Positions 1 to 64,000 of a stretch of DNA of 64,000 nucleotides are shown piece by piece; the stretch's first letter is position 1, and the number at the start of each line of letters is the position of its first letter. Below the pieces are notes generated by a model. The model was not told the DNA's origin. It saw only the letters and a list, made by a program, of their open reading frames with translations, and made no database searches. Origin of the DNA: a bacterium (GTDB lineage: Bacteria > Sysuimicrobiota > Sysuimicrobiia > Sysuimicrobiales > Segetimicrobiaceae); assembly GCA_035295165.1 (NCBI GenBank), contig DATGJN010000091.1, forward strand, positions 1 through 64,000, in the 5' to 3' direction. Made by a program: the position numbers and the translations under genes.

Positions 1-420
1 GGTTTCCACGATCTTCGCGGCGACCGATGCTGTATACGGGACGGCGAGCGCGTAGCGCGTGACACGATGACGGCGAAAGGCGTCGACCTGCGCGAGGGTC
101 GACGTGGTCGCGGGGATTCCCGTGACCTCTTCGATTTGCCGGCACAGCGCCCGATCGATGTCGAGCCCCAGCCACGCTCCTGATGTCCCGCTCCACACGA
201 TCGCGTGAACGCGGGCGTCGGCCAGTTGACGCGCGGCCGCGAGCATGGGCTCCATGCGAAACTGCTCCACTGCGCCGTCGTCGAGCGAGATCCGCGTCAC
301 CGGGAAGCGGGCGAAGTGGACGGAGACATCGGGCACTTCCCTCACGATGGCACAGGTCACCGGTTCGAGGCAGGTGTTCGAAGAGGGCGTGAGCATCCCG
401 AGCCTGTATCGTGCGGTGAT
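1..420 (-). CDS. Asp/Glu racemase / arylmalonate decarboxylase / maleate isomerase family protein (partial, C-terminus beyond window)
   Basis: The gene runs off the left edge, so only the first 140 codons are visible. The N-terminal motif GMLTPSSNT, then FARFPVTRISLDD and VWSGTSGAWLG, follow the pattern of the arylmalonate decarboxylase/maleate cis-trans isomerase branch of the Asp/Glu racemase superfamily. These cytosolic enzymes act on alpha-carbons of dicarboxylates or malonates. The position often held by the first catalytic Cys in maleate isomerases reads SGTSG here, so the substrate is unclear. The first ATG in frame (396) lies inside the conserved motif. A strong GGGGAGG (433-427) is followed six bases later by ATC (420-418), giving (M)TARYRLGMLTP, so I place the start there. 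If ATC is not used, the start is 396. Confidence 0.72.
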   Translation of the reverse strand, partial: MTARYRLGMLTPSSNTCLEPVTCAIVREVPDVSVHFARFPVTRISLDDGAVEQFRMEPMLAAARQLADARVHAIVWSGTSGAWLGLDIDRALCRQIEEVTGIPATTSTLAQVDAFRRHRVTRYALAVPYTASVAAKIVET

Positions 421-608
421 ACGCGACCTCCCCAGCCGTTGTGCGCCGCGTTCACGCCGCGGTCCGGGCGCCGATCAGGAAGCGGGTCGGGGAGCCGACG
501 CACGTTGCATGCCGCCCGCAGCGCACACAATCGTGCCCGTCTTGCCGGCACACGCCTCCGCGGAGCGGCGTTCCACGCGACGGGATGCGGCTCCTCCAGT
601 GTGCGCCG

Positions 609-624
609 TGTGACGCACCTCACA
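609..624. promoter_or_regulatory. CRP-type box TGTGA-CGCACC-TCACA
   Basis: This is a perfect match to the CRP half-site pair TGTGA-N6-TCACA. It lies in non-coding DNA between the minus-strand racemase-like gene and the small plus-strand gene at 714. The right half continues as TCACAGTC, shared with the boxes at 5907 and 6061. A weak -10 (GATAAG, 672-677) would put the box centre about 65-68 bp upstream of a transcription start, close to class I activator geometry. The cognate regulator is probably the CRP encoded at 7311. Confidence 0.7.
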
Positions 625-713
625 GTCCGGCTATGCGCGCGCTCATCGCGCGCACGTGGGCGCGCGGCGAAGATAAGGCCAACAGGCCGGAAGGCTGCCG
701 TGGGAGGTGCACG

Positions 714-926
714 ATGGCATGGTACCGATGTCCGTGTGGGTTTCTCACCGAGCAGTCCCCGCAGCATGGGGACGTGGTCGTGTCCGTGTATCATCTGCAC
801 CCGGCCGCGAGGGTGGACGGCGGCTCGGCGGTCGTGCGGATGGCGCCGCTTCCCGATCCGATCCGAGGGTGCGGCGAGCGCGCTTCCGACGCCGAGCTGC
901 TTACGGCGGCTCGAGCGCTTCGATGA
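714..926 (+). CDS. small Cys-rich protein of unknown function (MAWYRCPCG)
   Basis: This is a 70-residue protein starting at an ATG preceded by GGGAGGTG at ideal spacing. It begins MAWYRCPCGFLTE, so a CxC pair sits near the N-terminus, followed by a segment with SVYHLH and a PLPDP stretch. There is no signal peptide or membrane segment. The CxCG element suggests metal or redox binding, but I do not recognise a characterised family. A perfect CRP-type box lies about 100 bp upstream, so the gene is probably controlled by cAMP-CRP. The 3' end overlaps the convergent gene ending at 901 by 26 bp. Start, box and composition support a real gene; the function is unknown. Confidence 0.6.
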   Translation: MAWYRCPCGFLTEQSPQHGDVVVSVYHLHPAARVDGGSAVVRMAPLPDPIRGCGERASDAELLTAARALR

Positions 927-1239
927 GCGAGGCGGGGACCGCTTTCGGCGGCGCCGAGGCCAGCAGCGTCCTCTCGAACGACCTGCCGGGGTCCCGCCGC
1001 GATTCGGCCTGACCGGCGGTCCGGAGCGTGACGGCGCCGCCGTACGCGAGCCACTCGCGCAGATCGGGGCTCTTGAGTAGACACCCCCGGTAGCCGAGGG
1101 GCGGCGCCGCCGGCGGCGGACCCGGATACGCTGCCGATCGATCCCAGGCCCGCTCCAGGCTGCGGACGATGCTCGGCGGTACCGCCCACGTGGGATCCGG
1201 TCGTCCGGAAAACAAGAGAATCGTCCCCGTCCAGGTCAC
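901..1239 (-). CDS. FSGR-P domain protein, stand-alone copy
   Basis: This 112-residue protein starts at GTG, 7 bp after the stop of the upstream 301-residue gene, so the two form an operon. It opens with ILLFSGRPDPTW and has PPLGYRGCLL about 45 residues later, then a GG...RxAxQxE...FE tail. The same order (VFSGRSNP, LGYRGLVI, HGD...RAEDEQFE) occurs in the N-terminal third of the neighbouring protein, so the two are paralogous domains. There is no signal peptide, membrane helix or recognised catalytic motif. A partner or modulatory role for the cysteine-hydrolase neighbour is an inference from operon structure. I know of no assigned function. Confidence 0.6.
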   Translation of the reverse strand: MTWTGTILLFSGRPDPTWAVPPSIVRSLERAWDRSAAYPGPPPAAPPLGYRGCLLKSPDLREWLAYGGAVTLRTAGQAESRRDPGRSFERTLLASAPPKAVPASLIEALEPP

Positions 1240-1246
1240 GCGCGCG

Positions 1247-2152
1247 TCATCGGATCTTGATGTGGCCGTGCATCACCGTCATGAACGTACAGAAGTTCAC
1301 GTACGGCCCGCGATTCGCCAGCCGCGGGTCCGGGATCGTCGCCCCGCTGTTGTCGACGTTCGTCACCGGGGTGCCGCCGGGTTTGTGCGACCAGTATCCA
1401 TTTCGGCCCTTTCGGTACCAGTGGAAGTCCCAGCCGGGCGCGATCACGAGCGCGACCAGGTGCCCCTCGTCGGGGCACCGGTTGTTCGCGCCCGGGCTGT
1501 CGATGAGCGCATCGGCGATCGCCGCCGGCCTGACCGCTGCGCAGGAGAGCGCCGCATACATCGCGCCTGCCGCCAGCCCCGGCTGCGCAAACGTGTCCGT
1601 TCGGTAGTTCGTAGCGTAATTGTAACAGTTGTTGAAGGGTTGCCGCTGCGGGACGTTCCACCAGTGCGGCTCGTAGAGGGGCGCGCAGGCGCACCGGTGC
1701 CTCTTCGGCCAGACCGAGGCCCGGTGTCGCCGCTTCGCAAAGTCTGCCCGGAGGTTGCGGAAGCGTGCGACCTCACGCTCGAGCCTTCGCGAAAACTCGG
1801 GCCCGTACCCGAGCCGGCGAACGAGACCGGACATGCCGAGGGCGAACGTCTCGAACTGCTCGTCCTCCGCGCGATGCGCGAGCCTCGGCGCGAGCAGATC
1901 CCCGTGAACCAGGCGGAACGTCCTGGGAAGCCTCTTGTCCGGTGCGGCGACCTGCTCGATCACGAGACCCCGGTATCCCAGCGTCGGCCACGGCGGCAGC
2001 ACGGCCTCGCCCCTCGCGAGCGGGCGCACCGGGATCAGCCGCTCCGCGGCTTCACGGGCTTCGCTTCCCTCGAGTTCGATCACGGGGTTTGACCGCCCGC
2101 TGAACACGTCGACCGTTATGCGCAGCTTGATGGCTGTCCACCTCCTTGTCAT
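1247..2152 (-). CDS. FSGR-P domain fused to putative papain/NlpC-like cysteine hydrolase
   Basis: This is a two-part cytosolic protein. Residues about 8-110 form the FSGR-P domain (VDVFSGRSNP, LGYRGLVIE). Residues about 165-300 carry NNCYNYATN, GHLVALVIAPGWDFHWYR and WSHKPG...VTNVDNSG. A Cys in an Asn-rich turn followed by His-containing strands resembles papain/NlpC-fold hydrolases; this is inference from pattern, and the substrate is unknown. The ATG at 2152 lies upstream of the ribosome binding site. AAGGAGGTGG (2147-2138) is followed by ATC at 2131, giving (M)KLRITVDVFSGR, which may be the true start. Two CRP-type boxes and a TACACT -10 lie immediately upstream. It is co-transcribed with the FSGR-P gene at 1239-901. 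Confidence 0.65.
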   Translation of the reverse strand: MTRRWTAIKLRITVDVFSGRSNPVIELEGSEAREAAERLIPVRPLARGEAVLPPWPTLGYRGLVIEQVAAPDKRLPRTFRLVHGDLLAPRLAHRAEDEQFETFALGMSGLVRRLGYGPEFSRRLEREVARFRNLRADFAKRRHRASVWPKRHRCACAPLYEPHWWNVPQRQPFNNCYNYATNYRTDTFAQPGLAAGAMYAALSCAAVRPAAIADALIDSPGANNRCPDEGHLVALVIAPGWDFHWYRKGRNGYWSHKPGGTPVTNVDNSGATIPDPRLANRGPYVNFCTFMTVMHGHIKIR

Positions 2153-2190
2153 TCGCGCTCACAGTGTACATCCGGCGAGTCGGTGGCGGC

Positions 2191-2206
2191 TGTGACCGCG
2201 GTCACC
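2191..2206. promoter_or_regulatory. CRP-type box TGTGA-CCGCGG-TCACC (one mismatch)
   Basis: It contains the perfect 14-bp palindrome GTGACCGCGGTCAC and differs from TGTGA-N6-TCACA at the last base only. Its centre is about 42 bp upstream of the predicted minus-strand transcription start near 2156, the class II CRP position that overlaps the -35 region. Confidence 0.6.
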
Positions 2207-2213
2207 TGAGATC

Positions 2214-2229
2214 AGTGAACTTCATCACA
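2214..2229. promoter_or_regulatory. CRP-type box AGTGA-ACTTCA-TCACA (one mismatch)
   Basis: It lies 23 bp (centre to centre) from the 2191 box, about two helical turns. It would be centred near -65 of the FSGR operon promoter, a class I position. The first base differs from consensus. Confidence 0.55.
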
Positions 2230-2488
2230 CGTGGACCCTCTACGCCACGGATAGACTCCGGATTCTGCTCCGCCCGGAATGAATCGGACCTCTCCGTCCG
2301 CTGACTTTTCCTTGCCGGTCATGTCGATTTGGAGTCTGTCCACTCGACAATGCAGTGAGAGAAGGATCGATCCGGTGGCGGAGTTCGCCCGGTCGTGACC
2401 GGTCCGCTAGCGCCTGGTCGGCCCGACACGAAAAGGCAAACGACGACGCAGGCACAGAGAAGAACGTTCAAAGGGAGGGTACTCAATC

Positions 2489-2887
2489 ATGAGGGACGTG
2501 CTCTGGACCGTTCAAGGGCTCCTCGCGCTCCTGTTTCTGTTCACCAGCGGGATCAAGTTGGTGATGCCCCTCGATGCGCTGACGCAGCAGATGCCACTGC
2601 CGGGCCTGTTCGTACGGTTCATCGGGGTGGCCGAGGTACTCGGCGCGCTCGGTCTGATTCTTCCGGGTCTGCTGCGCATCCGTACGAGCCTGACACCGTT
2701 AGCCGCTGCTGGGCTGGTGATGGTCATGCTGGGTGCGACGGTGTTCACACTGGCCTCGGGCGGCGGGCCGTTGGTCTTGATCCCGCTGGCAGTGGGTCTC
2801 CTCGCGGCGTTCGTCGCCTACGGCCGCTGGCGACTGGTGCCGCACGCCGAGAGCGGCCGCACTCGCGTTGAACCTGCGAGGGCGTGA
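2489..2887 (+). CDS. DoxX-like integral membrane protein
   Basis: This 132-residue protein has four predicted membrane helices. It starts at an ATG with AAAGGGAGGG upstream. The first helix, LFLFTSGIKLVMP, is followed by FIGVAEVLGALGLILPG, the hallmark of the DoxX/DUF4345-like small membrane family, then two more helices and a short basic cytosolic tail. Family members are linked to redox or quinone-associated processes, but most are uncharacterised. A second DoxX-like gene follows about 140 bp downstream, suggesting a tandem pair. The function is not defined beyond family membership. Confidence 0.8.
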   Translation: MRDVLWTVQGLLALLFLFTSGIKLVMPLDALTQQMPLPGLFVRFIGVAEVLGALGLILPGLLRIRTSLTPLAAAGLVMVMLGATVFTLASGGGPLVLIPLAVGLLAAFVAYGRWRLVPHAESGRTRVEPARA

Positions 2888-3024
2888 TCGGTCCAAAAGG
2901 GGGGCGGCGGACAAACATGCGTGAGAGCGGGCGGGGTCCCACGCTCCGGTTGTTGAGACGACGGCAATGCGTGCGGCGTGTGTGGTGCGGACACACGAGA
3001 ACAAACTAGGGCGGGTGATATCGT

Positions 3025-3432
3025 ATGCAACTAGGCACTCAAACCGCTTCGGGCTCGAAGAGCAGGCTCTGGACCGGACGTATCGTCAGCACGGTGGCTG
3101 TACTGTTCCTGCTGCTCGACGGCGCTCTGCATGTGATGATGCCGGCGCAAGTGGTCCAGGCATTCGCGCGGCTCGGGTATCCTGTGAGCCTCGCTCCGAC
3201 CTTAGGAATTCTCGAGATCGTGTGCGTGGTCGTCTATGTGTTTCCGCGCACGTCGATCCTCGGCGCCATCTTGCTGACGGGCTATCTTGGCGGCGCGACC
3301 GCTACCCAGGTGCGCGTTGGCAGTCCACTCTTTGCCGAAGCTCTCTTCCCTGTCTATATCGGCGTGCTAATCTGGGGAGGGCTTTGCTTGCGAGAAGACC
3401 AGCTGCGCGTGCTCATTCCTCTGCGGCGCTAG
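3025..3432 (+). CDS. DoxX-like integral membrane protein (second copy)
   Basis: This 135-residue protein has four membrane helices and starts at an ATG preceded by AGGGCGGGTG. It shows the DoxX pattern: first helix LLLDGALHVMMPAQVVQ, then LGILEIVCVVVYVFPR, a GGATATQVR turn between helices 3 and 4, and LREDQLRVLIPLRR at the C-terminus. It is in tandem with the gene at 2489 but clearly diverged from it. A membrane location is certain from sequence. The biochemical role is not known for this branch. Confidence 0.8.
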   Translation: MQLGTQTASGSKSRLWTGRIVSTVAVLFLLLDGALHVMMPAQVVQAFARLGYPVSLAPTLGILEIVCVVVYVFPRTSILGAILLTGYLGGATATQVRVGSPLFAEALFPVYIGVLIWGGLCLREDQLRVLIPLRR

Positions 3433-3586
3433 GCTATGGCTCACATGGTGCGCTCAGGGTTGTTGTGTACGCAAGGCGTTTCGCGGCCGTGGCCCCGCGG
3501 CCGCGATCGATGCTGGGCTCTCCCTCCGCGGTGATGGGCGGGATGCCCCGGGTGGACGCCTCGCGTCTGGGTAAAGCGCCTGCGGC

Positions 3587-4303
3587 CTATTCGTAGAACT
3601 CAGGCGCCTTCTTGAGCTTCTTCCACTCATCCGGGTCGTGTCCGTAGACGATGAGTGCGACCCGCTCGCGCGCGGCCAGGTCCACGAGCTTTCGAGTGCT
3701 CGCCCTGGTTCCCGCTGCTTCCAGGTCGTAGGATCCGATCGGCCGGGTTTCCGGGGTGTGATCTCCCAGCGCGCGGGCCATCGCATCGATCGCCAGGAGC
3801 ACGGGGCCGGTCTTGGGGAGGCGTACCAGCACGGACTGGTGTCCCGGCACGTGCCCGCTCGTCTCGATCAACTCGACCCCGGGGACCAACGTCGTGTCCC
3901 CGTCGACGAGGCGATAGCGCAGACGAGGATCGCCCCACTGCTCGCGCGTGCCGGCGAAGCGCGGGTGCCCGCCCTGCGCCGTGTCGTAGTGGCGTCGCTG
4001 CACGACGATCTCCGCGGCGGTAAACGGTGCGAGATAACCCGCGTGATCTCCATCGAAGTGCGTGGCGACGAGGTAACGGATGTTCTCCGGGCGGACGCCC
4101 AGGCGCGCGAGTTGATTGACGACGAGGTCGTCCTCGGTGACGCGGGGACCTTGGTGGTCGGGCCGACGGCTCGTCTCGACCATCTTAGGGCCAAAGCCGG
4201 TATCCACGAGGATGTTCGTCCCGTCATCGGTCTGGATCAGGTAGCCCGGATAGGGATTGCCGGTGTCCGGATTCATCCCGAGTTGCATGATGTACAGGCG
4301 CAT
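3587..4303 (-). CDS. metallo-beta-lactamase fold hydrolase, N-acyl-homoserine-lactonase-like
   Basis: This 238-residue protein has the MBL fold: NILVDTGFG, then the metal motif ATHFDGDHAG, ETSGHVPGHQSVLVR, and ALIVYGHDPDEW at the C-terminus. The central motif is HxDxDH instead of HxHxDH, a variant common in proteins annotated as AHL-lactonase-like, so lactone hydrolysis is possible but unproven. It has no signal peptide and is presumably cytosolic. An ATG seven codons upstream exists, but GGGGGAACAC sits directly before the ATG at 4303, which I use. It is divergent from the acetamidase gene at 4601. Confidence 0.82.
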   Translation of the reverse strand: MRLYIMQLGMNPDTGNPYPGYLIQTDDGTNILVDTGFGPKMVETSRRPDHQGPRVTEDDLVVNQLARLGVRPENIRYLVATHFDGDHAGYLAPFTAAEIVVQRRHYDTAQGGHPRFAGTREQWGDPRLRYRLVDGDTTLVPGVELIETSGHVPGHQSVLVRLPKTGPVLLAIDAMARALGDHTPETRPIGSYDLEAAGTRASTRKLVDLAARERVALIVYGHDPDEWKKLKKAPEFYE

Positions 4304-4600
4304 GTGTTCCCCCGTTCCTATCAAAGTGGCGTGATGGAGTGGTTAGCCCGCGGTGCCGCGTTGTCCTGTTGGCCCGGACCCGCGGTGCGCATCCACGTTC
4401 CAGCCACCGCCGCGACAACGCGCGAGCGCCGAACGTCCGACTGTGGCGCCTGAGTGGGGAGGTGCTTGTGCCGCTACTACGAACAGTGCGGACGTGGCCG
4501 GCACCCCGCGGCGCTGTTCGTAGTTTGGCACACACGCCTGCGTATTAGGCAGACGCGGCTCGGCGCTGCACAGAACGGGCCACGTCGGAGGGGCGTGGGC

Positions 4601-5518
4601 ATGACAGAGATCATCGCGATCGCGACACCGCACGGGCAGTTTGCCTACTCGCCGACCGCACCGCCGTGTGCAACGATCCTCCCCGGTGTAACCGTGCGCG
4701 TGGCGACGCGCGACCCACGATCGGGCGCTCTCATCGTCGGACCGCCGGGGACGTTTCAGCCGTATCCCCCACCGCCCGGAGGTCGCACGAACGCCCTCAC
4801 CGGGCCGATCCGCATCGAGGGTGCCGAGCCCGGCGACGTGCTCGCGGTCGACGTGCGTGACATTGCGCTCCGGCCTCCCGGATACATGGCCGCGAGCGAC
4901 GCCGGGTTGGTCGTGCCCAGGGGCCGTGTGGGTGAGTCGCTCATCGGCGTTGTGGACGTCCAGGACGGGCACGTGGTGTGGCGCGAGGGTCTCCGGATTC
5001 CGTGTCGCCCGATGGTGGGGGAGATCGGCGTGGCCGATCCCTCGGAACCGCGTTCCGGCGCCGTCGGCCGCTTCGGGGGGAACATGGACCACGCGGTGCT
5101 CGGCGCGGGATGCCGCGTCTATCTGCCGGTGTTCGTGCCGGGCGCGTTGCTTTACATCGGCGACGTACACGCGGCGATGGGTGACGGCGAATTGAGCGGC
5201 GGCGGCGTGGAGATCGCGGCGGAAGTCACGTGCACGATCGGTCTGGTCCGGCACCGATCGCTGCTGGCCCCGCGCATGGAGACGGCCGACCGCGTAATCA
5301 CCGTGGGGTGGGGCCGCGACTTCGCCGTGGCCCGCGGCATGGTGGTAGAGGACATGCTGAGGATTCTCGAGACCCGCCTCGGGATGCGGGCCGTGGAGGC
5401 GCTGATGTGGATCTCGGCCGCCGGCGACCTGCGCGTCGGGCAGGCGTGCGGCTCCATGGACATGACACTCAGGCTGCAGATGCCGAAACGGTGGCCCCAG
5501 TTGACGGCCGCGCCGTGA
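4601..5518 (+). CDS. acetamidase/formamidase family protein
   Basis: This 305-residue protein of the FmdA/AmdA family hydrolyses small amides to ammonia and the acid. The family pattern is visible: NALTGPIRIEGAEPGDVLAVD near residue 65-85, the FGGNMDH active-site block around 160, GDVHAAMGDGELSGGGVE around 190, and CGSMDMTLRLQMP near the C-terminus. The length is typical of the family. The start at 4601 follows GGAGGGG at good spacing; the frame is open further upstream without conserved sequence. It would supply ammonium, in keeping with the amidases elsewhere in the window. Confidence 0.85.
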   Translation: MTEIIAIATPHGQFAYSPTAPPCATILPGVTVRVATRDPRSGALIVGPPGTFQPYPPPPGGRTNALTGPIRIEGAEPGDVLAVDVRDIALRPPGYMAASDAGLVVPRGRVGESLIGVVDVQDGHVVWREGLRIPCRPMVGEIGVADPSEPRSGAVGRFGGNMDHAVLGAGCRVYLPVFVPGALLYIGDVHAAMGDGELSGGGVEIAAEVTCTIGLVRHRSLLAPRMETADRVITVGWGRDFAVARGMVVEDMLRILETRLGMRAVEALMWISAAGDLRVGQACGSMDMTLRLQMPKRWPQLTAAP

Positions 5519-5563
5519 TTCGGACGACGGTGTTCTGCGTCGTCGTGTTGGCGACGTAACGGT

Positions 5564-5809
5564 CTAGTCTAGCGCGCCGGCGGCGCGCGATTCGATCCCG
5601 TCGCCGTCAGCGTCCCATCTATTCTCTCCGAACGGCACCGGCACGGGTGCTCGCAGGAACTCATCACGCTCATGCCAGCGCTTCCAGAAGGTGTTCGTTT
5701 CCTTAGGTTCATCCGCTCGAGCCGCAGCGGTCGCCGCCAGGATGAGGCACCAGAGGAGGACGCCGAGCACCATGGAGGGTTCCAGTCCCGGTGGAAGCGC
5801 CGTTGGCAT
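5564..5809 (-). CDS. small single-pass membrane or secreted protein, unknown
   Basis: This 81-residue protein has a strong hydrophobic segment (MVLGVLLWCLILAATAAARA, residues about 13-32) ending in a possible signal-peptidase site (ARADEP). A polar tail rich in Trp, Asp and Arg follows (WKRWHERDEF, DADGDG). The ATG at 5809 is chosen because GAGGTG lies six bases upstream; a GTG at 5818 is too close to it. A perfect CRP-type box (5907-5922) lies about 105 bp upstream, with a weak TAGACT -10 at the class I distance. No family recognised. Confidence 0.5.
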   Translation of the reverse strand: MPTALPPGLEPSMVLGVLLWCLILAATAAARADEPKETNTFWKRWHERDEFLRAPVPVPFGENRWDADGDGIESRAAGALD

Positions 5810-5906
5810 TGCATTCACCTCAATGTTTGGCCATCGCCGTACCGTGTCGCAGGGTCAGTCTACGGCCCGACCGTTGACCGCGCAGCGAGCGGCGTTACTC
5901 GCGAGG

Positions 5907-5922
5907 TGTGAACGGGGTCACA
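5907..5922. promoter_or_regulatory. CRP-type box TGTGA-ACGGGG-TCACA
   Basis: This is a perfect TGTGA-N6-TCACA match, extended to TCACAGTC. Its centre is about 65 bp from a minus-strand start predicted by a weak -10 (TAGACT, 5862-5857), pointing to the small gene at 5809. It is about 154 bp from the next box. Confidence 0.7.
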
Positions 5923-6060
5923 GTCCACACTTTGATGCCTGCTGACCGGCCGCACGACCACGGATGTCGAGCCACCCCGCACCCCGACGGTCCCGGTCTG
6001 GGCTCGTCCGTCTGGTCCGGGGCGGTGTCGCCCTCAATGCCTCGTGGGCGGTGCGTTCGC

Positions 6061-6076
6061 TGTGAAACACTTCACA
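6061..6076. promoter_or_regulatory. CRP-type box TGTGA-AACACT-TCACA
   Basis: This is a perfect TGTGA-N6-TCACA match, again followed by GTC. Its centre (6068.5) lies about 62-65 bp upstream of the start predicted from the promoter at 6098-6126, the class I activation position, so CRP would activate the sigma-factor gene. Confidence 0.72.
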
Positions 6077-6097
6077 GTCAGTTCGTGATGCGGTCCA

Positions 6098-6126
6098 TTG
6101 TTCGAAAAATCGATCGGGCATATCGT
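6098..6126 (+). promoter_or_regulatory. sigma70-type promoter for the sigma-factor gene
   Basis: -35 TTGTTC (6098-6103), a 17-bp spacer that is unusually A-rich for this genome, and -10 TATCGT (6121-6126). Predicted transcription start is near 6130-6133, giving a leader of about 120 nt before the ATG at 6253. Confidence 0.5.
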
Positions 6127-6252
6127 AAGGCCACGAGCTCATCGACGAATACGCACCGCGAACGAGGATCGATGCTCGGACGGTCTCGCAAGCGCGCGTG
6201 AGGGTGAGCTCAAGGCTGCCGCTCGGGTTCGGACGGCCAGGGAGGGTCGGGG

Positions 6253-7149
6253 ATGATCCAACCACAGACACACGAGGCGCGGTCGCTGACAGCGGAGGTT
6301 GCGGTAGTGCGGGGTGGACACGGTGGCGGCGATCTTGTTCGGATGTATCTCGACGAAATCGGACGGGTGCCGCTGCTCAGTCCGGCAGACGAGGTGGAAC
6401 TGGCCAAACGGGTGGAACGCGGCGACGCGGAGGCCAGGCGGCACCTCGTGGAAGCGAACCTCCGGCTCGTCGTCAGCCTTGCCCGGAGGTACGCCGGATC
6501 CGACGTCCCGCTGTCGGATCTCATCCAGGAAGGCAACCTCGGGCTCATGCAGGCGGTCGACCGGTTCGACTGGCGGCGCGGCTACCGGTTCGCGACATAC
6601 GCCACATGGTGGATCCGTCAGGCGCTGATGCGGGCCCGCGGCGACCAGTCGCGCCAGATTCGCATCCCCGTCTACATGGCGCTCGAGGTCAACAAGCTGT
6701 CGCGGCTCCAGCAGCGCATGGCGCAGGAACTGGGACGGGAACCGAGCCTGGACGAGATCGAGCAGGTCATGGACAAGCCGGTCGAGCCGGTGTGGAAGGT
6801 GCAGCAGATCGCCCGCGCGCCGATCTCGCTGGAAACGCCGATCGAGGACGAGGGGGAGGGCTCCCTCGGCGACCTGATCGAGGACGCCACCGCGCCCGAT
6901 CCGATGGAAACGGCGTTCGCCTCGGTGCTCAAGGCGCACCTCGCGGACCTCCTGGACGCGCTCCCGCCCCGGCAGCGCAAGGTGCTCGTCGTGCGGTTCG
7001 GCCTGGACGACAACCAACCGCGCACGCTCGAGGAGGTCGCGAAGGCGTTCGGTGTGACGCGGGAGCGGGCACGGCAGTTGGAGCTGAAGGCGTTGAGCAA
7101 GCTGCGGCGCCTAAGCGAGAAGCGGTCCCTGAGAGACTTCACGTCATGA
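6253..7149 (+). CDS. SigA/RpoD-like RNA polymerase sigma factor
   Basis: This 298-residue sigma70 protein starts at an ATG after CAGGGAGGG. Region 1.2 (VRMYLDEIGRVPLLSPADE), region 2 with the core-binding and -10 elements (DLIQEGNLGLMQAVDRFDW, RFATYATWWIRQAL), region 3 (IPVYMALEVNKLSRLQ, GREPSLDEIEQVMD) and region 4 (LPPRQRKVLVVRFGL, FGVTRERARQLELKALSKLRR) are all present. It lacks the long acidic N-terminus of a housekeeping RpoD, so it is either the short primary sigma of this lineage or a group 2 paralogue. It is preceded by a CRP-controlled promoter and followed by the crp-type gene, consistent with a linked regulatory role. Confidence 0.9.
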   Translation: MIQPQTHEARSLTAEVAVVRGGHGGGDLVRMYLDEIGRVPLLSPADEVELAKRVERGDAEARRHLVEANLRLVVSLARRYAGSDVPLSDLIQEGNLGLMQAVDRFDWRRGYRFATYATWWIRQALMRARGDQSRQIRIPVYMALEVNKLSRLQQRMAQELGREPSLDEIEQVMDKPVEPVWKVQQIARAPISLETPIEDEGEGSLGDLIEDATAPDPMETAFASVLKAHLADLLDALPPRQRKVLVVRFGLDDNQPRTLEEVAKAFGVTRERARQLELKALSKLRRLSEKRSLRDFTS

Positions 7150-7310
7150 CCCGGCCCGCCGGGCCGCCAGGGCGGCCCGGTGCGGCCGCGACGGAGGTAC
7201 GGACCGGCGTCCGTCGAAAGGTGGGCCGCGTGTGTGTGCCGTCCCGCGACTGCGACGGGCAGCGGCGCACAGACGCGACCCCCGCAGATGCGGACCGAGG
7301 AGGTGCCACG

Positions 7311-7988
7311 TTGAGTCGAGACCTGCTCGCACAGGTCCCTCTCCTGGCGCAGCTCGGCCCGACGGCGATGGACGACGTCGCGGCCCTCATGCGGCGGCAC
7401 CGCTACGCCGCGGGCGACGTGGTCTTCCACCAGGGCGATCCCGGAACCGCACTCTACATCGTCGAGGAGGGCGAGGTCAAGATCGTCCTCGGCTCATCGG
7501 ACGGCAAGGAGGTCATCCTCCGGCTGCTCGGCCGCGGGGACTTCCTCGGGGAGCTTGCGCTCCTGGACGGCGAACCTCGGTCGGCCGAGGCCGTGGCGAC
7601 GCTCCCGACCACGTTGCTCATTCTGCCACGCGAGGCGTTTGTGGCGTTTGTGACCGAGCATCCGCAGGCCGCGCTCGTGCTCCTCACGACGCTCAGCCGG
7701 CGCCTGCGGGGCGCGGACAATCGCATGCACGACGCGGTGTTCCTCGACGTGCGCACCCGGCTGGTCAAAGTCCTCGTCGACCTGGCCGAGACCCGGGGCC
7801 AGCCCGACCCCCGGGGCGTCCTGATCGCGTCCCGGCTCACGCAGGGCGATCTCGCCGGCATGGTCGGGGCGACGCGGGAGAGCGTCAACAAGTGGCTGCG
7901 CTACTACGTCGAACGAGGGTTGATCCTCCACGAACGCCAGCGCCTGACCGTGGTGGATCTCAAGCGGTTGCGCGCCGAGTTGTCCTGA
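7311..7988 (+). CDS. cAMP-binding CRP/FNR-family transcriptional regulator
   Basis: This 225-residue protein starts at TTG with GAGGAGGTG upstream. Residues 1-130 form the cyclic-nucleotide domain (HQGDPGTALYIVEEGEV). Its phosphate-binding cassette GELALLDGEPRSA (residues 80-92) keeps the Gly-Glu and Arg-Ser (R90, S91) that hold cAMP in E. coli CRP. A C-terminal winged helix includes the recognition helix ATRESVNKWLRYY, where R189 and E190 match CRP Arg180/Glu181 and Lys194 stands for Arg185. That predicts recognition of TGTGA, and five such boxes occur in the 6.7 kb upstream. It lacks the Cys cluster of FNR. It is probably the regulator of this local circuit. Confidence 0.9.
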   Translation: MSRDLLAQVPLLAQLGPTAMDDVAALMRRHRYAAGDVVFHQGDPGTALYIVEEGEVKIVLGSSDGKEVILRLLGRGDFLGELALLDGEPRSAEAVATLPTTLLILPREAFVAFVTEHPQAALVLLTTLSRRLRGADNRMHDAVFLDVRTRLVKVLVDLAETRGQPDPRGVLIASRLTQGDLAGMVGATRESVNKWLRYYVERGLILHERQRLTVVDLKRLRAELS

Positions 7989-8035
7989 CCTCCCGCGGGG
8001 TTGGGCCGCACCGATCTGCCGAGGAGGCCGCGCGC

Positions 8036-8815
8036 GTGGGCGACCGGAAGCAGAACTACTACGGATGGGTCCGCGATCTCCCCGACCGGCGGGACTACGA
8101 GTACGCGCCGCCCCCGGCGCTCGCGCGGACGCGTCCGCGCCGCGTCGATCTTCGCCCGCAATGTCCTCCCGTGTACGATCAGGGGCAACTGCAGAGCTGT
8201 ACGGCCAACGCGGTCGGCGCGGCGATTCAGTACATGCGGAGGATGGAGAACCTCGCGCCGGACTTCCGGCCGTCGCGGATGTTCATCTACTTCAATACGC
8301 GCGCCGCGCGCGGGTGCGAGCGGTGCGACACCGGCTCGCCGATCCGCGACGCCGTCAAGTCCGTCGCGGCGCTCGGGGTGTGCCCGGAAGAGCTGTGGCC
8401 GTATCGGGTGCCGCGGTTCGAAACGAAGCCCGCACCCGGGTGCTTCCGCGCGGCGAAGCGACATCGCGCGATCAGCTATCATCGGGTGCCGCGGGACCCG
8501 GACCTGACCGCGATCCGGACGTGTCTCGCCTCGGGGCACCCGGTCGTCTTCGGAATGGCCGTCTACAAGAGCTTCGAAGCCGCGGCGGTGGCGCGAAGCG
8601 GCGTGGCCGTGTTGCCGCAGCGCGGGGAGCAGCACATCGGCCACGGACACGCCGTCCTGGCCGTCGGCTACGACGACGGCGCGCGCCGGCTCCTTGCCCG
8701 GAACTCGTGGGGCGAAGGGTGGGGGCAGCGCGGCTACTTTACCCTTCCGTACGCCTACCTCGCCGACCCGCATCTCAGCGACGATTTCTGGACAATTCGG
8801 GCCGTCACGCGATGA
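8036..8815 (+). CDS. papain-like (C1 family) cysteine peptidase, cytoplasmic
   Basis: This 259-residue protein starts at GTG after GAGGAGG, 48 bp downstream of the crp gene. Catalytic elements of C1 peptidases are present in order: QGQLQSCTANA with Cys55, GHGHAVLAVGYD with His205, and RNSWGEGWGQRGYF with Asn223. The oxyanion Gln is in DQGQ. The N-terminus (DLPDRRDYEY) resembles the short lead seen in bacterial C1 peptidases. There is no signal peptide and no inhibitory prodomain, so it should be cytosolic and active as made. The role is unknown. Its place directly after the regulator suggests co-expression. Confidence 0.85.
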   Translation: MGDRKQNYYGWVRDLPDRRDYEYAPPPALARTRPRRVDLRPQCPPVYDQGQLQSCTANAVGAAIQYMRRMENLAPDFRPSRMFIYFNTRAARGCERCDTGSPIRDAVKSVAALGVCPEELWPYRVPRFETKPAPGCFRAAKRHRAISYHRVPRDPDLTAIRTCLASGHPVVFGMAVYKSFEAAAVARSGVAVLPQRGEQHIGHGHAVLAVGYDDGARRLLARNSWGEGWGQRGYFTLPYAYLADPHLSDDFWTIRAVTR

Positions 8816-8943
8816 CCGCATAGCCGCCTCCGCGCCGCGATCGGCAGGACCTTCCGACACTCCACCGAAAGGGGCTCGTCACAGACCACGGTGGAAGTGG
8901 GCCCGCCGAACGGCGGATGCGGGCCCGTTCCGGGGAAATGCGC

Positions 8944-11565
8944 ATGCCCGATCGTCCAGGTGTCGTGACGTTTGTCCTCACCGACATCGAGGGTTCCACA
9001 AATCTGCTGCAGCACCACGGCGACGCCCGCTACGCCGAGCTCCTGGACGAGCACCGGCGAATTCTGCGCGCCGCGTTCACGGGGCAGGGCGGCCGCGAGG
9101 TCGACACCGACGGGGACGCGATCCTCGTCGCGTTCTCGAGCGCCCGGGCGGCTGTCGTGGCCGCGGTGACCGCGCAGCGGGCGCTCCTCGGCCACCCGTG
9201 GCCGACCGACGCGAGGCTGCGGGTGCGCATGGGCGTGCACACCGGCGAGCCCGTGCGCGTGGCCGGGAAGTATGTCGGCCTGGATGTCCACCGCGCCGTC
9301 CGGATCTGCAACGCCGCGCACGGCGGGCAAATCCTCCTCTCGCGTGCGACCCTGCACCTCGTGGAAGATGCGCTGCCGCCCGAGGTCGCGGTCCGCGACC
9401 TCGGGACGCACCGGCTCAAGGACTTGCGGGAGCCCGAGCATCTCTTCCAGGTCACGCACCCGGAGCTCGAGGCGGAGTTTCCGCCGCTGCGCTCGTTCCC
9501 CGTCGAACGCCACAACCTGCCGCAGGAGCTGTCCAGCTTCGTGGGCCGAGACCTGGAACGCGCCGAGGTCGGCCAGCTGCTATCGACCGCCCGTCTCGTC
9601 ACGTTGACGGGGACGGGCGGGTGCGGGAAAACGCGGCTTGCGCTGCGCGTCGCCGCAGAGGTCGTGCCGCGCTATGCGGACGGCGTGTGGCTCGTCGAGC
9701 TTGCACCGCTGACCGACCCCGCACTGGTCCTGCAGACCGTCGCGTCCACCCTGGGGGTGCGGGAGATCCCCGGCCGGCCCTGGTTGTCGAGCCTGACCGA
9801 CGCGCTGCGCGACCGGACGATGTTGCTCGTGATCGACAACTGCGAGCACCTGATCGACGCGTGCGCGCACGTGATCGACGCGATCCTGGGCGCGTGCCCC
9901 GGCGTGGGGGTGCTGGCCACGAGTCGCGAGTCGCTACGGATCGCGGGAGAGCGGATGTGGCGGGTGCCGTCTCTGTCGCTGCTCGGGTCGGGCGCGACGG
10001 CGACCGCCGCGGCGGGGAGCGAAGCGGTGCGGCTGTTTCTGGACCGCGCCGCGGCCGTGCAGCCTTCGTTCGCCATCACGTCCCAGAACGCGGGGGCCGT
10101 GCTGGAGGTGTGCCGTCGGCTGGACGGAATCCCGCTTGCGATCGAGTTGGCCGCCGCCCGCGTCGCGGCGCTCCCGGTATCGGAGATTGCACGGCGTCTC
10201 GGCGACCAGCTTTCGTTGTTGAACCAGGGGAGCCGGACGGCGCTTCCCCGGCATCGGACCCTGCAAGCGGTCATGGACTGGGGCTATCATCTGCTCTCGG
10301 GAGGCGAGCAGGCGCTGCTGCGCCGCCTGGCCGTGTTCGCCGGGGGGTGGACGCTCGAAGCGGCCGAGGCGGTGTGCGGCGGCAGGGACGAGGCGCCCCT
10401 TGCGGTGCTGGACCTGCTGACCCAGCTCGTCCTGAAGTCCTTGGTGCTCATGGACGAGCAGGATGCGAACGTGCGCTACCGGTTCCTCGAGACGGTGCGG
10501 CAGTACAGCGTGGCCAGGCTCAGGGAGTCGGGCGAGGAGGCGGCCGTGCGCGAGCGCCACCTCGACTGGTTCTTGGGGCTCGCGGAGCGGGCCGCGCCCG
10601 AGCTGGTCGGCTCGACGCAGGCGGCATGGTTCGACCGGCTCGAAGCCGAGCACGACAACCTCCGGGCGGCGCTCGAGTGGGCGCTCCAGAGCGGCCGCAC
10701 CGAGGCGGGGCTGCGCCTGATCGGCGCGGCGTGGCGGTTCTGGTTCGTGCGCGGATACTTTGCCGAGGGCCGCGGATGGCTGGAGTCGCTCTTGCGCGTC
10801 GGAGAGAGCACCCCGGCGGTGGTGCGCGCGGATGCGCTCAACGCCGCCGGTAACCTGGCCGTCTTTGGTCAGGGAGACTACGCGGCGGGGCGGCGGTTCT
10901 ACGAGCACGGCCTCGCGCTGTGGAAGCAGACCGGCGACGGCCGCGGCGTCGCGAGGATCCTGGGCAACTTGGCGTTTGTTGCCGCCGGCGAGGGAGATCC
11001 GGTTGCGGAACGCGCGCTTCTCGACGAGAGCCTCGCCCTGCGGCGGGAGCTCGGCGACCAGTGGGGCGTGGCGCTCGCGCTCCACAACCTCGGCCGCGCG
11101 GCGTTCCGTCATGGGGACTACGGCGAGGCCGCCGCACTCTTGGCTGAGGCGCTCGACATCTGGCAGGGCCATGGGGACAAGCAGCACATCGCGATGGCGC
11201 TCACGAACCTCGGGTTGGTGGCGTCCCGGCAGGGCGACTATGCTCGGGCGCGCGCGCTGCTCGCCGAGGGGCTCGTCTTGCGCCGAGAGCTCGGCGACAA
11301 GCCCGGGCTCGCGTACCAACTCGAAGGGTTCGCGGGACTCGCCGCGGCGCAGGGAGAGGCGGTCCGGGCGGCCAGGTTGTTCGGCGCCGCGGAGGCGCTG
11401 CGCGAGGCGATCGCGGCGCCGTTGTTGCCGTCCGACCGTCCCGACTACGACCGTGACGTGGCGGCGGCCCGCGCGACGATACCGCCGCGCGAGTTTGCGG
11501 ACGCGTGGGCGTTGGGACGCGCGACGGCGTTGGACGACGCCATCGCCGAGGCGGAGCGCGACTGA
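8944..11565 (+). CDS. class III cyclase-like domain + NB-ARC-type ATPase + TPR repeat protein
   Basis: This is a large cytosolic signalling protein of about 873 residues. Residues 1-170 form a class III nucleotidyl cyclase domain (VTFVLTDIEGSTNL, DTDGDAILVAF, VRMGVHTGEP, AAHGGQILLS). The metal Asp pair (D14, D58) is kept, but the Lys site is Asp54 and the transition-state Asn is His (DVHRAVRI), so catalysis is doubtful. Residues 200-500 form an STAND/NB-ARC ATPase with P-loop GTGGCGKT (223-230) and LLVIDNCEHL. The C-terminal half is helical repeats (GDYAAGRRFYEHGLALW, GDYGEAAALLAEALDIW). No LuxR HTH is visible. The ATG at 8944 is favoured by GGGG spacing over 8938 and 8917. Confidence 0.85.
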   Translation: MPDRPGVVTFVLTDIEGSTNLLQHHGDARYAELLDEHRRILRAAFTGQGGREVDTDGDAILVAFSSARAAVVAAVTAQRALLGHPWPTDARLRVRMGVHTGEPVRVAGKYVGLDVHRAVRICNAAHGGQILLSRATLHLVEDALPPEVAVRDLGTHRLKDLREPEHLFQVTHPELEAEFPPLRSFPVERHNLPQELSSFVGRDLERAEVGQLLSTARLVTLTGTGGCGKTRLALRVAAEVVPRYADGVWLVELAPLTDPALVLQTVASTLGVREIPGRPWLSSLTDALRDRTMLLVIDNCEHLIDACAHVIDAILGACPGVGVLATSRESLRIAGERMWRVPSLSLLGSGATATAAAGSEAVRLFLDRAAAVQPSFAITSQNAGAVLEVCRRLDGIPLAIELAAARVAALPVSEIARRLGDQLSLLNQGSRTALPRHRTLQAVMDWGYHLLSGGEQALLRRLAVFAGGWTLEAAEAVCGGRDEAPLAVLDLLTQLVLKSLVLMDEQDANVRYRFLETVRQYSVARLRESGEEAAVRERHLDWFLGLAERAAPELVGSTQAAWFDRLEAEHDNLRAALEWALQSGRTEAGLRLIGAAWRFWFVRGYFAEGRGWLESLLRVGESTPAVVRADALNAAGNLAVFGQGDYAAGRRFYEHGLALWKQTGDGRGVARILGNLAFVAAGEGDPVAERALLDESLALRRELGDQWGVALALHNLGRAAFRHGDYGEAAALLAEALDIWQGHGDKQHIAMALTNLGLVASRQGDYARARALLAEGLVLRRELGDKPGLAYQLEGFAGLAAAQGEAVRAARLFGAAEALREAIAAPLLPSDRPDYDRDVAAARATIPPREFADAWALGRATALDDAIAEAERD

Positions 11566-11680
11566 GCAGGAGAAGCGTGCGCTCCGGATGAACTGGCAGT
11601 GCGCAACACAGACACGACAACGATCGGTGCGGCGCCGGCCGGTAGGGTAAACGGCGCGCGGATGGGGGAGGAACGGAACG

Positions 11681-11815
11681 ATGGGGAACAACGGCGCGGG
11701 AGCGGCCAAACCGAACCTCAGGGGCAAACGGAAGACGCGCGCGATCACGAAGCGGGGCAAGACGGCTCGCGCAGGCGCAAAGAAGAGCGCGGCGAAGGGA
11801 CGCAAGCGCCGGTAA
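11681..11815 (+). CDS. small highly basic protein (Lys/Arg/Ala-rich)
   Basis: This 44-residue protein starts at an ATG preceded by GGGGGAGGAACGG, one of the strongest ribosome binding sites here. After MGNNGAGAAKP the sequence is almost entirely Lys, Arg, Ala, Gly and Thr (KRKTRAITKRGKTARAG, KKSAAKGRKRR). Such a tail resembles histone H1-like or other nucleic-acid-binding small proteins. I do not recognise a named family. It sits alone downstream of the cyclase-like gene. The ribosome binding site and clean stop argue for a real gene. Confidence 0.5.
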   Translation: MGNNGAGAAKPNLRGKRKTRAITKRGKTARAGAKKSAAKGRKRR

Positions 11816-12023
11816 CCGTCGCCCCCGGCATTTCGAGTGCCCTTTCCGAACCACCGGCCACCGGCCCGGTGCATCACGGCGCCCGGCGGATCCCTACGAA
11901 CCCGAGGACATGTACGTCATGCGCCGATTGAACCACTCCCTGCGGGCTGGCACCGCTCCGTGCGGCGATCGCGTCCGGGAGGGTCCGGCGACCGCGCCGC
12001 GCAAGGGATTGAGTGAGCGGAGG

Positions 12024-12308
12024 CTAAGGTTCCCGCTCTTGCTCTGCAGGTCGAGACGGGCGGACGAGCTGTTCGAGAAGCCCGCGCAGCTCGTCGATAC
12101 GTCCTTCCAATCGTCCGACGTGTGCGTCCATGTAGCAGCCGTTCAAGATGATCTTCACGGAGACGAGCAGGACGCCCGCCTCGAGAAACAGGTCGTGGTT
12201 GAATCCCTTGACCACCAGCGCAGACAGGAACAGGACAAACGTGAGGATGATGACGACCATCGAGGCGCGGTCGAGATAGGTGGCCGTCGAACCCGTGCGT
12301 CGCTCCAT
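12024..12308 (-). CDS. small two-helix membrane protein, unknown
   Basis: This 94-residue protein starts at the ATG at 12308, which has GGAGGACACT directly upstream; the frame is open further upstream but unsupported. It has two predicted membrane helices (residues about 17-35, MVVIILTFVLFLSALVV, and 43-60, LEAGVLLVSVKIILNG). A charged helical tail follows (VGRLEGRIDELRGLLEQLV) with a heptad-like pattern that may form a coiled coil. Next to it is the minus-strand TVP38-type membrane protein gene. No family assigned. Confidence 0.65.
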   Translation of the reverse strand: MERRTGSTATYLDRASMVVIILTFVLFLSALVVKGFNHDLFLEAGVLLVSVKIILNGCYMDAHVGRLEGRIDELRGLLEQLVRPSRPAEQEREP

Positions 12309-12392
12309 AGTGTCCTCCAATCTCCGTCCGACGTGTCGTTCCCCGTGATAGAGGGGCGTTCCCCCCGGCGATCGGGGCACGGGTCATTTGGT

Positions 12393-13052
12393 TCATGACG
12401 ATGACGTACCAGCCCATTTCGTTGGGATCTTCAACAGCCGCGCGAGCCGATACCGAAGCCAGATCGTCACTAGCGCGAGGAGCACGAGCGCGGCGACCGT
12501 CCAGTAGAGAACAGTTCGGGCCTCCGCAACACCGTATCCCAGCGCGACGAGAAGGATGTCGGTCGGCAGAATGCTCACGGCAGTCGCCCACAGGAACGTC
12601 GTCCACCGGACGGACGTCAGACCGAGCGCGAAATTCAACAGGCTATACGGTAGGAGCGGGATGAACTGAATCAAGAGAACGGCTCCCCACCCCCCTTGTT
12701 CCACCGTGTTGTCGACCCATTCCATCGCACCCGCGGGCACGACACGCTGAGCCACCGCGCGCCCCACCAGGCGCGCGATCCCAAAGGCGAGACACGCACT
12801 TCCCATTGCACCGGCGATCGACACGAGTAGGCCGTTCCAAAACCCGAACACGGCCCCGTTCGTCACGATGATCAGATCGGTCGGAAAAGGGAGAAAGGTA
12901 TTGACGATGGTGACGAGGATCGATGTCGCAGGCGCCCATGGGCCCCACTGCACGGCGGCCGTCCGGACGTGGTCGATGGTGACCCGAGACCAGGTGCCGA
13001 GCGTATGGAGCCACCCGGGCTCGACCAGAGTCGATGCGAGACCCCAGTGCAC
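12393..13052 (-). CDS. TVP38/TMEM64 (VTT/DedA-related) membrane protein
   Basis: This polytopic membrane protein of about 219 residues has the VTT-domain pattern: NTFLPFPTDLIIVTNGAVFG, then AGAMGSACLAFGIARLVGR, LIQFIPLLPYSLLNFALGL and ILPTDILLVALGYG. These Gly/Pro-rich re-entrant segments are typical of TVP38/TMEM64 and DedA proteins, which act in membrane lipid handling. The GTG at 13052 is preferred because GGAGG lies nine bases upstream; an in-frame GTG at 13103 gives a longer, non-conserved N-terminus. It is divergent from the cyclophilin gene. Confidence 0.8.
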   Translation of the reverse strand: MHWGLASTLVEPGWLHTLGTWSRVTIDHVRTAAVQWGPWAPATSILVTIVNTFLPFPTDLIIVTNGAVFGFWNGLLVSIAGAMGSACLAFGIARLVGRAVAQRVVPAGAMEWVDNTVEQGGWGAVLLIQFIPLLPYSLLNFALGLTSVRWTTFLWATAVSILPTDILLVALGYGVAEARTVLYWTVAALVLLALVTIWLRYRLARLLKIPTKWAGTSSS

Positions 13053-13265
13053 CTCCGAGCACCTCCGGCACGCTCGGACAGAGAATCGCTCATCCCGCAA
13101 CACGCGGTGGTATCCGAAAGAGATAGTTCACACTGCCAGACGCGACTCCTGGTATCTTGAGGCGGGGCCGCGTTGCCACCGCCCCCGTCCAATCTTGGCG
13201 CTGAGGAGGAGGTGGTGTGCCGTCCACACGAAAGTGAATGTTCGGACGTTGTCGAGAGGTGCTGG

Positions 13266-13955
13266 ATGCAGCGGGTGTTCATGCTGTCGTTGCTCGGCGT
13301 TCTTGTGGTGCTGCCTGTTCGCGTCGCGGCTGCTCCGACCGCAGCGCACGATCCTGCCGAAAGCGAGGTGCACGAGATGTCGGCGCCCCAAGCTGCGACG
13401 AACACCGCGCCCCAGAACCCGATCGCGATCATCCACACGACGGCCGGGGACATGCGGTGCGAGCTCTACCCCGGCAAAGCACCCCTGGCCGTGGCAAATT
13501 TCATCGGGTTGGCCACCGGGGACAAGGATTGGACGAACCCTGCGACGGGCAAGATCGAGCATCATCGGCCGATGTACGACGGGGTCATCTTCCACCGAGT
13601 GATTCCGGGGTTCATGATCCAGGGCGGCGATCCACTCGGGACCGGCACGGGCGGTCCGGGCTACAAGTTTCAGGACGAGCTGCACACCGATCTGCTTTTT
13701 GACCGTCCCGGACGGCTGGCCATGGCCAACGCCGGCCCCAACACGAACGGGTCGCAGTTCTTCATCACCGAGGAAGCGCAGCCCGGCCTGAACCCCCAGA
13801 ACGGTGCCGGCTACACCATCTTCGGTCAGTGCGACGACAAGGCGGTCGCGCTGGTCAAGAAGATCGCACGCATGCCCCGGGATGCGCGCGATCGCCCGCT
13901 TCAGCCGGTCAAGATCGTGCACATCGAGATCGTGAAGCCCGTCAAGAGCAATTGA
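13266..13955 (+). CDS. secreted cyclophilin-type peptidyl-prolyl cis-trans isomerase
   Basis: This 229-residue protein begins with a signal peptide (MQRVFMLSLLGVLVVLPVRV, then AAA). A spacer of about 40 residues precedes a cyclophilin domain: TAGDMRCELYPGKAPLAVANF, GVIFHRVIPGFMIQGGDP, LAMANAGPNTNGSQFFIT and GYTIFGQCD. The FHR and QGGD catalytic core and the SQFF substrate-binding block are intact, so isomerase activity is likely. It would assist folding of exported proteins. The ATG follows GAGAGGTG. Length and layout are normal for secreted bacterial cyclophilins. Confidence 0.9.
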   Translation: MQRVFMLSLLGVLVVLPVRVAAAPTAAHDPAESEVHEMSAPQAATNTAPQNPIAIIHTTAGDMRCELYPGKAPLAVANFIGLATGDKDWTNPATGKIEHHRPMYDGVIFHRVIPGFMIQGGDPLGTGTGGPGYKFQDELHTDLLFDRPGRLAMANAGPNTNGSQFFITEEAQPGLNPQNGAGYTIFGQCDDKAVALVKKIARMPRDARDRPLQPVKIVHIEIVKPVKSN

Positions 13956-14016
13956 CCCCGCCCGTGTCTCTTTCTGTTAGAGTGGTGGTAGAGGGCGATT
14001 TCCTGGGTGGTGGCTG

Positions 14017-14211
14017 ATGCCAGAGTCTGTGCGTGCAAAGGCCGGGCTTCCCTGGCCGGTCACGGGGACCTACCGGTGTGACAAGTGCCATGCCACCGTG
14101 GAGGGCGTTGCAGGCGCCATTACATCTCGCTGCGCCACGCCCCATGGCACGAACCAACGGCCGTGCAACTGCGCGTATTTCGTCCTCATCAAGCGTCCTG
14201 CCGCAGCATAA
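14017..14211 (+). CDS. small putative zinc-binding protein
   Basis: This 64-residue protein has a CDKC motif after TGTYR, a single Cys in the middle (TSRC) and CNC near the end, giving five Cys residues arranged like a small zinc ribbon. The C-terminus is YFVLIKR. The start ATG is preceded by GGGTGGTGG. It follows the cyclophilin gene by about 60 bp. No family recognised; possibly a stress or metal-binding small protein. Confidence 0.5.
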   Translation: MPESVRAKAGLPWPVTGTYRCDKCHATVEGVAGAITSRCATPHGTNQRPCNCAYFVLIKRPAAA

Positions 14212-14428
14212 CAGCATGGTCTCGTAGGAAAGCCCCACTCCACGTTAGGCGGGGATTGATTGGGTTATAGGCTCTGTGCCCAAGCGCGCACCGCCGACAA
14301 GGAGGAAGAGGCCGGAGAGCACGTAGCCCCACCACCGGGTGTCATCCCGCCAGGAGCGCTCACCGCGGGCGCGGAAGGGGGGATGCGGTGCCGCGTATCT
14401 GCCACCGGATCGGGGGACGAGACCGCCC

Positions 14429-15406
14429 ATGGGTGAGCCTGCTGTATTGAGCCCCGCATCGCTGGACGAGATTCGCGCGGCACAGGCGCGGATTGCCGGA
14501 AGCGCCATCCGTACTCCACTGATTCCCCTGAACCTCGAGGGCGCTCCCGCGAAGATCTACCTGAAGCTGGAGAACCTGCAGCCCATCGGATCGTTCAAGC
14601 TGCGGGGAGCGGGGAACGCGATCAGACGGGCAGATCCGCAATCGCTGCGGCGCGGCATTTGGACGGCGAGCGCCGGCAACATGGCGCAGGCGGTCGCCTG
14701 GTATGCGCGGCAGGTCGGCGTGGACTGCACGGTCGTGGTCCCGGATCATGCCCCGGCGATCAAACTCGAGGCGATCACCCGACTGGGGGCGCGCCCGATC
14801 AAGGTACCGGTCGCCCGGTGGCTCGAAGTGTTTCGGACGCGGCAGTTCGAGGGGCTGGAGGGGTTCTTCGTGCACCCGTTCAGCGACGCGGCGGTGATCG
14901 CCGGGAACGGGACGGTCGGAATCGAGATCCTGGAGGATCTGCCGCGCGTGGACGCCGTGGTCGTCCCCTACGGCGGCGGCGGGCTGGCCTGCGGCATCGC
15001 CTGTGCGCTGCGCGCCCTGAGCCCCGCCACCAAGATGTTCGCGGCCGAGGTTGCGACTGCGGCCCCGCTCGCCCCATCGATGGCGGCCGGGCACCCGGTC
15101 ACCGTGGACTACGTTGCGAGCTTCGTGGACGGGATCGGGACTCCGGCGCTCTTTCCCGAGATGTGGGAACTGGCCCGCCGGCTCCTCGACGGCGCGATCG
15201 TGGCGTCGCTCGACCAGATCGCCGCGGCGATCCGCCTGCTGGTCGAACGGCACCACATCGTGGCGGAGGGTGCGGGCGCGTCCGGGGTCGCGGCCGCGTT
15301 GACGGGTGCAGCAGGGAGCGGTACCGTCGTGTGCATCGTGTCCGGGGGCAACATCGACGTGCGCAAGCTGACCACGATCTTGGAGGGGCACACGCCGGCG
15401 GGTTGA
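14429..15406 (+). CDS. threonine/serine dehydratase-like PLP enzyme
   Basis: This 325-residue fold-type II PLP enzyme forms the Schiff base at Lys in GSFKLRGAGNA (about residue 55) and binds the phosphate with GGGGLACG (about 185). SAGNMAQAVAW is the Asn-loop that holds the PLP ring, and VSGGNIDV is the C-terminal Ser/Gly block. It lacks the regulatory ACT domains, as in catabolic threonine dehydratase or serine racemase-type enzymes. It would deaminate Thr or Ser to a 2-oxoacid and ammonia. The GNMAQ form replaces the usual GNHAQ, hinting at altered substrate range. The ATG at 14429 begins MGEPAV; the longer upstream frame is not conserved-looking. Confidence 0.85.
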   Translation: MGEPAVLSPASLDEIRAAQARIAGSAIRTPLIPLNLEGAPAKIYLKLENLQPIGSFKLRGAGNAIRRADPQSLRRGIWTASAGNMAQAVAWYARQVGVDCTVVVPDHAPAIKLEAITRLGARPIKVPVARWLEVFRTRQFEGLEGFFVHPFSDAAVIAGNGTVGIEILEDLPRVDAVVVPYGGGGLACGIACALRALSPATKMFAAEVATAAPLAPSMAAGHPVTVDYVASFVDGIGTPALFPEMWELARRLLDGAIVASLDQIAAAIRLLVERHHIVAEGAGASGVAAALTGAAGSGTVVCIVSGGNIDVRKLTTILEGHTPAG

Positions 15407-15494
15407 GTGCTCGACCTCCGGGCCCAGACGCCTGCCGGAGGCCGCAGCGCATCCGTGCGCCGGCAACCCGGACGGAGCGCGAGGGGGGATCGCA

Positions 15495-16487
15495 GTGATC
15501 GTGGACGTGCACGCGCACTTCTACCCCGACGGCTACATGGACGCGCTCACCCGGGGTCCGGAGCCGTACGCGCTGACGCAGGACGCGCTCGGCCGCACGA
15601 TCCTCGCGCTGCACGGCGAACGCATCGTCACGATGACCGCGCAGATGACCAGCCCGGAGCGGCGCATCGAGGAGATGGCGAAGCTCGGCGTCGACCTTCA
15701 GGTCGTGTCCATTACGATCCCGAGCGTGTACATCGGGCCGGCGACGCGGCGCCGCGACCTGGCGCGGCGGGCCAACGACGGCATCGCCGAGTTCGTCGGC
15801 CGCCATCCCCGTCACTTCGCGGGCCTGGCGAGCCTGCCGCTTCCGGACCCCGGCGCCGCGGTCACGGAGTTGGAGCGGGCGGTGACCGAACTCGGGCTGG
15901 TCGGCGCCCTGATCGGCAGCAACGTGGACGGCCGGTATCTCGACGACCCGGCGTTCTTCCCGCTGTATGAGCGCGCCCAGGCGCTCGACGTCCCGCTCCT
16001 CGTGCACCCGATGCCGCCCGCGTTGCCGGATGCCACATTTGCGCCGGGCCTCGTGCCGCTCCTCGGCTTCGTGTTCAACACCTCCGCGAGCGTCGCGCGG
16101 ATGGTATTCGCCGGCGTCTTCGAGCGGCTGCCGCGTCTCAGTGTGGTGGTCGGGCACCTCGGGGGGACGTTGCCCTACCTGATGCAGCGTCTCGACAACG
16201 GGTATCACGCCTACCCGGAGATCCGCGACCGCATCCCGCAGCCGCCGAGTCACTACCTACGGCGGTTGTACTACGACACGGTGTCGTTCTCGGTCCCGTC
16301 GCTCCAGTGCGCCCTGGGTACGGTGGGCGCCGAGCAGCTCGTGATGGGCACCGACTATCCGCACGTCATCGGCGACGTCGCCGGTGCCTTCGACACGATT
16401 AGGGCGCTCGATCTCTCCCCCGCCGCTGTCGACGGCATCATGGGCGGAACGGCCGCGCGCCTCTTCCTGCGCCCGGCGCGGCGGTAG
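15495..16487 (+). CDS. amidohydrolase 2 family (ACMSD-like) metal-dependent hydrolase/decarboxylase
   Basis: This 330-residue TIM-barrel protein starts at GTG after GAGGGGGG. The metal-binding HAH occurs at residues 6-8 (MIVDVHAHFYP), another His in LLVHPMPP (about 173), VVVGHLGGTLPYL (about 218), and the conserved GTDYPH near 290. This is the amidohydrolase 2 / ACMSD family, which decarboxylates or hydrolyses ring carboxylates. The exact substrate cannot be read. It follows the dehydratase by about 90 bp on the same strand. An intrinsic terminator overlaps its stop codon. Confidence 0.88.
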   Translation: MIVDVHAHFYPDGYMDALTRGPEPYALTQDALGRTILALHGERIVTMTAQMTSPERRIEEMAKLGVDLQVVSITIPSVYIGPATRRRDLARRANDGIAEFVGRHPRHFAGLASLPLPDPGAAVTELERAVTELGLVGALIGSNVDGRYLDDPAFFPLYERAQALDVPLLVHPMPPALPDATFAPGLVPLLGFVFNTSASVARMVFAGVFERLPRLSVVVGHLGGTLPYLMQRLDNGYHAYPEIRDRIPQPPSHYLRRLYYDTVSFSVPSLQCALGTVGAEQLVMGTDYPHVIGDVAGAFDTIRALDLSPAAVDGIMGGTAARLFLRPARR

Positions 16488-16499
16488 CGCCGCGTTTTT
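16477..16499 (+). terminator. intrinsic terminator after the amidohydrolase gene
   Basis: A perfect 7-bp stem CGCGGCG / CGCCGCG with loop GTAG is followed directly by TTTTT. It overlaps the TAG stop codon at 16485-16487. It is one of the few classical hairpin-plus-T terminators in the window. Confidence 0.75.
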
Positions 16500-16563
16500 G
16501 CGGGAGCGATCGGTCAAGGCGACGAAATATGCCGCCGCGCCGAGCGCGCCTGGGGGACTCCGA

Positions 16564-17172
16564 ATGGATGGAAGACACGTAGAGGGCGCTGCGGGTGGCG
16601 GGGCGACGCCGCTCCGAGCCGTCGTCTGGCGGCGTCACCGGGACAATGCGAGCCTGGAGTACGCCGTGCTCTCGCAACTCAAGACGGGCTACGAGATCAC
16701 GGGCGAGATCGTGACCGCGCACGAAGGAGAACCGCTGCGGGTGGCCTACCGGCTTCGATGCGGACCGGACTGGCGATCGCGCGCGCTCACCATCGAACAG
16801 CGCCGCGGGTCGAGGGCGTCGACGTTGCGCCTTTCGGTTGGTGTAGGCGGTCGGTGGCGCATGAACGGGGAGCAGGTCCATGGACTCGCGGGGTGCACGG
16901 ACGTCGACTTGGCCCTCAGCCCTTCCACGAACGCCCTGCCGATCAACCGCCTCCGGCTCGCGGTCGGCGAGAAGGCCGAGATCGTGGCCGCCTGGGTGTT
17001 GGTCCCGGGCCTGGAGGTGGTGCCGGCCAGGCAATCCTACGAACGCCGGGCCGAACGGACCTACCGATACGAGAGTCGGGACAGCGGGTTCCGCGCGGAC
17101 GTCGAGGTCGACGAGTTCGGTCTCCCGATCCGCTATCAGGACATCTGGGAGCGCATCGCCGAAGGGTCTTGA
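16564..17172 (+). CDS. putative glycolipid-binding family protein (DUF1089-like)
   Basis: This 202-residue cytosolic protein begins MDGRHVEG. The core matches the 'putative glycolipid-binding' family: VVWRRHRDNASLEYAVL, GRWRMNGEQVHGLAGCTDVD, LALSPSTNALPINRLRL, then YRYESRDSGFRADVEVDEFG and IRYQDIWERI at the end. Members form a beta-barrel and some were proposed to bind glycolipids; the physiological role is unclear. It lies between the amidohydrolase terminator and a creatininase-like gene, so it may start a new transcription unit. Confidence 0.78.
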   Translation: MDGRHVEGAAGGGATPLRAVVWRRHRDNASLEYAVLSQLKTGYEITGEIVTAHEGEPLRVAYRLRCGPDWRSRALTIEQRRGSRASTLRLSVGVGGRWRMNGEQVHGLAGCTDVDLALSPSTNALPINRLRLAVGEKAEIVAAWVLVPGLEVVPARQSYERRAERTYRYESRDSGFRADVEVDEFGLPIRYQDIWERIAEGS

Positions 17173-17226
17173 CGCCCCAAGACCGGCCGGCGTCCCCGCG
17201 CCCGAGCAGCGGACGCGAAGGAGCAG

Positions 17227-18018
17227 ATGGCAGTGCGAAGCGCGTACTTGGAGCAACTCACGTGGGACGAGGCGGAACCGCTCCTGCGGGCCGATCCGCT
17301 CGTCGTCGTGCCGATCGGCGCCGCCGCGAAGGAGCACGGGCCGCACCTGCCGCTCGGGACCGACCGTATCATGGCAGACTACCTGGCTCGGCGCCTGGCG
17401 GAACGCGTGCCCGTCTTGGTCATGCCGACGGTGACGTACGGTTACTATCCCCACTTCTCATCGTTCCCGGGGAGCACCCACCTCGAGGCGACGACCTTCC
17501 AGGCCATGATGAAGGATCTCATCCTTTCGATGCACCGACACGGGCCGCGGCGCTTTCTTCTATTAAATACCGGTGTGTCGACCTACCCGGTGCTGGAGAT
17601 CGTCGCGCGGGACTTGGACCGCGCGCGGCGCATTCTCGTCGCGGTCACGCGCATCGGCGATCTCGGTGCCGAGCGGACCGCAGGTCTCCTCGGTCAACCG
17701 CGGGGCAGCCACGCCGACGAACACGAAACGTCCCTGTTGCTGACGATCGCCCCCGGTGCGGTGCGGCTGGAGAAGCTGGCGCGGGAGTTACCCGATCGGG
17801 CCGGCTCGCCGGGCGTGTTCGTCCCGCCGATGTACCACCGGGAGCCGGGGCCCGGCCATTCCGCGACGGGGGTGTACGGGGACGCGACGCTCGCCACGCC
17901 GGAGAAGGGACACGCCATCGCTGAGGCGATGGTCGAGGATCTCGTCACGGCGGCCGAGCGATTGAGAACCGCGGACATCGCGGCCACCCCACCCGAGGTT
18001 CGTTGGAACGCCGACTGA
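17227..18018 (+). CDS. creatininase-family amidohydrolase (ring-His motif altered)
   Basis: This 263-residue protein follows GAAGGAGCAG. The first creatininase metal block is intact (KEHGPHLPLGTD, with Glu, His and Asp), and the C-terminal Glu occurs in GSHADEHETS. The usual NGHGGN block reads LLLNTGVSTYP here, so one metal-ligand His appears to be missing. Creatininase-family enzymes hydrolyse cyclic amides; members act on creatinine, formamides or mycofactocin precursors. With the altered block, activity is uncertain. It is 55 bp downstream of the DUF1089-like gene. Two further creatininase relatives (24.9 and 49.8 kb) keep the His. Confidence 0.82.
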   Translation: MAVRSAYLEQLTWDEAEPLLRADPLVVVPIGAAAKEHGPHLPLGTDRIMADYLARRLAERVPVLVMPTVTYGYYPHFSSFPGSTHLEATTFQAMMKDLILSMHRHGPRRFLLLNTGVSTYPVLEIVARDLDRARRILVAVTRIGDLGAERTAGLLGQPRGSHADEHETSLLLTIAPGAVRLEKLARELPDRAGSPGVFVPPMYHREPGPGHSATGVYGDATLATPEKGHAIAEAMVEDLVTAAERLRTADIAATPPEVRWNAD

Positions 18019-18292
18019 GCCGCGCACCCCGCTCGAGGTGCTTGCTATTCCGCGACGTCCCGCCACCGGCCGTCGCGCGGCCGCTCATCTCTCTACGTTG
18101 TCAAGAGGCGATCGCCGCCGGATGGGCCTGCCTATAGTGCTGTATGCACCTCGCCGGACGTTTCCTCCAAGAGAAGAGGACGCAAGGGGTCTTGCCGCGT
18201 AGCGTTGCGACAGGAACCTGCCGGGATCCGGCGTCTGTGTCGCGACGGGCGGCAAGGGCGCGCGGCCTCGGGCCGCCAAGGAGGTGGTGTCG

Positions 18293-19213
18293 ATGGTGGA
18301 GGACCGCTCGCTCGACGGCATTTTCCCGATCGTGCCCACGATCTTCGACGACCGCGGCGAGCTGGACGAGGCGGGCCAGCGCGCGACGATCGACTTCCTG
18401 CTGCGTGCCGGCGTGCACGGCGTGGTGTTGCTGGCGAACGCCAGCGAGGGATACGCCGTTACCGACGCGGAGCGCCCCCGCGTGATCGGCTGCGCGGTCA
18501 AGCGGGTGGACGGTCGTCTCCCCGTTGTGGTGACGTGCAACCACCCGAGCACGATCGGTGCCGTGCGATACGCGCGCGAGGCGCAGGACCTGGGAGCCGA
18601 CGCGGTGATGTTTCTCCCTCCGTTCTTTGGGCAGTGGGTATCCGACCTGGAGGGAGTCGAGCGACACGCCGAGGCGCTTTCGAAGTCCACGACGGTGCCT
18701 CTGATCCTCCAGGATCATCCGCTGAGCGGCGTCGGCATGCCCGCTTCGTTCCTGGCGGAGCTGGCGCGGCGTGTGGAACGCCTCGGGTACTTCAAGGTGG
18801 AGGCGGCGGGAGCACCGGCGAAAATCGGGCGGCTGCGCCGGCTGGGACAGGACGCGGTCAAAGGCGCGTTCGGCGGGATCGGCGGCATTCTCTTCCTCGA
18901 AGAGCTCGAGCAGGGCGCGGCGGGCACGATGCCCAGCAGCCTGCTGCCGAGCGTGTTCGTGCGCGTGCTGGCCCTCTACCGCGGGGGCGACCAACAGGGG
19001 GCGGCCGACCTCCTGGCGCGGTATCTCCCGTTGATCACGTTCGAGACCCACCTCGGCGGGTACCGCGCGGCCAAAGAGCTCCTGGCCCTCGGCGGCACGA
19101 TCGGGTCCGCGCACGTCCGCGGCCCGATCCGCAGCAGTTGGGACGAACAGACCACACGGACGTTCCGGCGGCTGGTCCAAGCGATGGACGAGCAGGCCCT
19201 CGCGCCGTTGTGA
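18293..19213 (+). CDS. dihydrodipicolinate synthase / N-acetylneuraminate lyase family aldolase
   Basis: This 306-residue (beta/alpha)8 class I aldolase starts at an ATG with AAGGAGG upstream. It has the family pattern DGIFPIVPTIFDDRGELDE, GVVLLANASEG, VTCNHPSTIGAVRYA and the Schiff-base Lys in GYFKVEAAG (about residue 164). The Tyr of the DHDPS PPYY block is Phe (PPFFGQW), so lysine-pathway DHDPS activity is less likely than a catabolic 2-oxoacid lyase role. The context of amino acid and amide degradation supports catabolism. Confidence 0.83.
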   Translation: MVEDRSLDGIFPIVPTIFDDRGELDEAGQRATIDFLLRAGVHGVVLLANASEGYAVTDAERPRVIGCAVKRVDGRLPVVVTCNHPSTIGAVRYAREAQDLGADAVMFLPPFFGQWVSDLEGVERHAEALSKSTTVPLILQDHPLSGVGMPASFLAELARRVERLGYFKVEAAGAPAKIGRLRRLGQDAVKGAFGGIGGILFLEELEQGAAGTMPSSLLPSVFVRVLALYRGGDQQGAADLLARYLPLITFETHLGGYRAAKELLALGGTIGSAHVRGPIRSSWDEQTTRTFRRLVQAMDEQALAPL

Positions 19214-19253
19214 CCGGGGCGGAGCGCGACACGACGCCGTTTCCGGGTCGGTC

Positions 19254-19976
19254 TTGATCGCGATCGCGCTCGTCGTGGCCCTGTCGGCGGCGGCCGCCGC
19301 CGCGACGGGGTTCGGGTTCAACCTGGTCAGCGCGCCGCTGCTGACGTTTGTCTACCCGCCGCGGCTCGTCGTCGTGCTGACCCTGCTGCTCGGGGTCTGC
19401 GCGAGCGGCCTGCTCGCGCTCCGGCCCGAGATTCGGCGGGAGGTCGAGTGGTCCGTGATCCGGCCGCTGTTTCTCTCGAGTCTGGCCGGCATGCCGATCG
19501 GCGTTGCGCTGCTCCTGTGGGGACGCCCGCAGACGCTACGGGTGGCGATCGCGGCGCTAACCGCGGCGTTTGCGATCGTGATGCTCACGCGGTTCCGGCC
19601 ACGCCTCCGCGGTACCCTGCTCGACACGATCGCCGTCGGCTTCCTGAGCGGCCTCTTGTCGACGAGCACCAGCCTGAACGGTCCGCCCGTTGCACTCTAC
19701 CTCGTGGCGCGAGGTCTCCCGAGAGACCGCTTTCGCGCCAACATGGTCGTCTACGTGTTGCTGGCGACCGCGACGAGCCTGATGTTATTGGCGCTCGGCG
19801 GGACGATCAGCATGTCGACGGTCGCGCTCTCGGTGAGACTGCTGCCGGTCCTGGCGCTGGGGTTCCTGATCGGGGTCGCGCTCGTCGGACGACTGTCCGA
19901 CCGCGGCTTCGAAACGATGGTGCTCGGGTTTCTCGTGCTCGTCGGACTGTTGGGGGTCGGCGCGGCGCTTCGGTAG
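19254..19976 (+). CDS. TauE/SafE-family sulfite/organic anion exporter
   Basis: This 240-residue membrane protein has about eight hydrophobic helices and starts at TTG, 40 bp after the lyase gene. The TauE/SafE hallmarks are the first-half block ATGFGFNLVSAPLLTFVYPP and the second-half block GLLSTSTSLNGPPVALYLVARG with the conserved Gly-Pro-Pro. The family moves sulfite, sulfoacetate or other small organic acids. Co-directional placement with the lyase suggests the two work together, but the substrate cannot be inferred. Confidence 0.82.
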   Translation: MIAIALVVALSAAAAAATGFGFNLVSAPLLTFVYPPRLVVVLTLLLGVCASGLLALRPEIRREVEWSVIRPLFLSSLAGMPIGVALLLWGRPQTLRVAIAALTAAFAIVMLTRFRPRLRGTLLDTIAVGFLSGLLSTSTSLNGPPVALYLVARGLPRDRFRANMVVYVLLATATSLMLLALGGTISMSTVALSVRLLPVLALGFLIGVALVGRLSDRGFETMVLGFLVLVGLLGVGAALR

Positions 19977-20024
19977 ACGCGCCGACTCCCGGACGATCAT
20001 CGCGCGTTCGGCGTCTCGAGCAGG

Positions 20025-21008
20025 TTACGGGCAGTCGCAGTACAACGCGTCCATCTCGGTGACCGATTGCAGCGGCGGGAGGCTCGGCGCCGCGTTCCCC
20101 GACCGCTGCGGCCGGCTCCTCGTGCGGGTGACCATCATCAACGCCACTCCCAGCAAGACGATCCCGGTCGCCAGGAGCGTGCTGGGTGTGACGCGTTCAT
20201 GGAGCATCTGCCAGCCCACGAAGACCGCGACCACCGGGGCGACGTACGCGACGGTCGACGAGATTGTGATCGGGAGTTCGGACAGGAGCCACGTGTAGGC
20301 AATGAAGCCGATCAGGCTGCTGAACATCGTGAGATAGACGAGGGCCAGTCCCGCGTCCCAGGTCCAGTGGACGCGCCGAATCTCGCCGGTGGTGAGCGCG
20401 GCCGCGAGCAGGATGACTCCGGCGGCAAGCATTTGCATGCTCGCGGAGAGGGCGGGACTCCGTGGGAGCGCGACTCTGGGCGTGTACACCGAGCCGACCG
20501 CCCACGAAATCGCCGCCGCGACGCCCACGGTCACGCCGATCGGGCTGAAGTGATCCGCGTGCGTTGGATGCACGAGCAAGGCAAGGCCGCCAAGACCGAT
20601 GACGAGCCCGATCGCCGTGGGCCACGCGATGCGCTCTCGCCACACTCCGTAGCTGATCAACAACGCCCACGCCGGCGACGTCGAGACCAGAAGCGCGGCG
20701 GTGCCCGACGGCAGCGACTGCTCGGCGAACGCCACCCCGCCGATGCCTCCCACGATGACGGCCCCGCCGATGAAGAAGGCGCTTCGCCAGTGGCGCCACT
20801 CAAGATGCTCTCCGCTGCGCGCTTCTCTCCAGGAGGACCATGCGTACAGGAGCGCGCCCGCGACGATCCAGCGGATCGCCAGCAGCGCAAACGGAGGCAT
20901 CGCCTCCATTGCGATCTTGATGGCGGCGAAACTCGAGCCCCACAACGCATAGACGGTGAGGAGGACGAGCACGATCGTGGCTGTCGATGATTGCCGATGT
21001 GCCATCAT
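20025..21008 (-). CDS. EamA/DMT-family metabolite exporter
   Basis: This 327-residue drug/metabolite transporter has ten helices in two EamA repeats. The first begins LLTVYALWGSSFAAIKIAM and contains FLLAIRW-like ALLAIRWIVAGALLY; the second begins GVTVGVAAAISWAVGSVY. The C-terminal tail is long and polar (about 35 residues). It is likely an exporter of amino acids or related metabolites. The gene is divergent from sugar importer 1. Its own upstream region carries a TTGACA -35 on the minus strand and two inverted repeats. Confidence 0.87.
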   Translation of the reverse strand: MMAHRQSSTATIVLVLLTVYALWGSSFAAIKIAMEAMPPFALLAIRWIVAGALLYAWSSWREARSGEHLEWRHWRSAFFIGGAVIVGGIGGVAFAEQSLPSGTAALLVSTSPAWALLISYGVWRERIAWPTAIGLVIGLGGLALLVHPTHADHFSPIGVTVGVAAAISWAVGSVYTPRVALPRSPALSASMQMLAAGVILLAAALTTGEIRRVHWTWDAGLALVYLTMFSSLIGFIAYTWLLSELPITISSTVAYVAPVVAVFVGWQMLHERVTPSTLLATGIVLLGVALMMVTRTRSRPQRSGNAAPSLPPLQSVTEMDALYCDCP

Positions 21009-21620
21009 GACACACGGACCTCCACTTCTCCGGACGCGTGGATCACGCTCGCGAACCTGCGAGGACTGCCGAACGCGGGATAACCCACGAATCAGTGGTT
21101 ACGGGTTATAGACTAATGCAACATCCATAACTTGTCAATAACCTATTGATGGTTAGTGCGGGTTGGGGGGGTTTTGGTTGTGCGCGTCGCGAGACGAGCA
21201 GGTAGGAGCCTTCGCGAAGACGCGGATGCTCCTCAAGCGCATCTTCAAGCGCCGTTTGCATCCAATGCGAGTGCCGTTTCCCCTACCTGAACGAACGACG
21301 AGAGGCCGCGTCTGTCTACCATCGAGACCGATCGTGGGCTGGTCGGCGACTCGACCGGTGTCAGCCGCGGTTCGAAAAGAGACAAGCGATGGCGGCGCGA
21401 GTTCGCTGGGCAGCGGAAATTTTCCCGCGGTGCGGATTCACTTGCGGCTTGCCGTCCGGTGCGCTACGTCGCACTGAAGTCAGCCGCCGAAGACGAACCG
21501 CTGCGATGCAACGTAGAGTAGAAATATTCCGCCCGGAGGAGTTGCACGTAACTCCGAGAACAGCCTCAGGTGGAAACGGCGTCGCCCAAGCGGCGCAGCA
21601 CATGCTAGAGGAGGCGCGAT
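21009..21620. promoter_or_regulatory. 612-bp divergent control region with inverted repeats
   Basis: I see no convincing gene. An unusually AT-rich block near 21070-21155 contains ATAACCC-N16-GGGTTAT (21080-21109) and TCAATA-ACC-TATTGA (21135-21149). A minus-strand -35 TTGACA lies at 21138-21133 with a weak TAGTCT at 21115-21110, serving the DMT gene. Nearer the sugar importer a symmetric GGAAA-T-TTTCC (21415-21425) flanked by GCGG/CCGC may be an operator. The regulators are not encoded nearby. Confidence 0.45.
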
Positions 21621-22889
21621 ATGAGAGCTCGTGGCCCGCGCGTGATGGTGCTGGCCGGGATCGTCGTGGCGGCCCTCGCCTTTGGGGGCTTCGCGGCCGC
21701 GTCCGCCGCGACCGTCTCCGGCAAGCTCGAGATCTTCTCGTGGTGGACGGCCGGCGGAGAGGCCGACGCCCTGCAAGCGCTCTACAACGTCTACCAGAAG
21801 CAGTATCCGAACGTAAAGATCGTGAACGCGACGGTCGCGGGCGGCGCCGGCACGAATGCGAAGGCCGTGCTGAAGACGCGGATGCTCGGCGGGGACCCGC
21901 CGGACTCGTTCCAGGTCCACGCCGGCCACGAGCTGATCGACACTTGGGTCAAAGCTGGAAAGATGGAACCGCTGACGACCCTCTTCGCCTCGCAGGGTTG
22001 GCAGAAGGTGATGCCGCACGGTCTCATCGACATCCTGTCGTACCAGGGCCAGATCTGGTCGGTGCCGGTAGACATTCACCGCGCGAACCTGCTCTGGTAC
22101 AACAAGAAAGTGTTCGCGAGCGCGGGGCTGCAGCCACCCACGACGTTCGACCAGTTCTTCAAGGACGCGGACGCGCTCAAGGCCAAGGGCATCTCGGCGT
22201 TCGTGCTCGGCGATAAGGAAGGGTGGGAGTCCGGTCACGCGTTCGAGACCGTCCTGATCGGGACGCTCGGACCGGACGCGTACAAGGGGTTGTGGACGGG
22301 GAAGACCCCCTGGACCGGCGCCGGCGTCGCCAAGGCGCTGCAGACGTTCAAGCGGATGCTCACCTACGCGAACAGCGACCACGCCGCGCTGACCTGGGAC
22401 GAAGCGGCGCAGTACATCCAGAGCGGCAAGGGCGGCATGCAGATCATGGGCGACTGGGAAGCCGGGTGGTTCACGTCCAAGAACTTCTCGGACTACGGGT
22501 GGGTGCCCGCGCCCGGCAACCAGCGGATCTACGACACGCTCTCCGACAGCTTCGGCCTGCCGAAGGGCGCGAAGGACCGCGCCGCGGTGATGGCGTGGCT
22601 CACCCTGCTCGGCTCGCACACCGGCCAGCAGACGTTCAACCCGCCGAAGGGCTCGATCTGCGCGCGGACGGACTGCTCGCCGGCGGCGTTCAGCCCGTAT
22701 CAGCAGTGGGCGATGCAGCAGTGGCCGACCAACACGATCGTCCCGAGCGTCATTCACGGGGCGGCGGCGAGCGAGGGGTGGTCGACCGAGTACATTGACG
22801 CGATCGGCTTGTTCGTCACGTCCGGCGACATCGCGGCGACGCAAAAAACCCTTCAGAAGGCGTGCGCCGACGCCGGCGTGTGCAAGTAA
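21621..22889 (+). CDS. sugar ABC transporter substrate-binding protein (glucose/mannose-type), importer 1
   Basis: This 422-residue periplasmic or lipid-anchored binding protein starts after AGAGGAGG. The N-terminus is a signal sequence (VMVLAGIVVAALAFGG). KLEIFSWWTAGGEADALQAL and MLGGDPPDSFQVHAGHEL are typical of the glucose/mannose-binding branch of family 1 binding proteins, and the MGDWEAGWF block follows. Four Cys residues occur near the C-terminus ([19 protein letters not shown]), possibly disulfides. It forms an operon with two permeases; no ATPase gene is present. A GC-rich hairpin follows the stop codon. Confidence 0.9.
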   Translation: MRARGPRVMVLAGIVVAALAFGGFAAASAATVSGKLEIFSWWTAGGEADALQALYNVYQKQYPNVKIVNATVAGGAGTNAKAVLKTRMLGGDPPDSFQVHAGHELIDTWVKAGKMEPLTTLFASQGWQKVMPHGLIDILSYQGQIWSVPVDIHRANLLWYNKKVFASAGLQPPTTFDQFFKDADALKAKGISAFVLGDKEGWESGHAFETVLIGTLGPDAYKGLWTGKTPWTGAGVAKALQTFKRMLTYANSDHAALTWDEAAQYIQSGKGGMQIMGDWEAGWFTSKNFSDYGWVPAPGNQRIYDTLSDSFGLPKGAKDRAAVMAWLTLLGSHTGQQTFNPPKGSICARTDCSPAAFSPYQQWAMQQWPTNTIVPSVIHGAAASEGWSTEYIDAIGLFVTSGDIAATQKTLQKACADAGVCK

Positions 22890-23872
22890 CCGGATCGCCC
22901 GGATCGGATCTGCGCCCCGCGTCGGCCCCTCCACCCGGGCGGCCCGCGCCTCCTCGACGGAGGCGGGCCGCCCGGCGGGGCCGGACGTGGGACCGGCTCG
23001 GCGCCGCGGCGATGATCGCACCGTCGATCATCGCCGTGGCTGTTTTCATCTACGGCTTCGTCGCGTGGACCGGGTTCGTGTCGCTGACCCGGTGGAACGA
23101 CGTGCTGCCGGACTACGCGTGGGTCGGCTGGCGCAACTATCTCGATCTGTTTGAGAACTTACGCTTCCGGATCGACATCGTCAACACCGCGAAGTTCACG
23201 GTGGTCTTCCTTGCCGCGTGTCTTGCGATCGGCTTCGGGCTTGCGGTCCTGTTGGAGCGGGCGTTCCGCGCGGAGGCCGTGTTCCGGACGATCTACCTCG
23301 CGCCGCTGGCGATCTCGTTCATCGTGACCGGCGTGGTGTGGCGGTGGTTGCTCAACCCGGGCAGCTCCCAGGTCGGCAGCGTCGGGATCAACCAGCTGTT
23401 GGAGTGGTTGCATCTCGGCGTCCTGCGCACCGGCTGGTACACGGACCCCCACATCGGCATCCTGGCGGTCGCGATCGCCGCGACGTGGCAGATGTCGGGG
23501 TACACGATGGCGCTCTATCTCGCCGGGCTGCGCGGCATCCCGGACGAGCTCCGCGAAGCGGCGCGCGTGGACGGGGCCAGCGAGGGACAGATCTTCCGCC
23601 GCGTGATCGTGCCCCTGCTGCAACCGGTCACGCTCAGCGCCGTCATCATCCTCGGGCACATCTCGCTCAAGATCTTCGACCTCGTCGTCGCGATGACCGG
23701 ACCCGGGCCCGGGTTCAGCAGCGACGTGCCCGCGTTCTTCATGTTCGACACGACGTTCCGAGGGAACCACTTCGCGCAGGGGGCGGGGATCGCCGAGGTC
23801 CTGCTGGTCCTCGTCGCCGTGCTGACCGTGCCGTACCTGGTGTACAGCACGCGGACGGAGGTCGAGCGGTGA
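22862..23872 (+). CDS. sugar ABC transporter permease (MalF-type), importer 1
   Basis: This inner-membrane permease has six predicted helices. The EAA loop reads [24 protein letters not shown], matching the MalF-type permeases that contact the shared ATPase; only part is quoted in family alignments as EAA-DGA. The frame opens at GTG 22862, overlapping the binding-protein gene by 28 bp, giving a 50-residue basic N-terminus before [13 protein letters not shown] start at 22880 or at ATG 23012 is also possible. A strong hairpin covers codons 25-38. It is followed by the second permease with a GTGA overlap. Confidence 0.87.
22935..22975 (+). repeat. 17-bp GC-rich stem-loop between binding-protein and permease genes
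   Basis: The arms at 22935-22953 and 22959-22975 pair as CCGGGCGGCCCG(CG)CCTCC with GGAGGCGGGCCGCCCGG, with one 2-nt bulge and a 5-nt loop TCGAC. There is no T tract, so it is more likely an mRNA-stabilising or attenuating element than a terminator. Its position just after the binding-protein stop would allow higher binding-protein than permease expression. Confidence 0.6.
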
Positions 23873-24720
23873 GCGCCAGGCGCGCGCGGGCCAGCGGGGT
23901 CGTCTACGCGCTGCTCATCGCGGCCGGCGTCCTGTACCTCATGCCCGTGTACGTGCTCGTCGTGACCTCGATGAAGAGTTTCGCCGAGGTCAGCCTGGCG
24001 CACATGTGGGCGCTGCCGACCGGCCTGTATTTCAGCAGCTTCGCGCGGGCGTGGCTGGGAGACCCCGCCCACGGCCTCCGGGGCCTCGGCACCAACTTCC
24101 TCAACAGTGTGAAACTCACAGTCCCCGCGACGATCCTCTCGTCCCTCCTCGGCTCGCTGAACGGGTACGTGCTGGCGAAGTGGCGGTTCCGCGGGGCCGA
24201 CGTGGTGTTCCCGGCGATCCTGTTCGGGATGTTCATCCCGTATCAGAGCATCCTCATCCCGCTCGTGCAGGTGCTCCAGCGGCTCCACCTGTACGGGACG
24301 CTCGAGGGGTTGGTCTTCGTCCACGTCGTCTACGGGATCCCGATCACGACGCTGATCTTCCGCAACTACTACGCCAGCGTGCCGACGGACCTGATCGAAG
24401 CGGCGGAGATCGACGGCGCCGGGATCTGGGGAATCTACCGCCGGGTGATCGTCCCGCTATCGGCACCCGCGTTCGTCGTGGCCGCGATCTGGCAGGTCAC
24501 GTCGATCTGGAACGACTTCCTGTTCGGCGTGACAGTGACGAGCAACCCCGAGGTCCAACCGATTACGGTTGCGCTCAACAATCTGGCGGGCAGTTACGTC
24601 GTGGAATGGAACGTGCAGATGGGCGGGGCGCTCCTCGCCGCGCTCCCCCCGCTGCTCGTCTACATCATTCTCGGCCGCTACTTCATGCGGGGGCTGATGG
24701 CCGGGTCGCTCAAGGGGTAG
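23869..24720 (+). CDS. sugar ABC transporter permease (MalG-type), importer 1
   Basis: This 283-residue permease starts at GTG overlapping the previous stop (GTGA). It has six helices with the conserved loop [19 protein letters not shown] (EAA motif), preceded by [18 protein letters not shown]. The C-terminus [14 protein letters not shown] is the usual MalG ending. With the MalF-type partner and the binding protein at 21621 it forms a carbohydrate uptake system that must borrow an ATPase (MsmK/UgpC-type) from elsewhere. Confidence 0.9.
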
Positions 24721-24873
24721 GCGGCGCGGACGTTCAGCGGTGCTCCTCTGCGCGATCTCGGTTCGTCCGGCCGTCGGCGCTCGTGCGTACAACGGGCACG
24801 CGTCCGTCTCGTTCCTGCGTCTACCGCCTGGTCGCTCGAGCTGGGAAGGTCTGCGCGATCGTGTAGATGCCGA

Positions 24874-25692
24874 TCACGTCACGTACTCGGCGATGTACTT
24901 GCGCATTTGCGCCGCCAGCCGCTCGACGTTGCGCTCGAGCGCGGCCGCCCCTTCGTCGCGCGTGGCCGATCGCGGGTCCGCCTCGCGGGGCACCGTGAAA
25001 TCCGGCGTCGGGCGCCCGTCGAACGCGGCTCCGTTCACGATGCCGTAGTCGGGGTACCGCAGCGGCGCGTCGATCGGCGGGAGCGCCCCGAGGTCGACGC
25101 TCGCGGGCGCCTCCACCATCATGAACGCGGTCTCGCCCCGCCCGGCGTGCCCCGGATCGTGCGACGGGTGGGCCGGTCCGCTGCCGGCCCGTTCGAACAG
25201 GACGTGCACGCGCGGTGGGTCGTTTTCCTCCGCGGCCACGCGGCGCAGCGCGCGCTGGTGATTCGGCGCGCCGTGTCCGTTGACGATCACGATCAGGCGG
25301 TAGTCGTCCTGCTTCAGGAGGCGGATGATCTCCCGGATGATGACCGCGAACGTGCCTTCCTCAATATACAGGCTCTTCACGGAGTTTCCGGGGAAGTCCA
25401 TGCCGACGATCCGCTCGTGCCCCTCGAACCCGAGCGGCCGCAGGCCCTGCGGTCCGTCGGGGACGCGCACGGTCTCGGTGCCGAGGTGGTAGGCTGGAAG
25501 CACCACGCCCCCGACCCGCCGCGCGACCTCCACCGCGACGCGGTGGGCGGCCATCGCGTCCGTGCCCATGGGCAGATGGGGCCCGTGCCACTCCAGGGGG
25601 CCCACGGCGAGGTAGGCGACCGGGCACTTCCGCCGCGCCTCGACGATCTGGGGCGGCCGCATCAGTTCGAACCGCACCTCGTCCGCCATCAC
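24874..25692 (-). CDS. creatininase-family amidohydrolase (intact metal site)
   Basis: This 272-residue protein has all creatininase-family metal elements: LEWHGPHLPMGTD (Glu, His, Asp), IVIVNGHGAPNHQRA (His) and GHAGRGETAFM (Glu). The family forms homohexamers with a dinuclear Zn/Mn site and opens cyclic amides or hydrolyses formamides. It is the last gene of a minus-strand series after the M81 peptidase gene (26 bp gap) and the importer 3 permeases, so it probably degrades the imported compound. Two ATGs in tandem begin the frame. Confidence 0.88.
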   Translation of the reverse strand: MMADEVRFELMRPPQIVEARRKCPVAYLAVGPLEWHGPHLPMGTDAMAAHRVAVEVARRVGGVVLPAYHLGTETVRVPDGPQGLRPLGFEGHERIVGMDFPGNSVKSLYIEEGTFAVIIREIIRLLKQDDYRLIVIVNGHGAPNHQRALRRVAAEENDPPRVHVLFERAGSGPAHPSHDPGHAGRGETAFMMVEAPASVDLGALPPIDAPLRYPDYGIVNGAAFDGRPTPDFTVPREADPRSATRDEGAAALERNVERLAAQMRKYIAEYVT

Positions 25693-25717
25693 GCCCCCCT
25701 CAGCCGTCTTGATGCGA

Positions 25718-27187
25718 TCATCGCCGGTCCTCGTCGTACCCGGCCACGTTCGAGATGATCGGATGCCACGTGAACGCCGTGTCCAGCGGGTAGATCGGCC
25801 GCGTGACCTGCCGGTACGGCAGCCGGGTGAAGTCCATGTCCGCGTATCCCGGCGTGAGCGCGAGAATCTCCCTGGGTGCGATCTCGCGGAGCGGGGCCAT
25901 GAGATAGCCGAGCTTTACGATGATCATCCGGTGTCCGAGCGGATCGATGCCGGCCTTCCGGAAGTCGTCCGGATCGTGATAGGTGTAGCGGTGGTCGGAG
26001 ATGATTACGCGGATGCCGTTTGCGCGGAACGTCGCCAGGCTCGCATCGGTCGGTGCGGTGGCGCGGTGGAGGTGTTCCACCGTGCCGGTCAGCGTCACCG
26101 GGCCGCCGCGAACGGAATCGAGCTTCCCGCCCACCGCGATCGTCGTCTGCGCGCCGACGCCCGCTTCGAAGCACGCCCGCGCGGCCGCGGGGTCCGGGAT
26201 GCCGGCCAGGACCGCGTCGGGCACCTTCTTCGCAAGGAGCCGTGCCAGAAAGTGCGTCGCGTCGCCGGGCGCGCCCGCCGTCGGGTTGTCGCCGGAGTCG
26301 GTGATGAACACGGTCTGCTCCGGCGCGCGCAGCGCGGTATCGATCGCGTCGTCGGCGGAGTCCGCGATCTCCTGGTCGAACGTGAAACGCTCGCGCTGGT
26401 CCCACATCGCCTGCGCCAGCCGCCGCGCCTGGCGTCGGGCTTCCGGCAGGTGGGTCTCGTCCTCGGCGACGACCACGACGTTGGCGCCGGCGTGCCAGGT
26501 GTCGGCCCACCCAAACCCGATCAGCACCTCGGCGTTCAGGATCCCCGGCATCCGCTCGATCTCCCGCGCCATCTCCAGCAGGGACCGCATCGGCTCGACG
26601 TCCGTCGTGGAGCGCTCGCCGGGCAGCAGCAGCGGAATGCGGATGAACACCGGACGCGGCCTGAGACGCCCGCGGACGCACCGGGTCAGGAGCCCGAGCG
26701 TGCGCAGCAGCGTTTCGGCCTGGTCTCGGTGCGGCGCCGTCCGGAAGCAGGCCCACGTGTCCGCTTTGTTCGCGAACTCCTCGGTCAGGTTCGCGTGCGG
26801 GTCGAGCCGGACCGCGATCGGTACCTCGCGGCCCAAGGCCGCCCGGATCATCCGCACCTGGTCGGTCTCTCCGCTCCAGACGTTCTCCACGAGCATCGCC
26901 CCGTGCAGCACCAGGCAGATCCCGTCGAGCGGGCCGGCGTCCCGGAGGCGGTCCAGCATCTCATCGCGGAGGCGGAGGTACGTCCGCTCCTCCACGACGC
27001 CGGAGGGACACCGCGCCTGCGCCACGAGGATCGGCACCGGTTCGAACTCCAACGTGCGCACGGCGTCCGCGAGCCCGCGATAGCCCAGGATCTCCGGGCC
27101 CCGCAGCACGCGAAAGTCCTCCATCGTCTGCGGCACCGGCGAAAACGTCAACGCTTCATGACTGATGCCGGCGATCCCGATCCGCAT
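25718..27187 (-). CDS. M81 family metallopeptidase (MlrC-like)
   Basis: This 489-residue MlrC-type protein starts at an ATG with AGGAGGGGAACGC upstream. The N-terminal DUF1485-type region shows GIAGISHEALTFSP, CLVLHGAMLVE, LDPHANLTEEF and AEVLIGFGWADTWHAG. The C-terminal MlrC_C region shows FITDSGDNPTAGAPGDATHF. The His/Asp residues in these blocks are the presumed Zn ligands. MlrC removes Adda-Glu pieces in microcystin breakdown, but most homologues act on unknown amides. It lies between the permeases of importer 3 and a creatininase relative, consistent with amide catabolism. Confidence 0.88.
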   Translation of the reverse strand: MRIGIAGISHEALTFSPVPQTMEDFRVLRGPEILGYRGLADAVRTLEFEPVPILVAQARCPSGVVEERTYLRLRDEMLDRLRDAGPLDGICLVLHGAMLVENVWSGETDQVRMIRAALGREVPIAVRLDPHANLTEEFANKADTWACFRTAPHRDQAETLLRTLGLLTRCVRGRLRPRPVFIRIPLLLPGERSTTDVEPMRSLLEMAREIERMPGILNAEVLIGFGWADTWHAGANVVVVAEDETHLPEARRQARRLAQAMWDQRERFTFDQEIADSADDAIDTALRAPEQTVFITDSGDNPTAGAPGDATHFLARLLAKKVPDAVLAGIPDPAAARACFEAGVGAQTTIAVGGKLDSVRGGPVTLTGTVEHLHRATAPTDASLATFRANGIRVIISDHRYTYHDPDDFRKAGIDPLGHRMIIVKLGYLMAPLREIAPREILALTPGYADMDFTRLPYRQVTRPIYPLDTAFTWHPIISNVAGYDEDRR

Positions 27188-27198
27188 GCGTTCCCCTC

Positions 27199-28056
27199 CT
27201 ACTTGATCGCGCCGCTGCCGATCCCCTGAACGACCCACCGCTGGAGGAAGATGAAGATGACGACGAGCGGCAGACTGGCGAGCGTGGACAGCGCCATGAT
27301 GCCGTTCCAGTCGCGCACGTACTGGCCGAAGAACGACGCGAGGCCCACCGTGAGCGTCTGCGAGCGGGAGGTCTCGGTGAGGACCACGGCGAGCAGGTAC
27401 TCGTTCCACGCCGCGATGAAGACGAACGCGCCGACGCCGACGAGCCCGGGCACCGCGAGCGGCGCGACCACCTTGCCGAGCGTCTGCATGCGCGTGCATC
27501 CGTCCACCATCGCGGCCTCGTCGAGCTCGTGCGGGATCGAGTCCAAGTACCCCTTCACGAGCCAGGTGGTGACGGGGAGGAGGAACGCCGTGTTCGCGAC
27601 GATCAGGCCGGGCAGCGTGTCGTAGAGTCCGACGACGTGCGCGAGGCGGAAGTACGGCACAATCAGCGTGACCCGCGGCAGCATCAGGAGGCTCAGGATG
27701 CCCATCAGCATGACCTGGCCGCCGGGCAGCCTGAACCGGGAGAACCCGTACGCGGCGAACGAGCCGAGCGTGAGCGACAGCGCGAGCGCGCCGAGCGACA
27801 TCGCGATGCTGTTGGCGAAGAAGTGCTGGTATCGTGGATTCGCGAGAATGCGCGCGAAGTACTCGAACGTGACCGTCTTCGGCACCAGCACCGGCGGATA
27901 CGTGAGCACTTCCCGGATCGGCCGCACACTCGCGCTCACCATCCACGCCACCGGGACGAGGATGAGCGCCGCCGACAGCAGCGTCGACCCGACGAGCCAC
28001 GCTTGGTGGGAGGCCGCGCGGGCGCGGCGGCGGAAGACCGCCGGCGCGACTACCAC
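27199..28056 (-). CDS. sugar-type ABC transporter permease (MalG-type), importer 3
   Basis: This permease of about 285 residues starts at GTG 28056, seven bases inside the upstream permease's end, with GGAG eight bases before it. It has six helices with the EAA loop HELDEAAMVDGCTRMQTLGK and the typical N-terminal segment VAWMVSASVRPIREVL. The C-terminus is WVVQGIGSGAIK. It is transcribed with the binding protein at 30329 and the permease at 29009, followed by the M81 peptidase gene 11 bp later. Confidence 0.88.
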   Translation of the reverse strand: MVVAPAVFRRRARAASHQAWLVGSTLLSAALILVPVAWMVSASVRPIREVLTYPPVLVPKTVTFEYFARILANPRYQHFFANSIAMSLGALALSLTLGSFAAYGFSRFRLPGGQVMLMGILSLLMLPRVTLIVPYFRLAHVVGLYDTLPGLIVANTAFLLPVTTWLVKGYLDSIPHELDEAAMVDGCTRMQTLGKVVAPLAVPGLVGVGAFVFIAAWNEYLLAVVLTETSRSQTLTVGLASFFGQYVRDWNGIMALSTLASLPLVVIFIFLQRWVVQGIGSGAIK

Positions 28057-29009
28057 GACTGGTGCTCCCGCCGCGCCACGGCGCGCAGGTAGGCTTGCGT
28101 CATCAGCGTGAGCAGCACGAGCATGATGGTGCTGGTCGCCGCGCCCTTCGCGAGGTTCCCGTCCAGCAACGCCGTGCGGTACACGTAGAACGCGACGGTC
28201 TCGGTCGCGCGCCCCGGCCCGCCCTGCGTCAGCATATTGACCAGGTCGACGTGCCCGAACGTGGTGATCAGATCGACCGTCGAGAGCGCGACGAGCACGC
28301 CCCGCAACTGGGGGAGCGTGACCGAACGAAACCGCTGCCACGGGCCGGCGCCGTCCACCTTCGCGGCGTCGTACAGTTCCATCGGGATGGTCTGGAGGGC
28401 GCCGAGCAGCGCGATCATGTAGAACGGATAGCTCTTCCACGTGTTGACGGCGATGATCGAGCCGAGCGCGATCCTGGGGTCGCCGAGGAACTCGATCGGA
28501 CGCGCCCAGTGCAGCACGCCGACCGCGAGGTAGTTGAACAGGCCGTACGGGTCGTACAGCAGCGACCACATCAGCGCCGCCGCCGCGGTGGAGAAGACCC
28601 ACGGGAGGATGAGCGCGCCCCGCATCGTGTTGCGCACCGCGCGGCTGAACCACGTTTCGTGCAGCAGCAGCGCGAACACCAGCCCGAACGAGAGCTGCAG
28701 CACCACGGACGCGACGGTGAAGATGGACGTGTTCCAGACGGCGTTCCAGAAGATCGGATCGTGCAGCACGAAGGCGTAGTGGGCGGCGGCGACGAAGTGC
28801 CACCGCCCCGCGGTGACATCCTGGAGCCCCATCGCGATGACGGTCAGGATCGGATAGATCGCGGTGACGACCAGGTAGAGCACGACCGGCGCGACGAACA
28901 GGTACCCCGTGACGTAGCGCGGCAGGCGCCGGCGCGCGCCGGCGACGGAGAGGCCCGCCGCCGGCCGGGCGGGCGCAACCGCGCGTGCCACGGACGGATC
29001 ATCCGCCAT
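28050..29009 (-). CDS. sugar-type ABC transporter permease (MalF-type), importer 3
   Basis: This 319-residue permease has a roughly 30-residue Pro/Ala/Arg-rich cytosolic N-terminus and six helices. LYDAAKVDGAGPWQRFRSV is the EAA loop, and TFGHVDLVNMLTQGGPGRAT is the conserved MalF-type block after it. It starts at an ATG 42 bp after the binding-protein gene, with a small CCCGG/CCGGG hairpin in the gap. It pairs with the MalG-type permease at 27199. The substrate is not evident. Confidence 0.88.
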   Translation of the reverse strand: MADDPSVARAVAPARPAAGLSVAGARRRLPRYVTGYLFVAPVVLYLVVTAIYPILTVIAMGLQDVTAGRWHFVAAAHYAFVLHDPIFWNAVWNTSIFTVASVVLQLSFGLVFALLLHETWFSRAVRNTMRGALILPWVFSTAAAALMWSLLYDPYGLFNYLAVGVLHWARPIEFLGDPRIALGSIIAVNTWKSYPFYMIALLGALQTIPMELYDAAKVDGAGPWQRFRSVTLPQLRGVLVALSTVDLITTFGHVDLVNMLTQGGPGRATETVAFYVYRTALLDGNLAKGAATSTIMLVLLTLMTQAYLRAVARREHQSW

Positions 29010-29051
29010 CGCGTGCCACCCGCCCCACCGTCACCCGGCGCCCGGGCCCCG

Positions 29052-30329
29052 CTACTTGGACTGGTCGATCGACGTCTGCCAGGCGGCCGCCGCTTCGTCC
29101 AGCGCCTGTTTCACCGGTTTCTTGCCGCTGACGGCGTCCTGGAACGTGGTCTTGAACAGGTCAAACAGGGTGCCGGTGTTGGGAAGCGCCGGCAGCACGA
29201 TGTTCGCCTTGGCGTCCTGGTTCGCAAACTGCGGGATGTACTTGAGCATCGGATCCGCGCTCCCGTTGAGGGAGTTCATTGCCGCGCGGGTCGCCCACGG
29301 CAGGCTGATCGCCTTGGTCATGGCGACCGCCGTGGCCGGGGAGTAGAGGTACTGCAGGAACTTCCACGCCGCTTCCTTGTTCGGAGACTTGGCGCTCATG
29401 GCCACACCGCTGCAGCTCCATAGGTAACCACCGGTCTTGGCGCGCCACGCCGGCGCGTACGCCAGCTTGATCTTGGGATCGATCTGCTTGGACTTCGACC
29501 AGATGAACGGGCCGTCGATGATGCTCGCGACCTGCCCGCTCGCGACGTACTCGAGCATGCGCGCCTGGTCCTCGCCGAACGATCCCGGCACGACGAGCCC
29601 CATCTGGTAGAAGTTCTTCCACCAGGTCATCGCCGCGACGCCCGCGGGTGAGTTGAAGGTGACCTTGCCCGTCGTCGTGTCAAGGAGCTGCCCGCCCTCC
29701 TGCGCCAGGCGGAAGCCGAAGTAGCGCGTCATCGCGAAGCCGCCGTCGGACAGCGGCATGCTCATGCCGTACTTGTTGGCGCCTTGGTTGTGCAGTTTCT
29801 TCTCCACGTCGATGAACTGGTCCCAGTTGGCCGGCGGCTTCAACCCGGCCGCCGCGAACTGGTCGACGTTGTAGGCAAATTGATAGGGGATCATGTACAG
29901 GCAAAGCGAAAGCGTGTCGCCGTTGATCTTGCGCAGCGTCGTCGGCAGCAGCGTGTCGGCGAACGCTTTGCTCTTCGCGAGCCACGGATCCAGGTTTTCC
30001 ACGTACCCGAGCTTCTTCAGACCCGGGAGCCAGCTGCCTTCGGTGCCGAACACGTCGTAGTTCTCGCCCGCGGCCGCGGCCGCGTTCAATTTCCCGGACA
30101 TCTGCGGATAGGGCGTGTCCACGACGGTGATCTTGATATCGGGGTTGGCCTTTTGGAAGTTGTCGATCAGCCGGTTGAAGTTGTCGGGACCCCATTCGTT
30201 GACCCACCATTCCATCCATTTGATCTCGGTGGGCGAGCCAGCAGCTGTCGCGAACGTGGACACACTCAGTGTCAGGATCGAAGCCAGGGCGAGCAGGACG
30301 GCGGTACGCAGAGCCGGTCTGGTCCGCAT
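29052..30329 (-). CDS. sugar-type ABC transporter substrate-binding protein, importer 3
   Basis: This 425-residue family 1 binding protein has a signal peptide (RTAVLLALASILTLSVSTFA, then TAA). The mature part begins EIKWMEWWVNEWGPDNFN and contains PDIKITVVDTPYPQM and DVFGTEGSWLPGLKKLGYVE, then YMIPYQFAYNVDQF. It starts at the ATG at 30329, which has GAGAGGAGAG upstream. It is the first gene of importer 3, about 230 bp downstream of the alpha/beta hydrolase gene. No local ATPase. Confidence 0.9.
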   Translation of the reverse strand: MRTRPALRTAVLLALASILTLSVSTFATAAGSPTEIKWMEWWVNEWGPDNFNRLIDNFQKANPDIKITVVDTPYPQMSGKLNAAAAAGENYDVFGTEGSWLPGLKKLGYVENLDPWLAKSKAFADTLLPTTLRKINGDTLSLCLYMIPYQFAYNVDQFAAAGLKPPANWDQFIDVEKKLHNQGANKYGMSMPLSDGGFAMTRYFGFRLAQEGGQLLDTTTGKVTFNSPAGVAAMTWWKNFYQMGLVVPGSFGEDQARMLEYVASGQVASIIDGPFIWSKSKQIDPKIKLAYAPAWRAKTGGYLWSCSGVAMSAKSPNKEAAWKFLQYLYSPATAVAMTKAISLPWATRAAMNSLNGSADPMLKYIPQFANQDAKANIVLPALPNTGTLFDLFKTTFQDAVSGKKPVKQALDEAAAAWQTSIDQSK

Positions 30330-30558
30330 GCGCAGCTCTCCTCTCCGATTGACGCCGTGATGCCGCGGTTTCAGACGCGCGGGCTCGTATCCCTCCGTGG
30401 TCGCAGCGCGAGGTTGCGTTTGTCCGGCCATTCTCCCCACGTTGCCAAATTCCTTGTCGAGAGCGCGTGCGCCCGCTCGCCGGCCGCGCCGAGAAGAGTA
30501 GAGTCACACAAGACGCCGCCGAACCGGAGCCGCGCGGCGGCGCGGTCGTCTCGCGGCA

Positions 30559-31242
30559 CTACCGATCCGGTGTTCTGGGGGCGTCCGCGGACGCGGTGGT
30601 GCGGAGCCACTCCACCACGCATCCGGCCAGCTCCGCGTGCCGCCCGTCGAAGTAGTGATTGCCGCCCTCGAGTTGGACGATCTCTACGGCGGCGTCGCCG
30701 ACCGCCGCCTCCAGTTCGTCCGCCCGAGCGCGCCCTTCGAGCGACGCGTCGATCGCGCCCTGGACGACGAGGATCTGCCCGGCCATCCGTGCCGCGAGCT
30801 GGAGCCCGCCCTGCCAGATGTCGGGACGGTGGCGCTTGACCGATCCCATCGTGGTGAGGATCCAGTGGCGAATACGGAGATCGCCCGACAGGGCCGGATA
30901 CCGCACGATCTTGTTGCACGCGTAGCCGTGCCCGAGGATCACGGCCGTGTGCGCGCCGTGCTCGAACAGGAAGTCCAGCCCGGCGCGGAGGTCGTGGTGG
31001 GCGAGATCGAAGTCTTTGGGCTCCTGGAGGTCGTGGTCGCGCATGTTGAGCGACAGGCACGTGTAACCGGCCTGGGCCAGCCTCGGAGGCAGCCACCGGG
31101 ACGGCCCGCGGTAGAAGTTCCAGGTGAGCCCGTGCACCATGAGGATCTGGGGCCCCGGCCCGGCCGGCGCGGGGGCGCGATACAACGCGCCGTCCAGGTC
31201 GACCCCGTCCGCCGTCTTCACCGTGATCAACTCCGCGAGCAT
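30559..31242 (-). CDS. alpha/beta-hydrolase fold protein lacking the nucleophile Ser
   Basis: This 227-residue protein has the alpha/beta-hydrolase fold: ILMVHGLTWNFYRGP (oxyanion block), a strand-turn VILGHGYACNKIV, then LVVQGAIDASLEG (acid) and EGGNHYFDG (His). The nucleophile elbow that should read GHSxG is GHGYA, so the catalytic Ser is replaced by Gly. The rest of the fold is well preserved. It may be a non-hydrolytic or binding protein, or use another residue. It sits directly after the importer 2 permeases (18 bp) in the same orientation. Confidence 0.75.
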   Translation of the reverse strand: MLAELITVKTADGVDLDGALYRAPAPAGPGPQILMVHGLTWNFYRGPSRWLPPRLAQAGYTCLSLNMRDHDLQEPKDFDLAHHDLRAGLDFLFEHGAHTAVILGHGYACNKIVRYPALSGDLRIRHWILTTMGSVKRHRPDIWQGGLQLAARMAGQILVVQGAIDASLEGRARADELEAAVGDAAVEIVQLEGGNHYFDGRHAELAGCVVEWLRTTASADAPRTPDR

Positions 31243-31260
31243 GCGTTGCCTCCCCTCGGG

Positions 31261-32169
31261 CTACCCTTTGACCGCGCCGCCCAGCAATCCCCGCATCACG
31301 GCGCCCCGGAAGATCACCGCCAGCAGCGCCGGCACGACGGCCGTCATCAACCCGGCGCTGTTCATCAGGCCCCAACTCGGATTCGTGATCGCGTTCAATG
31401 ACTGCGCCAGCACCACGGACAGGGGCCACGCACGCTCCGTCGCCGTCAAGACGAGCGCCACGATGAAATCGGACCAGGCCGCGATGAAGACGAACGCGCC
31501 CGCCGCGAACAGCGAGTTGGACGACAGCGGCAGCACGATCCGCGTGAAGATGTGCGTCGGGCTGCATCCGTCGATCGCGGCCGCCTCCTCCAGTTCGACG
31601 GGGAACGTGCGGTAGAACCCTTCGAGGATCCAGATGACGAACGGTAGCAGCAGGCCCGCGTCGGCCAGGATCAGACCGGACAGCGTGTCCAGCAGGCCGA
31701 CGCGCTGCAGCCCCATGTAGATCGGGATCAGCACGGCGATCACCGGCAGCATGCGCGTCCCGAGGAGGCAGAACAGAATGACGTTCCTCCGGCCCGGCCG
31801 GACAAACCGCGTCAGCGAGTACGCCGATACCGATCCGCACACGAGGCAGATGACGACGGTGACCGACGCGAGGGTCAGGCTGTTCAGAAAGGATCGAGTG
31901 AACGCGCGGATCTGCGGATTTTGCTCCGCCTCGCGGGCGTCCGCGCCCCGCAGTTGGAACAGGGTTCGGTAGTGCACCGCCGTGATCTCGGACGGGATCC
32001 AATGCGGCGGCCGGGCGAGGAGCTCGCGGTCCGGAGACAGGCTCGAGATCACCATCCACGCCGGTGGCGCCAGAAGATAGAAGAGGCTCGCGGCGAACAG
32101 CACGCCGAGCGCGAGCCGCTTCACGACCGGCGGGCGCCGAGACCGGTGCACGCCCGTCGGCAGGGTCAC
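31261..32169 (-). CDS. sugar-type ABC transporter permease (MalG-type), importer 2
   Basis: This permease of about 302 residues starts at GTG 32169 in a GTGA overlap with the upstream permease. The EAA loop is ELEEAAAIDGCSPTHIFTRI and the end is RGLLGGAVKG. The first periplasmic loop has an insertion of about 20 residues (QLRGADAREAEQNPQIRAF), longer than in most MalG proteins. Partner of the MalF-type permease at 33062 and the binding protein at 34441. Confidence 0.87.
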   Translation of the reverse strand: MTLPTGVHRSRRPPVVKRLALGVLFAASLFYLLAPPAWMVISSLSPDRELLARPPHWIPSEITAVHYRTLFQLRGADAREAEQNPQIRAFTRSFLNSLTLASVTVVICLVCGSVSAYSLTRFVRPGRRNVILFCLLGTRMLPVIAVLIPIYMGLQRVGLLDTLSGLILADAGLLLPFVIWILEGFYRTFPVELEEAAAIDGCSPTHIFTRIVLPLSSNSLFAAGAFVFIAAWSDFIVALVLTATERAWPLSVVLAQSLNAITNPSWGLMNSAGLMTAVVPALLAVIFRGAVMRGLLGGAVKG

Positions 32170-33062
32170 GAGCCGTCCCCCTGCGGCAGCGCGCGCCAAT
32201 ACCCGAACGTGATCGCGAGCGTCATCAGCGTGAGCAGACACGCCACTGCCGCCGCGGCCCCGAGGTCGCCGAACTGGAACGCCTTGGCGAACGTGAAGTA
32301 GCTCAGCACCGTCGTGGCCTCGCCGGGCCCGCCGCTCGTCAGGACGTAGATGATGTCGAACGCGCGCATCGACCACACGGCGCAGAAGAGGACGGCGACC
32401 GTGAGCGCGGGGGCGATAAACGGCACCGTGATGTAGCGGAACCGGGCCCAGCTGCCCGCGCCGTCGAGCTGCGCGGATTCGTAGTAGTCCGCGGGGACGG
32501 AGCGCAGGGCGGCATACAGGATGATCACCACGAACGGCACGAGCTTCCACGAATAGGCGAAGATCACCGCGTGCATCGCCGAGGCCGGTGTGCTCAGCCA
32601 CGCGCGGTAGCCGCCGATCACGTGCAGCGATACCAGAAGACCGTTCAGCGAGCCGAACGTGGGATTGTAGATCCACTGCCACATCGAGGCGTTGACGATC
32701 TCCGGGATCCCCCAGGCGAGCACCGCGCCGACCACGAGCCATCCGGACCCGGGGGCGTCGGTGTCCAGCAGGAGGGCGATCCCGAGGCCGACGGCGTTGG
32801 CGACGGCAACCGAGAGCACCGCGAAGTACACCGTGTTGCGAAACGCGGTCGCCACGGAGCCGTCGGAGAGCACGAACCGGTAGTTGGCCAAGCCGGCGAA
32901 GCCGCCCGACGCCGGCGCCCCGATCCGAAGATCGAGGGTACTCAGGTACGCGACGTACGCCACCGGGACGATGGTGAACGCCGCGATCAGCACAAGGCTG
33001 GGAAGGTTCAGGAGACGCAGGGGCACGTCCATCCGCGCCCACTGCGTCCGCGACGCCGGCAT
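32166..33062 (-). CDS. sugar-type ABC transporter permease (MalF-type), importer 2
   Basis: This 298-residue permease has six helices, begins MPASRTQWARMDVPLRLLN, and carries the EAA loop YYESAQLDGAGSWARFRYI and the block AFDIIYVLTSGGPGEATTVL. It lies 68 bp after the binding-protein gene, with a hairpin in that gap. Inner-membrane component of importer 2. Confidence 0.88.
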   Translation of the reverse strand: MPASRTQWARMDVPLRLLNLPSLVLIAAFTIVPVAYVAYLSTLDLRIGAPASGGFAGLANYRFVLSDGSVATAFRNTVYFAVLSVAVANAVGLGIALLLDTDAPGSGWLVVGAVLAWGIPEIVNASMWQWIYNPTFGSLNGLLVSLHVIGGYRAWLSTPASAMHAVIFAYSWKLVPFVVIILYAALRSVPADYYESAQLDGAGSWARFRYITVPFIAPALTVAVLFCAVWSMRAFDIIYVLTSGGPGEATTVLSYFTFAKAFQFGDLGAAAAVACLLTLMTLAITFGYWRALPQGDGS

Positions 33063-33090
33063 CCTCGGTCAGTCCGCCATGCGCGCGCGT

Positions 33091-33109
33091 GCGGGCGGCC
33101 GTCGCCCGC
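33091..33109 (-). repeat. stem-loop between binding-protein and permease genes of importer 2
   Basis: A perfect 7-bp stem GCGGGCG / CGCCCGC with a 5-nt loop occupies the gap between the binding-protein stop and the permease start. It has no T tract. It is in the same position as the stronger hairpin of importer 1. Confidence 0.45.
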
Positions 33110-33130
33110 CGGCGTCACCCGCGAGCCGCG

Positions 33131-34441
33131 TCACTTATAGCGCGCCGCCAGCTCCTTCGCCTTGGCCGACCACGCCTGCGCGCCCTGATCCACCGGCGTC
33201 CGCCCGACGAGCATGTCCTGCAGCACGCCGTTCGCGTAGGTTTCCCACTCGGAGTACCACACCGCCTGGAACGGCACGATGCCGCTCATCGGCACCGCGT
33301 TTTCGAGGTTGGCTTCGACCTGGCCGGGGTCCGCTCCCCACGACCGCAGCGACGCCGCCACCACCGGATCCTTCTCCACCCCTCGGTATCCCCAGGTCAG
33401 CGCGCCCGAGGTCACCCACGCCTTGGGCGTGACGAAATTGCCGTCCTTGTTCATGCCGCCCATGTACCGCATGAACCGCCAGGCTTCGGCCTTGTGCGCG
33501 CTCGCGCCGTTGATCGCGTAGAGCCGCGCGAACCCGGCGGTGCGGTGCAGGGCGGGGGTCGGGCCGAGCTTCGTCACACCGTACACCTTGGACTTGTCCT
33601 TGTCGTTGGCCCACTGCGGCCCGGCGAAGAAGCTGGTCGTCAGCATGGTGGCATAGTCGCCGCCCATGAACGCTGTGGCCGACGTGTTCGGGTCGAGCTC
33701 GATCCCGTTCGGGTCCGACAGCCCCTCCTTATACGTCGAGACCCACCACCGCAGCGAGGCGAGCGCGATCGGTGTCATGTTCAAGCTGTCGTCCAGCACG
33801 CGGCCTCCGCGCGACGCCGCCATCGCATTGACGACCCAGATGCCGCCCCACCCTGCGATCTTGACCGGCCACAGCATCGGCGTCTTGGCCAATCCCTTGC
33901 TCTTGATCGCGCGCGCCTGGTCGCTCCACTCTTCGTACGTCTTCGGCGGCGCGGCGAACCCGGCGGCCTTGAGCATCCGGTCGTTGTAGATGAGGGCGAA
34001 GTAGCTCGAGAAGTACGGCAGACCGTACAGCCTGCTCTGGTACGTCATCGAGCGCAGCGCCACCGGCAGCATCTGCTGCTTCAGCGCGCCCGCGCCGTCG
34101 TAGGCATCGAGCGGCTGCAGCCACGGCGACCACTGCGCCAGGATACCGTCGGCCACGTACAGCACGTCGAACGGCGTCTTGGCGTTCTGCATGAGCTGGA
34201 TCTTCGGGATGTACTCGTTGCCGGGAATGACTTCCGTGTCGACCTTGATGTCGGGGTTCTCGGTCTCGAACTGGGTGATGAACTGCTGCACGGTCTGGAC
34301 CTGGTAGTTCCAGACCATGAACTTGAGGTGCACGGGCTCGGCCGCGACGGCCCGCACGCCGAGCGCGTTCGCCGCGCCCCACGCCACCGCCGCTCCGCCG
34401 AGTCCCTTCAACACGGTGCGCCGCGTCAACCCCTTCGTCAT
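33131..34441 (-). CDS. sugar-type ABC transporter substrate-binding protein (Tat-type leader), importer 2
   Basis: This 436-residue binding protein starts at an ATG preceded by GGGAGGGAACGCG. The N-terminus carries a twin-arginine-like leader (LTRRTVLKGLGGAAVAWGA) ending near VAAEP. The mature domain has LKFMVWNYQVQTVQQF, PDIKVDTEVIPGNEYIPK, DVLYVADGILAQW and FSSYFALIYNDRMLKAAGF, typical of family 1 binding proteins. It is the first gene of importer 2 and follows the minus-strand amidase gene by about 170 bp. Substrate unknown. Confidence 0.88.
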   Translation of the reverse strand: MTKGLTRRTVLKGLGGAAVAWGAANALGVRAVAAEPVHLKFMVWNYQVQTVQQFITQFETENPDIKVDTEVIPGNEYIPKIQLMQNAKTPFDVLYVADGILAQWSPWLQPLDAYDGAGALKQQMLPVALRSMTYQSRLYGLPYFSSYFALIYNDRMLKAAGFAAPPKTYEEWSDQARAIKSKGLAKTPMLWPVKIAGWGGIWVVNAMAASRGGRVLDDSLNMTPIALASLRWWVSTYKEGLSDPNGIELDPNTSATAFMGGDYATMLTTSFFAGPQWANDKDKSKVYGVTKLGPTPALHRTAGFARLYAINGASAHKAEAWRFMRYMGGMNKDGNFVTPKAWVTSGALTWGYRGVEKDPVVAASLRSWGADPGQVEANLENAVPMSGIVPFQAVWYSEWETYANGVLQDMLVGRTPVDQGAQAWSAKAKELAARYK

Positions 34442-34608
34442 CGCGTTCCCTCCCGTGATCATGCTCGCGGCAAGAAGATGGACGCCGCACCTGCAGACCC
34501 AGTCCGGTGTCGCGTCGACCAATGGCGATGAATTGTTGCAAACGTGCGTGATTGAATCTTGGCTTCCCCGGAGTCCGCGGCGATTCCTGTCGTGAGCGGT
34601 ATGGACCG

Positions 34609-36030
34609 CTACCCGACCGGCGGGCGGTCGGCCGCCCAAGGAGCGACGGCCTCGAACGCGGCCGCGGCCCGAAGCACGAGCGCGTCGGCCAGGCGAGGTC
34701 CGACGATCTGGAGCCCCACGGGCAGCCCGGCGGTGGTTCGGCCGCACGGAACGCTGGCCGCCGGGTAGCCCACCATGTTCAGGGGGAACGTGAACGCGAG
34801 CCATCCGAGCCGGCCGACCGGTCGACCCGCGATCTCGTCGTACGCATCGACCCCGACGGGGAGGGGCGGAGCCGCAAGCGTGGGCGTGAGCAGCAGATCG
34901 AACCGCTCGAAGAAGCGCCGGAACGCGTCGTTGAGCGTACGGCGGTGGTTCGCCGCCCTGACGAACTCGACCGCGGTCCGCGTCATGCCTTCTTCGATCC
35001 ACGGCAGGAACGACGGGTCGAACCGGCCGCGGTGGGTGGCAAGCGCGTCACCCCAGCGCGCGGCTGCCGTCGAGCTGGAGACGACTTCGAACGCCGGTGC
35101 CGGGTCCGTAAACTCGGGACCGGCCTCGTCCACACCGCACCCGATCTCGGCAAAGCGCGTGGCGCCGGCCTCGGCGATCCGCCTGACCTCGGGATCCACC
35201 GCGGCGTATCCCCAGTCTGGGGTCCACGCGACACGCAGCCCCCGCACGCCGGTTTGCAGGACGGCCATGTAGTCCGTCCCGTCTGCGGGCAGGGAGCCAG
35301 GATCCCGCGGATCGGGTCCGACGATCGCCGCAAACAGCATCGCCGCATCGCGAACCGACCGCGCCATCGGGCCGATGTGGGACGCCGTCTCCAGCCCTCC
35401 GAACACGGGCGCCTGCGCGACGCGGCCGAGCGTGGGCTTCAGGCCGAAGACGCCGCAGCAGCTACTGGGGATCCGCACGGATCCGCCCCCGTCGGTGCCG
35501 ACCGCGAGCGGCCCCAGTCCGGCCGCCACCGCCGCGGCGGCGCCGCCGCTCGATCCTCCGGAGGTATGGGCGAGGCTCCACGGATTGCGCGTCGGGCCGA
35601 ACACGCGATTGTCGGTCACGGCCTTGTGGCCAAACTCGGGCGTGTTCGTCTTTCCGAGGATGATGGCCCCGGCGCGTTTTGCGCGCGCGACCACCGGGGC
35701 GTCCTCCTCGGGAACGTACTCCGCGAACACAAGCGAGCCCATGGTCGTCCGGATGCCGGCGGTCTCGATCAGGTCCTTGACGGACACCGGGATCCCGTGG
35801 AGGATGCCGAGCGCGTCGCCGCGCATCACCGCGGCCTCGGCCTCCCTGGCCGCGGCGCGGGCCTGCCCGGCGGCGATGGTGCAGTACGCGTTCAGCGTCG
35901 GGTTGACCCGGTCGATGCGGGCGAGGATCGCGTCGACGATCTCGACGGGCGACACCTGTTTCGCCCGGATCGCGGCACCCATCTCCCAGGCGGAGAGGTC
36001 GCAGAGATCCGCGTTGGGCATCGCCGTCAC
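34609..36030 (-). CDS. amidase signature family amidase (first copy)
   Basis: This 473-residue amidase has the Ser-cisSer-Lys triad: Lys in GIPVSVKDLIE (about residue 84), the Gly/Ser block HTSGGSSGGAAAAV and the nucleophile segment GTDGGGSVRIPSS. These enzymes hydrolyse carboxamides to acid and ammonia. The length is typical of GatA/nylon-type amidases. The frame begins at GTG 36030 (ATG also at 36021); neither has a strong ribosome binding site. It leads the minus-strand series of importers and amide hydrolases, so it may act on imported amides. Confidence 0.88.
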   Translation of the reverse strand: MTAMPNADLCDLSAWEMGAAIRAKQVSPVEIVDAILARIDRVNPTLNAYCTIAAGQARAAAREAEAAVMRGDALGILHGIPVSVKDLIETAGIRTTMGSLVFAEYVPEEDAPVVARAKRAGAIILGKTNTPEFGHKAVTDNRVFGPTRNPWSLAHTSGGSSGGAAAAVAAGLGPLAVGTDGGGSVRIPSSCCGVFGLKPTLGRVAQAPVFGGLETASHIGPMARSVRDAAMLFAAIVGPDPRDPGSLPADGTDYMAVLQTGVRGLRVAWTPDWGYAAVDPEVRRIAEAGATRFAEIGCGVDEAGPEFTDPAPAFEVVSSSTAAARWGDALATHRGRFDPSFLPWIEEGMTRTAVEFVRAANHRRTLNDAFRRFFERFDLLLTPTLAAPPLPVGVDAYDEIAGRPVGRLGWLAFTFPLNMVGYPAASVPCGRTTAGLPVGLQIVGPRLADALVLRAAAAFEAVAPWAADRPPVG

Positions 36031-36595
36031 GCCGGGCCGCGGCCGGTGCTGCCGCCGCTGATCAGCGCCACCCGGCTCCGCATCGCCGATACGTCGCCTC
36101 GCTTACCGCTGCGTGCTTCGTCCCCGTTTGCATGCCACGCTCCTTCGGGATGCGGATGCGAAGAGGAAGTTCCCCGCTCGGCGTCGGGCGGTCCGACCGC
36201 GTTGTCCGAGGCTTCCGGGCCGGCGGAGGGGCGTCTCGTCATCGATCGCGGCGCGTCGACAACGACCCGGGACCAGGGCGCACTTTGACGGCCCAGCTTC
36301 GTAGTCCTTTGGGCAGGATACGACGCGCCGGGGTTCGGGAACAAACGCGCGCTCCCCGTCGCTACTCCGTGTGCCGGGCGGCGGGCGCGTGTCGGATGCC
36401 GTCGTCCTGCGAGAGACGCGCCGCTGCGCTGGGGAGAATAAGGTAACACTCCGCGTCACAGATCGCGAACGACGCCTGCGCGATGCCAAGTGGCGCATTC
36501 ATAGGACCGTGACACCGGGCCGCTACGGTGGAGCGCACGGCCATGCGCGTGGGTCTTTCGCGGAGAGGTTCTGTCTCAGGGAGGGAATGCTGGTC
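36031..36595. other. 565-bp intergenic region without recognisable gene
   Basis: It separates the minus-strand amidase from the plus-strand YceI gene. Frames open here are Arg/Pro-rich without start signals or family motifs. A TTGACG (36285) has no matching -10 at normal spacing. I see no hairpin, repeat or CRP-type box. Confidence 0.4.
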
Positions 36596-37276
36596 ATGTT
36601 GAGAGATGACGATCGACGGGGCCGCCGGACCGCGGCAGCGGGAGCCGCGGTACTTCTCCTGACCGCGTGGCTCGGTGTCGCGGGGGTGCTCCCCGCGTCC
36701 GCGGCGGCGCCACCGGTGGGGACGACTCCCGCGGGCATCGAGCGGCTCACCATCGTGCAACCGTCCACCGTGACGTATCGTGTCGGGGAGACGTTCCTCA
36801 CAGGCAAACGGTTCAACATGGCCGTCGGCACGACGCACGCGGTCCAGGGCGACGTCTACGTCGACCGCGCGCACCCGTCGAACAGTCGCGTCGGATCGAT
36901 CACGGTCGATATCAGCACCTTCCAGTCGGACAAGGGCCGACGCGACGAGGCGATCCGGAGTAAGTGGTTGGAATCCTCCAAGTACCCTACCGCCGTGTTC
37001 ACGCCCACGGCAATCCGCGGGCTGCCTGCGTCGTATGCGGAGGGGCAGGAGGTCCCGGTGCAGATTCTGGGCACCCTTCGGGTGCGAGACGTGACCAAGC
37101 CCGAGACGTTCGCGGGCACGATCAAGCTCACGGGACATACACTCACCGGCAGCGTGCAAACGTCGATTTTGATGACCGACTTCGGGTTTGATCCGCCGTC
37201 GATCCTCGGCGTGCTGAAGGCGGAGAATCAGGCGCAGCTCGAGCTCGAGTTCACGGCGCAGCCGCCCGAAGGCTAG
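36596..37276 (+). CDS. YceI-family secreted lipocalin-like protein
   Basis: This protein of about 226 residues starts at ATG 36596, ten bases after GGGAGGG; an ATG at 36587 is too close. A signal peptide (AAAGAAVLLLTAWLGVAGVL) is followed by the YceI domain: VTYRVGETFL, VYVDRAHPSNSRVGSITVDI, SKWLESSKYPTAVFTPTAI and GTLRVRDVTKPETFAGTIKL. YceI proteins are periplasmic barrels that bind isoprenoid or fatty-acid-like lipids. The domain is complete. A strong hairpin follows the stop. Confidence 0.9.
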   Translation: MLRDDDRRGRRTAAAGAAVLLLTAWLGVAGVLPASAAAPPVGTTPAGIERLTIVQPSTVTYRVGETFLTGKRFNMAVGTTHAVQGDVYVDRAHPSNSRVGSITVDISTFQSDKGRRDEAIRSKWLESSKYPTAVFTPTAIRGLPASYAEGQEVPVQILGTLRVRDVTKPETFAGTIKLTGHTLTGSVQTSILMTDFGFDPPSILGVLKAENQAQLELEFTAQPPEG

Positions 37277-37308
37277 CGCGTCGGCGCGTCCGTCGAATGC
37301 GCATCTCA

Positions 37309-37338
37309 CGCTGGGCCGGGCTGTCGCCCGGCCCAGCG
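37309..37338 (+). terminator. 13-bp hairpin downstream of the YceI gene (no T tract)
   Basis: Arms CGCTGGGCCGGGC and GCCCGGCCCAGCG pair perfectly around loop TGTC, 32 bp after the YceI stop. The lack of a T run makes it a terminator-like or mRNA 3'-end-protecting hairpin and not a classical intrinsic terminator. Confidence 0.55.
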
Positions 37339-37515
37339 CCGTTCGGGAGGTGTCCCGCGTCGGCGTGGTCGGGCGAGGCCGCCGCGTCTTCCCACGTCGT
37401 GGTGCGATCCTCGTTTCCGTGCGGCGCGGCCTCCGGCAAGGTACTGCGGGCGACGCCGAAGAACCCGATACCGGGGGTTGGGTACGTCGATCGCGGGGGA
37501 GGCCTGAGGGCCGAG

Positions 37516-38742
37516 TTGGGAAGACCAGACGCGGAGGTGTTGCGCCCCGGCCGCGACGCCGGGGCGCTGGTTGCGGACCCGCAATCGCTTCTGCGTGCCA
37601 ACAACGCGCTGCAGATCCTGTCGAACGCTGCGTGGTACGCTGCGGTGCCGTTTATCCCTCTCTACCTTGTGTCGCAGGGCGCCTCCATCGGCGTGGTCGG
37701 CGTCATCATCGGGTGCTCCGGGATTCTGCCGCTCCTCATCTCGCTCCACGCCGGTGCGCTCGCGGACCAGCGCGGCCCCGTCGTCGTGGCGCAAGCCTCC
37801 GTCCTGCTGTTCGGGCTGGCGGGAATCGTCCTGGCGACGCTGCACCCGGTGTGGGCGGTGGCCGTCGCGTACTCGCTCATGTCCGTCGCCAACATCGGGT
37901 TTGCCATCGCGCCCCAGGCGATCGTTGCCGCGGCGAGCACGCCGGCCACGCGGGTCAGGAACTACGGCTACTATTCGCTGTGGAACTCCGCGGGGGCCGT
38001 GGTCGGTCCGGTGCTCGGCGGGTACGTCGCGGGTCACTTCGGCTATCGCGCCGCGTTCGCGTTGGTGTGGATCTTGATGGTGCCGTCGTTTTGGGCGACC
38101 GTGTCGATGCGCTTCGTCCCGCCGGCCTCGCGACACGTCTCGTTTGCGACCGCGCACCGCCTCGTCGGCACGATCGTCCGCCAACGGGGCGTCGCCGGTG
38201 TGTTGTTCATCTCGTTCATGATGGTCTGGGCGCAGCAGCTGCAGCAGACGTTCTATCCGATCTACCTGCACCGCGTCGGGCTCTCCACATTCCTCATCGG
38301 GTTCGTCCTTGCGGCGATCAGTCTCAGCTCGATGCTGGTCCGTTCGGCACTGACGCGGGCGGTGGAATGGCTCGGCTACCGGTGGTTGCTGCTCGGCGCG
38401 ACCGCGCTGGTCGCCGTCGCGCTCGGCGCGACGCCGCTGTTCCACCGGTTCTGGCCGTTCGTGCTGCTGTCGGGGTTGGTGGGCGCCAGCCTGGGGATCA
38501 CACAGCCGTTGAGCATGAGCCTCATGGCGGAGTCGGTCGCGTCGGAGTTCTGGGGGGTGGCATTCGGTATTCGCCAAGGCGCGCAGCGTGTCGCGTCAAT
38601 CACGAGCCCGATGGTGCTGGGCTTCGTGATCGCGGTGGCGGGGCTTCAGTGGGCGTTCTTCCTTGGCGGCGGCACCATCCTCGCGACGATTCCCATCATG
38701 GCGGGTGTGACCCAGCATCTCCGGCACCGCCGGGACCGCTGA
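37516..38742 (+). CDS. major facilitator superfamily transporter
   Basis: This membrane protein of about 408 residues has twelve hydrophobic segments. MFS features are AGALADQRGPVVVAQ after helix 2-3 (motif A-like), RNYGYYSLWNSAGAVVGPVLGG in the first half, and a symmetric second half beginning GVAGVLFISFMMVWAQQ. The layout resembles multidrug or sugar efflux MFS proteins. The start is uncertain: TTG 37516 has GAGGG upstream, and GTG 37537 or TTG 37540 would also leave all helices intact. Substrate unknown. Confidence 0.82.
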   Translation: MGRPDAEVLRPGRDAGALVADPQSLLRANNALQILSNAAWYAAVPFIPLYLVSQGASIGVVGVIIGCSGILPLLISLHAGALADQRGPVVVAQASVLLFGLAGIVLATLHPVWAVAVAYSLMSVANIGFAIAPQAIVAAASTPATRVRNYGYYSLWNSAGAVVGPVLGGYVAGHFGYRAAFALVWILMVPSFWATVSMRFVPPASRHVSFATAHRLVGTIVRQRGVAGVLFISFMMVWAQQLQQTFYPIYLHRVGLSTFLIGFVLAAISLSSMLVRSALTRAVEWLGYRWLLLGATALVAVALGATPLFHRFWPFVLLSGLVGASLGITQPLSMSLMAESVASEFWGVAFGIRQGAQRVASITSPMVLGFVIAVAGLQWAFFLGGGTILATIPIMAGVTQHLRHRRDR

Positions 38743-38797
38743 TCGCCGCCGCCGTCGGGGAAGGACCCCGGCATCTCCGCGGGCGAAACCGGGCAGC

Positions 38798-39364
38798 GTG
38801 AAGGGCGACCGCGCAAAGTGGGACACTCGGTATGCGTCGAAAGATCCCCGGCACGACGCGGATCCGGTGCCGCTCTTCGCGGCGTGGGTGCGCCGGCTCG
38901 ATCCCGGCAGGGCGCTCGATGTCGGCGCAGGGCTGGGGCGGCACGCCATCCTGCTTGCCCGCCACGGCTGGACCGTGGACGCCGTCGACATCTCGCTCGA
39001 AGGGCTGGCCGAGCTCAGGCGCCGCGCGCAGCGGGCCGGCGTCCGGGTGAACCTCATCGCCGCGGACTTGGATGACTTCGTGGTTCGGGCCGAGTCCTAC
39101 GATCTGATCGTGCAGACCTTCTTTCTGAGCCGCCGCCTGCTGCCGCGGCTGCGACGGTGGCTGCGGCCGGGCGGTCACCTATACATCGAGACGCACGTGC
39201 GGACCCCGGACGACCCGGCCAGGGGACGGTACGCCCTCCGGCCGGGCGAGCTCCCGCAGTTGATGCGCGGCTGGGAGATCATCGCGTACGCTGAGGGCGA
39301 CAGGCCGGAAGGGATCCACCGTTTCGCGACGGCGGGCGCGCTCGCGCGGCGGCCATCGGACTAA
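38798..39364 (+). CDS. class I SAM-dependent methyltransferase
   Basis: This 188-residue protein starts at GTG. Motif I is ALDVGAGLGRHAILLARHGW (residues about 39-58), the acidic residue after strand 2 is in VDAVDIS, and AADLDDF and YDLIVQTFFLSRRLL follow. This small, tellurite-resistance-like or TehB-type methyltransferase acts on an unknown small molecule. It lies about 55 bp after the MFS gene, perhaps in one transcript. Confidence 0.85.
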   Translation: MKGDRAKWDTRYASKDPRHDADPVPLFAAWVRRLDPGRALDVGAGLGRHAILLARHGWTVDAVDISLEGLAELRRRAQRAGVRVNLIAADLDDFVVRAESYDLIVQTFFLSRRLLPRLRRWLRPGGHLYIETHVRTPDDPARGRYALRPGELPQLMRGWEIIAYAEGDRPEGIHRFATAGALARRPSD

Positions 39365-39499
39365 CGCTCCCGGAGCGCCGGACCCGTCGTTGGCTCCCGG
39401 CGATCGCGGCGCCACATTCGTGGTCGCCTTGGCGTACGCGTCCTGCCACGGTCATCACGGCAGGTCTCACTTTGCAGCACCGCGAAAGCCACTACGCGT

Positions 39500-40480
39500 G
39501 TGACGACGAGTCCCACCCGGGGGCACAAGTTGGTCGCCTACGCGGTCCGCCGTCTCCTGCACGCCGTGCCAGTGTTGCTCGGCGTGACGGTGGTGGTTTT
39601 TCTGACCATGAAGCTCGTGCCTGGTGACCAGGCGGAAGCGCTGCTGGGACCGCAGGGGACCCCCGAAGGGATCGCGGAGATTCGCCACACGCTCGGGCTT
39701 GATCAGCCGATCTACGTGCAGTACGCGCGCTGGATCTGGCGCGTGGTGCACGGTGACTTCGGGTACTCCTGGAACCTCGGCCGGCCCGCGGTCGACGTGC
39801 TCGTCCCGAAGATCACCAACACGCTCATCCTCGGGGTCACCAGTTTTCTGCTCGCGGTGTTGCTTGGTGTGACCGGGGGCGTCGTCGCCGCGGTGCGTTC
39901 CTATTCGTGGGTCGACCGGGCGAGCGTCGGCCTGGGCGTGCTCATCGGGAACGCGCCGCCGTTTTGGCTCGGATTGGTGCTCGTGTTCGTGTTTTCGATC
40001 GCGCTGGGTACCTTTCCGTCCGAGGGCATCCACGATCTGCGCAACCCCGGGGGATTGCCGGACCTGCTCCGGCACCTGGCGCTGCCCGCGCTCACAACCG
40101 CAGCCGCACCCGGGGCGATTATCCTCCGACAGGTGCGTTCGAGCATCATCGATACACGCCAGCAGGACTTCGTGAGGGTCGCATACGCCAAGGGGTTGCT
40201 GCGCTGGGTCGTGTTCTGGCGCCACATCTTCCGCGCGGCGCTTCCGCCGGTGATTACCATTTCCGGATTGCAGCTCGGGTATCTCATGGGCGGCGCCATC
40301 TTCAGCGAGGTGGTGTTCGCGTGGCCCGGCCTGGGACTTCAGCTCTATCTCGCGGTGACCGCCCGTGATCTGGCCGTCGTCCAGGGCGCCGTGCTCTTCA
40401 TCGCCACCGCGTTCGTGACCATCAACCTTGTCGTTGATCTGTTGGTGATGGTGGCCAACCCGCGGCTCCGCTCGACCTAG
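39500..40480 (+). CDS. peptide-type ABC transporter permease (DppB/OppB-like)
   Basis: This 326-residue inner-membrane permease of the dipeptide/nickel family has the N-terminal AYAVRRLLHAVPVLLGVTVV, then MKLVPGDQAEALLGPQGTPE, and the EAA-type loop DFVRVAYAKGLLRWVVFWRH. The block AIFSEVVFAWPGLGLQLY is characteristic of DppB. It starts at GTG without a strong ribosome binding site. It heads the peptide importer cluster, but an amidase gene separates it from its DppC-like partner. No DppD/F ATPases are in the window. Confidence 0.9.
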   Translation: MTTSPTRGHKLVAYAVRRLLHAVPVLLGVTVVVFLTMKLVPGDQAEALLGPQGTPEGIAEIRHTLGLDQPIYVQYARWIWRVVHGDFGYSWNLGRPAVDVLVPKITNTLILGVTSFLLAVLLGVTGGVVAAVRSYSWVDRASVGLGVLIGNAPPFWLGLVLVFVFSIALGTFPSEGIHDLRNPGGLPDLLRHLALPALTTAAAPGAIILRQVRSSIIDTRQQDFVRVAYAKGLLRWVVFWRHIFRAALPPVITISGLQLGYLMGGAIFSEVVFAWPGLGLQLYLAVTARDLAVVQGAVLFIATAFVTINLVVDLLVMVANPRLRST

Positions 40481-40601
40481 CCGGGACGTAGAGCCGACCG
40501 CGGCAGGCTCGGTTCGTGATTCGGAGAGGCTTGAGGTGCGCGACAGGCGCGTGCAACATCCGCGCCCCGTCGGGGCCCTACGCCACGGAAGGAGTCAGCC
40601 C

Positions 40602-42131
40602 ATGCTACGGTGTCCCACGATCGAACAACTGCGAGAGATTGCGCAGGATCACGGGCTGCACCTGAGCGATGCGGACCTGGAGTCGTTTCGTCGGCTGGTG
40701 GCGCAATCGCTGGAGTCGTACCGGCGCGTCGACCGGCTCATCGACCCGATTCCGCCAATTGCGTATCCCCGCACGCCGGGATACCGTCCGCGGCCCCAGG
40801 ACAACCCGTACAACGCGTGGTACCGAAAGTGCTCGATCAAGGGAGCGCCGGACGGTCCCCTGCGTGGGAAACGGGTGGCGATCAAAGACAATGTGTGCGT
40901 TGCCGGCGTTCCCATGATGAACGGATCTTCGATTCTCGAGGGGTACATCCCCGAGTTCGATGCAACGATCGTGACCAGGATCTTGGACGCCGGCGGGGAG
41001 ATCGTCGGCAAATCGACCTGCGAGAACCTCTGTTTCTCCGGAAGCAGCTTTACCTCCGATACCGGTCCGGTGCCGAATCCCCACGATCCGTCCCGTTCGG
41101 TTGGGGGCTCATCCACGGGCAGTGCGGTGCTGCTTGTGATGGACGAATGTGACATGGCAATCGGCGGCGACCAAGGGGGATCGATCGCCCACCCCAGCGC
41201 CTGGACCGGAGTCTATGGCCTCAAGCCGACCTACGGGCTCGTCCCCTATACGGGCATCTTCCCGATCGAGCACACGCTGGACCACATCGGCCCGATGGCC
41301 ACCACGGTGGCCGACGTCGCGCTGCTGTTGGAGGTGCTCGCGGGAGCCGATGGCCTCGATCCTCGGCAACGCGACGTGCGGACGGAGACGTACACCGCCG
41401 CGCTCGGCCGCGACGCCCGAGGCTTGCGAATCGGGGTGCTCGAAGAGGCGTTCGGCTGGCCGAACCGTTCGGAGCCTGACGTCGACGACGCGGTGCGCAG
41501 AGCGGCCGCTACCTTCGCCGAGTTGGGCGCGACCGTGCGGAATGTTTCTGTTCCGATGCACCGGGACGGATTTGACATCTGGAACTGCATCGCCATCGAG
41601 GGCGCCGCCGCCCTGATGGTGGACGGCAACGCGATGGGCACGAACTGGAAAGGCCAGTACAGCGTGTCGCTGCTCGAGGCGTTTGCTCGAGGTCGCCTGT
41701 GCGAGGCCGATAGCCTGCCGGAGACCGTGAAGTTCGTGATGCTGATGGCGCGGCACATGCGGCAACAGTATCACGGGCGCTACTACGCGAAGGCGCAGAA
41801 CTTGGGGCGCGTGTTGGCGCGCGCATACGAGGACGCGTTCCGGGACGTCGACCTCCTGCTTCTCCCGACGTTGCCAATGAAGGCGATTCCCCTGCCGGTC
41901 GAGCCGGATCTTACGCCAGAGGAGTTCCTGACGAGCGGGCTCGGGATCAACCACAACACGTGCCCGTTCAACGTGACCGGGCACCCGGCACTCACGATCC
42001 CGTGCGCCAAGTCCGCCGGCCTGCCTATCGGGATGACGCTGGTGGGGCCCGCGTGGGCCGAGTCTACGCTGCTTCGAGCGGGCCATGCGTTTGAGCAGAC
42101 CGGAGCGTACACCGTTCACCTCTCACGCTAG
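40602..42131 (+). CDS. amidase signature family amidase (second copy)
   Basis: This 509-residue amidase starts at an ATG with AAGGAG upstream. The triad Lys is in KRVAIKDNVCVAG (about residue 95), followed by SRSVGGSSTGSAVLL and the nucleophile block GGDQGGSIAHPSAW. An N-terminal extension of about 90 residues (EQLREIAQDHGLHLSDADLE) is typical of amidases related to Asn/Gln-type or mandelamide amidases. It sits between the two permease genes of the peptide importer, so it probably hydrolyses the transported amide. Confidence 0.88.
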   Translation: MLRCPTIEQLREIAQDHGLHLSDADLESFRRLVAQSLESYRRVDRLIDPIPPIAYPRTPGYRPRPQDNPYNAWYRKCSIKGAPDGPLRGKRVAIKDNVCVAGVPMMNGSSILEGYIPEFDATIVTRILDAGGEIVGKSTCENLCFSGSSFTSDTGPVPNPHDPSRSVGGSSTGSAVLLVMDECDMAIGGDQGGSIAHPSAWTGVYGLKPTYGLVPYTGIFPIEHTLDHIGPMATTVADVALLLEVLAGADGLDPRQRDVRTETYTAALGRDARGLRIGVLEEAFGWPNRSEPDVDDAVRRAAATFAELGATVRNVSVPMHRDGFDIWNCIAIEGAAALMVDGNAMGTNWKGQYSVSLLEAFARGRLCEADSLPETVKFVMLMARHMRQQYHGRYYAKAQNLGRVLARAYEDAFRDVDLLLLPTLPMKAIPLPVEPDLTPEEFLTSGLGINHNTCPFNVTGHPALTIPCAKSAGLPIGMTLVGPAWAESTLLRAGHAFEQTGAYTVHLSR

Positions 42132-42206
42132 CGGCCGCAGCGGCACGGCGGCCCGCAGCGGAGGACGCACGGCCGCGAACCGCACACCCACGTGAGGTGG
42201 GCGATC

Positions 42207-43148
42207 ATGCACAAGGGACCGAGACATCCGTCCCAGTGGAACCTCATCCGCCGAGCCATCGTCGCCGACCGACCGGCGCTCGCCGGCCTGTGTTTCATCG
42301 CGGCGGTCGTGTTCGTGAGTGCGGCGATCCCACTTTTCTCCCCGTACGATCCGACGGCTCCGGTGGACGGTCCTCGGCTGGCACCGCCGCTGACTCCCGG
42401 CCATCTCCTCGGCATCGACAGCCAGCAGCGGGACGTGCTGGTACGGCTGCTGTGGGGGGGGCGCATCTCATTGCTCTCTGGCGTCCTGCCGACCGCCGCC
42501 GCCACATTGGTCAGTCTCGCGATGGGCTCGACGGCGGCGTACGTCGGCGGGTTCGCGGAAACGGTGATCATGCGCAGCATGGATGTCCTGTTCGCGTTCC
42601 CAAGCGCGCTGCTGGCGATCGCCATCGCGGGAGCCCTTGGACCGAACGAGCGGAACCAGATGCTGGCGATCGGGATCGTGCTGATCCCGTACATCACGCG
42701 TGTGGTGCATGACTCCGTGCGCGGTATCAAGGTGCTGCCGTATATCGAGGCCAGCCAGTCGCTCGGAGCCTCAACGCGGACCATCCTCGCGCGACACATC
42801 GTGCCCAACGCGTTTCCCCCGGTCATGGCCTACAGCACGACCCTGGTCGGGATGATGATGGTGCTGTCGTCGGGCCTGAGTTTTCTCGGTCTGGGTGTGC
42901 AACCGCCGACCGCTGACTGGGGGGCGATGGTGCGAGACGCCAAGGACGTGCTGAGCGTCGCCCCGTGGCTCTCGACGCTTCCGGGGCTGATGATCCTGCT
43001 CACGGCCCTCGCGTTCAACTACCTGGGAGACGGACTGGCCGATGCGCTCGATCCACAGAGACGCCGGCTGAAGGGTTCGCGGTCGAGGGACATCGACGGG
43101 CGACGGAGCGCGGCGGGAGTCGATCGAGTGAACGCCCGTCCCGCATGA
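42207..43148 (+). CDS. peptide-type ABC transporter permease (DppC/OppC-like)
   Basis: This 313-residue permease starts at ATG 42207 after GAGGTGG; GTG 42192 lies upstream of that site. DppC features are LLGIDSQQRDVLVRLLWGGR, the EAA loop YIEASQSLGASTRTILAR and the block SSGLSFLGLGVQPPTADWG. A 30-residue polar C-terminal tail rich in Arg follows. Partner of the permease at 39500 and of the binding protein just downstream. Confidence 0.9.
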   Translation: MHKGPRHPSQWNLIRRAIVADRPALAGLCFIAAVVFVSAAIPLFSPYDPTAPVDGPRLAPPLTPGHLLGIDSQQRDVLVRLLWGGRISLLSGVLPTAAATLVSLAMGSTAAYVGGFAETVIMRSMDVLFAFPSALLAIAIAGALGPNERNQMLAIGIVLIPYITRVVHDSVRGIKVLPYIEASQSLGASTRTILARHIVPNAFPPVMAYSTTLVGMMMVLSSGLSFLGLGVQPPTADWGAMVRDAKDVLSVAPWLSTLPGLMILLTALAFNYLGDGLADALDPQRRRLKGSRSRDIDGRRSAAGVDRVNARPA

Positions 43149-43221
43149 CGGCGCGCGAAGCCGGCACCACGGCGGGGTATCGGCGACCGCGGCGGGAGTT
43201 TTGATCTGGAGGAGAGAACCG

Positions 43222-43251
43222 ATGTGCCATCCTCGGCGAGGGGGTGTCTGA
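43222..43251 (+). CDS. possible 9-codon leader peptide (MCHPRRGGV) upstream of the peptide-binding protein
   Basis: GGAGGAGAG (43208-43216) is ideally spaced for the ATG at 43222, which opens a 9-codon frame ending in TGA. The TGA overlaps the ATG of the binding-protein gene (TGATG). The same site could instead serve a GTG at 43224 in the binding-protein frame. If translated, the leader would couple or regulate translation of the importer's binding protein. The evidence is only the signal layout. Confidence 0.3.
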   Translation: MCHPRRGGV

Positions 43252-44981
43252 TGAGCGATTCTGATCGTGATCTGCTCGCGAAGCTGAAGGCGGTTCAGGT
43301 CAGCAGGCGTGCGTTTCTCAAGGCGGCGGCGACGACCGCGGCCGGCGCGGCGATCGCATCCCGCGCGCCAACCGCGCAGGCTCAGTCGGCGGCACCCGCG
43401 GCGCTGAGCCCGTCGTCGCTCCTGCCGTCGGGCCGCTACGGGTCGGAAACCTCCGGGGGCACGCCCAAAAAGGGCGGCACGCTCATCTACGGCATGGAGG
43501 GACCGTCGGACATCCTCGACCCGCAGGCCACCGGGTGCTGGCTGACCTATCGCGTGACGTACCAGATGTTTGAGGGGTTGATTACCGAAGACCTGACGAC
43601 GATCGATCGCGTCGCCCCGCCGCTTGTCGGACGGCTGGCCGAGAGCTGGCAGTTGAGCGACGACAAGCTGACCCGCACGTTCAAGCTTCGGAAGGGCGTG
43701 AAGTTCTCCGACGGCACGGACTTCGATGCGAAGGCGGCACTTTGGAATTGGCAGCGGATGTGGGATAAGAAGGCTTCCCAGTACTACGGTCGCGCGAACA
43801 GCTATTGTTCGTACGTGGTCGACGCGATCAAGGACGTTTCGGTTGTCGACGACTATACGTTGAAGATGACGTTCGCGACGCCGTTCGCCGAGTGGGAGCG
43901 CATGACGGTGCAGAGTTTCGGCGAGCCGCTGATGATCAGTCCGGCGCAGGCGCAGAAACTCGGCAACCAAAACTTTGCCGCGCACCCGGCTGGGACCGGC
44001 CCCTACAAGGTGGCCGAGAACGTCCCCAACGATCACATCACGCTCGAGCGATTCGATGGGTACTGGGGACCCAAGCCGAACGCCGACCGGCTCGTGTTTC
44101 GCCAACTCGACGATCCGAGCACGCGCGTCGCGACGCTGCGCAAGGGCGAAGTCGATTTCATACTTGCGCCGCCCCCCGATTCCGTTGCCGCGCTGCGGAA
44201 CGAGGGGTACGTGGTCCTGGCCAGCCACGCCCCGCACATCTGGTATTTCGCGTTCAACCTCAAGGACCCCATCGTCGGCAAGGACAAGCGTATCCGCGAG
44301 GCCATTATCATGGGTGTCGATCGCGAGAGGATGTGCAGCGACCTGCTCAAGAACACCGCGACCGCCGCGTATTCGATGCTGTCGCCGGCGACGCTGGCCT
44401 ACGATCCGAGTTACAAGCCGTACCCGTACAACCCCGCGGCCGCCAAGAAGCTGCTAGCCGAGGCCGGGTATCCCAACGGATTCGAGACGACGCTAGAAAC
44501 CTCCACGGCCGGCTCCGGACAGATGATCCCGGTGTCGATGATCGAGTGGATCCAGCGCGATCTCAAGAAGATCGGGGTCACCGCACACATCAAAACCTAC
44601 GAGTGGGTGACCTACATCGGTATGCTGTTCAAGGGCCGGCCCGCCGGCACCGGGGCCTCTCAGCTTTCGTGGGGGATGACCTCGAACTACTGGAACGACA
44701 TCGTCTTCCGTTCCACGCGACAACCTCCCAACGGTGTCAACTACGGCTTCTACGGGAACCCTCAGGTCGACAAGCTGCTCGATCAGGCGCGTTCCGAGTT
44801 CAACGATACCGCGCGGGCCGCGTTGTACAGGAAGGCGGATCGGATCGCGATGGGACAAGACGTCGCGTTCTGGCCGATCTGCAACGACCTCAACATCGTC
44901 GTGCTGAACAAGAAGGTGCGCGGGTTTGTCAATCCGCCCGAGGAGTGGTTCCAGCTGTCCACTCCGTGGGTCGCTGGCTAA
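43251..44981 (+). CDS. peptide-type ABC transporter substrate-binding protein (Tat leader)
   Basis: This family 5 binding protein of about 576 residues has a twin-arginine leader (VQVSRRAFLKAAATTAAG) and a cleavage region near AQAQSA. The mature domain shows GGTLIYGMEGPSDILDPQAT, TFKLRKGVKFSDGTDFDA, GTGPYKVAENVPNDHITLER and VDKLLDQARSEFNDTA, the standard DppA/OppA landmarks. The start at 43251 gives MSDSDRDLLAK; GTG 43224 would add nine residues. It completes the importer with permeases at 39500 and 42207. Confidence 0.9.
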   Translation: MSDSDRDLLAKLKAVQVSRRAFLKAAATTAAGAAIASRAPTAQAQSAAPAALSPSSLLPSGRYGSETSGGTPKKGGTLIYGMEGPSDILDPQATGCWLTYRVTYQMFEGLITEDLTTIDRVAPPLVGRLAESWQLSDDKLTRTFKLRKGVKFSDGTDFDAKAALWNWQRMWDKKASQYYGRANSYCSYVVDAIKDVSVVDDYTLKMTFATPFAEWERMTVQSFGEPLMISPAQAQKLGNQNFAAHPAGTGPYKVAENVPNDHITLERFDGYWGPKPNADRLVFRQLDDPSTRVATLRKGEVDFILAPPPDSVAALRNEGYVVLASHAPHIWYFAFNLKDPIVGKDKRIREAIIMGVDRERMCSDLLKNTATAAYSMLSPATLAYDPSYKPYPYNPAAAKKLLAEAGYPNGFETTLETSTAGSGQMIPVSMIEWIQRDLKKIGVTAHIKTYEWVTYIGMLFKGRPAGTGASQLSWGMTSNYWNDIVFRSTRQPPNGVNYGFYGNPQVDKLLDQARSEFNDTARAALYRKADRIAMGQDVAFWPICNDLNIVVLNKKVRGFVNPPEEWFQLSTPWVAG

Positions 44982-44992
44982 GAAGCGAGAAG

Positions 44993-45616
44993 ATGGCGGG
45001 GCCGGTCCGCGCGCCGGAGGCCGCGGGCCGGCCCTCTCGTCGCGTTCGTGACGTGCACGAGCTGCCGCTCATCGCGATTGAGTCGCCCGTCGGTTGCGGC
45101 CTCGCCGCCGCGCGGCGGATCTTCGAGGCGCCGGTTGAGCTACTCCGGCTCTGGCCGGGTGTCGAAGAAGTGCGGACGGTCCGCGACGCCTTCGCCGTGA
45201 CCCAGCAGCTCGACTTTCCGTTCTGGGGGGTTCTCCGTCAAGAGTTTGTGGTCCGGATGTACGAACGTCCGCGCGACCGCCGTCAACGATACGCGATCTG
45301 GCAGACCGACGGCTGGCTCTTCGATCGCGCCGTCTTCTGGAAGCTGCGCTCGACGAAGCAGGGCGTCGCGCTGAACTTCGGCAGCCAGCACGCGCTCAGC
45401 AGCGCGCGCTTGGAAGAAGCCGTGAACGTGTATCGGGCCCGCACGATCTGGCCGATGCGTCACGACGCCGATGCGATCCTCGAACGACTCGTGCTCTCGT
45501 TCCTCCACGATCGGCTCGTCGAACTCGACCGAGCCTATGTGGAGCGCGTTCGGAAATGGCTCGGCGCGCGATCCGATTCCGCGGCGATACGGCGCGGAGC
45601 GTCAGGCCCCATCTGA
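44993..45616 (+). CDS. hypothetical SRPBCC-like protein
   Basis: This protein of up to 207 residues has AAARRIFEAPVELLRLWPGV and EEVRTVRDAFAVTQQLDFPF, which recall the start of SRPBCC/START-fold domains, then WQTDGWLFDRAVFWKLR and a helical C-terminus (ERLVLSFLHDRLVELDRAYV). The first 20 codons overlap a GC-rich stretch that could form a hairpin after the binding-protein gene, so GTG 45053 (VHELPLI) is an alternative start. It overlaps the convergent hydantoinase B gene by 15 bp. The function is unknown; SRPBCC is an inference. Confidence 0.6.
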   Translation: MAGPVRAPEAAGRPSRRVRDVHELPLIAIESPVGCGLAAARRIFEAPVELLRLWPGVEEVRTVRDAFAVTQQLDFPFWGVLRQEFVVRMYERPRDRRQRYAIWQTDGWLFDRAVFWKLRSTKQGVALNFGSQHALSSARLEEAVNVYRARTIWPMRHDADAILERLVLSFLHDRLVELDRAYVERVRKWLGARSDSAAIRRGASGPI

Positions 45617-47371
45617 CAGTGTGGACGGCGCGGGACCGTGGCCCCGCGCCGCTGCCCGCAGCCTCGAGGTTGCCGGTTCGTCCAACTCGAAGTCCTCGGG
45701 CAGCAACACCGTCTCATTCTCCGACGCCAGCTGGCGAATCGCGACGCCGTAGTGATCACGCGCTTCGTCGAGGCGCACGTACCCGTTGAGCACGTCCCGC
45801 AGCACGGCGCGCGGATCGCGCGCGAACGGCTCGCCGAACCCGCCGCCCCCGGCGAGTTCGAGCACGGTGCGCCGCTCGGGCGCGAGTTGGTGCGTGCTCT
45901 TGAAGTCGAGCCCCTCGCCCGTGTCGAGGACCGTACGCGCCGGCGCGCCCGCGTGGCCGCCTTCGACCCCTTCCGCCGGGAATCGTGTGCGATCCGCGGT
46001 CGCGGCCACTCCGTAGGTCCGGCCCGTTCGGATCGCGAGCTCGATCGTCTGCCCGAGCCCTCCTCGGTAGCGGCCGGCGCCGCCGGAGCCGTCCCGCAGT
46101 TCGCGTCGGTGGATGAGCACCGGTGCGAGGGTTTCGGTGACTTCTGCGGCAGTGCCTGCGACCCCGCTCGGAAACCCGGTGGCGGAGAGGCCGTCCTTCC
46201 CGGCCCGCGCCCCCATGCCGCCGAGGCAAAAGAACGTGTACGTGAAGGGGTCGTTGGACGTCTCCCCGTGGACGGTGATCAGGCACACCGAGTCGGCTCC
46301 CGCGGCCATCGCGCGGTCGCGCGCCGCGGAGCCCAGCGCGCGGAAGATCGTGCCCGGGAGAAAGTGTCCGACGATTGCGCGGGCTCCGACGGGCGCAGGT
46401 GGCTGCGCGTTCAAGATGCAGTCGGGGGGCGCGATCACGCGGATCGGCCGGAAGCTTCCGTCGTTGTTGGGGACCTCCGGGCTGATCGCTGCCTTGATCG
46501 CGAAGGTGGTGTAGGCCTCCGTGTAGTTCAGCGGGACGTTGATCCCGCGCCGGTTCCGCGGGGAGGTCCCTGTGTAGTCCACGGTCACGGTGTCGCCGGC
46601 GACGACTACTCGGGTCTTGATGCGAATGGGGCGGTCGAACCCGTCCGCGGCCGTCTCGCTCGAATATTCGCCGTCGGGCAGCGTCGCGATCGCGCGCCGC
46701 ATCGCCTCCTCGGAGCGACGAATGATCGTCTCCGACACCGCGTCGAGCGTGTCGAGCCGGAACTCCTCCATCAGCGCCAGCAGGCTCCGGGCGCCGACGT
46801 CGTTGCACGCGACCTGGGCGTGGACGTCCCCGAGCACGGGCACGGGGGCGCGGACGTTCGCGCGCAGGATACGGAACAACGATTCGTTGGGCTCGCCGCG
46901 CTCGTACAGTTTCATGATGGGGATGTATAGGCCTTCCTCATACACATCGTCCGCGTCCGCGGAGAACGGACGCCCCCCGATGTCCAGCGCGTGGCACGTG
47001 TTGGCGAAGAGCCCCACGAGCGTCTGGTGCAGGAAGACCGGTGTCGCCACGGTCAAATCGTGGAGGTGCCCCGACGTCTGCCACGGGTCGTTCGTGATGA
47101 GGACGTCGCCCGGGCTGAGCGTCTCCGCCGGGTACGCCGCGAGAAAATGCTTCATCCCAGTCGCCATGGAGTTGATGTGGCCCGGCGTGCCCGTGACCGA
47201 CTGCGCGATCATGTGGCCCCGCCGATCGAACACGGCGGCCGACAGGTCCTCCGCGTCTCGGACGATCGGTGTGAACGCGGTGCGAATCAGCGCGGCGGCC
47301 TGCTCATTCGCCACCGAAATGAGACGCTGCCAGAGCACCTGCAGGACGATCGGATCGCCCAAGTCCGTCAT
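45602..47371 (-). CDS. hydantoinase B / 5-oxoprolinase family subunit
   Basis: This 589-residue HyuB-type protein shows DPIVLQVLWQRLISVANEQA at the N-terminus, GHINSMATGMKHFL and the block LSPGDVLITNDPWQTSGHL. Near the C-terminus are GGAGRYRGGLGQTIEL and LAGGGGFGEPFARDPRAVL. With HyuA it forms an ATP-dependent enzyme opening hydantoin or 5-oxoproline rings (acetone-carboxylase relatives also exist). The start overlaps the hyuA-type stop as ATGA, indicating tight translational coupling. Confidence 0.92.
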   Translation of the reverse strand: MTDLGDPIVLQVLWQRLISVANEQAAALIRTAFTPIVRDAEDLSAAVFDRRGHMIAQSVTGTPGHINSMATGMKHFLAAYPAETLSPGDVLITNDPWQTSGHLHDLTVATPVFLHQTLVGLFANTCHALDIGGRPFSADADDVYEEGLYIPIMKLYERGEPNESLFRILRANVRAPVPVLGDVHAQVACNDVGARSLLALMEEFRLDTLDAVSETIIRRSEEAMRRAIATLPDGEYSSETAADGFDRPIRIKTRVVVAGDTVTVDYTGTSPRNRRGINVPLNYTEAYTTFAIKAAISPEVPNNDGSFRPIRVIAPPDCILNAQPPAPVGARAIVGHFLPGTIFRALGSAARDRAMAAGADSVCLITVHGETSNDPFTYTFFCLGGMGARAGKDGLSATGFPSGVAGTAAEVTETLAPVLIHRRELRDGSGGAGRYRGGLGQTIELAIRTGRTYGVAATADRTRFPAEGVEGGHAGAPARTVLDTGEGLDFKSTHQLAPERRTVLELAGGGGFGEPFARDPRAVLRDVLNGYVRLDEARDHYGVAIRQLASENETVLLPEDFELDEPATSRLRAAARGHGPAPSTLSDGA

Positions 47372-49500
47372 CGGTGCACGCGCCTCTCTCCGGACGTCGC
47401 CGTGCCTTCCCCGCGCGAGCCCGCGAGCTCCACCACGACGCTCAGGAACGCGTCCACACGGGCGCGGGCCCCGGGGCCGACGACAACCGTAGACTCACGT
47501 TCCTCGATGATCGCCGGGCCCTCGACGGTCGTCCCCGGCCCGAGCCGGTATCGATCGTACACCGGCGTCTCGACGAACGCTCCGGTGTCCCCGAAGTACG
47601 CGCGGCGCGAGCCCTTGCGCGCGTCCGGCGCGGCGCCGGCGTCAGGCTCGCCGGCGGCCAGCTGGAGGCCGGGCCGGGGCCCCCGGACGGTCACGCGCCA
47701 GTTCACAACCTCGAGGCCCGACCCGGGCACCGTGCGGCCGTACAGGTCGCGGTACTGTTGCTCGAATGTGCGTCGAATGTCGTTGACCCGCGAGGCGTCC
47801 AGCCTGCCGGCGGGCGCGGGGACGTTGACGTCGGACCCCTGCCCTTCGTACCGTAGGTCGCACGAACGCCGCACGCCGATCTCGGCGTCTGCGAGTCCGG
47901 CCGCCGAGAGCAGCGCGCGGCCCTGGCGCTCCATGTCGTCGAGGAACACGTTGACCCGCGTCCAGTCGAGCTCCGACAGGCGCGCGTACCATCCCTGGAC
48001 GAACTCGAAGGACAGCGGGGCCGTGAGGAAGCCCACGGCGGAGGCGACGCCCGCGCCGGGCGGCACAATGATCGACGGGGATCCCAGAAGGGCCCCGACC
48101 CCGTGCGCGTGCACCGGACCGGCGCCGCCGAACGCAAAGATCGAGTACGCGCGCGGATCCTTCCCCCGCTCGATCAGGTGGACATGGGCAGCGTTCGCCA
48201 TGTTCTCGTTCACGATGCGATGAATCCCCCAAGCAGCGTGAATTGGGTCGAGCCCCAGGGGGCCGCCGACGTGCTCCATGACCGCGCGGCTGGCCCGCTC
48301 GAGATCCAACGGCATCCGCCCCCCGAGGAAGTAGTCGGGGTCCAGGTACCCGAGGAGCAGATCCGCGTCCGTGACGGTGGGGAGCGTGCCGCCGCCCCCG
48401 TAACATGCGGGGCCGGGCTTCGCGCCCGCGCTCTCCGGTCCGACGCGGATGAGGCCGAGTTGGTCGACGCGGGCGATGCTGCCGCCGCCGGCACCGATCT
48501 CGATCATCTCGATCACGGGAATCCGCACGGGGAGCCCGCTCCCGCGGGCGAACCGGTATACGCGCGCCACCTCGAACCCCGGAGCGACGAGCGGCTCGCC
48601 GTCGTCGATGACCGCGAGCTTCGCTGTGGTGCCGCCCATGTCGAAGGACAGCAACCGGGGCGTGCTCGCGAGGCGGCCGACGTTGCCGGCGGCCAGCGCT
48701 CCGCCCGCCGGCCCCGACTCGAGAATCCGAACGGGAAGCTCGCGCGCCGTCGCGGTCTTGATCAGCCCGCCGCTGGATTGCATGAGGAAGAAGGCCCCGC
48801 GAAATCCGGCGGTGTCCAGCTCGCGCTCGAGCCGCGCGAGGTAACTGTCCACGCGCGCCTGCACGTACGCGTTGCACAGCGTTGTGGAGGCGCGCTCATA
48901 CTCCTTGATCTCGGGCGCCACGCGCGACGACAGCGAGATCCGGAGACGCGGGGCGGCAGCGTTCGCGATCTCCGCGACGGCGCGCTCGTGTGTGGGGTTG
49001 CGGTAACTGTGCAGGAGACAGATCGCGAGGGCTTCGATGCCGCGCTGTTCGAGTCGCCGAAGCAGCTGTGCGACCTGGTCGCGGTTCAACGGGTGGATGA
49101 TCTCGCCATCTGCGGACACCCGCTCCTCGATGTCGAAGCGAAGATGCCGGGGCGCAAGCGGCTCGGGGGCCTCCAGCAGTACATCGTACATGTCGTAGCG
49201 CTGCTCCCGCCGGATCTCGATCGCATCCCGGTGTCCCTGCGTCGCGAACAACGCCGTGGGCGACCCAGTGCGCTCGATCAAGGTGTTGATCGCCAACGTG
49301 GTGCCGTGTACCAGCACCTCGACGTCTTTCAGCGACGCCCCCGCGTGCGCGACGGCCTGTCCGACCGCGGCCATGACGCCGTCGGACGGATCGGGATATG
49401 TCGTAAGCACCTTTTCGATGGTGATCCGCCCGGAGCGGTCGTCCACAAGGAGGAGGTCCGTAAACGTCCCCCCGATGTCCACACCCATACGCATCGTCAT
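47368..49500 (-). CDS. hydantoinase A / 5-oxoprolinase family subunit
   Basis: This HyuA-type ATPase subunit of about 710 residues starts near GVDIGGTFTDLLLVDD, the phosphate-binding block of the ASKHA fold. It continues with EVLVHGTTLAINTLIERTG, LSSRVAPEIKEYERASTTL, LLSFDMGGTTAKLAVIDDGE, and GAGGGSIARVD. It pairs with the B subunit for ATP-driven ring opening. The start is placed at ATG 49500; an in-frame ATG at 49494 is also possible and the frame extends upstream to 49581 without conserved sequence. It is divergent from the creatininase relative at 49759. Confidence 0.92.
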   Translation of the reverse strand: MTMRMGVDIGGTFTDLLLVDDRSGRITIEKVLTTYPDPSDGVMAAVGQAVAHAGASLKDVEVLVHGTTLAINTLIERTGSPTALFATQGHRDAIEIRREQRYDMYDVLLEAPEPLAPRHLRFDIEERVSADGEIIHPLNRDQVAQLLRRLEQRGIEALAICLLHSYRNPTHERAVAEIANAAAPRLRISLSSRVAPEIKEYERASTTLCNAYVQARVDSYLARLERELDTAGFRGAFFLMQSSGGLIKTATARELPVRILESGPAGGALAAGNVGRLASTPRLLSFDMGGTTAKLAVIDDGEPLVAPGFEVARVYRFARGSGLPVRIPVIEMIEIGAGGGSIARVDQLGLIRVGPESAGAKPGPACYGGGGTLPTVTDADLLLGYLDPDYFLGGRMPLDLERASRAVMEHVGGPLGLDPIHAAWGIHRIVNENMANAAHVHLIERGKDPRAYSIFAFGGAGPVHAHGVGALLGSPSIIVPPGAGVASAVGFLTAPLSFEFVQGWYARLSELDWTRVNVFLDDMERQGRALLSAAGLADAEIGVRRSCDLRYEGQGSDVNVPAPAGRLDASRVNDIRRTFEQQYRDLYGRTVPGSGLEVVNWRVTVRGPRPGLQLAAGEPDAGAAPDARKGSRRAYFGDTGAFVETPVYDRYRLGPGTTVEGPAIIEERESTVVVGPGARARVDAFLSVVVELAGSRGEGTATSGERRVHR

Positions 49501-49758
49501 CACCCAGGGAACGCTGTCGTGGAGCGAGGGGCTTGGTCTCTCGCAAGGAACGCCGGACACTGGTGTTCTGTCATGCTTCATCTGAGTCCTCTCGCGTCAC
49601 GAGGTGGCGGACAGCCCCGCCGCGAACAGTGGTGCGACCAGCACCTGTCTCGGATCCGGCGTCCCTTGGTCACCAGATGACGACGCTCACACCGCTACGG
49701 CACTGCTCCCTTCTGTTGCGCGTATGTGCGTGCGCAGACCACGCAAGGAGGGCAATCG

Positions 49759-50592
49759 ATGTCCGATCAGACGTCCTGGCTGCACGAGCGCACGTGGCCC
49801 GAGATCAAGGCGTACCTGGAGCGGGACGACGTGGTGCTGCTTCCCGTGGGCTCGACTGAGCAGCACGCGCGACACCTCCCGGTGATGACGGATGCGGCGG
49901 AGGCGATCGCTGTCGCGCAGGGGGCGGGCGCCAGGGCAGGCGTGCTGGTGGCCCCACCGGTATGGTACGGATGGACGCCTCATCATATGGCCTACCCGGG
50001 AACGATCACGCTTCGGGCCGAAACGCTGACGGCTGTGGTCGAGGATGTGTGCCAGAGTCTCTTCTATCACGGATTCAAGCGCATCATCATCATCAACGGG
50101 CACCGGTTGGCCAACCTTCCGCCGATCGAGATCGCCGCGGTGAAGGTACGAAACCGCACGGGGGGCTACGTTCTGCTCTTCGACCTCTCGTTGAGCGCGC
50201 GCGTGGAGATCGGTGCGATTACGTCGGGGCAGCCTGGCGCGGTGGGGCACGCGTGCGAGGATGAGACGTCGCAGATGCTCCACAGCTATGGGCACCTCGT
50301 AAAGATGAGCGAGGCGCGTCGCGCGGTCCACCCGCCAAGCGGGCGTTTCTGCTTCGCGGGGTTCGCGACCGTAGATCCGGCGGTGGCCGGCGTGAACTTC
50401 GTGTGGGCGCCGTCGACCCCCAAGGAGTTTCTCGCACGCTCCGGGCCAACCGGAGTGAGCGGGGACCCGACGCTGGCGAGCCCGGAAAAGGGTCGGCTGA
50501 TCTTTGAAGCCCAGGTGAACAACTTGTGCGAATTGATCGCCGCGACTCGCCGTGTTGCCGTGGAGATGCGTCCGTTCGACATACCCATTTGA
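49759..50592 (+). CDS. creatininase-family amidohydrolase (third copy)
   Basis: This 277-residue protein starts at an ATG after AAGGAGGG. The metal block reads TEQHARHLPVMTD, keeping Glu, His and Asp but with GP replaced by AR. The second block IIIINGHRLANLPP keeps the His, and GHACEDETSQML keeps the Glu. So the dinuclear site is probably intact, with altered flanking residues. It is followed 21 bp later by a threonine dehydratase gene, suggesting a two-gene catabolic operon, and is divergent from hydantoinase A/B. Confidence 0.86.
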   Translation: MSDQTSWLHERTWPEIKAYLERDDVVLLPVGSTEQHARHLPVMTDAAEAIAVAQGAGARAGVLVAPPVWYGWTPHHMAYPGTITLRAETLTAVVEDVCQSLFYHGFKRIIIINGHRLANLPPIEIAAVKVRNRTGGYVLLFDLSLSARVEIGAITSGQPGAVGHACEDETSQMLHSYGHLVKMSEARRAVHPPSGRFCFAGFATVDPAVAGVNFVWAPSTPKEFLARSGPTGVSGDPTLASPEKGRLIFEAQVNNLCELIAATRRVAVEMRPFDIPI

Positions 50593-50613
50593 ACGCGACC
50601 GGAGGGCGTCCAG

Positions 50614-51594
50614 ATGATCGACAAAGCGATTGCGGCGGGCGTCACGCGGGACGCTTTCGAGCGAGCCCGTGCGAAGGTGGCTCCGCACGTGCATCACACA
50701 CCGTTGCTGACGTCGCGGCTGCTCAATGACGCGACCGGTTATCGCGTCTACCTCAAGGCCGAGATGTTTCAGCGGACCGGGTCGTACAAGATTCGCGGAC
50801 CGCTCAACAAGTTCAGTACGCTGACCGCGGAGCAAAAGGCGCGTGGCGTTATCTGTTCGTCGGCGGGGAACCACGCACAGGGCGTTGCCCTGGCCGCACG
50901 CATCGAAGGGATGCCGGCGGTCGTCGTCATGGCGGAGAACGCCACACCCTCCAAAGTCGCCGCAACGCGTGCGTATGGGGCCGAGGTCGTGTTGCACGGG
51001 ACAATCTGGGATGAAGCGAACGAGAAAGCCCTTGAGCTGGTGCGCGCCAGAGGCATGACCTATATTCACCCATTCGACGATCTGGATCTCATCACCGGGC
51101 AGGGGACGCTGGGGCTGGAGATCTTCGACGATCTCCCCTCGATTGACGCGGCGGTGGTGCCGATCGGCGGCGGCGGGTTGATCTCCGGCGTGTCGATGGC
51201 GCTCAAGGCGCTGAAGCCGTCCGTGCGCATCTTCGGCGTGGAGTCCTCGGGCGCGCCCGGCATGAAGCGGAGTGTCGAGGCCGGGCGCGTGGTGACGCTC
51301 GACCATGTCGACTGCATCATCGATGGCCTGCGAGTGAAGCGGGTCGGCGAGGTGACCCGGTCGGTCGTGAGCCGGTTTGTCGATGAGATCGTGACGCTGC
51401 CCGACGAGCAGATTTTCGCCGGGGTCCTGTGGCTGATGAACTATCAGAAGCTTGTGGCGGAGGGAGCCGCGGCCGCCACGGTGGCGGCGCTACTCCGCGG
51501 ACTGATCAACATGCCGGCGGGTTCGAACGTGGTGTGCGTGTTGAGCGGGGGCAACCTGAACCTCGAGCAGCTCATTGGGTTGAAGTGGAACTAG
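50614..51594 (+). CDS. threonine dehydratase-like PLP enzyme (second copy)
   Basis: This 326-residue fold-type II PLP enzyme follows GGAGGGCG. The Schiff-base Lys is in RTGSYKIRGPLNKF (about residue 56), the Asn loop is SSAGNHAQGVAL, the phosphate loop is IGGGGLISGVSMAL and VLSGGNLN ends the domain. There is no ACT domain, so it is of the catabolic TdcB/serine-racemase type. It is closer to canonical threonine dehydratase (GNHAQ) than the copy at 14.4 kb (GNMAQ). The 3' end overlaps the convergent isochorismatase gene by 4 bp. Confidence 0.88.
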   Translation: MIDKAIAAGVTRDAFERARAKVAPHVHHTPLLTSRLLNDATGYRVYLKAEMFQRTGSYKIRGPLNKFSTLTAEQKARGVICSSAGNHAQGVALAARIEGMPAVVVMAENATPSKVAATRAYGAEVVLHGTIWDEANEKALELVRARGMTYIHPFDDLDLITGQGTLGLEIFDDLPSIDAAVVPIGGGGLISGVSMALKALKPSVRIFGVESSGAPGMKRSVEAGRVVTLDHVDCIIDGLRVKRVGEVTRSVVSRFVDEIVTLPDEQIFAGVLWLMNYQKLVAEGAAAATVAALLRGLINMPAGSNVVCVLSGGNLNLEQLIGLKWN

Positions 51595-52349
51595 GGTTCA
51601 CGCTCGGATGGATGTGTCCGCCCGACGCGGTCGGGACCAGCCGGGCGGCCCCGCCGAAGTTCGGCAATGACGTCGTCGGTCGAGGCGACCTTGCCAAACC
51701 ACCGTGCGAACGTGAGGAGCGCGCTGTTGTGGGACGCGTCGTCAAGCGTGGCGCAGGCGTCCTCGACGATGACGCCGTTGAATCCGCGGTCCACGGCGTC
51801 TCGGGCCGTGGTCTCGACGCACACCTCGGTCCCCACGCCTGCGATGACGAGCGTGCGCACCTCCAAGTTGCGGAGGACTCTGTCGATGTTGGACGCGTTG
51901 AACGCGCTGTTCGCGGTTTTGTTGATCACGAGTTCACCCGGTCGAGGCGCGATCTCATCGAGGACGCGGTGCTCCGGGGTGCCCACCGGGTGGGTGACCT
52001 GGAAGCCGAGGGAGCGTTCTTCGAGCCGATACCGGCGTCGGAAGTTTGGCGACAGGTCGCTGCCGTCCGCGAGCACCGGGCCCAGGGTCAAGTAGATGAC
52101 CCGCAGCCCCGCCGCACGAAACACCTCGAGCAGACGTTGGAGGTTCGGGATGACGGTGTCTCGCAGGCGGCTGAAGTAGTACTGCGCGCGACTGGGATCA
52201 ACCGTCGCAAAGACCTTTCCGAGTCCATAGTCCGGATGCGCGTCCATGTACTGCATATCGACGACGACCAACGCGCTTTCCTCGGGGACGAGAGGAAAGT
52301 CCGGTACCGGTAGCCGCCAGGTCGCAAGCTGTTCTCGCCAATGTCCCAT
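51591..52349 (-). CDS. isochorismatase-like cysteine hydrolase
   Basis: This 252-residue protein of the isochorismatase/nicotinamidase superfamily has the catalytic Asp in ALVVVDMQYMDAHPDYG, the Lys in ELVINKTANSAFNAS and the Cys in LVIAGVGTEVCVETTARDA, so the Asp-Lys-Cys triad is intact. Members hydrolyse amides (nicotinamide, N-carbamoyl compounds, ureidoacrylate), which fits the neighbouring hydantoinase and creatininase genes. The chosen ATG (52349) has no strong ribosome binding site. A TATAAA lies just upstream and a 6-codon frame with its own GAGGAG precedes it. Confidence 0.87.
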   Translation of the reverse strand: MGHWREQLATWRLPVPDFPLVPEESALVVVDMQYMDAHPDYGLGKVFATVDPSRAQYYFSRLRDTVIPNLQRLLEVFRAAGLRVIYLTLGPVLADGSDLSPNFRRRYRLEERSLGFQVTHPVGTPEHRVLDEIAPRPGELVINKTANSAFNASNIDRVLRNLEVRTLVIAGVGTEVCVETTARDAVDRGFNGVIVEDACATLDDASHNSALLTFARWFGKVASTDDVIAELRRGRPAGPDRVGRTHPSEREP

Positions 52350-52679
52350 CTCGATTTTATAAATTCTGGGCGTGCATGGTGGCTCCTCGTACCTCCGGCT
52401 GCAGATATCGCCGTCCTCGCCACGGATGCCGCGTTCTCGTGAGACACGGAGCGGCGGCGCGCGCCGCGCGGTGTGCGCTCCGCGCCACGCGTCCAGCGCC
52501 GCAAGGCGTCCGACGAGCGGCACACACCTGTTCGCGTGACGGTACTCTGGATCACCCCGCAAGATGGTGTTATGATCGTGGCAAGTCGAAGCGCTCCGTA
52601 GGCCAGGTGCGGTAACGGCACCACCGTTCCGAAGGCCGGTCTCGCTAGGATCCGCGAAGATCCACGAAGGGGGGCGACG
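52350..52679. promoter_or_regulatory. divergent control region between the isochorismatase and CO dehydrogenase genes
   Basis: Towards the minus strand there is a 6-codon frame MHAQNL (ATG at 52377) preceded by GAGGAG, and TATAAA about ten bases before the hydrolase start. Towards coxM there is a -10 TATGAT (52571-52576) with a weak -35 TGGATC (52548-52553) at 17 bp, giving a leader of about 97 nt. No CRP-type box or long repeat is visible. Confidence 0.45.
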
Positions 52680-53555
52680 ATGATCCCCGCGAGTTTTTCG
52701 TACCACCGTCCCGCCTCGATCTCAGAAGCCTCGACCCTGCTTGCCAAGTACGGCGACGACGCCAAGATCCTCTCCGGGGGACAGAGTCTCATCCCGCTGA
52801 TGAAATTGAGGCTTGCCTCGCCGCCGCACATCGTCGACATCAACCGGATCCCGGGATTGACGTACCTTGAGGAGCGCAACGGCGTGCTGCGCATCGGCGC
52901 GCTCGTACGCGAGTCCGATCTCGAGAAATCGGAGCTCGTCCGGACCCGTTATCCGATTCTCCACGACACGAGCAGGATGATCGCCGACCCCATCGTGCGC
53001 AATCTCGCGACGGTCTGCGGCAACCTCGCCCACGCCGATCCCGCGAACGATCATCCCGCGACGATTCTGGCGCTCGGGGCCGAGATCGTGGCTACGGGAC
53101 CCCGCGGCGAGCGGACGATTCCCGCCTCCGGGTTCTTTACCGGGCCCTTCACGACCGCGCTGGCGCCCGGCGAGATCTTGACCGAGATCCGGGTACCGGC
53201 GCCGCCGGCCCGAAGCGGTGGAGCGTACTTGAAACTGGAGCGCAAGGTTGGGGACTTCGCCACGGCGGCGGTCGCGGTCCAACTGACCCTGGCGCCGGAC
53301 GGCACCTGCCAGCGGGTCGGCATCGGCCTGACCAACGTGGGGTTGACACCGATCAAAGCCGTGCGCGCCGAGGCGGCCCTCGAGGGCAAGCGGCCGGACG
53401 AGGCGACGATCGCGCGGGCGGCTCAACTGGCCGCCGAGGAGTCCGAGCCCGCCGAGGACCTGCGGGGTTCCGAGGCGTACAAGCGGGATCTGGTGCGGGT
53501 CTTCACCGCCCGAGCGCTGCGGAAGGCGCTCGAGCGAGCCGGGAAGGGCGGGTGA
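52680..53555 (+). CDS. coxM: aerobic carbon monoxide dehydrogenase, medium FAD-binding subunit
   Basis: This 291-residue FAD subunit has the two FAD-binding loops of the CoxM/xanthine-dehydrogenase medium-chain family: [19 protein letters not shown] (about 31-49) and [18 protein letters not shown] (about 109-126). The C-terminal CO_deh_flav domain contains [18 protein letters not shown]. It passes electrons from the Fe-S clusters to a quinone or other acceptor. It is the first gene of coxMSL, in the M-S-L order typical of form I enzymes, with a GTGA overlap to coxS. Confidence 0.92.
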
Positions 53556-54034
53556 GCGCGATGCGCGTCCAGACCACCATCAACGGCGAGAAACGCGAGG
53601 TGGACGTCGAACCGCGCCTCCTCCTGGTGCACATGCTCCGCGATGTCCTCCGGCTGACCGGCACCCACATCGGGTGCGACACCACCCACTGCGGCGCCTG
53701 CACCGTGCTGCTGGATGGGCGGCCGGTCAAGTCGTGTACAGTGTTCGCCGTCCAGGCCGACGGCCGGGAGCTGATGACGGTCGAAGGCCTGGAGCAGAAC
53801 GGGCAGCTGCACCCGCTCCAGGAGGGGTTCATGCAGGAGCACGGCCTCCAGTGCGGCTACTGCACCCCCGGCATGTTGATGACCAGCTACGCGTTCCTGA
53901 AGGAGACCCCGAACCCCACTGAGGGCGACATCCGCTGGGCGATCTCCGGCAACCTCTGCCGGTGTACCGGGTACGTCAATATCGTGAAGTCCATCCAGTA
54001 CGCCGCCGCGAAACTGCGGCAGGGAGGCGCGTGA
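53552..54034 (+). CDS. coxS: aerobic carbon monoxide dehydrogenase, small [2Fe-2S] subunit
   Basis: This 160-residue iron-sulfur subunit has the plant-type cluster Cys residues in [18 protein letters not shown] and SCTVFA and the second cluster in QCGYCTPGM and [11 protein letters not shown], all eight Cys present. The start is GTG in a GTGA overlap with coxM; ATG 53561 is also possible. It transfers electrons between the Mo-Cu site and FAD. The end overlaps the coxL start (TGATG). Confidence 0.93.
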
Positions 54035-56400
54035 TGGTGCCCAGGACGTCGCCCGAAGTCGGAGGGATGGGCCATTCGATCAAGCGCAAGGAAGACCCGC
54101 GCTTCATCCGCGGCAAGGGGACCTACGTCGACGACGTGCAGTTGCCCGGGATGCTCTACCTGGACATCGTGCGGAGCCCGTACGCGCACGCCAAGATCAA
54201 GAAGATCGATATCTCCAAGGCGCTCGCGATCCCGGGCGTGCTCGCGGTGATCACCGGGAAGGACCTCGAGAAGTACAATCTCCACTGGATGCCGACGCTG
54301 ATGTCGGACACGCAGATGGTGCTCCCCGTCGACAAGGTGATGTACCAGGCGCAGGAGGTGGCCGCGGTCCTCGCGACCGAGCGCTACATCGCGGCCGACG
54401 GCGCCGCAGCGGTGGAGGTCGACTACGAGCCGCTGCCCGTCGTCGTCGACCCGAAGAAGGCGCTCGAACCGGGCGCGCCGGTGCTCCGGACCGACAAGAA
54501 GGACAAGAAAGACAATCACATCTGGCACTGGGAGTGGGGCGACGGGGCCGCCACCGACCGCGCGTTCCAGGACGCCGACGTGACGGTCAAGGAAGACATC
54601 TACATTCCACGCATCCACGTCGCGTCGATCGAAACGTGCGGTTGCGTCGCCGATTTCGACCGGGTGCAGGGGAAGCTCACCGTCTGGATGACCACGCAGG
54701 CACCGCACGCGATCCGCACCGTGTTCGCGCTGGTCGCGGGGCACGTCGGCCTGGCCGAGCACAAGATCCGGATCATCTCCCCGGACATCGGCGGCGGGTT
54801 CGGCGGCAAGGTCCCGGTCTATCCGGGGTATGTCATCGCGGTCGCGGCCTCCGTGCTGACCGGGAAGCCGGTCAAGTGGATGGAAGACCGGATGGAGAAC
54901 CTCCAGGCCGACTCCTTCGCCCGCGACTACCACATCACCGCCGAGCTCGCGGCGAAGAAGGACGGTCGGCTGACGGCGCTCCGGATCAAGACGATCGCCG
55001 ACCACGGCTACACCGACGCCGCGGCCAACCCGTCCAAGTTTCCCGCCGGGCTGTTCCACATCTGCACCGGTTCGTACGACTTCAAGGCGGCCCACGTGGA
55101 AGTGGACGGTGTGTATACCAACAAGCCACCCGGGGGGATCGCCTACCGCTGCTCGTTCCGCGTCACCGAGGCCGTGATGACGATCGAGCGGATGGCGGAC
55201 AACATGGCGCACCAGCTCGGGATCGATCCGGCGGAATTCCGCATGAAGAACTTCATCCGGCCGGACCAGTTCCCGTACAAGTCGGCGTTGGGGTGGGAGT
55301 ACGACAGCGGCAACTACGCCGGCGCGCTTCTGAAGGCGATGGAAAAGATCGGCTACGCGGACCTGCGCCGCGAGCAGACGGAGAAGCGCAAGCGGGGCGA
55401 ACTGATGGGGATCGGCATCAGCAGCTTCACCGAGATCGTCGGTGCCGGCCCGTCGAAGGACTTCGACATCCTTGGGCTCAAGATGTTCGACAGCGCGGAG
55501 ATCCGCATCCACCCGACCGGGAAAGCGATCGCGCGGTTCGGCACGAAGTCGCAGGGCCAGGGGCACGAGACCACCTACGCCCAGATCATCGCGGAGGAAC
55601 TCGGGATCCCGGCCGCCGACATCCAGGTGGAGGAAGGGGACACCGACACCGCCCCCTACGGCCTCGGTACGTACGCGAGCCGGTCCACCCCGGTCGCCGG
55701 CGCGGCCACGGCGATGGCGTCCCGCAAGATCTTGACGAAGGCCCGCAAGATCGCCGCCTACCTGCTCGAGGCGGCCGAAGAGGACCTGGTGTGGGAGCCC
55801 GGCAAGTTTTCGGTGAAGGGCGCGCCGCAGCGTTCGAAGACGATCCAGGACATCGCGTTCGCCGCGTACACGAACCACCCGCAGGGCATGGAGGCGGGGC
55901 TCGAGGCGGTCTCGTACTACGACCCGCCCAACCTGACCTACCCCTTCGGGAGCTACATCTGCGTCGTCGACATCGACAAAGGGACCGGCGAGGTGAAGAT
56001 CCGCCGGTTCGTCGCGATCGATGACTGCGGCAACATCATCAACCCGATGATCGTCGACGGGCAGATCCACGGCGGCCTCACCATGGGGCTCGCGCCGGCG
56101 CTGTTCGAGGAGATCTCCTACGATGAGAACGGCAACATCCGCGGGGGCAGCTTCATGGACTACCTGCTGCCCACGGCGATGGAAACGCCGAGTTGGGAGA
56201 CGGACAAGACCACGACGCCGTCTCCGCACCATCCGCTCGGCGCGAAGGGCGTCGGCGAGTCGGCCACCGTGGGCGCCCCGGCGGCGATCGCGAACGCGGT
56301 CGTGGACGCCCTGTGGCACCTCGGGGTGCGGAACATCGACATCCCGATCACGCCCGCGAAGGTGTGGAAGGCGCTGCGCGACGCGAAGGTTACGGAGTAG
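54034..56400 (+). CDS. coxL: form I aerobic carbon monoxide dehydrogenase, large Mo-Cu subunit
   Basis: This 788-residue large subunit oxidises CO to CO2. The active-site loop AYRCSFR at residues 370-376 is the form I signature AYXCSFR, with Cys373 as the Cu ligand; form II enzymes have AYRGAGR instead. Other landmarks are EDPRFIRGKGTYVDDVQLPG at the start, GGGFGGKVPVYPGY, QGQGHETTYAQI and KGVGESATVGAPAAIANAV (Glu that acts at Mo). The length is normal. It completes coxMSL and is followed by an XdhC-like gene, presumably for Mo-cofactor sulfuration or insertion. Confidence 0.95.
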   Translation: MVPRTSPEVGGMGHSIKRKEDPRFIRGKGTYVDDVQLPGMLYLDIVRSPYAHAKIKKIDISKALAIPGVLAVITGKDLEKYNLHWMPTLMSDTQMVLPVDKVMYQAQEVAAVLATERYIAADGAAAVEVDYEPLPVVVDPKKALEPGAPVLRTDKKDKKDNHIWHWEWGDGAATDRAFQDADVTVKEDIYIPRIHVASIETCGCVADFDRVQGKLTVWMTTQAPHAIRTVFALVAGHVGLAEHKIRIISPDIGGGFGGKVPVYPGYVIAVAASVLTGKPVKWMEDRMENLQADSFARDYHITAELAAKKDGRLTALRIKTIADHGYTDAAANPSKFPAGLFHICTGSYDFKAAHVEVDGVYTNKPPGGIAYRCSFRVTEAVMTIERMADNMAHQLGIDPAEFRMKNFIRPDQFPYKSALGWEYDSGNYAGALLKAMEKIGYADLRREQTEKRKRGELMGIGISSFTEIVGAGPSKDFDILGLKMFDSAEIRIHPTGKAIARFGTKSQGQGHETTYAQIIAEELGIPAADIQVEEGDTDTAPYGLGTYASRSTPVAGAATAMASRKILTKARKIAAYLLEAAEEDLVWEPGKFSVKGAPQRSKTIQDIAFAAYTNHPQGMEAGLEAVSYYDPPNLTYPFGSYICVVDIDKGTGEVKIRRFVAIDDCGNIINPMIVDGQIHGGLTMGLAPALFEEISYDENGNIRGGSFMDYLLPTAMETPSWETDKTTTPSPHHPLGAKGVGESATVGAPAAIANAVVDALWHLGVRNIDIPITPAKVWKALRDAKVTE

Positions 56401-56512
56401 AGAGGCGGCTCGGTGGCCGTCGCCGCTCGCGCGACCGCGGAGGTTCTGCCTGCCGCCGGGGAGGGAACGGCCGGCCCCGGCGGCGGGTGCGTGACGCTGG
56501 AGCGGCGCACGC

Positions 56513-57463
56513 ATGGCGCTTGATCTCCTCGCCCTGACGCACGAGCTGGCCGCTTCCGGCGAGCCGTTTGCGCTGGCCACGGTGGTGCGCTGCGACCGCC
56601 CGACCTCAGCGAAGCCGGGGGCCAAGGCGGTCGTGCGCAAAGACGGGACGATCTCGGGATGGGTCGGAGGGAGCTGCGCCGAGCCGGTGGTCGTGAAAGA
56701 GGCGCTGCGGGCCCTCGCGGACGGTCATCCGCGGCTCATCGCCCTCGTGGGTGAGGGCGGCACAGGGCCCGGAGAGCGGGAAGGCGTGCTGGAGTATCCC
56801 ATGACATGCCACAGCGGCGGGACCCTCGAGATCTTCGTTGAGCCGATGCTGCCGAGGTTGCACGTGGTGCTGGTCGGGAAAGGGCCCGTGGTCGAGACGC
56901 TGGCGAAACTCGGCGGGGCGATGGACTTCGCCGTCGAGCGCGTCGCGTCCGAGGCCTCCGTGGAGCGGGTGTCGCAGGTGCACGTGACGCGTCAAACGTT
57001 CATCGTCGTCGTCACCCACGGCACCTTCGACGAAGACGCGGTCGAGCGCGCGCTTCGGACCAACGCGCGATACGTGAGCCTCGTGGCCAGCCGGAAGCGC
57101 GCGCAGGCGGTCCTGGGGGTCCTGCGCGACCGAGGCGTGCCGGCCGAGCAGCTTGGCCGGCTCAAGGCCCCGGCCGGACTCGACATCGGCGCGGTGCACC
57201 CGAACGAAATTGCCGCGAGCATCTTAGCAGAGATCGTCCAGGTATCCAGGAGCGAGGCGCGCGCGGATGCCCCGGGCGTTGAGGGGGTGGTCGCGGCCGC
57301 CGAGACCGTGGCCCGGGACCCGATCTGCGGCATGGACGTCGAGATCGCCTCTGCGACGTACCGGTCGGACGTCGGAAGCCGGAGCTTCTATTTCTGCTGT
57401 GCCCGCTGCAAGCGCGTGTTCGACAAGGATCCCGCGCGATACGTAGAGGGCGCCGCCGGATAG
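56513..57463 (+). CDS. XdhC/CoxI-family Mo-enzyme maturation protein fused to a C-terminal YHS domain
   Basis: This is a 316-residue protein. The N-terminal XdhC/CoxI part has GEPFALATVVRCDRPTSAKPG, GWVGGSCAEPVVVKEALRAL and MTCHSGGTLEIFVEP. A Rossmann-like second half has VLVGKGPVVETLAKLGGAMD and YVSLVASRKRAQAVL. Residues about 262-312 form a YHS domain (ARDPICGMDVEI, then FYFCCARCKRVFDKDP), a metal-binding unit often found on copper ATPases. XdhC binds and sulfurates the molybdenum cofactor. A copper-type module attached to it is interesting because CoxL needs Mo and Cu. It is about 110 bp after coxL. Confidence 0.88.
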   Translation: MALDLLALTHELAASGEPFALATVVRCDRPTSAKPGAKAVVRKDGTISGWVGGSCAEPVVVKEALRALADGHPRLIALVGEGGTGPGEREGVLEYPMTCHSGGTLEIFVEPMLPRLHVVLVGKGPVVETLAKLGGAMDFAVERVASEASVERVSQVHVTRQTFIVVVTHGTFDEDAVERALRTNARYVSLVASRKRAQAVLGVLRDRGVPAEQLGRLKAPAGLDIGAVHPNEIAASILAEIVQVSRSEARADAPGVEGVVAAAETVARDPICGMDVEIASATYRSDVGSRSFYFCCARCKRVFDKDPARYVEGAAG

Positions 57464-57711
57464 GACGCGTGCGCACCGCCTGGCGGGCGCGAGGCAGGCG
57501 CTGCATCTCCGCTGTCCGCCAGGGCCACACGGCGCCCGCCCTGCCGGCCACCCGGTCGGGTCTGCCACCTCCGCGACACCGCCCTCTTCCGACGCCCCCG
57601 GCGGGAGGAGAACACGTGGGCAGGTCGGAAGACCGACTCGCGTTCCCCCGGCTTGTTGCTCGTGTGCGATCTTCGACCGCCCGTCTGGGCGACTCGCGAA
57701 GGGGGTGAGCC

Positions 57712-59406
57712 ATGAACCGGAGCGCCGGCAGGGCCTTTCGAGAGGCGCGGGACTTCTTGATCGCGCGACGCGAGGACTACGAGGCCGCCTATCAGGGCTT
57801 CATGCCTCCGGAGCCGTCGCACTTCAACTGGGCGCTGGATTACTTTGGCGGGTACGCCGAGGGGAATCATCGCGCCGCGCTTCGGATCGTGTCGGAGTCT
57901 GCGCCGGAGGAGGCGCTGACGTTTGCCGAGCTCAGCGAGCGGTCGAATCGCGTCGCCAACTTCCTGCGCGGCCGCGGCGTTCGCCGGGGCGACCGGATCC
58001 TGCTCATGCTCGGGAACGTCGTCCCTCTGTGGGAGGTCACGCTCGCGGCGATGAAGCTCGGCGCGGTGGTGAGCCCCGCGACGACGCTGCTCAACCGGGC
58101 CGACCTCGAGGACCGGATCGCGCGGGGTGGGCTCGGGCATCTCGTCGTCGATGCCGCCGCGGCCGAGCGGCTCGGCGGGTTTCCGGGACCCGGGACGCGG
58201 ATCGCGGTCGGCGGCGCGGTCGCGGGCTGGACACCGTACGCGGACGTCTACGCGGCGCCCGCGCGCTTCGCGCCCGACGGCGAGACTCGGGCGAGCGACC
58301 TGCTGCTGCTGTACTTCACGTCCGGGACCACCGCCAAGCCCAAAATGGCCATGCACACGCACCGGAGCTACCCGGTCGGGCACCTCTCCACGATGTACTG
58401 GCTCGGCCTGCGCGAGGGCGACGTCCACTACAACATCAGCTCCCCAGGCTGGGCCAAACACGCCTGGAGCAGTCTGTTTGCGCCCTGGAACGCTGGCGCC
58501 ACGATCTTCGTGTACAATCAGCCGCGCTTCGACGCCAAGCAGATCCTCGGCGCCGTGGCGCGCGGCGGCGTGACGTCGCTCTGCGCGCCTCCCACCGTGT
58601 GGCGGATGCTGATCCTGGAGGATCTGCCTGCTTACCCGGTGCGGCTCCGCGAGGTGGCGAGCGCGGGCGAACCGTTGAATCCCGAAGTGATCGAACAGGT
58701 GCGCGCGGCCTGGAATCTGACGATCCGGGACGGATACGGACAGACCGAAACCACGGCCCTAGTCGGGAATACCCCGGGCCAGCCGGTCAAGCTCGGGTCG
58801 ATGGGACGGCCGCTGCCCGGCTATCGTCTGGCGCTCCTGGACGCGGCAGGGCAGCCGGCCGACGAGGGCCAGATCTCGGTCGCGCTTCGCCCCCGCCCCG
58901 TCGGGTTGATGGAGGGATACCTCGGCGGTCCAGAGGCGGACGCCGCGCGCGCCGGAGACTACTATCTGACGGGCGACGTGGCGTCGCGGGACGGGGACGG
59001 CTACTTCTGGTACGTCGGCCGGGCCGACGACGTGTTCAAGAGCTCGGACTACCGAATCAGCCCGTTCGAGCTCGAGAGCGCGCTGATCGAGCACGCCGCG
59101 GTCGCCGAGGCCGCGGTGGTCCCGAGCCCGGACGCGATTCGGTTGAGCGTGCCGAAGGCGTTCCTCGTGCTCAAGCCCGGCGTCGAGCCGACCGAGGAAA
59201 CGGCGCGGGCCATCTTCACGTTTGCGCGCGAGCGCCTCGCCCCGTACAAGCGCATCCGGCGCCTCGAGTTCTGCGAGCTCCCGAAGACCATCTCGGGGAA
59301 GATCCGGCGAATCGAGTTGAGAGAGCGCGAGCAGGCGCGCCACGAGGAGAAGCGACGCGGCGTCCAGGAGTTTTGGGAGGAGGACTTTGTCGAGTTCAGT
59401 CGCTGA
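57712..59406 (+). CDS. AMP-dependent acyl-CoA synthetase/ligase
   Basis: This 564-residue adenylate-forming enzyme starts at an ATG after GAAGGGGGTGAG. Core motifs are YFTSGTTAKPKMAMHTHRS (P-loop-like), DGYGQTETTALVGN, YLTGDVASRDGDGYFWYVGR, DDVFKSSDYRISPFELES and the catalytic Lys region PKTISGKIRRIELR. The layout resembles medium-chain acyl-CoA or benzoate-CoA ligases. It activates a carboxylic acid to its CoA ester. It is followed by a ThDP enzyme gene in the same orientation, suggesting a joint pathway for an aromatic or branched acid. Confidence 0.9.
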   Translation: MNRSAGRAFREARDFLIARREDYEAAYQGFMPPEPSHFNWALDYFGGYAEGNHRAALRIVSESAPEEALTFAELSERSNRVANFLRGRGVRRGDRILLMLGNVVPLWEVTLAAMKLGAVVSPATTLLNRADLEDRIARGGLGHLVVDAAAAERLGGFPGPGTRIAVGGAVAGWTPYADVYAAPARFAPDGETRASDLLLLYFTSGTTAKPKMAMHTHRSYPVGHLSTMYWLGLREGDVHYNISSPGWAKHAWSSLFAPWNAGATIFVYNQPRFDAKQILGAVARGGVTSLCAPPTVWRMLILEDLPAYPVRLREVASAGEPLNPEVIEQVRAAWNLTIRDGYGQTETTALVGNTPGQPVKLGSMGRPLPGYRLALLDAAGQPADEGQISVALRPRPVGLMEGYLGGPEADAARAGDYYLTGDVASRDGDGYFWYVGRADDVFKSSDYRISPFELESALIEHAAVAEAAVVPSPDAIRLSVPKAFLVLKPGVEPTEETARAIFTFARERLAPYKRIRRLEFCELPKTISGKIRRIELREREQARHEEKRRGVQEFWEEDFVEFSR

Positions 59407-59501
59407 GACCGCGCGTCTGACCCGGCAGCGGTCCAGCAGGCGCGTCGTACGGTGACGCGATCGCGTTCTGCGATGGAACGCTCCATGAGGGAGGCACAGA
59501 G

Positions 59502-61139
59502 ATGAACGTGGCGACGGCCGTGGCCGAGATCCTCAAGCGCGAGGGCGTGACGTTTCTGATCGGCTACCCCGTGAACCCCATCATCGAAGCGGCGGCGGTC
59601 GCCGACATCCGGACCATCATCATTCGGCAGGAGCGGACCGGGCTGCACATGGCCGACGCGGTGAGCCGGCTGTCCTCGGGACAGACGATCGGCGTGTTCG
59701 CGATGCAGCACGGCCCCGGCGCGGAGAACTCGTTCGGCGGCGTGGCGCAGGCGTACGGCGACTCAGTGCCGATCGTCGTGCTGCCGGCCGGTTATCCCCG
59801 CCGCCTCACCAACGTGCCGCCCAACTTCAACTCCGCGCTGAACTATCGCCACGTCACCAAGTGGTCGGAGCAGGTGCTGCTCGCGCGCGAAGCGCCGGCC
59901 GCGATGCGACGCGCGTTCACGCAGGTCCGGACCGGCCGGCCGCGGCCGGTGCTCGTCGAGTTCCCGACCGACGTGCTCGTCGAGGAGATCCCCGAGCCCC
60001 TGACCTACCGCGCGGTGACGGGCGTGCGCACCGGCCCGGACCCGCAGGCGGTCGAGGCGGTCGCGGACGTCCTCGTCGGGGCCGCCCGTCCGGTCGTGTA
60101 CGCGGGGCAGGGCGTGCACTACGCGCGCGCGTGGGCGGTGCTTCGCGAGCTGGCGGAGTGGCTCGGCGCCCCGGTGACGACGAGCCTCCAGGGGAAGAGC
60201 GCGTTCCCGGAGACTCATCCCCTGTCGCTTGGATCGGGAGGCCGATCCGTCCCCCAGCCCGTCCACGAGTTCTTGCAGCGCGCCGACGTGATCTTCGGAA
60301 TCGGCTGCAGCTTCGCGACGACCAACTACGCCGTGCCGATGCCGCCCGGCAAGGTCCTCATCCACGCCACGCTCGACCCGGCCGACCTGAACAAGGACGT
60401 GCCGGCGGACCATGTGCTGCTGGGTGACGCGGGGCTCACGCTCGACGCGGTGCTCGCCGCCGTGAAGGAGCGGGTGCGGACGCCCCGCCGCGAGCAGGCG
60501 GCGAAGACGGCCGCCGAGATCACGGCGGTCCGCGGGCCGTGGCTCGAGCGGTGGATGCCGAAGCTGACGTCCGGCGAAGTGCCGCTGTCCCCGTACCGGG
60601 TCATCTGGGACCTGCTGCACACCGTCGACGTGCCCAATACGATCATTACGCACGACGCGGGCAGCCCGCGCGACCAGCTTTCGCCGTTCTGGGTCACGGA
60701 GGCGCCGCTGTCCTACATCGGGTGGGGCAAGACGACCCAGTTGGGGTACGGGCTCGGGCTCGCGATGGGCGCGAAGCTGGCGCAGCCGGAGAAGCTGTGC
60801 ATCAACGTCTGGGGCGACGCGGCGATCGGGTTTACCGGCATGGACTTCGAGACCGCGGCGCGCGAGCGCATCCCGATCCTCTCCGTGTTGTTCAACAACT
60901 TCAGCATGGCGATCGAGTTGCCCATCATGCAGGTGGCCACGGCAAAGTACCGGAGTACCGACATCTCCGGCAACTACGCGGCGCTCGCGCAGGCGCTGGG
61001 CGGCCACGGAGAGCGGGTGACGGAGCCGTCACAGATCGTGCCGGCGATCCAGCGCGCGGTGCGGAAGACTCAGGAGGGGACCCCGGCGCTGCTGGAGTTC
61101 ATCACGGCCAAGGAGATCGAGTATTCGATCTTCAAGTAG
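59502..61139 (+). CDS. thiamine-diphosphate-dependent enzyme of the acetolactate synthase-like family
   Basis: This 545-residue ThDP enzyme starts after GGGAGG. The catalytic Glu is at position 44 (IIIRQERTGLHMADA), and the ThDP/Mg block is WGDAAIGFTGMDFETAARE...VLFNN, with GDA in place of the usual GDG. The three-domain layout (Pyr, central, PP) is complete. The family includes acetolactate synthase, benzoylformate decarboxylase and oxalyl-CoA decarboxylase; I cannot choose. It is close to the acyl-CoA ligase gene. Its 3' end overlaps the presumed upstream extension of the cupin gene. Confidence 0.88.
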   Translation: MNVATAVAEILKREGVTFLIGYPVNPIIEAAAVADIRTIIIRQERTGLHMADAVSRLSSGQTIGVFAMQHGPGAENSFGGVAQAYGDSVPIVVLPAGYPRRLTNVPPNFNSALNYRHVTKWSEQVLLAREAPAAMRRAFTQVRTGRPRPVLVEFPTDVLVEEIPEPLTYRAVTGVRTGPDPQAVEAVADVLVGAARPVVYAGQGVHYARAWAVLRELAEWLGAPVTTSLQGKSAFPETHPLSLGSGGRSVPQPVHEFLQRADVIFGIGCSFATTNYAVPMPPGKVLIHATLDPADLNKDVPADHVLLGDAGLTLDAVLAAVKERVRTPRREQAAKTAAEITAVRGPWLERWMPKLTSGEVPLSPYRVIWDLLHTVDVPNTIITHDAGSPRDQLSPFWVTEAPLSYIGWGKTTQLGYGLGLAMGAKLAQPEKLCINVWGDAAIGFTGMDFETAARERIPILSVLFNNFSMAIELPIMQVATAKYRSTDISGNYAALAQALGGHGERVTEPSQIVPAIQRAVRKTQEGTPALLEFITAKEIEYSIFK

Positions 61140-61590
61140 CGCGACCCGTTCACGCCGATACTACGTCGGCGACTTTCGGAAGGACGCGCTCGCCGAGCGA
61201 CGCGGTGGGTGGTTCGTCGGGTTTTTTGTCCCGCGGGGAGTGCGTCGAACCAACCGCGTCGAGGTGAAGTACCAGGAGTTTCCTGCGGGTCCTACCGGAC
61301 ACGCGATGAAGACGGAGTCGAAGATGATCGAGTGCACGCTGCTCCTCAGCGGCAGGGTCCAGGGACGCATCGCCGGGCACCGCATCGTGCTCTCAGCGGG
61401 GCAGTACTTCGTCGTCGCGCCGGGCGTCGTCAGCAACGTGCCCGAGCGCGTGCTCAGCAAGCGTGCGAACTTTCTCGTGATCAAGGCCCCGAGCGTGAGA
61501 GGTTCGAAGACCGTCGTCGGAGCTCAAGGACGCGGCCCGGGCACGCGCGCGGCGAAACTCCTGGGCCGGCGTTCCATCGCGTCCGGTTGA
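61123..61590 (+). CDS. cupin-domain protein with no canonical start for its conserved N-terminus
   Basis: The cupin core is clear: ECTLLLSGRVQGRIAGHRIV and LSAGQYFVVAPGVVSN, followed by RANFLVIKAP. The first standard start in frame is GTG 61240, but the preceding in-frame sequence RGGWFVGFFVPRGVRRTNRVEVKY looks like the normal N-terminal strand of this cupin group. No ATG, GTG or TTG precedes it in frame. An ATT at 61123 has AAGGAG seven bases upstream, inside the end of the ThDP gene. The start is therefore tentative; 61240 would give 116 residues. Small metal-binding barrel, function unknown. Confidence 0.55.
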   Translation: MRSSSSATRSRRYYVGDFRKDALAERRGGWFVGFFVPRGVRRTNRVEVKYQEFPAGPTGHAMKTESKMIECTLLLSGRVQGRIAGHRIVLSAGQYFVVAPGVVSNVPERVLSKRANFLVIKAPSVRGSKTVVGAQGRGPGTRAAKLLGRRSIASG

Positions 61591-61601
61591 GGGAGGCGCC
61601 C

Positions 61602-62141
61602 ATGGAGCCGGTGTCGCCTCAGATCGATTTCGTACACTTTTTCGATTATGTGGTGCGCGCGCGGGCCGTGCTCCTAGACTGGATCCTCGCCCAGCCGGCC
61701 TCCGTCTACGCTCGGGACTTTCCAATCGGGTTGGGTTCGATTCGCATGACGCTGGTGCATCTCGCTGCCGCGGAATGGAATTATGCCAACCGGCTGGCCG
61801 GCATCGACTACGGTCCCGGGGACAACCCGTTCACGGTGGACCATTTCCCCGATCTGGCGCCGCTTGCGAGCGCTTGGCGGCAGCAGGCTGAGACGACCCG
61901 CGGGGCGTTGGTCCGCATGGGTGATGCGACCCGCCGCATCGAATACCTTTCGCGTTCGTTCAGCCCGCCGATGCGCACGGAGACCACGGCCGGTGGCATC
62001 GCGGGCCAACTGCTCTTCCACGAGGTGCATCATCGCGCCCAGGTGATGGCCATGCTCCGGCAGGCGGGTGTGAGCGCGGAAAACTTGGACTATTCGCGTC
62101 TGATGTGGAGACGCACGCCCATGGTGGACCATGACGCATGA
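61602..62141 (+). CDS. DinB-family (DinB/YfiT-like) four-helix protein
   Basis: This 179-residue protein starts at an ATG preceded by GAGGGAGG. The DinB/YfiT fold shows the metal-binding His pattern: SIRMTLVHLAAAEWNYANR (first His) and LLFHEVHHRAQVMAMLRQ (His pair). It begins VHFFDYVVRARAVLLDWI, typical of the family. DinB-fold proteins include thiol transferases and damage-inducible proteins; the specific function is unknown. It is 11 bp after the cupin gene, probably in the same transcript. Confidence 0.87.
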   Translation: MEPVSPQIDFVHFFDYVVRARAVLLDWILAQPASVYARDFPIGLGSIRMTLVHLAAAEWNYANRLAGIDYGPGDNPFTVDHFPDLAPLASAWRQQAETTRGALVRMGDATRRIEYLSRSFSPPMRTETTAGGIAGQLLFHEVHHRAQVMAMLRQAGVSAENLDYSRLMWRRTPMVDHDA

Positions 62142-62286
62142 CGTCTCCCTATAGTGTGCCAAAGGCGGTGGGAGACCCGTCCCCAAGGGAGACGCGTCGC
62201 GATGCAGCACAGGCCGGACGAACTACTAAGCTGTTCCGTCCCTAACGCGAGGCCGCGGAGACAGATCACGATTCCTCGTGACGGGA

Positions 62287-62304
62287 TGTAGCACATATGC
62301 TACA
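62287..62304. promoter_or_regulatory. operator/promoter of the VapBC-like module
   Basis: TGTAGCACATATGCTACA is an 18-bp near-perfect palindrome with one mismatched pair near the centre. It overlaps a promoter with -35 GTGACG (62278-62283), a 17-bp spacer and -10 TACACT (62301-62306). The predicted transcription start is at or next to the antitoxin ATG (62313), which lacks a ribosome binding site, so the mRNA may be leaderless. This is the normal place for toxin-antitoxin autoregulation. Confidence 0.65.
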
Positions 62305-62312
62305 CTAGAGCT

Positions 62313-62561
62313 ATGAAGATTATTCCTCAACGGGAACTACGAAACCGAATCGGGCAAGTGCTGCGGCAAGTGGAGCGTGGCCAGGAAGTGCGAATTACCG
62401 TAAACGGCCGGCCCGTCGCCGACCTCGTCCCAATCGGCGGAGCCCGACGGAATTTCGTGCCGCGTGATGCGGTTGCACGACTCATCGAGCGTGCCCCGCT
62501 CGACCGCGCATTCACGAGGCAGATAACGGCAGTGACCGGCGCCACTATAGAGGAGCTGTGA
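62313..62561 (+). CDS. vapB: Phd/YefM-family antitoxin (VapB-like)
   Basis: This 82-residue antitoxin begins MKIIPQRELRNRIGQVLRQV, followed by VRITVNGRPVADLVPI, the DNA-binding Phd/YefM fold. The C-terminal part (RLIERAPLDRAFTRQI, ATIEEL) should bind and block the toxin. It ends in a GTGA overlap with the toxin gene. It probably represses its own promoter through the palindrome just upstream. Confidence 0.88.
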   Translation: MKIIPQRELRNRIGQVLRQVERGQEVRITVNGRPVADLVPIGGARRNFVPRDAVARLIERAPLDRAFTRQITAVTGATIEEL

Positions 62562-62962
62562 CCTTCCCTACCGGTGCGAGCGATCGCGGATTGCTCGACA
62601 CATCGGTGTTCGTCGCCCGGGAGAACCAGCGGCCACTCGGGGCGTTGCCGGACACCGTGGCGGTGTCGGTGGTGACGATCGCGGAGTTGTATCTCGGGGT
62701 TGTGATGGCCGAGGATCCGCAAGTTCGCGCGCAGCGTCTCCGCACGCTTTCCGCTGTTGAAGCCTTGTTTGACCCGTTGCCGATTGATGCCGCGGTCGCG
62801 CGGGCCTTTGCGGAGCTCGCGGCCGAGGCGCGGTGTCAGGGCAAGCGTCCCAAAATCATGGACACATGGATCGCGGCCACCGCCGTGGCGCTTGACCTCC
62901 CCGTGTACACTCAAGACGAGGACTTCCTGGCTATTCCGCGCGTGCAGGTTATCCGCGTGTGA
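62558..62962 (+). CDS. vapC: PIN-domain ribonuclease toxin (VapC-like)
   Basis: This 134-residue PIN-domain toxin starts at GTG overlapping the antitoxin stop. The acidic metal-binding residues are in GLLDTSVFVAREN (Asp), SVVTIAELYLGV (Glu) and KIMDTWIAATAVALD (Asp), with TQDEDF near the end. PIN toxins cleave tRNA or rRNA and slow growth. All key residues are present, so it should be active. The gap of about 145 bp to the dehydrogenase gene shows no further gene. Confidence 0.9.
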   Translation: MTFPTGASDRGLLDTSVFVARENQRPLGALPDTVAVSVVTIAELYLGVVMAEDPQVRAQRLRTLSAVEALFDPLPIDAAVARAFAELAAEARCQGKRPKIMDTWIAATAVALDLPVYTQDEDFLAIPRVQVIRV

Positions 62963-63108
62963 CCCTTCCCGAACGCCCGTATCGAAATGACGATCTGAGG
63001 GCGCACGAGTCGCGGCGCGGAGGTTCAGTTGTCAACGCAACAGGATACGGACGGGAACACCTAAACGCGCTGAACCCGTAGGGTGGTGCCCTGGGTAGGG
63101 AGGCTAAG

Positions 63109-64000
63109 ATGCACGCGTTGGTGTGGCGCGGTCCCCGGTCGATGATGCTGGAGCAGGTCGACGAGCCGAAGCTCCGATCGAGCGAGGCGATCATCCGGGT
63201 AGAGGCCGTCGGTATCTGCGGTTCGGAGCTTTCCGGCTACCTCGGCGAGAGCAGCATCCGGAAACCACCGCTGATCATGGGGCATGAGTTCTGCGGCCGC
63301 GTGGAGGACGTCCCCCCCGGCAGCCGCCTCGTCCGCGGTCAGCGGGTCACGGTGAACCCGTTGCTGTCGTGCGGCGAATGCCGCGCCTGCCGCGCAGGCG
63401 CTCAAAACCTCTGCGCCCGGCGGGAGATTATCGGCGCGCACCGCGCCGGCGCGTTTGCGAATCTGGTTGCGGTTCCTGTCCAGAACTGCTATCCAGTGCC
63501 CGCGGAGATGGGGCCGGTCACGGCCGCGATGACGGAGCCGCTGGCGTGCGCGGTGCGCGCGGTCGAGCTCGCCCAGATCGCGCCCGGTGACAGCGTGCTC
63601 GTCCTGGGGAGCGGTACGATCGGACTGTGCGTGCTGGCGGTGGCCCGGCGCGCCGGCGCTGGTGTGCTCGCCTGTACCGACACGAACCCCGCGCGTCTTC
63701 GCACGGCCCTCGCCTGGGGCGCCACGCACGTGTTCGACGGAACCGCCGACGCGGCAACGGGTGCACAGGCACTCACCGGCGGCGCGGGGGTCGACGTCGC
63801 CGTTGACGCCGTCGGGCTGACCGTCACACGTCAGACGGCCGTTCGCGCGGCCCGGCGCGGCGGGCGCGTCGTGCTCGTGGGGTTGCACGAGGCCGAATCC
63901 GCGTTTCCCGTGAACGACATCGTGCGGAACGAGACGGCGATCACCGGGTCATTCGCCTATCGGGCGGAGACCTTCGAGCGCGCGTTCTCGTTACTCGGCG
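63109..64000 (+). CDS. zinc-dependent medium-chain alcohol/polyol dehydrogenase (partial, runs off right edge)
   Basis: The first 297 codons are visible. It starts at an ATG after GTAGGGAGG. The catalytic Zn region is VGICGSELSGYLGES and PLIMGHEFCGRVED, the structural Zn Cys residues are in SCGECRACRAGAQNLCARR, and the NAD(P)-binding Rossmann motif is VLVLGSGTIGLCVLAV. This is the MDR family, nearest in pattern to sorbitol, threonine or galactitol-phosphate dehydrogenases. The C-terminus lies outside the window. Confidence 0.9.
   Translation, partial: MHALVWRGPRSMMLEQVDEPKLRSSEAIIRVEAVGICGSELSGYLGESSIRKPPLIMGHEFCGRVEDVPPGSRLVRGQRVTVNPLLSCGECRACRAGAQNLCARREIIGAHRAGAFANLVAVPVQNCYPVPAEMGPVTAAMTEPLACAVRAVELAQIAPGDSVLVLGSGTIGLCVLAVARRAGAGVLACTDTNPARLRTALAWGATHVFDGTADAATGAQALTGGAGVDVAVDAVGLTVTRQTAVRAARRGGRVVLVGLHEAESAFPVNDIVRNETAITGSFAYRAETFERAFSLLG

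Follow-up and report, generated by a model that had tools for sequence, protein, structure and literature searches.

Near the start of the window, the 64,000-nucleotide stretch of DNA analyzed here, two genes lie 7 bp apart and run in the same direction on the minus strand. The original prediction described them as a two-gene operon whose products share one small domain, referred to below as FSGR. The genes are indeed real, adjacent, and co-directional, they form a unit that recurs elsewhere, and the second gene encodes the FSGR domain alone. The mapped features are as follows.

901..1239, minus strand: gene 2 (P0002), stand-alone FSGR protein, 112 aa, GTG start
1247..2152, minus strand: gene 1 (P0001), 301 aa, ATG start; FSGR domain, linker helix, and NCYxYA core
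1838..2131, minus strand: N-type FSGR domain of gene 1, residues 8-105
2084..2107, minus strand: VFSGRSNP motif of gene 1, residues 16-23
1967..1981, minus strand: LGYRG motif of gene 1, residues 58-62
1250..1705, minus strand: probable papain-like core domain of gene 1, residues 150-301
1625..1627, minus strand: codon of Cys176 (NNCYNY), proposed nucleophile, first residue of helix 176-181 (AlphaFold2 model and alignment)
1421..1423, minus strand: codon of His244 (DFHWYR), invariant (16/16) in alignment A7, strand 242-248
1385..1387, minus strand: codon of His256 (WSHKPG), proposed third residue, strand 254-256; Gln in the Vibrio/L036 type
2191..2206: CRP-type palindrome TGTGACCGCGGTCACC, 39 bp upstream of the gene 1 start codon, one mismatch
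2214..2229: CRP-type palindrome AGTGAACTTCATCACA, 62 bp upstream of the gene 1 start codon, one mismatch

Every motif listed in the original prediction is present: VFSGRSNP and LFSGRPDP, two copies of LGYRG, HGD and YGG, and QFE and SFE, with NNCYNYATN, DFHWYR, and WSHKPG confined to the gene 1 product. Neither protein matched any model in Pfam, NCBIfam, PHROGs, or PADLOC or gave a meaningful sequence match in the PDB, and a single E 0.52 match from database sequence searches of both was rejected as chance. No paper was found that contains the motif WSHKPG or FSGRPNP or that deals with DUF7689, and the remark that no function had been described for these proteins agrees with the absence of both families from the profile libraries and literature searched. 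The genes checked around the pair encode DoxX-like, metallo-beta-lactamase, acetamidase, and sigma factor proteins. The DoxX-like membrane proteins are two in tandem (2489-2887 and 3025-3432, plus strand), the first of them transcribed away from gene 1 on the other side of the CRP-type sites.

The two FSGR domains are homologous

A plain BLASTP comparison of P0001 with P0002 returned no match and missed a homology that profile methods recover. An HMM search for the domain had been suggested as a check; when a profile of the stand-alone proteins only was run against the open reading frames of the fetched loci, every full-length fused protein gave a match in its N-terminal domain (E 2e-5 to 5e-13). 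Likewise, hhalign paired the stand-alone and fused FSGR families over 97 columns with a probability of 98.7% (E 2.5e-16). By these profile comparisons the two FSGR domains are homologous, and the shared small domain is thus confirmed in both products. AlphaFold2 models of P0001 and P0002, built from separate, non-overlapping alignments, have the same order of elements (strand-strand-helix, four strands, helix), with one short strand more in the P0001 domain (residues 9-105) than in P0002, whose model has a pLDDT of 89.6. Of the structural analysis that had been proposed, the modeling thus yielded a common FSGR element order in both proteins, while the fold search found no significant counterpart: all PDB matches to the P0002 model were insignificant (best E 0.32). 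Across an alignment of 22 FSGR domains, SG..P, the two glycines of LGYRG (G..G), and one Glu are invariant.

In a tree of FSGR domains, the N-terminal domains of the paired enzymes and that of a Streptomyces protein (L015) form one clade of 10 rows with support of 99/95. The stand-alone side of the tree, which has long branches and poor resolution, also includes the FSGR domains from solo fused proteins of a Rhizobium plasmid (L014) and of Bacteroidota (L032). Because these two domains group with the stand-alone type, that type is used either in trans or fused to the enzyme in cis.

The core of gene 1 is probably papain-like

Alignment of 16 very divergent core sequences (A7) revealed as invariants Asn-Cys-Tyr-x-Tyr, a Pro, Asp-x-His-x-x-Arg, Trp-Ser-(His/Gln)-Lys, and a later Pro and Tyr, the nucleophile position holding Cys in 15 of the 16 rows and Ser in one. 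The His244 position is His in all 16, so that the Cys and candidate His whose conservation had been put forward for checking are retained across bacteria, an archaeon, and phages; the His/Gln position follows 12 residues after the invariant His. Ser replaces Cys in one lineage, comprising L038 and L039. The motif reads NSYAY or NSYVY, with His kept, at L050 (177-2744) and L051 (4805-6274), where either Ser serves as the nucleophile or the protein is inactive.

What defines a papain-like fold is a Cys that begins a helix, with strand 2 bearing a His and strand 3 a polar group; in NlpC/P60 proteins the third residue is His (PMC10318531). The AlphaFold2 model of P0001 (pTM 0.49) places a helix at residues 176-181 and strands at 231-238, 242-248, and 254-256, so that Cys176 is predicted to open the helix, His244 to lie on strand 2, and His256 on strand 3, much as the claim of a papain/NlpC-type Cys-His layout had anticipated. 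A Foldseek search of this model against the PDB gave no significant match (best E 0.67). By manual count, about 35 of the best 50 matches, each insignificant, were papain-superfamily chains, among them the Josephin and USP deubiquitinases, the PCAT1 peptidase domain, and the NlpC/P60 proteins Spr/MepS, LytE, and RipD. In the triad of Spr, the two His lie 12 residues apart, as do His244 and His256 in P0001. The papain-like fold is supported by this residue layout together with the list of fold matches, from which we conclude that the core is probably papain-like and outside every named family tested.

The core resembles NlpC/P60 and other papain-like amidases in having Cys at the helix start, His on strand 2, and His as third residue (PMC10318531), but differs in its own motif (NNCYNY/DxHWYR/WSHKxG) and in having no Pfam match or significant fold score; neither P0001 nor the members of alignment A3 matched the NlpC/P60 profile (PF00877). 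Gene 1 also had no Peptidase_C1 match. The window does contain a true papain-family protease (Peptidase_C1, E 3.8e-14), encoded at 8063-8812 on the plus strand directly 3' of a Crp/Fnr gene. DUF7689 (PF24738) was rejected as parent family: it shares the suggestive pattern NC.A - P - H - W.SK.G, but the kinship falls below significance. Full-length L017 scored 15.5 bits against a curated cutoff of 22.6 bits, the phage core gave E 6e-4 to 0.03 and the core alone E 5.8e-4 in 1 of 12 members, the reverse search gave E 0.005 in a small set, and hhalign gave a probability of 2.4%.

Enzyme and stand-alone FSGR genes are paired across phyla

An enzyme gene directly followed by a stand-alone FSGR gene was found at 15 loci, this one and 14 others, from several phyla, with gaps of -23 to +135 bp, mostly within 10 bp. 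A scan of genome contigs recovered full-length relatives in a Nitrospirae MAG (66% identity), Chromatiales (59%), Lysobacter (57%, with a 4-bp ATGA overlap between the two genes), and two Chitinophagaceae (43 and 41%), as well as a myxobacterial or deltaproteobacterial relative cut by a contig end; in all six, the next gene encodes a stand-alone FSGR protein. The same layout was found at L033, L034, and L037 in a search of sampled genomes. At L041, L042, L043, L035, and L040/L052, which represent Nitrospirota and one remote lineage, the core protein has no FSGR domain and yet an FSGR gene comes next. Given the same gene order at 14 other loci, the arrangement is not due to chance, and its recurrence at 15 loci of several phyla implies that selection keeps the pair together. 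The idea of a conserved enzyme-plus-domain pair is thereby upheld.

The family is rare, occurring in 2/395, 5/369, 5/345, and 4/198 genomes of four sampled groups, counts that include the seed genomes. It is missing from the only two further genomes of this genus that were compared and from all the others among 60 relatives. Weak matches in those relatives (L003 to L005) and a second match in the own genome (L002) proved to be unrelated proteins or reading frames. The 66% identity to a protein from another phylum, together with this absence from close relatives, points to acquisition of the pair by horizontal transfer. The own genome has only these two FSGR copies, and neither there nor among 198 genomes of one phylum was a stand-alone FSGR gene found without the enzyme; the sole genome matched among the 198 already carried the pair, its fused copy at a contig end. 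One apparent enzyme without an FSGR domain (L011) was rejected because the half it lacks was located at a different contig end (L065). Frame-broken copies also occur, one of a fused protein in the viral-contig record IMGVR_UViG_3300047320_000196 (L057, 7170-8076, minus strand) and one of the Methanoperedens core (L013, 5771-6201).

Export signals, where present, involve both partners. Four enzymes of the Nitrospirota-type loci and L052 (L041, L042, L043, and L052) have a lipobox or hydrophobic N terminus, and in all five such loci (L035 included) the FSGR partner has a signal-peptide-like N terminus; in pairs of the window type, neither protein has an export signal, and no signal peptide was seen in P0001. 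By these signals the partners share a compartment, which fits direct contact between them.

CRP-type sites are a local feature

Sites of the form TGTGA-N6-TCACA with no more than one mismatch occur six times within the window's first 6.2 kb and nowhere in its other 58 kb, compared with 0.09 sites expected from shuffled sequence. The cluster spans 609-6076 and includes three perfect sites (609, 5907, and 6061). A Crp/Fnr-family regulator (7317-7988, plus strand; cNMP_binding E 1.6e-28, HTH_Crp_2) is encoded about 5 kb from the pair, downstream of a sigma-70 factor gene (6253-7149). Together, the six sites look like a small local Crp/Fnr regulon. No sigma-70 consensus promoter was seen. Control of the pair by cAMP-CRP had been claimed, and the two one-mismatch sites upstream of gene 1 and the nearby regulator gene are in keeping with it; however, no CRP-type site was found within 300 bp upstream in any of eight relatives (8/8). 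Any such control would thus be local, and from the sites CRP control of the pair is plausible in this genome only.

The core recurs in effectors and phages, and possibly in viruses of eukaryotes

The core is also found at the end of effector proteins. In an Rhs protein (L058, 1-1790, minus strand), it is the C-terminal domain after the RHS-associated core (TIGR03696, E 3.9e-19), and in Methanoperedens (L012) it is the C-terminal domain after eCIS_core (E 4.2e-32), a layout described for eCIS toxins, in which an N-terminal eCIS_core/DUF4157 precedes a C-terminal toxin domain (PMC8213781). The Methanoperedens locus has three consecutive open reading frames (5113-8767) with eCIS_core-like N termini and differing C-terminal domains; the first, on which the Pfam match was made, ends in this core, and the other two were judged by their similar N-terminal start. 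In L050 the core, with Ser for Cys, belongs to a DUF4123-PAAR-effector cassette. Judged from its position in these proteins, the core is a recurrent C-terminal domain of effectors or toxins, a point absent from the original prediction. P0001 has the same C-terminal core as the eCIS, Rhs, and DUF4123-PAAR effectors but differs from them in carrying an FSGR domain where the delivery domain would sit.

Three large phage contigs encode the core as a stand-alone protein, and in an Anaeroplasmataceae phage it is joined to a trypsin-like region, with a holin gene close by. The core-only proteins of phages and plasmids have no adjoining FSGR protein. On a Vibrio plasmid (L016, 2478-6558), the core, with Gln at the His256 position, lies in a run of genes that includes those for a C45 peptidase and for a protein with an asparaginase domain, a setting that suggests an amide or peptide pathway. 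The P0001 fold also matched three predicted viral structures at E 1.9e-10, 2.5e-7, and 4e-5 (BFVD entries F2Y2U4, M1HB16, and A0A1V0SF80). One belongs to a giant virus, Hokovirus, and on these model comparisons the core may extend to eukaryotic viruses. The Rhs, eCIS, DUF4123-PAAR, and phage versions suggest an activity worth delivering or restraining.

A pro-domain and its detachable copy

We propose, with a probability of roughly 0.4, that gene 1 encodes a papain/NlpC-like hydrolase with an FSGR pro-domain and gene 2 a trans-acting copy of that domain that restrains or folds the enzyme. Gene 1 would be a cysteine hydrolase, either a peptidase or an amidase, with Cys176 and His244 as predicted catalytic residues and His256 as the third; here activity, substrate, and inhibition are all inferred. 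Its N-terminal FSGR domain would act as a pro-domain that aids folding, covers the active site, or both. Gene 2, translated directly after gene 1, would yield an FSGR copy that attaches to the enzyme and, inside the producing cell, maintains it in an inactive or correctly folded state up to its use or release. The pair's travel across phyla and the presence of the enzyme domain at the end of injection-type toxins make it most likely that the small protein serves the enzyme as a detachable brake or as a partner.

The kind of arrangement is already known, namely a protease with an adjacent inhibitor that resembles its own N-domain. The closest analogue is SpeB-Spi (C10 streptopain), in which SpeB is inhibited by a propeptide analogue encoded next to it; there, as here, a small gene comes directly after a cysteine-protease-like gene, and its product is homologous to the N-domain of the enzyme (PMC2873492). 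The present pair differs in that FSGR and core match no solved chain by sequence, in that it comes in cytoplasmic and exported forms, and in that FSGR is a putative inhibitor. Staphopain and staphostatin (C47) share the enzyme-then-partner order and the co-localized partner, but staphostatins are lipocalin-like and, unlike the FSGR partner, are not propeptide analogues (PMC2873492). What is new lies in the protein families, undescribed in the libraries and literature searched, and not in the kind of arrangement.

The pro-domain reading is favored by the 15 paired loci, the failure to find stand-alone FSGR genes without the enzyme in the genomes searched, co-export, use in cis and in trans, and the residue layout. 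Against it stand the insignificant fold matches (best E 0.67), the pTM of 0.49, the Ser for Cys in L038 and L039, and the core-only proteins of phages and plasmids that have no neighboring FSGR gene, while the Nitrospirota enzymes without an N-type FSGR domain imply that a pro-domain in cis is not always needed. The main rival, which we consider somewhat unlikely, is that FSGR is a targeting or substrate-binding module for cell wall, glycan, or protein and its stand-alone copy a second subunit or a competitor for the ligand. Use in cis and in trans would fit targeting too, the invariant SG..P, LGY.G, and Glu could form a ligand site, and in exported pairs both proteins lie outside the cytoplasm. 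Binding modules, however, roam among architectures, unlike FSGR, for which no stand-alone copy was found without the enzyme in the own genome or among 198 genomes of one phylum, and none of the PDB fold matches to P0002 is significant.

We hold it to be unlikely that the pair consists of an interbacterial toxin of the Rhs/eCIS/DUF4123-PAAR effector family and its immunity protein. The C-terminal position of the core in L058 and L012 and its place in the L050 cassette speak for such a pair, as do the enzyme-then-partner order, the patchy distribution, and the absence from two genomes of the same genus, but P0001 has no delivery domain or secretion signal (a profile search found no N-terminal delivery domain, and there are no secretion-system neighbors among the window genes checked), and it would be unusual for an immunity protein to be a homologue of one of its toxin's own domains. 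Moreover, the L058 Rhs version is overlapped by the gene that follows it, placed where an immunity gene would be expected, whose 128-aa product looks exported and is unrelated to FSGR; if this product is an immunity protein, the target is probably periplasmic. It is more improbable still that gene 1 encodes no enzyme and that, as in papain-like proteins without activity, its NCY/H/W-HK motif marks a fold with a structural or binding role. The Ser for Cys in L038 and L039 and the lack of a significant PDB fold match would agree with this, but Cys in 15/16 and His in 16/16 of such divergent sequences argue against it.

This analysis defines two domains for which no database model exists, a predicted catalytic core and FSGR. 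The core is reused by eCIS, Rhs, and DUF4123-PAAR effectors, by phages, and probably by large DNA viruses; FSGR has no clear structural match and goes with the core in cis or in trans. We tentatively suggest, at less than even odds, that these proteins represent an unclassified papain-like superfamily of bacteria, archaea, phages, and large eukaryotic DNA viruses, serving both as a conflict effector and, inside the producing cell, as an enzyme regulated by a hitherto undescribed FSGR inhibitor fold in cis and in trans. Because co-export is stable in distant lineages, the interaction between enzyme and FSGR can be tested directly, and if FSGR is a natural inhibitor, it would provide a handle to assay and switch off a whole effector family.
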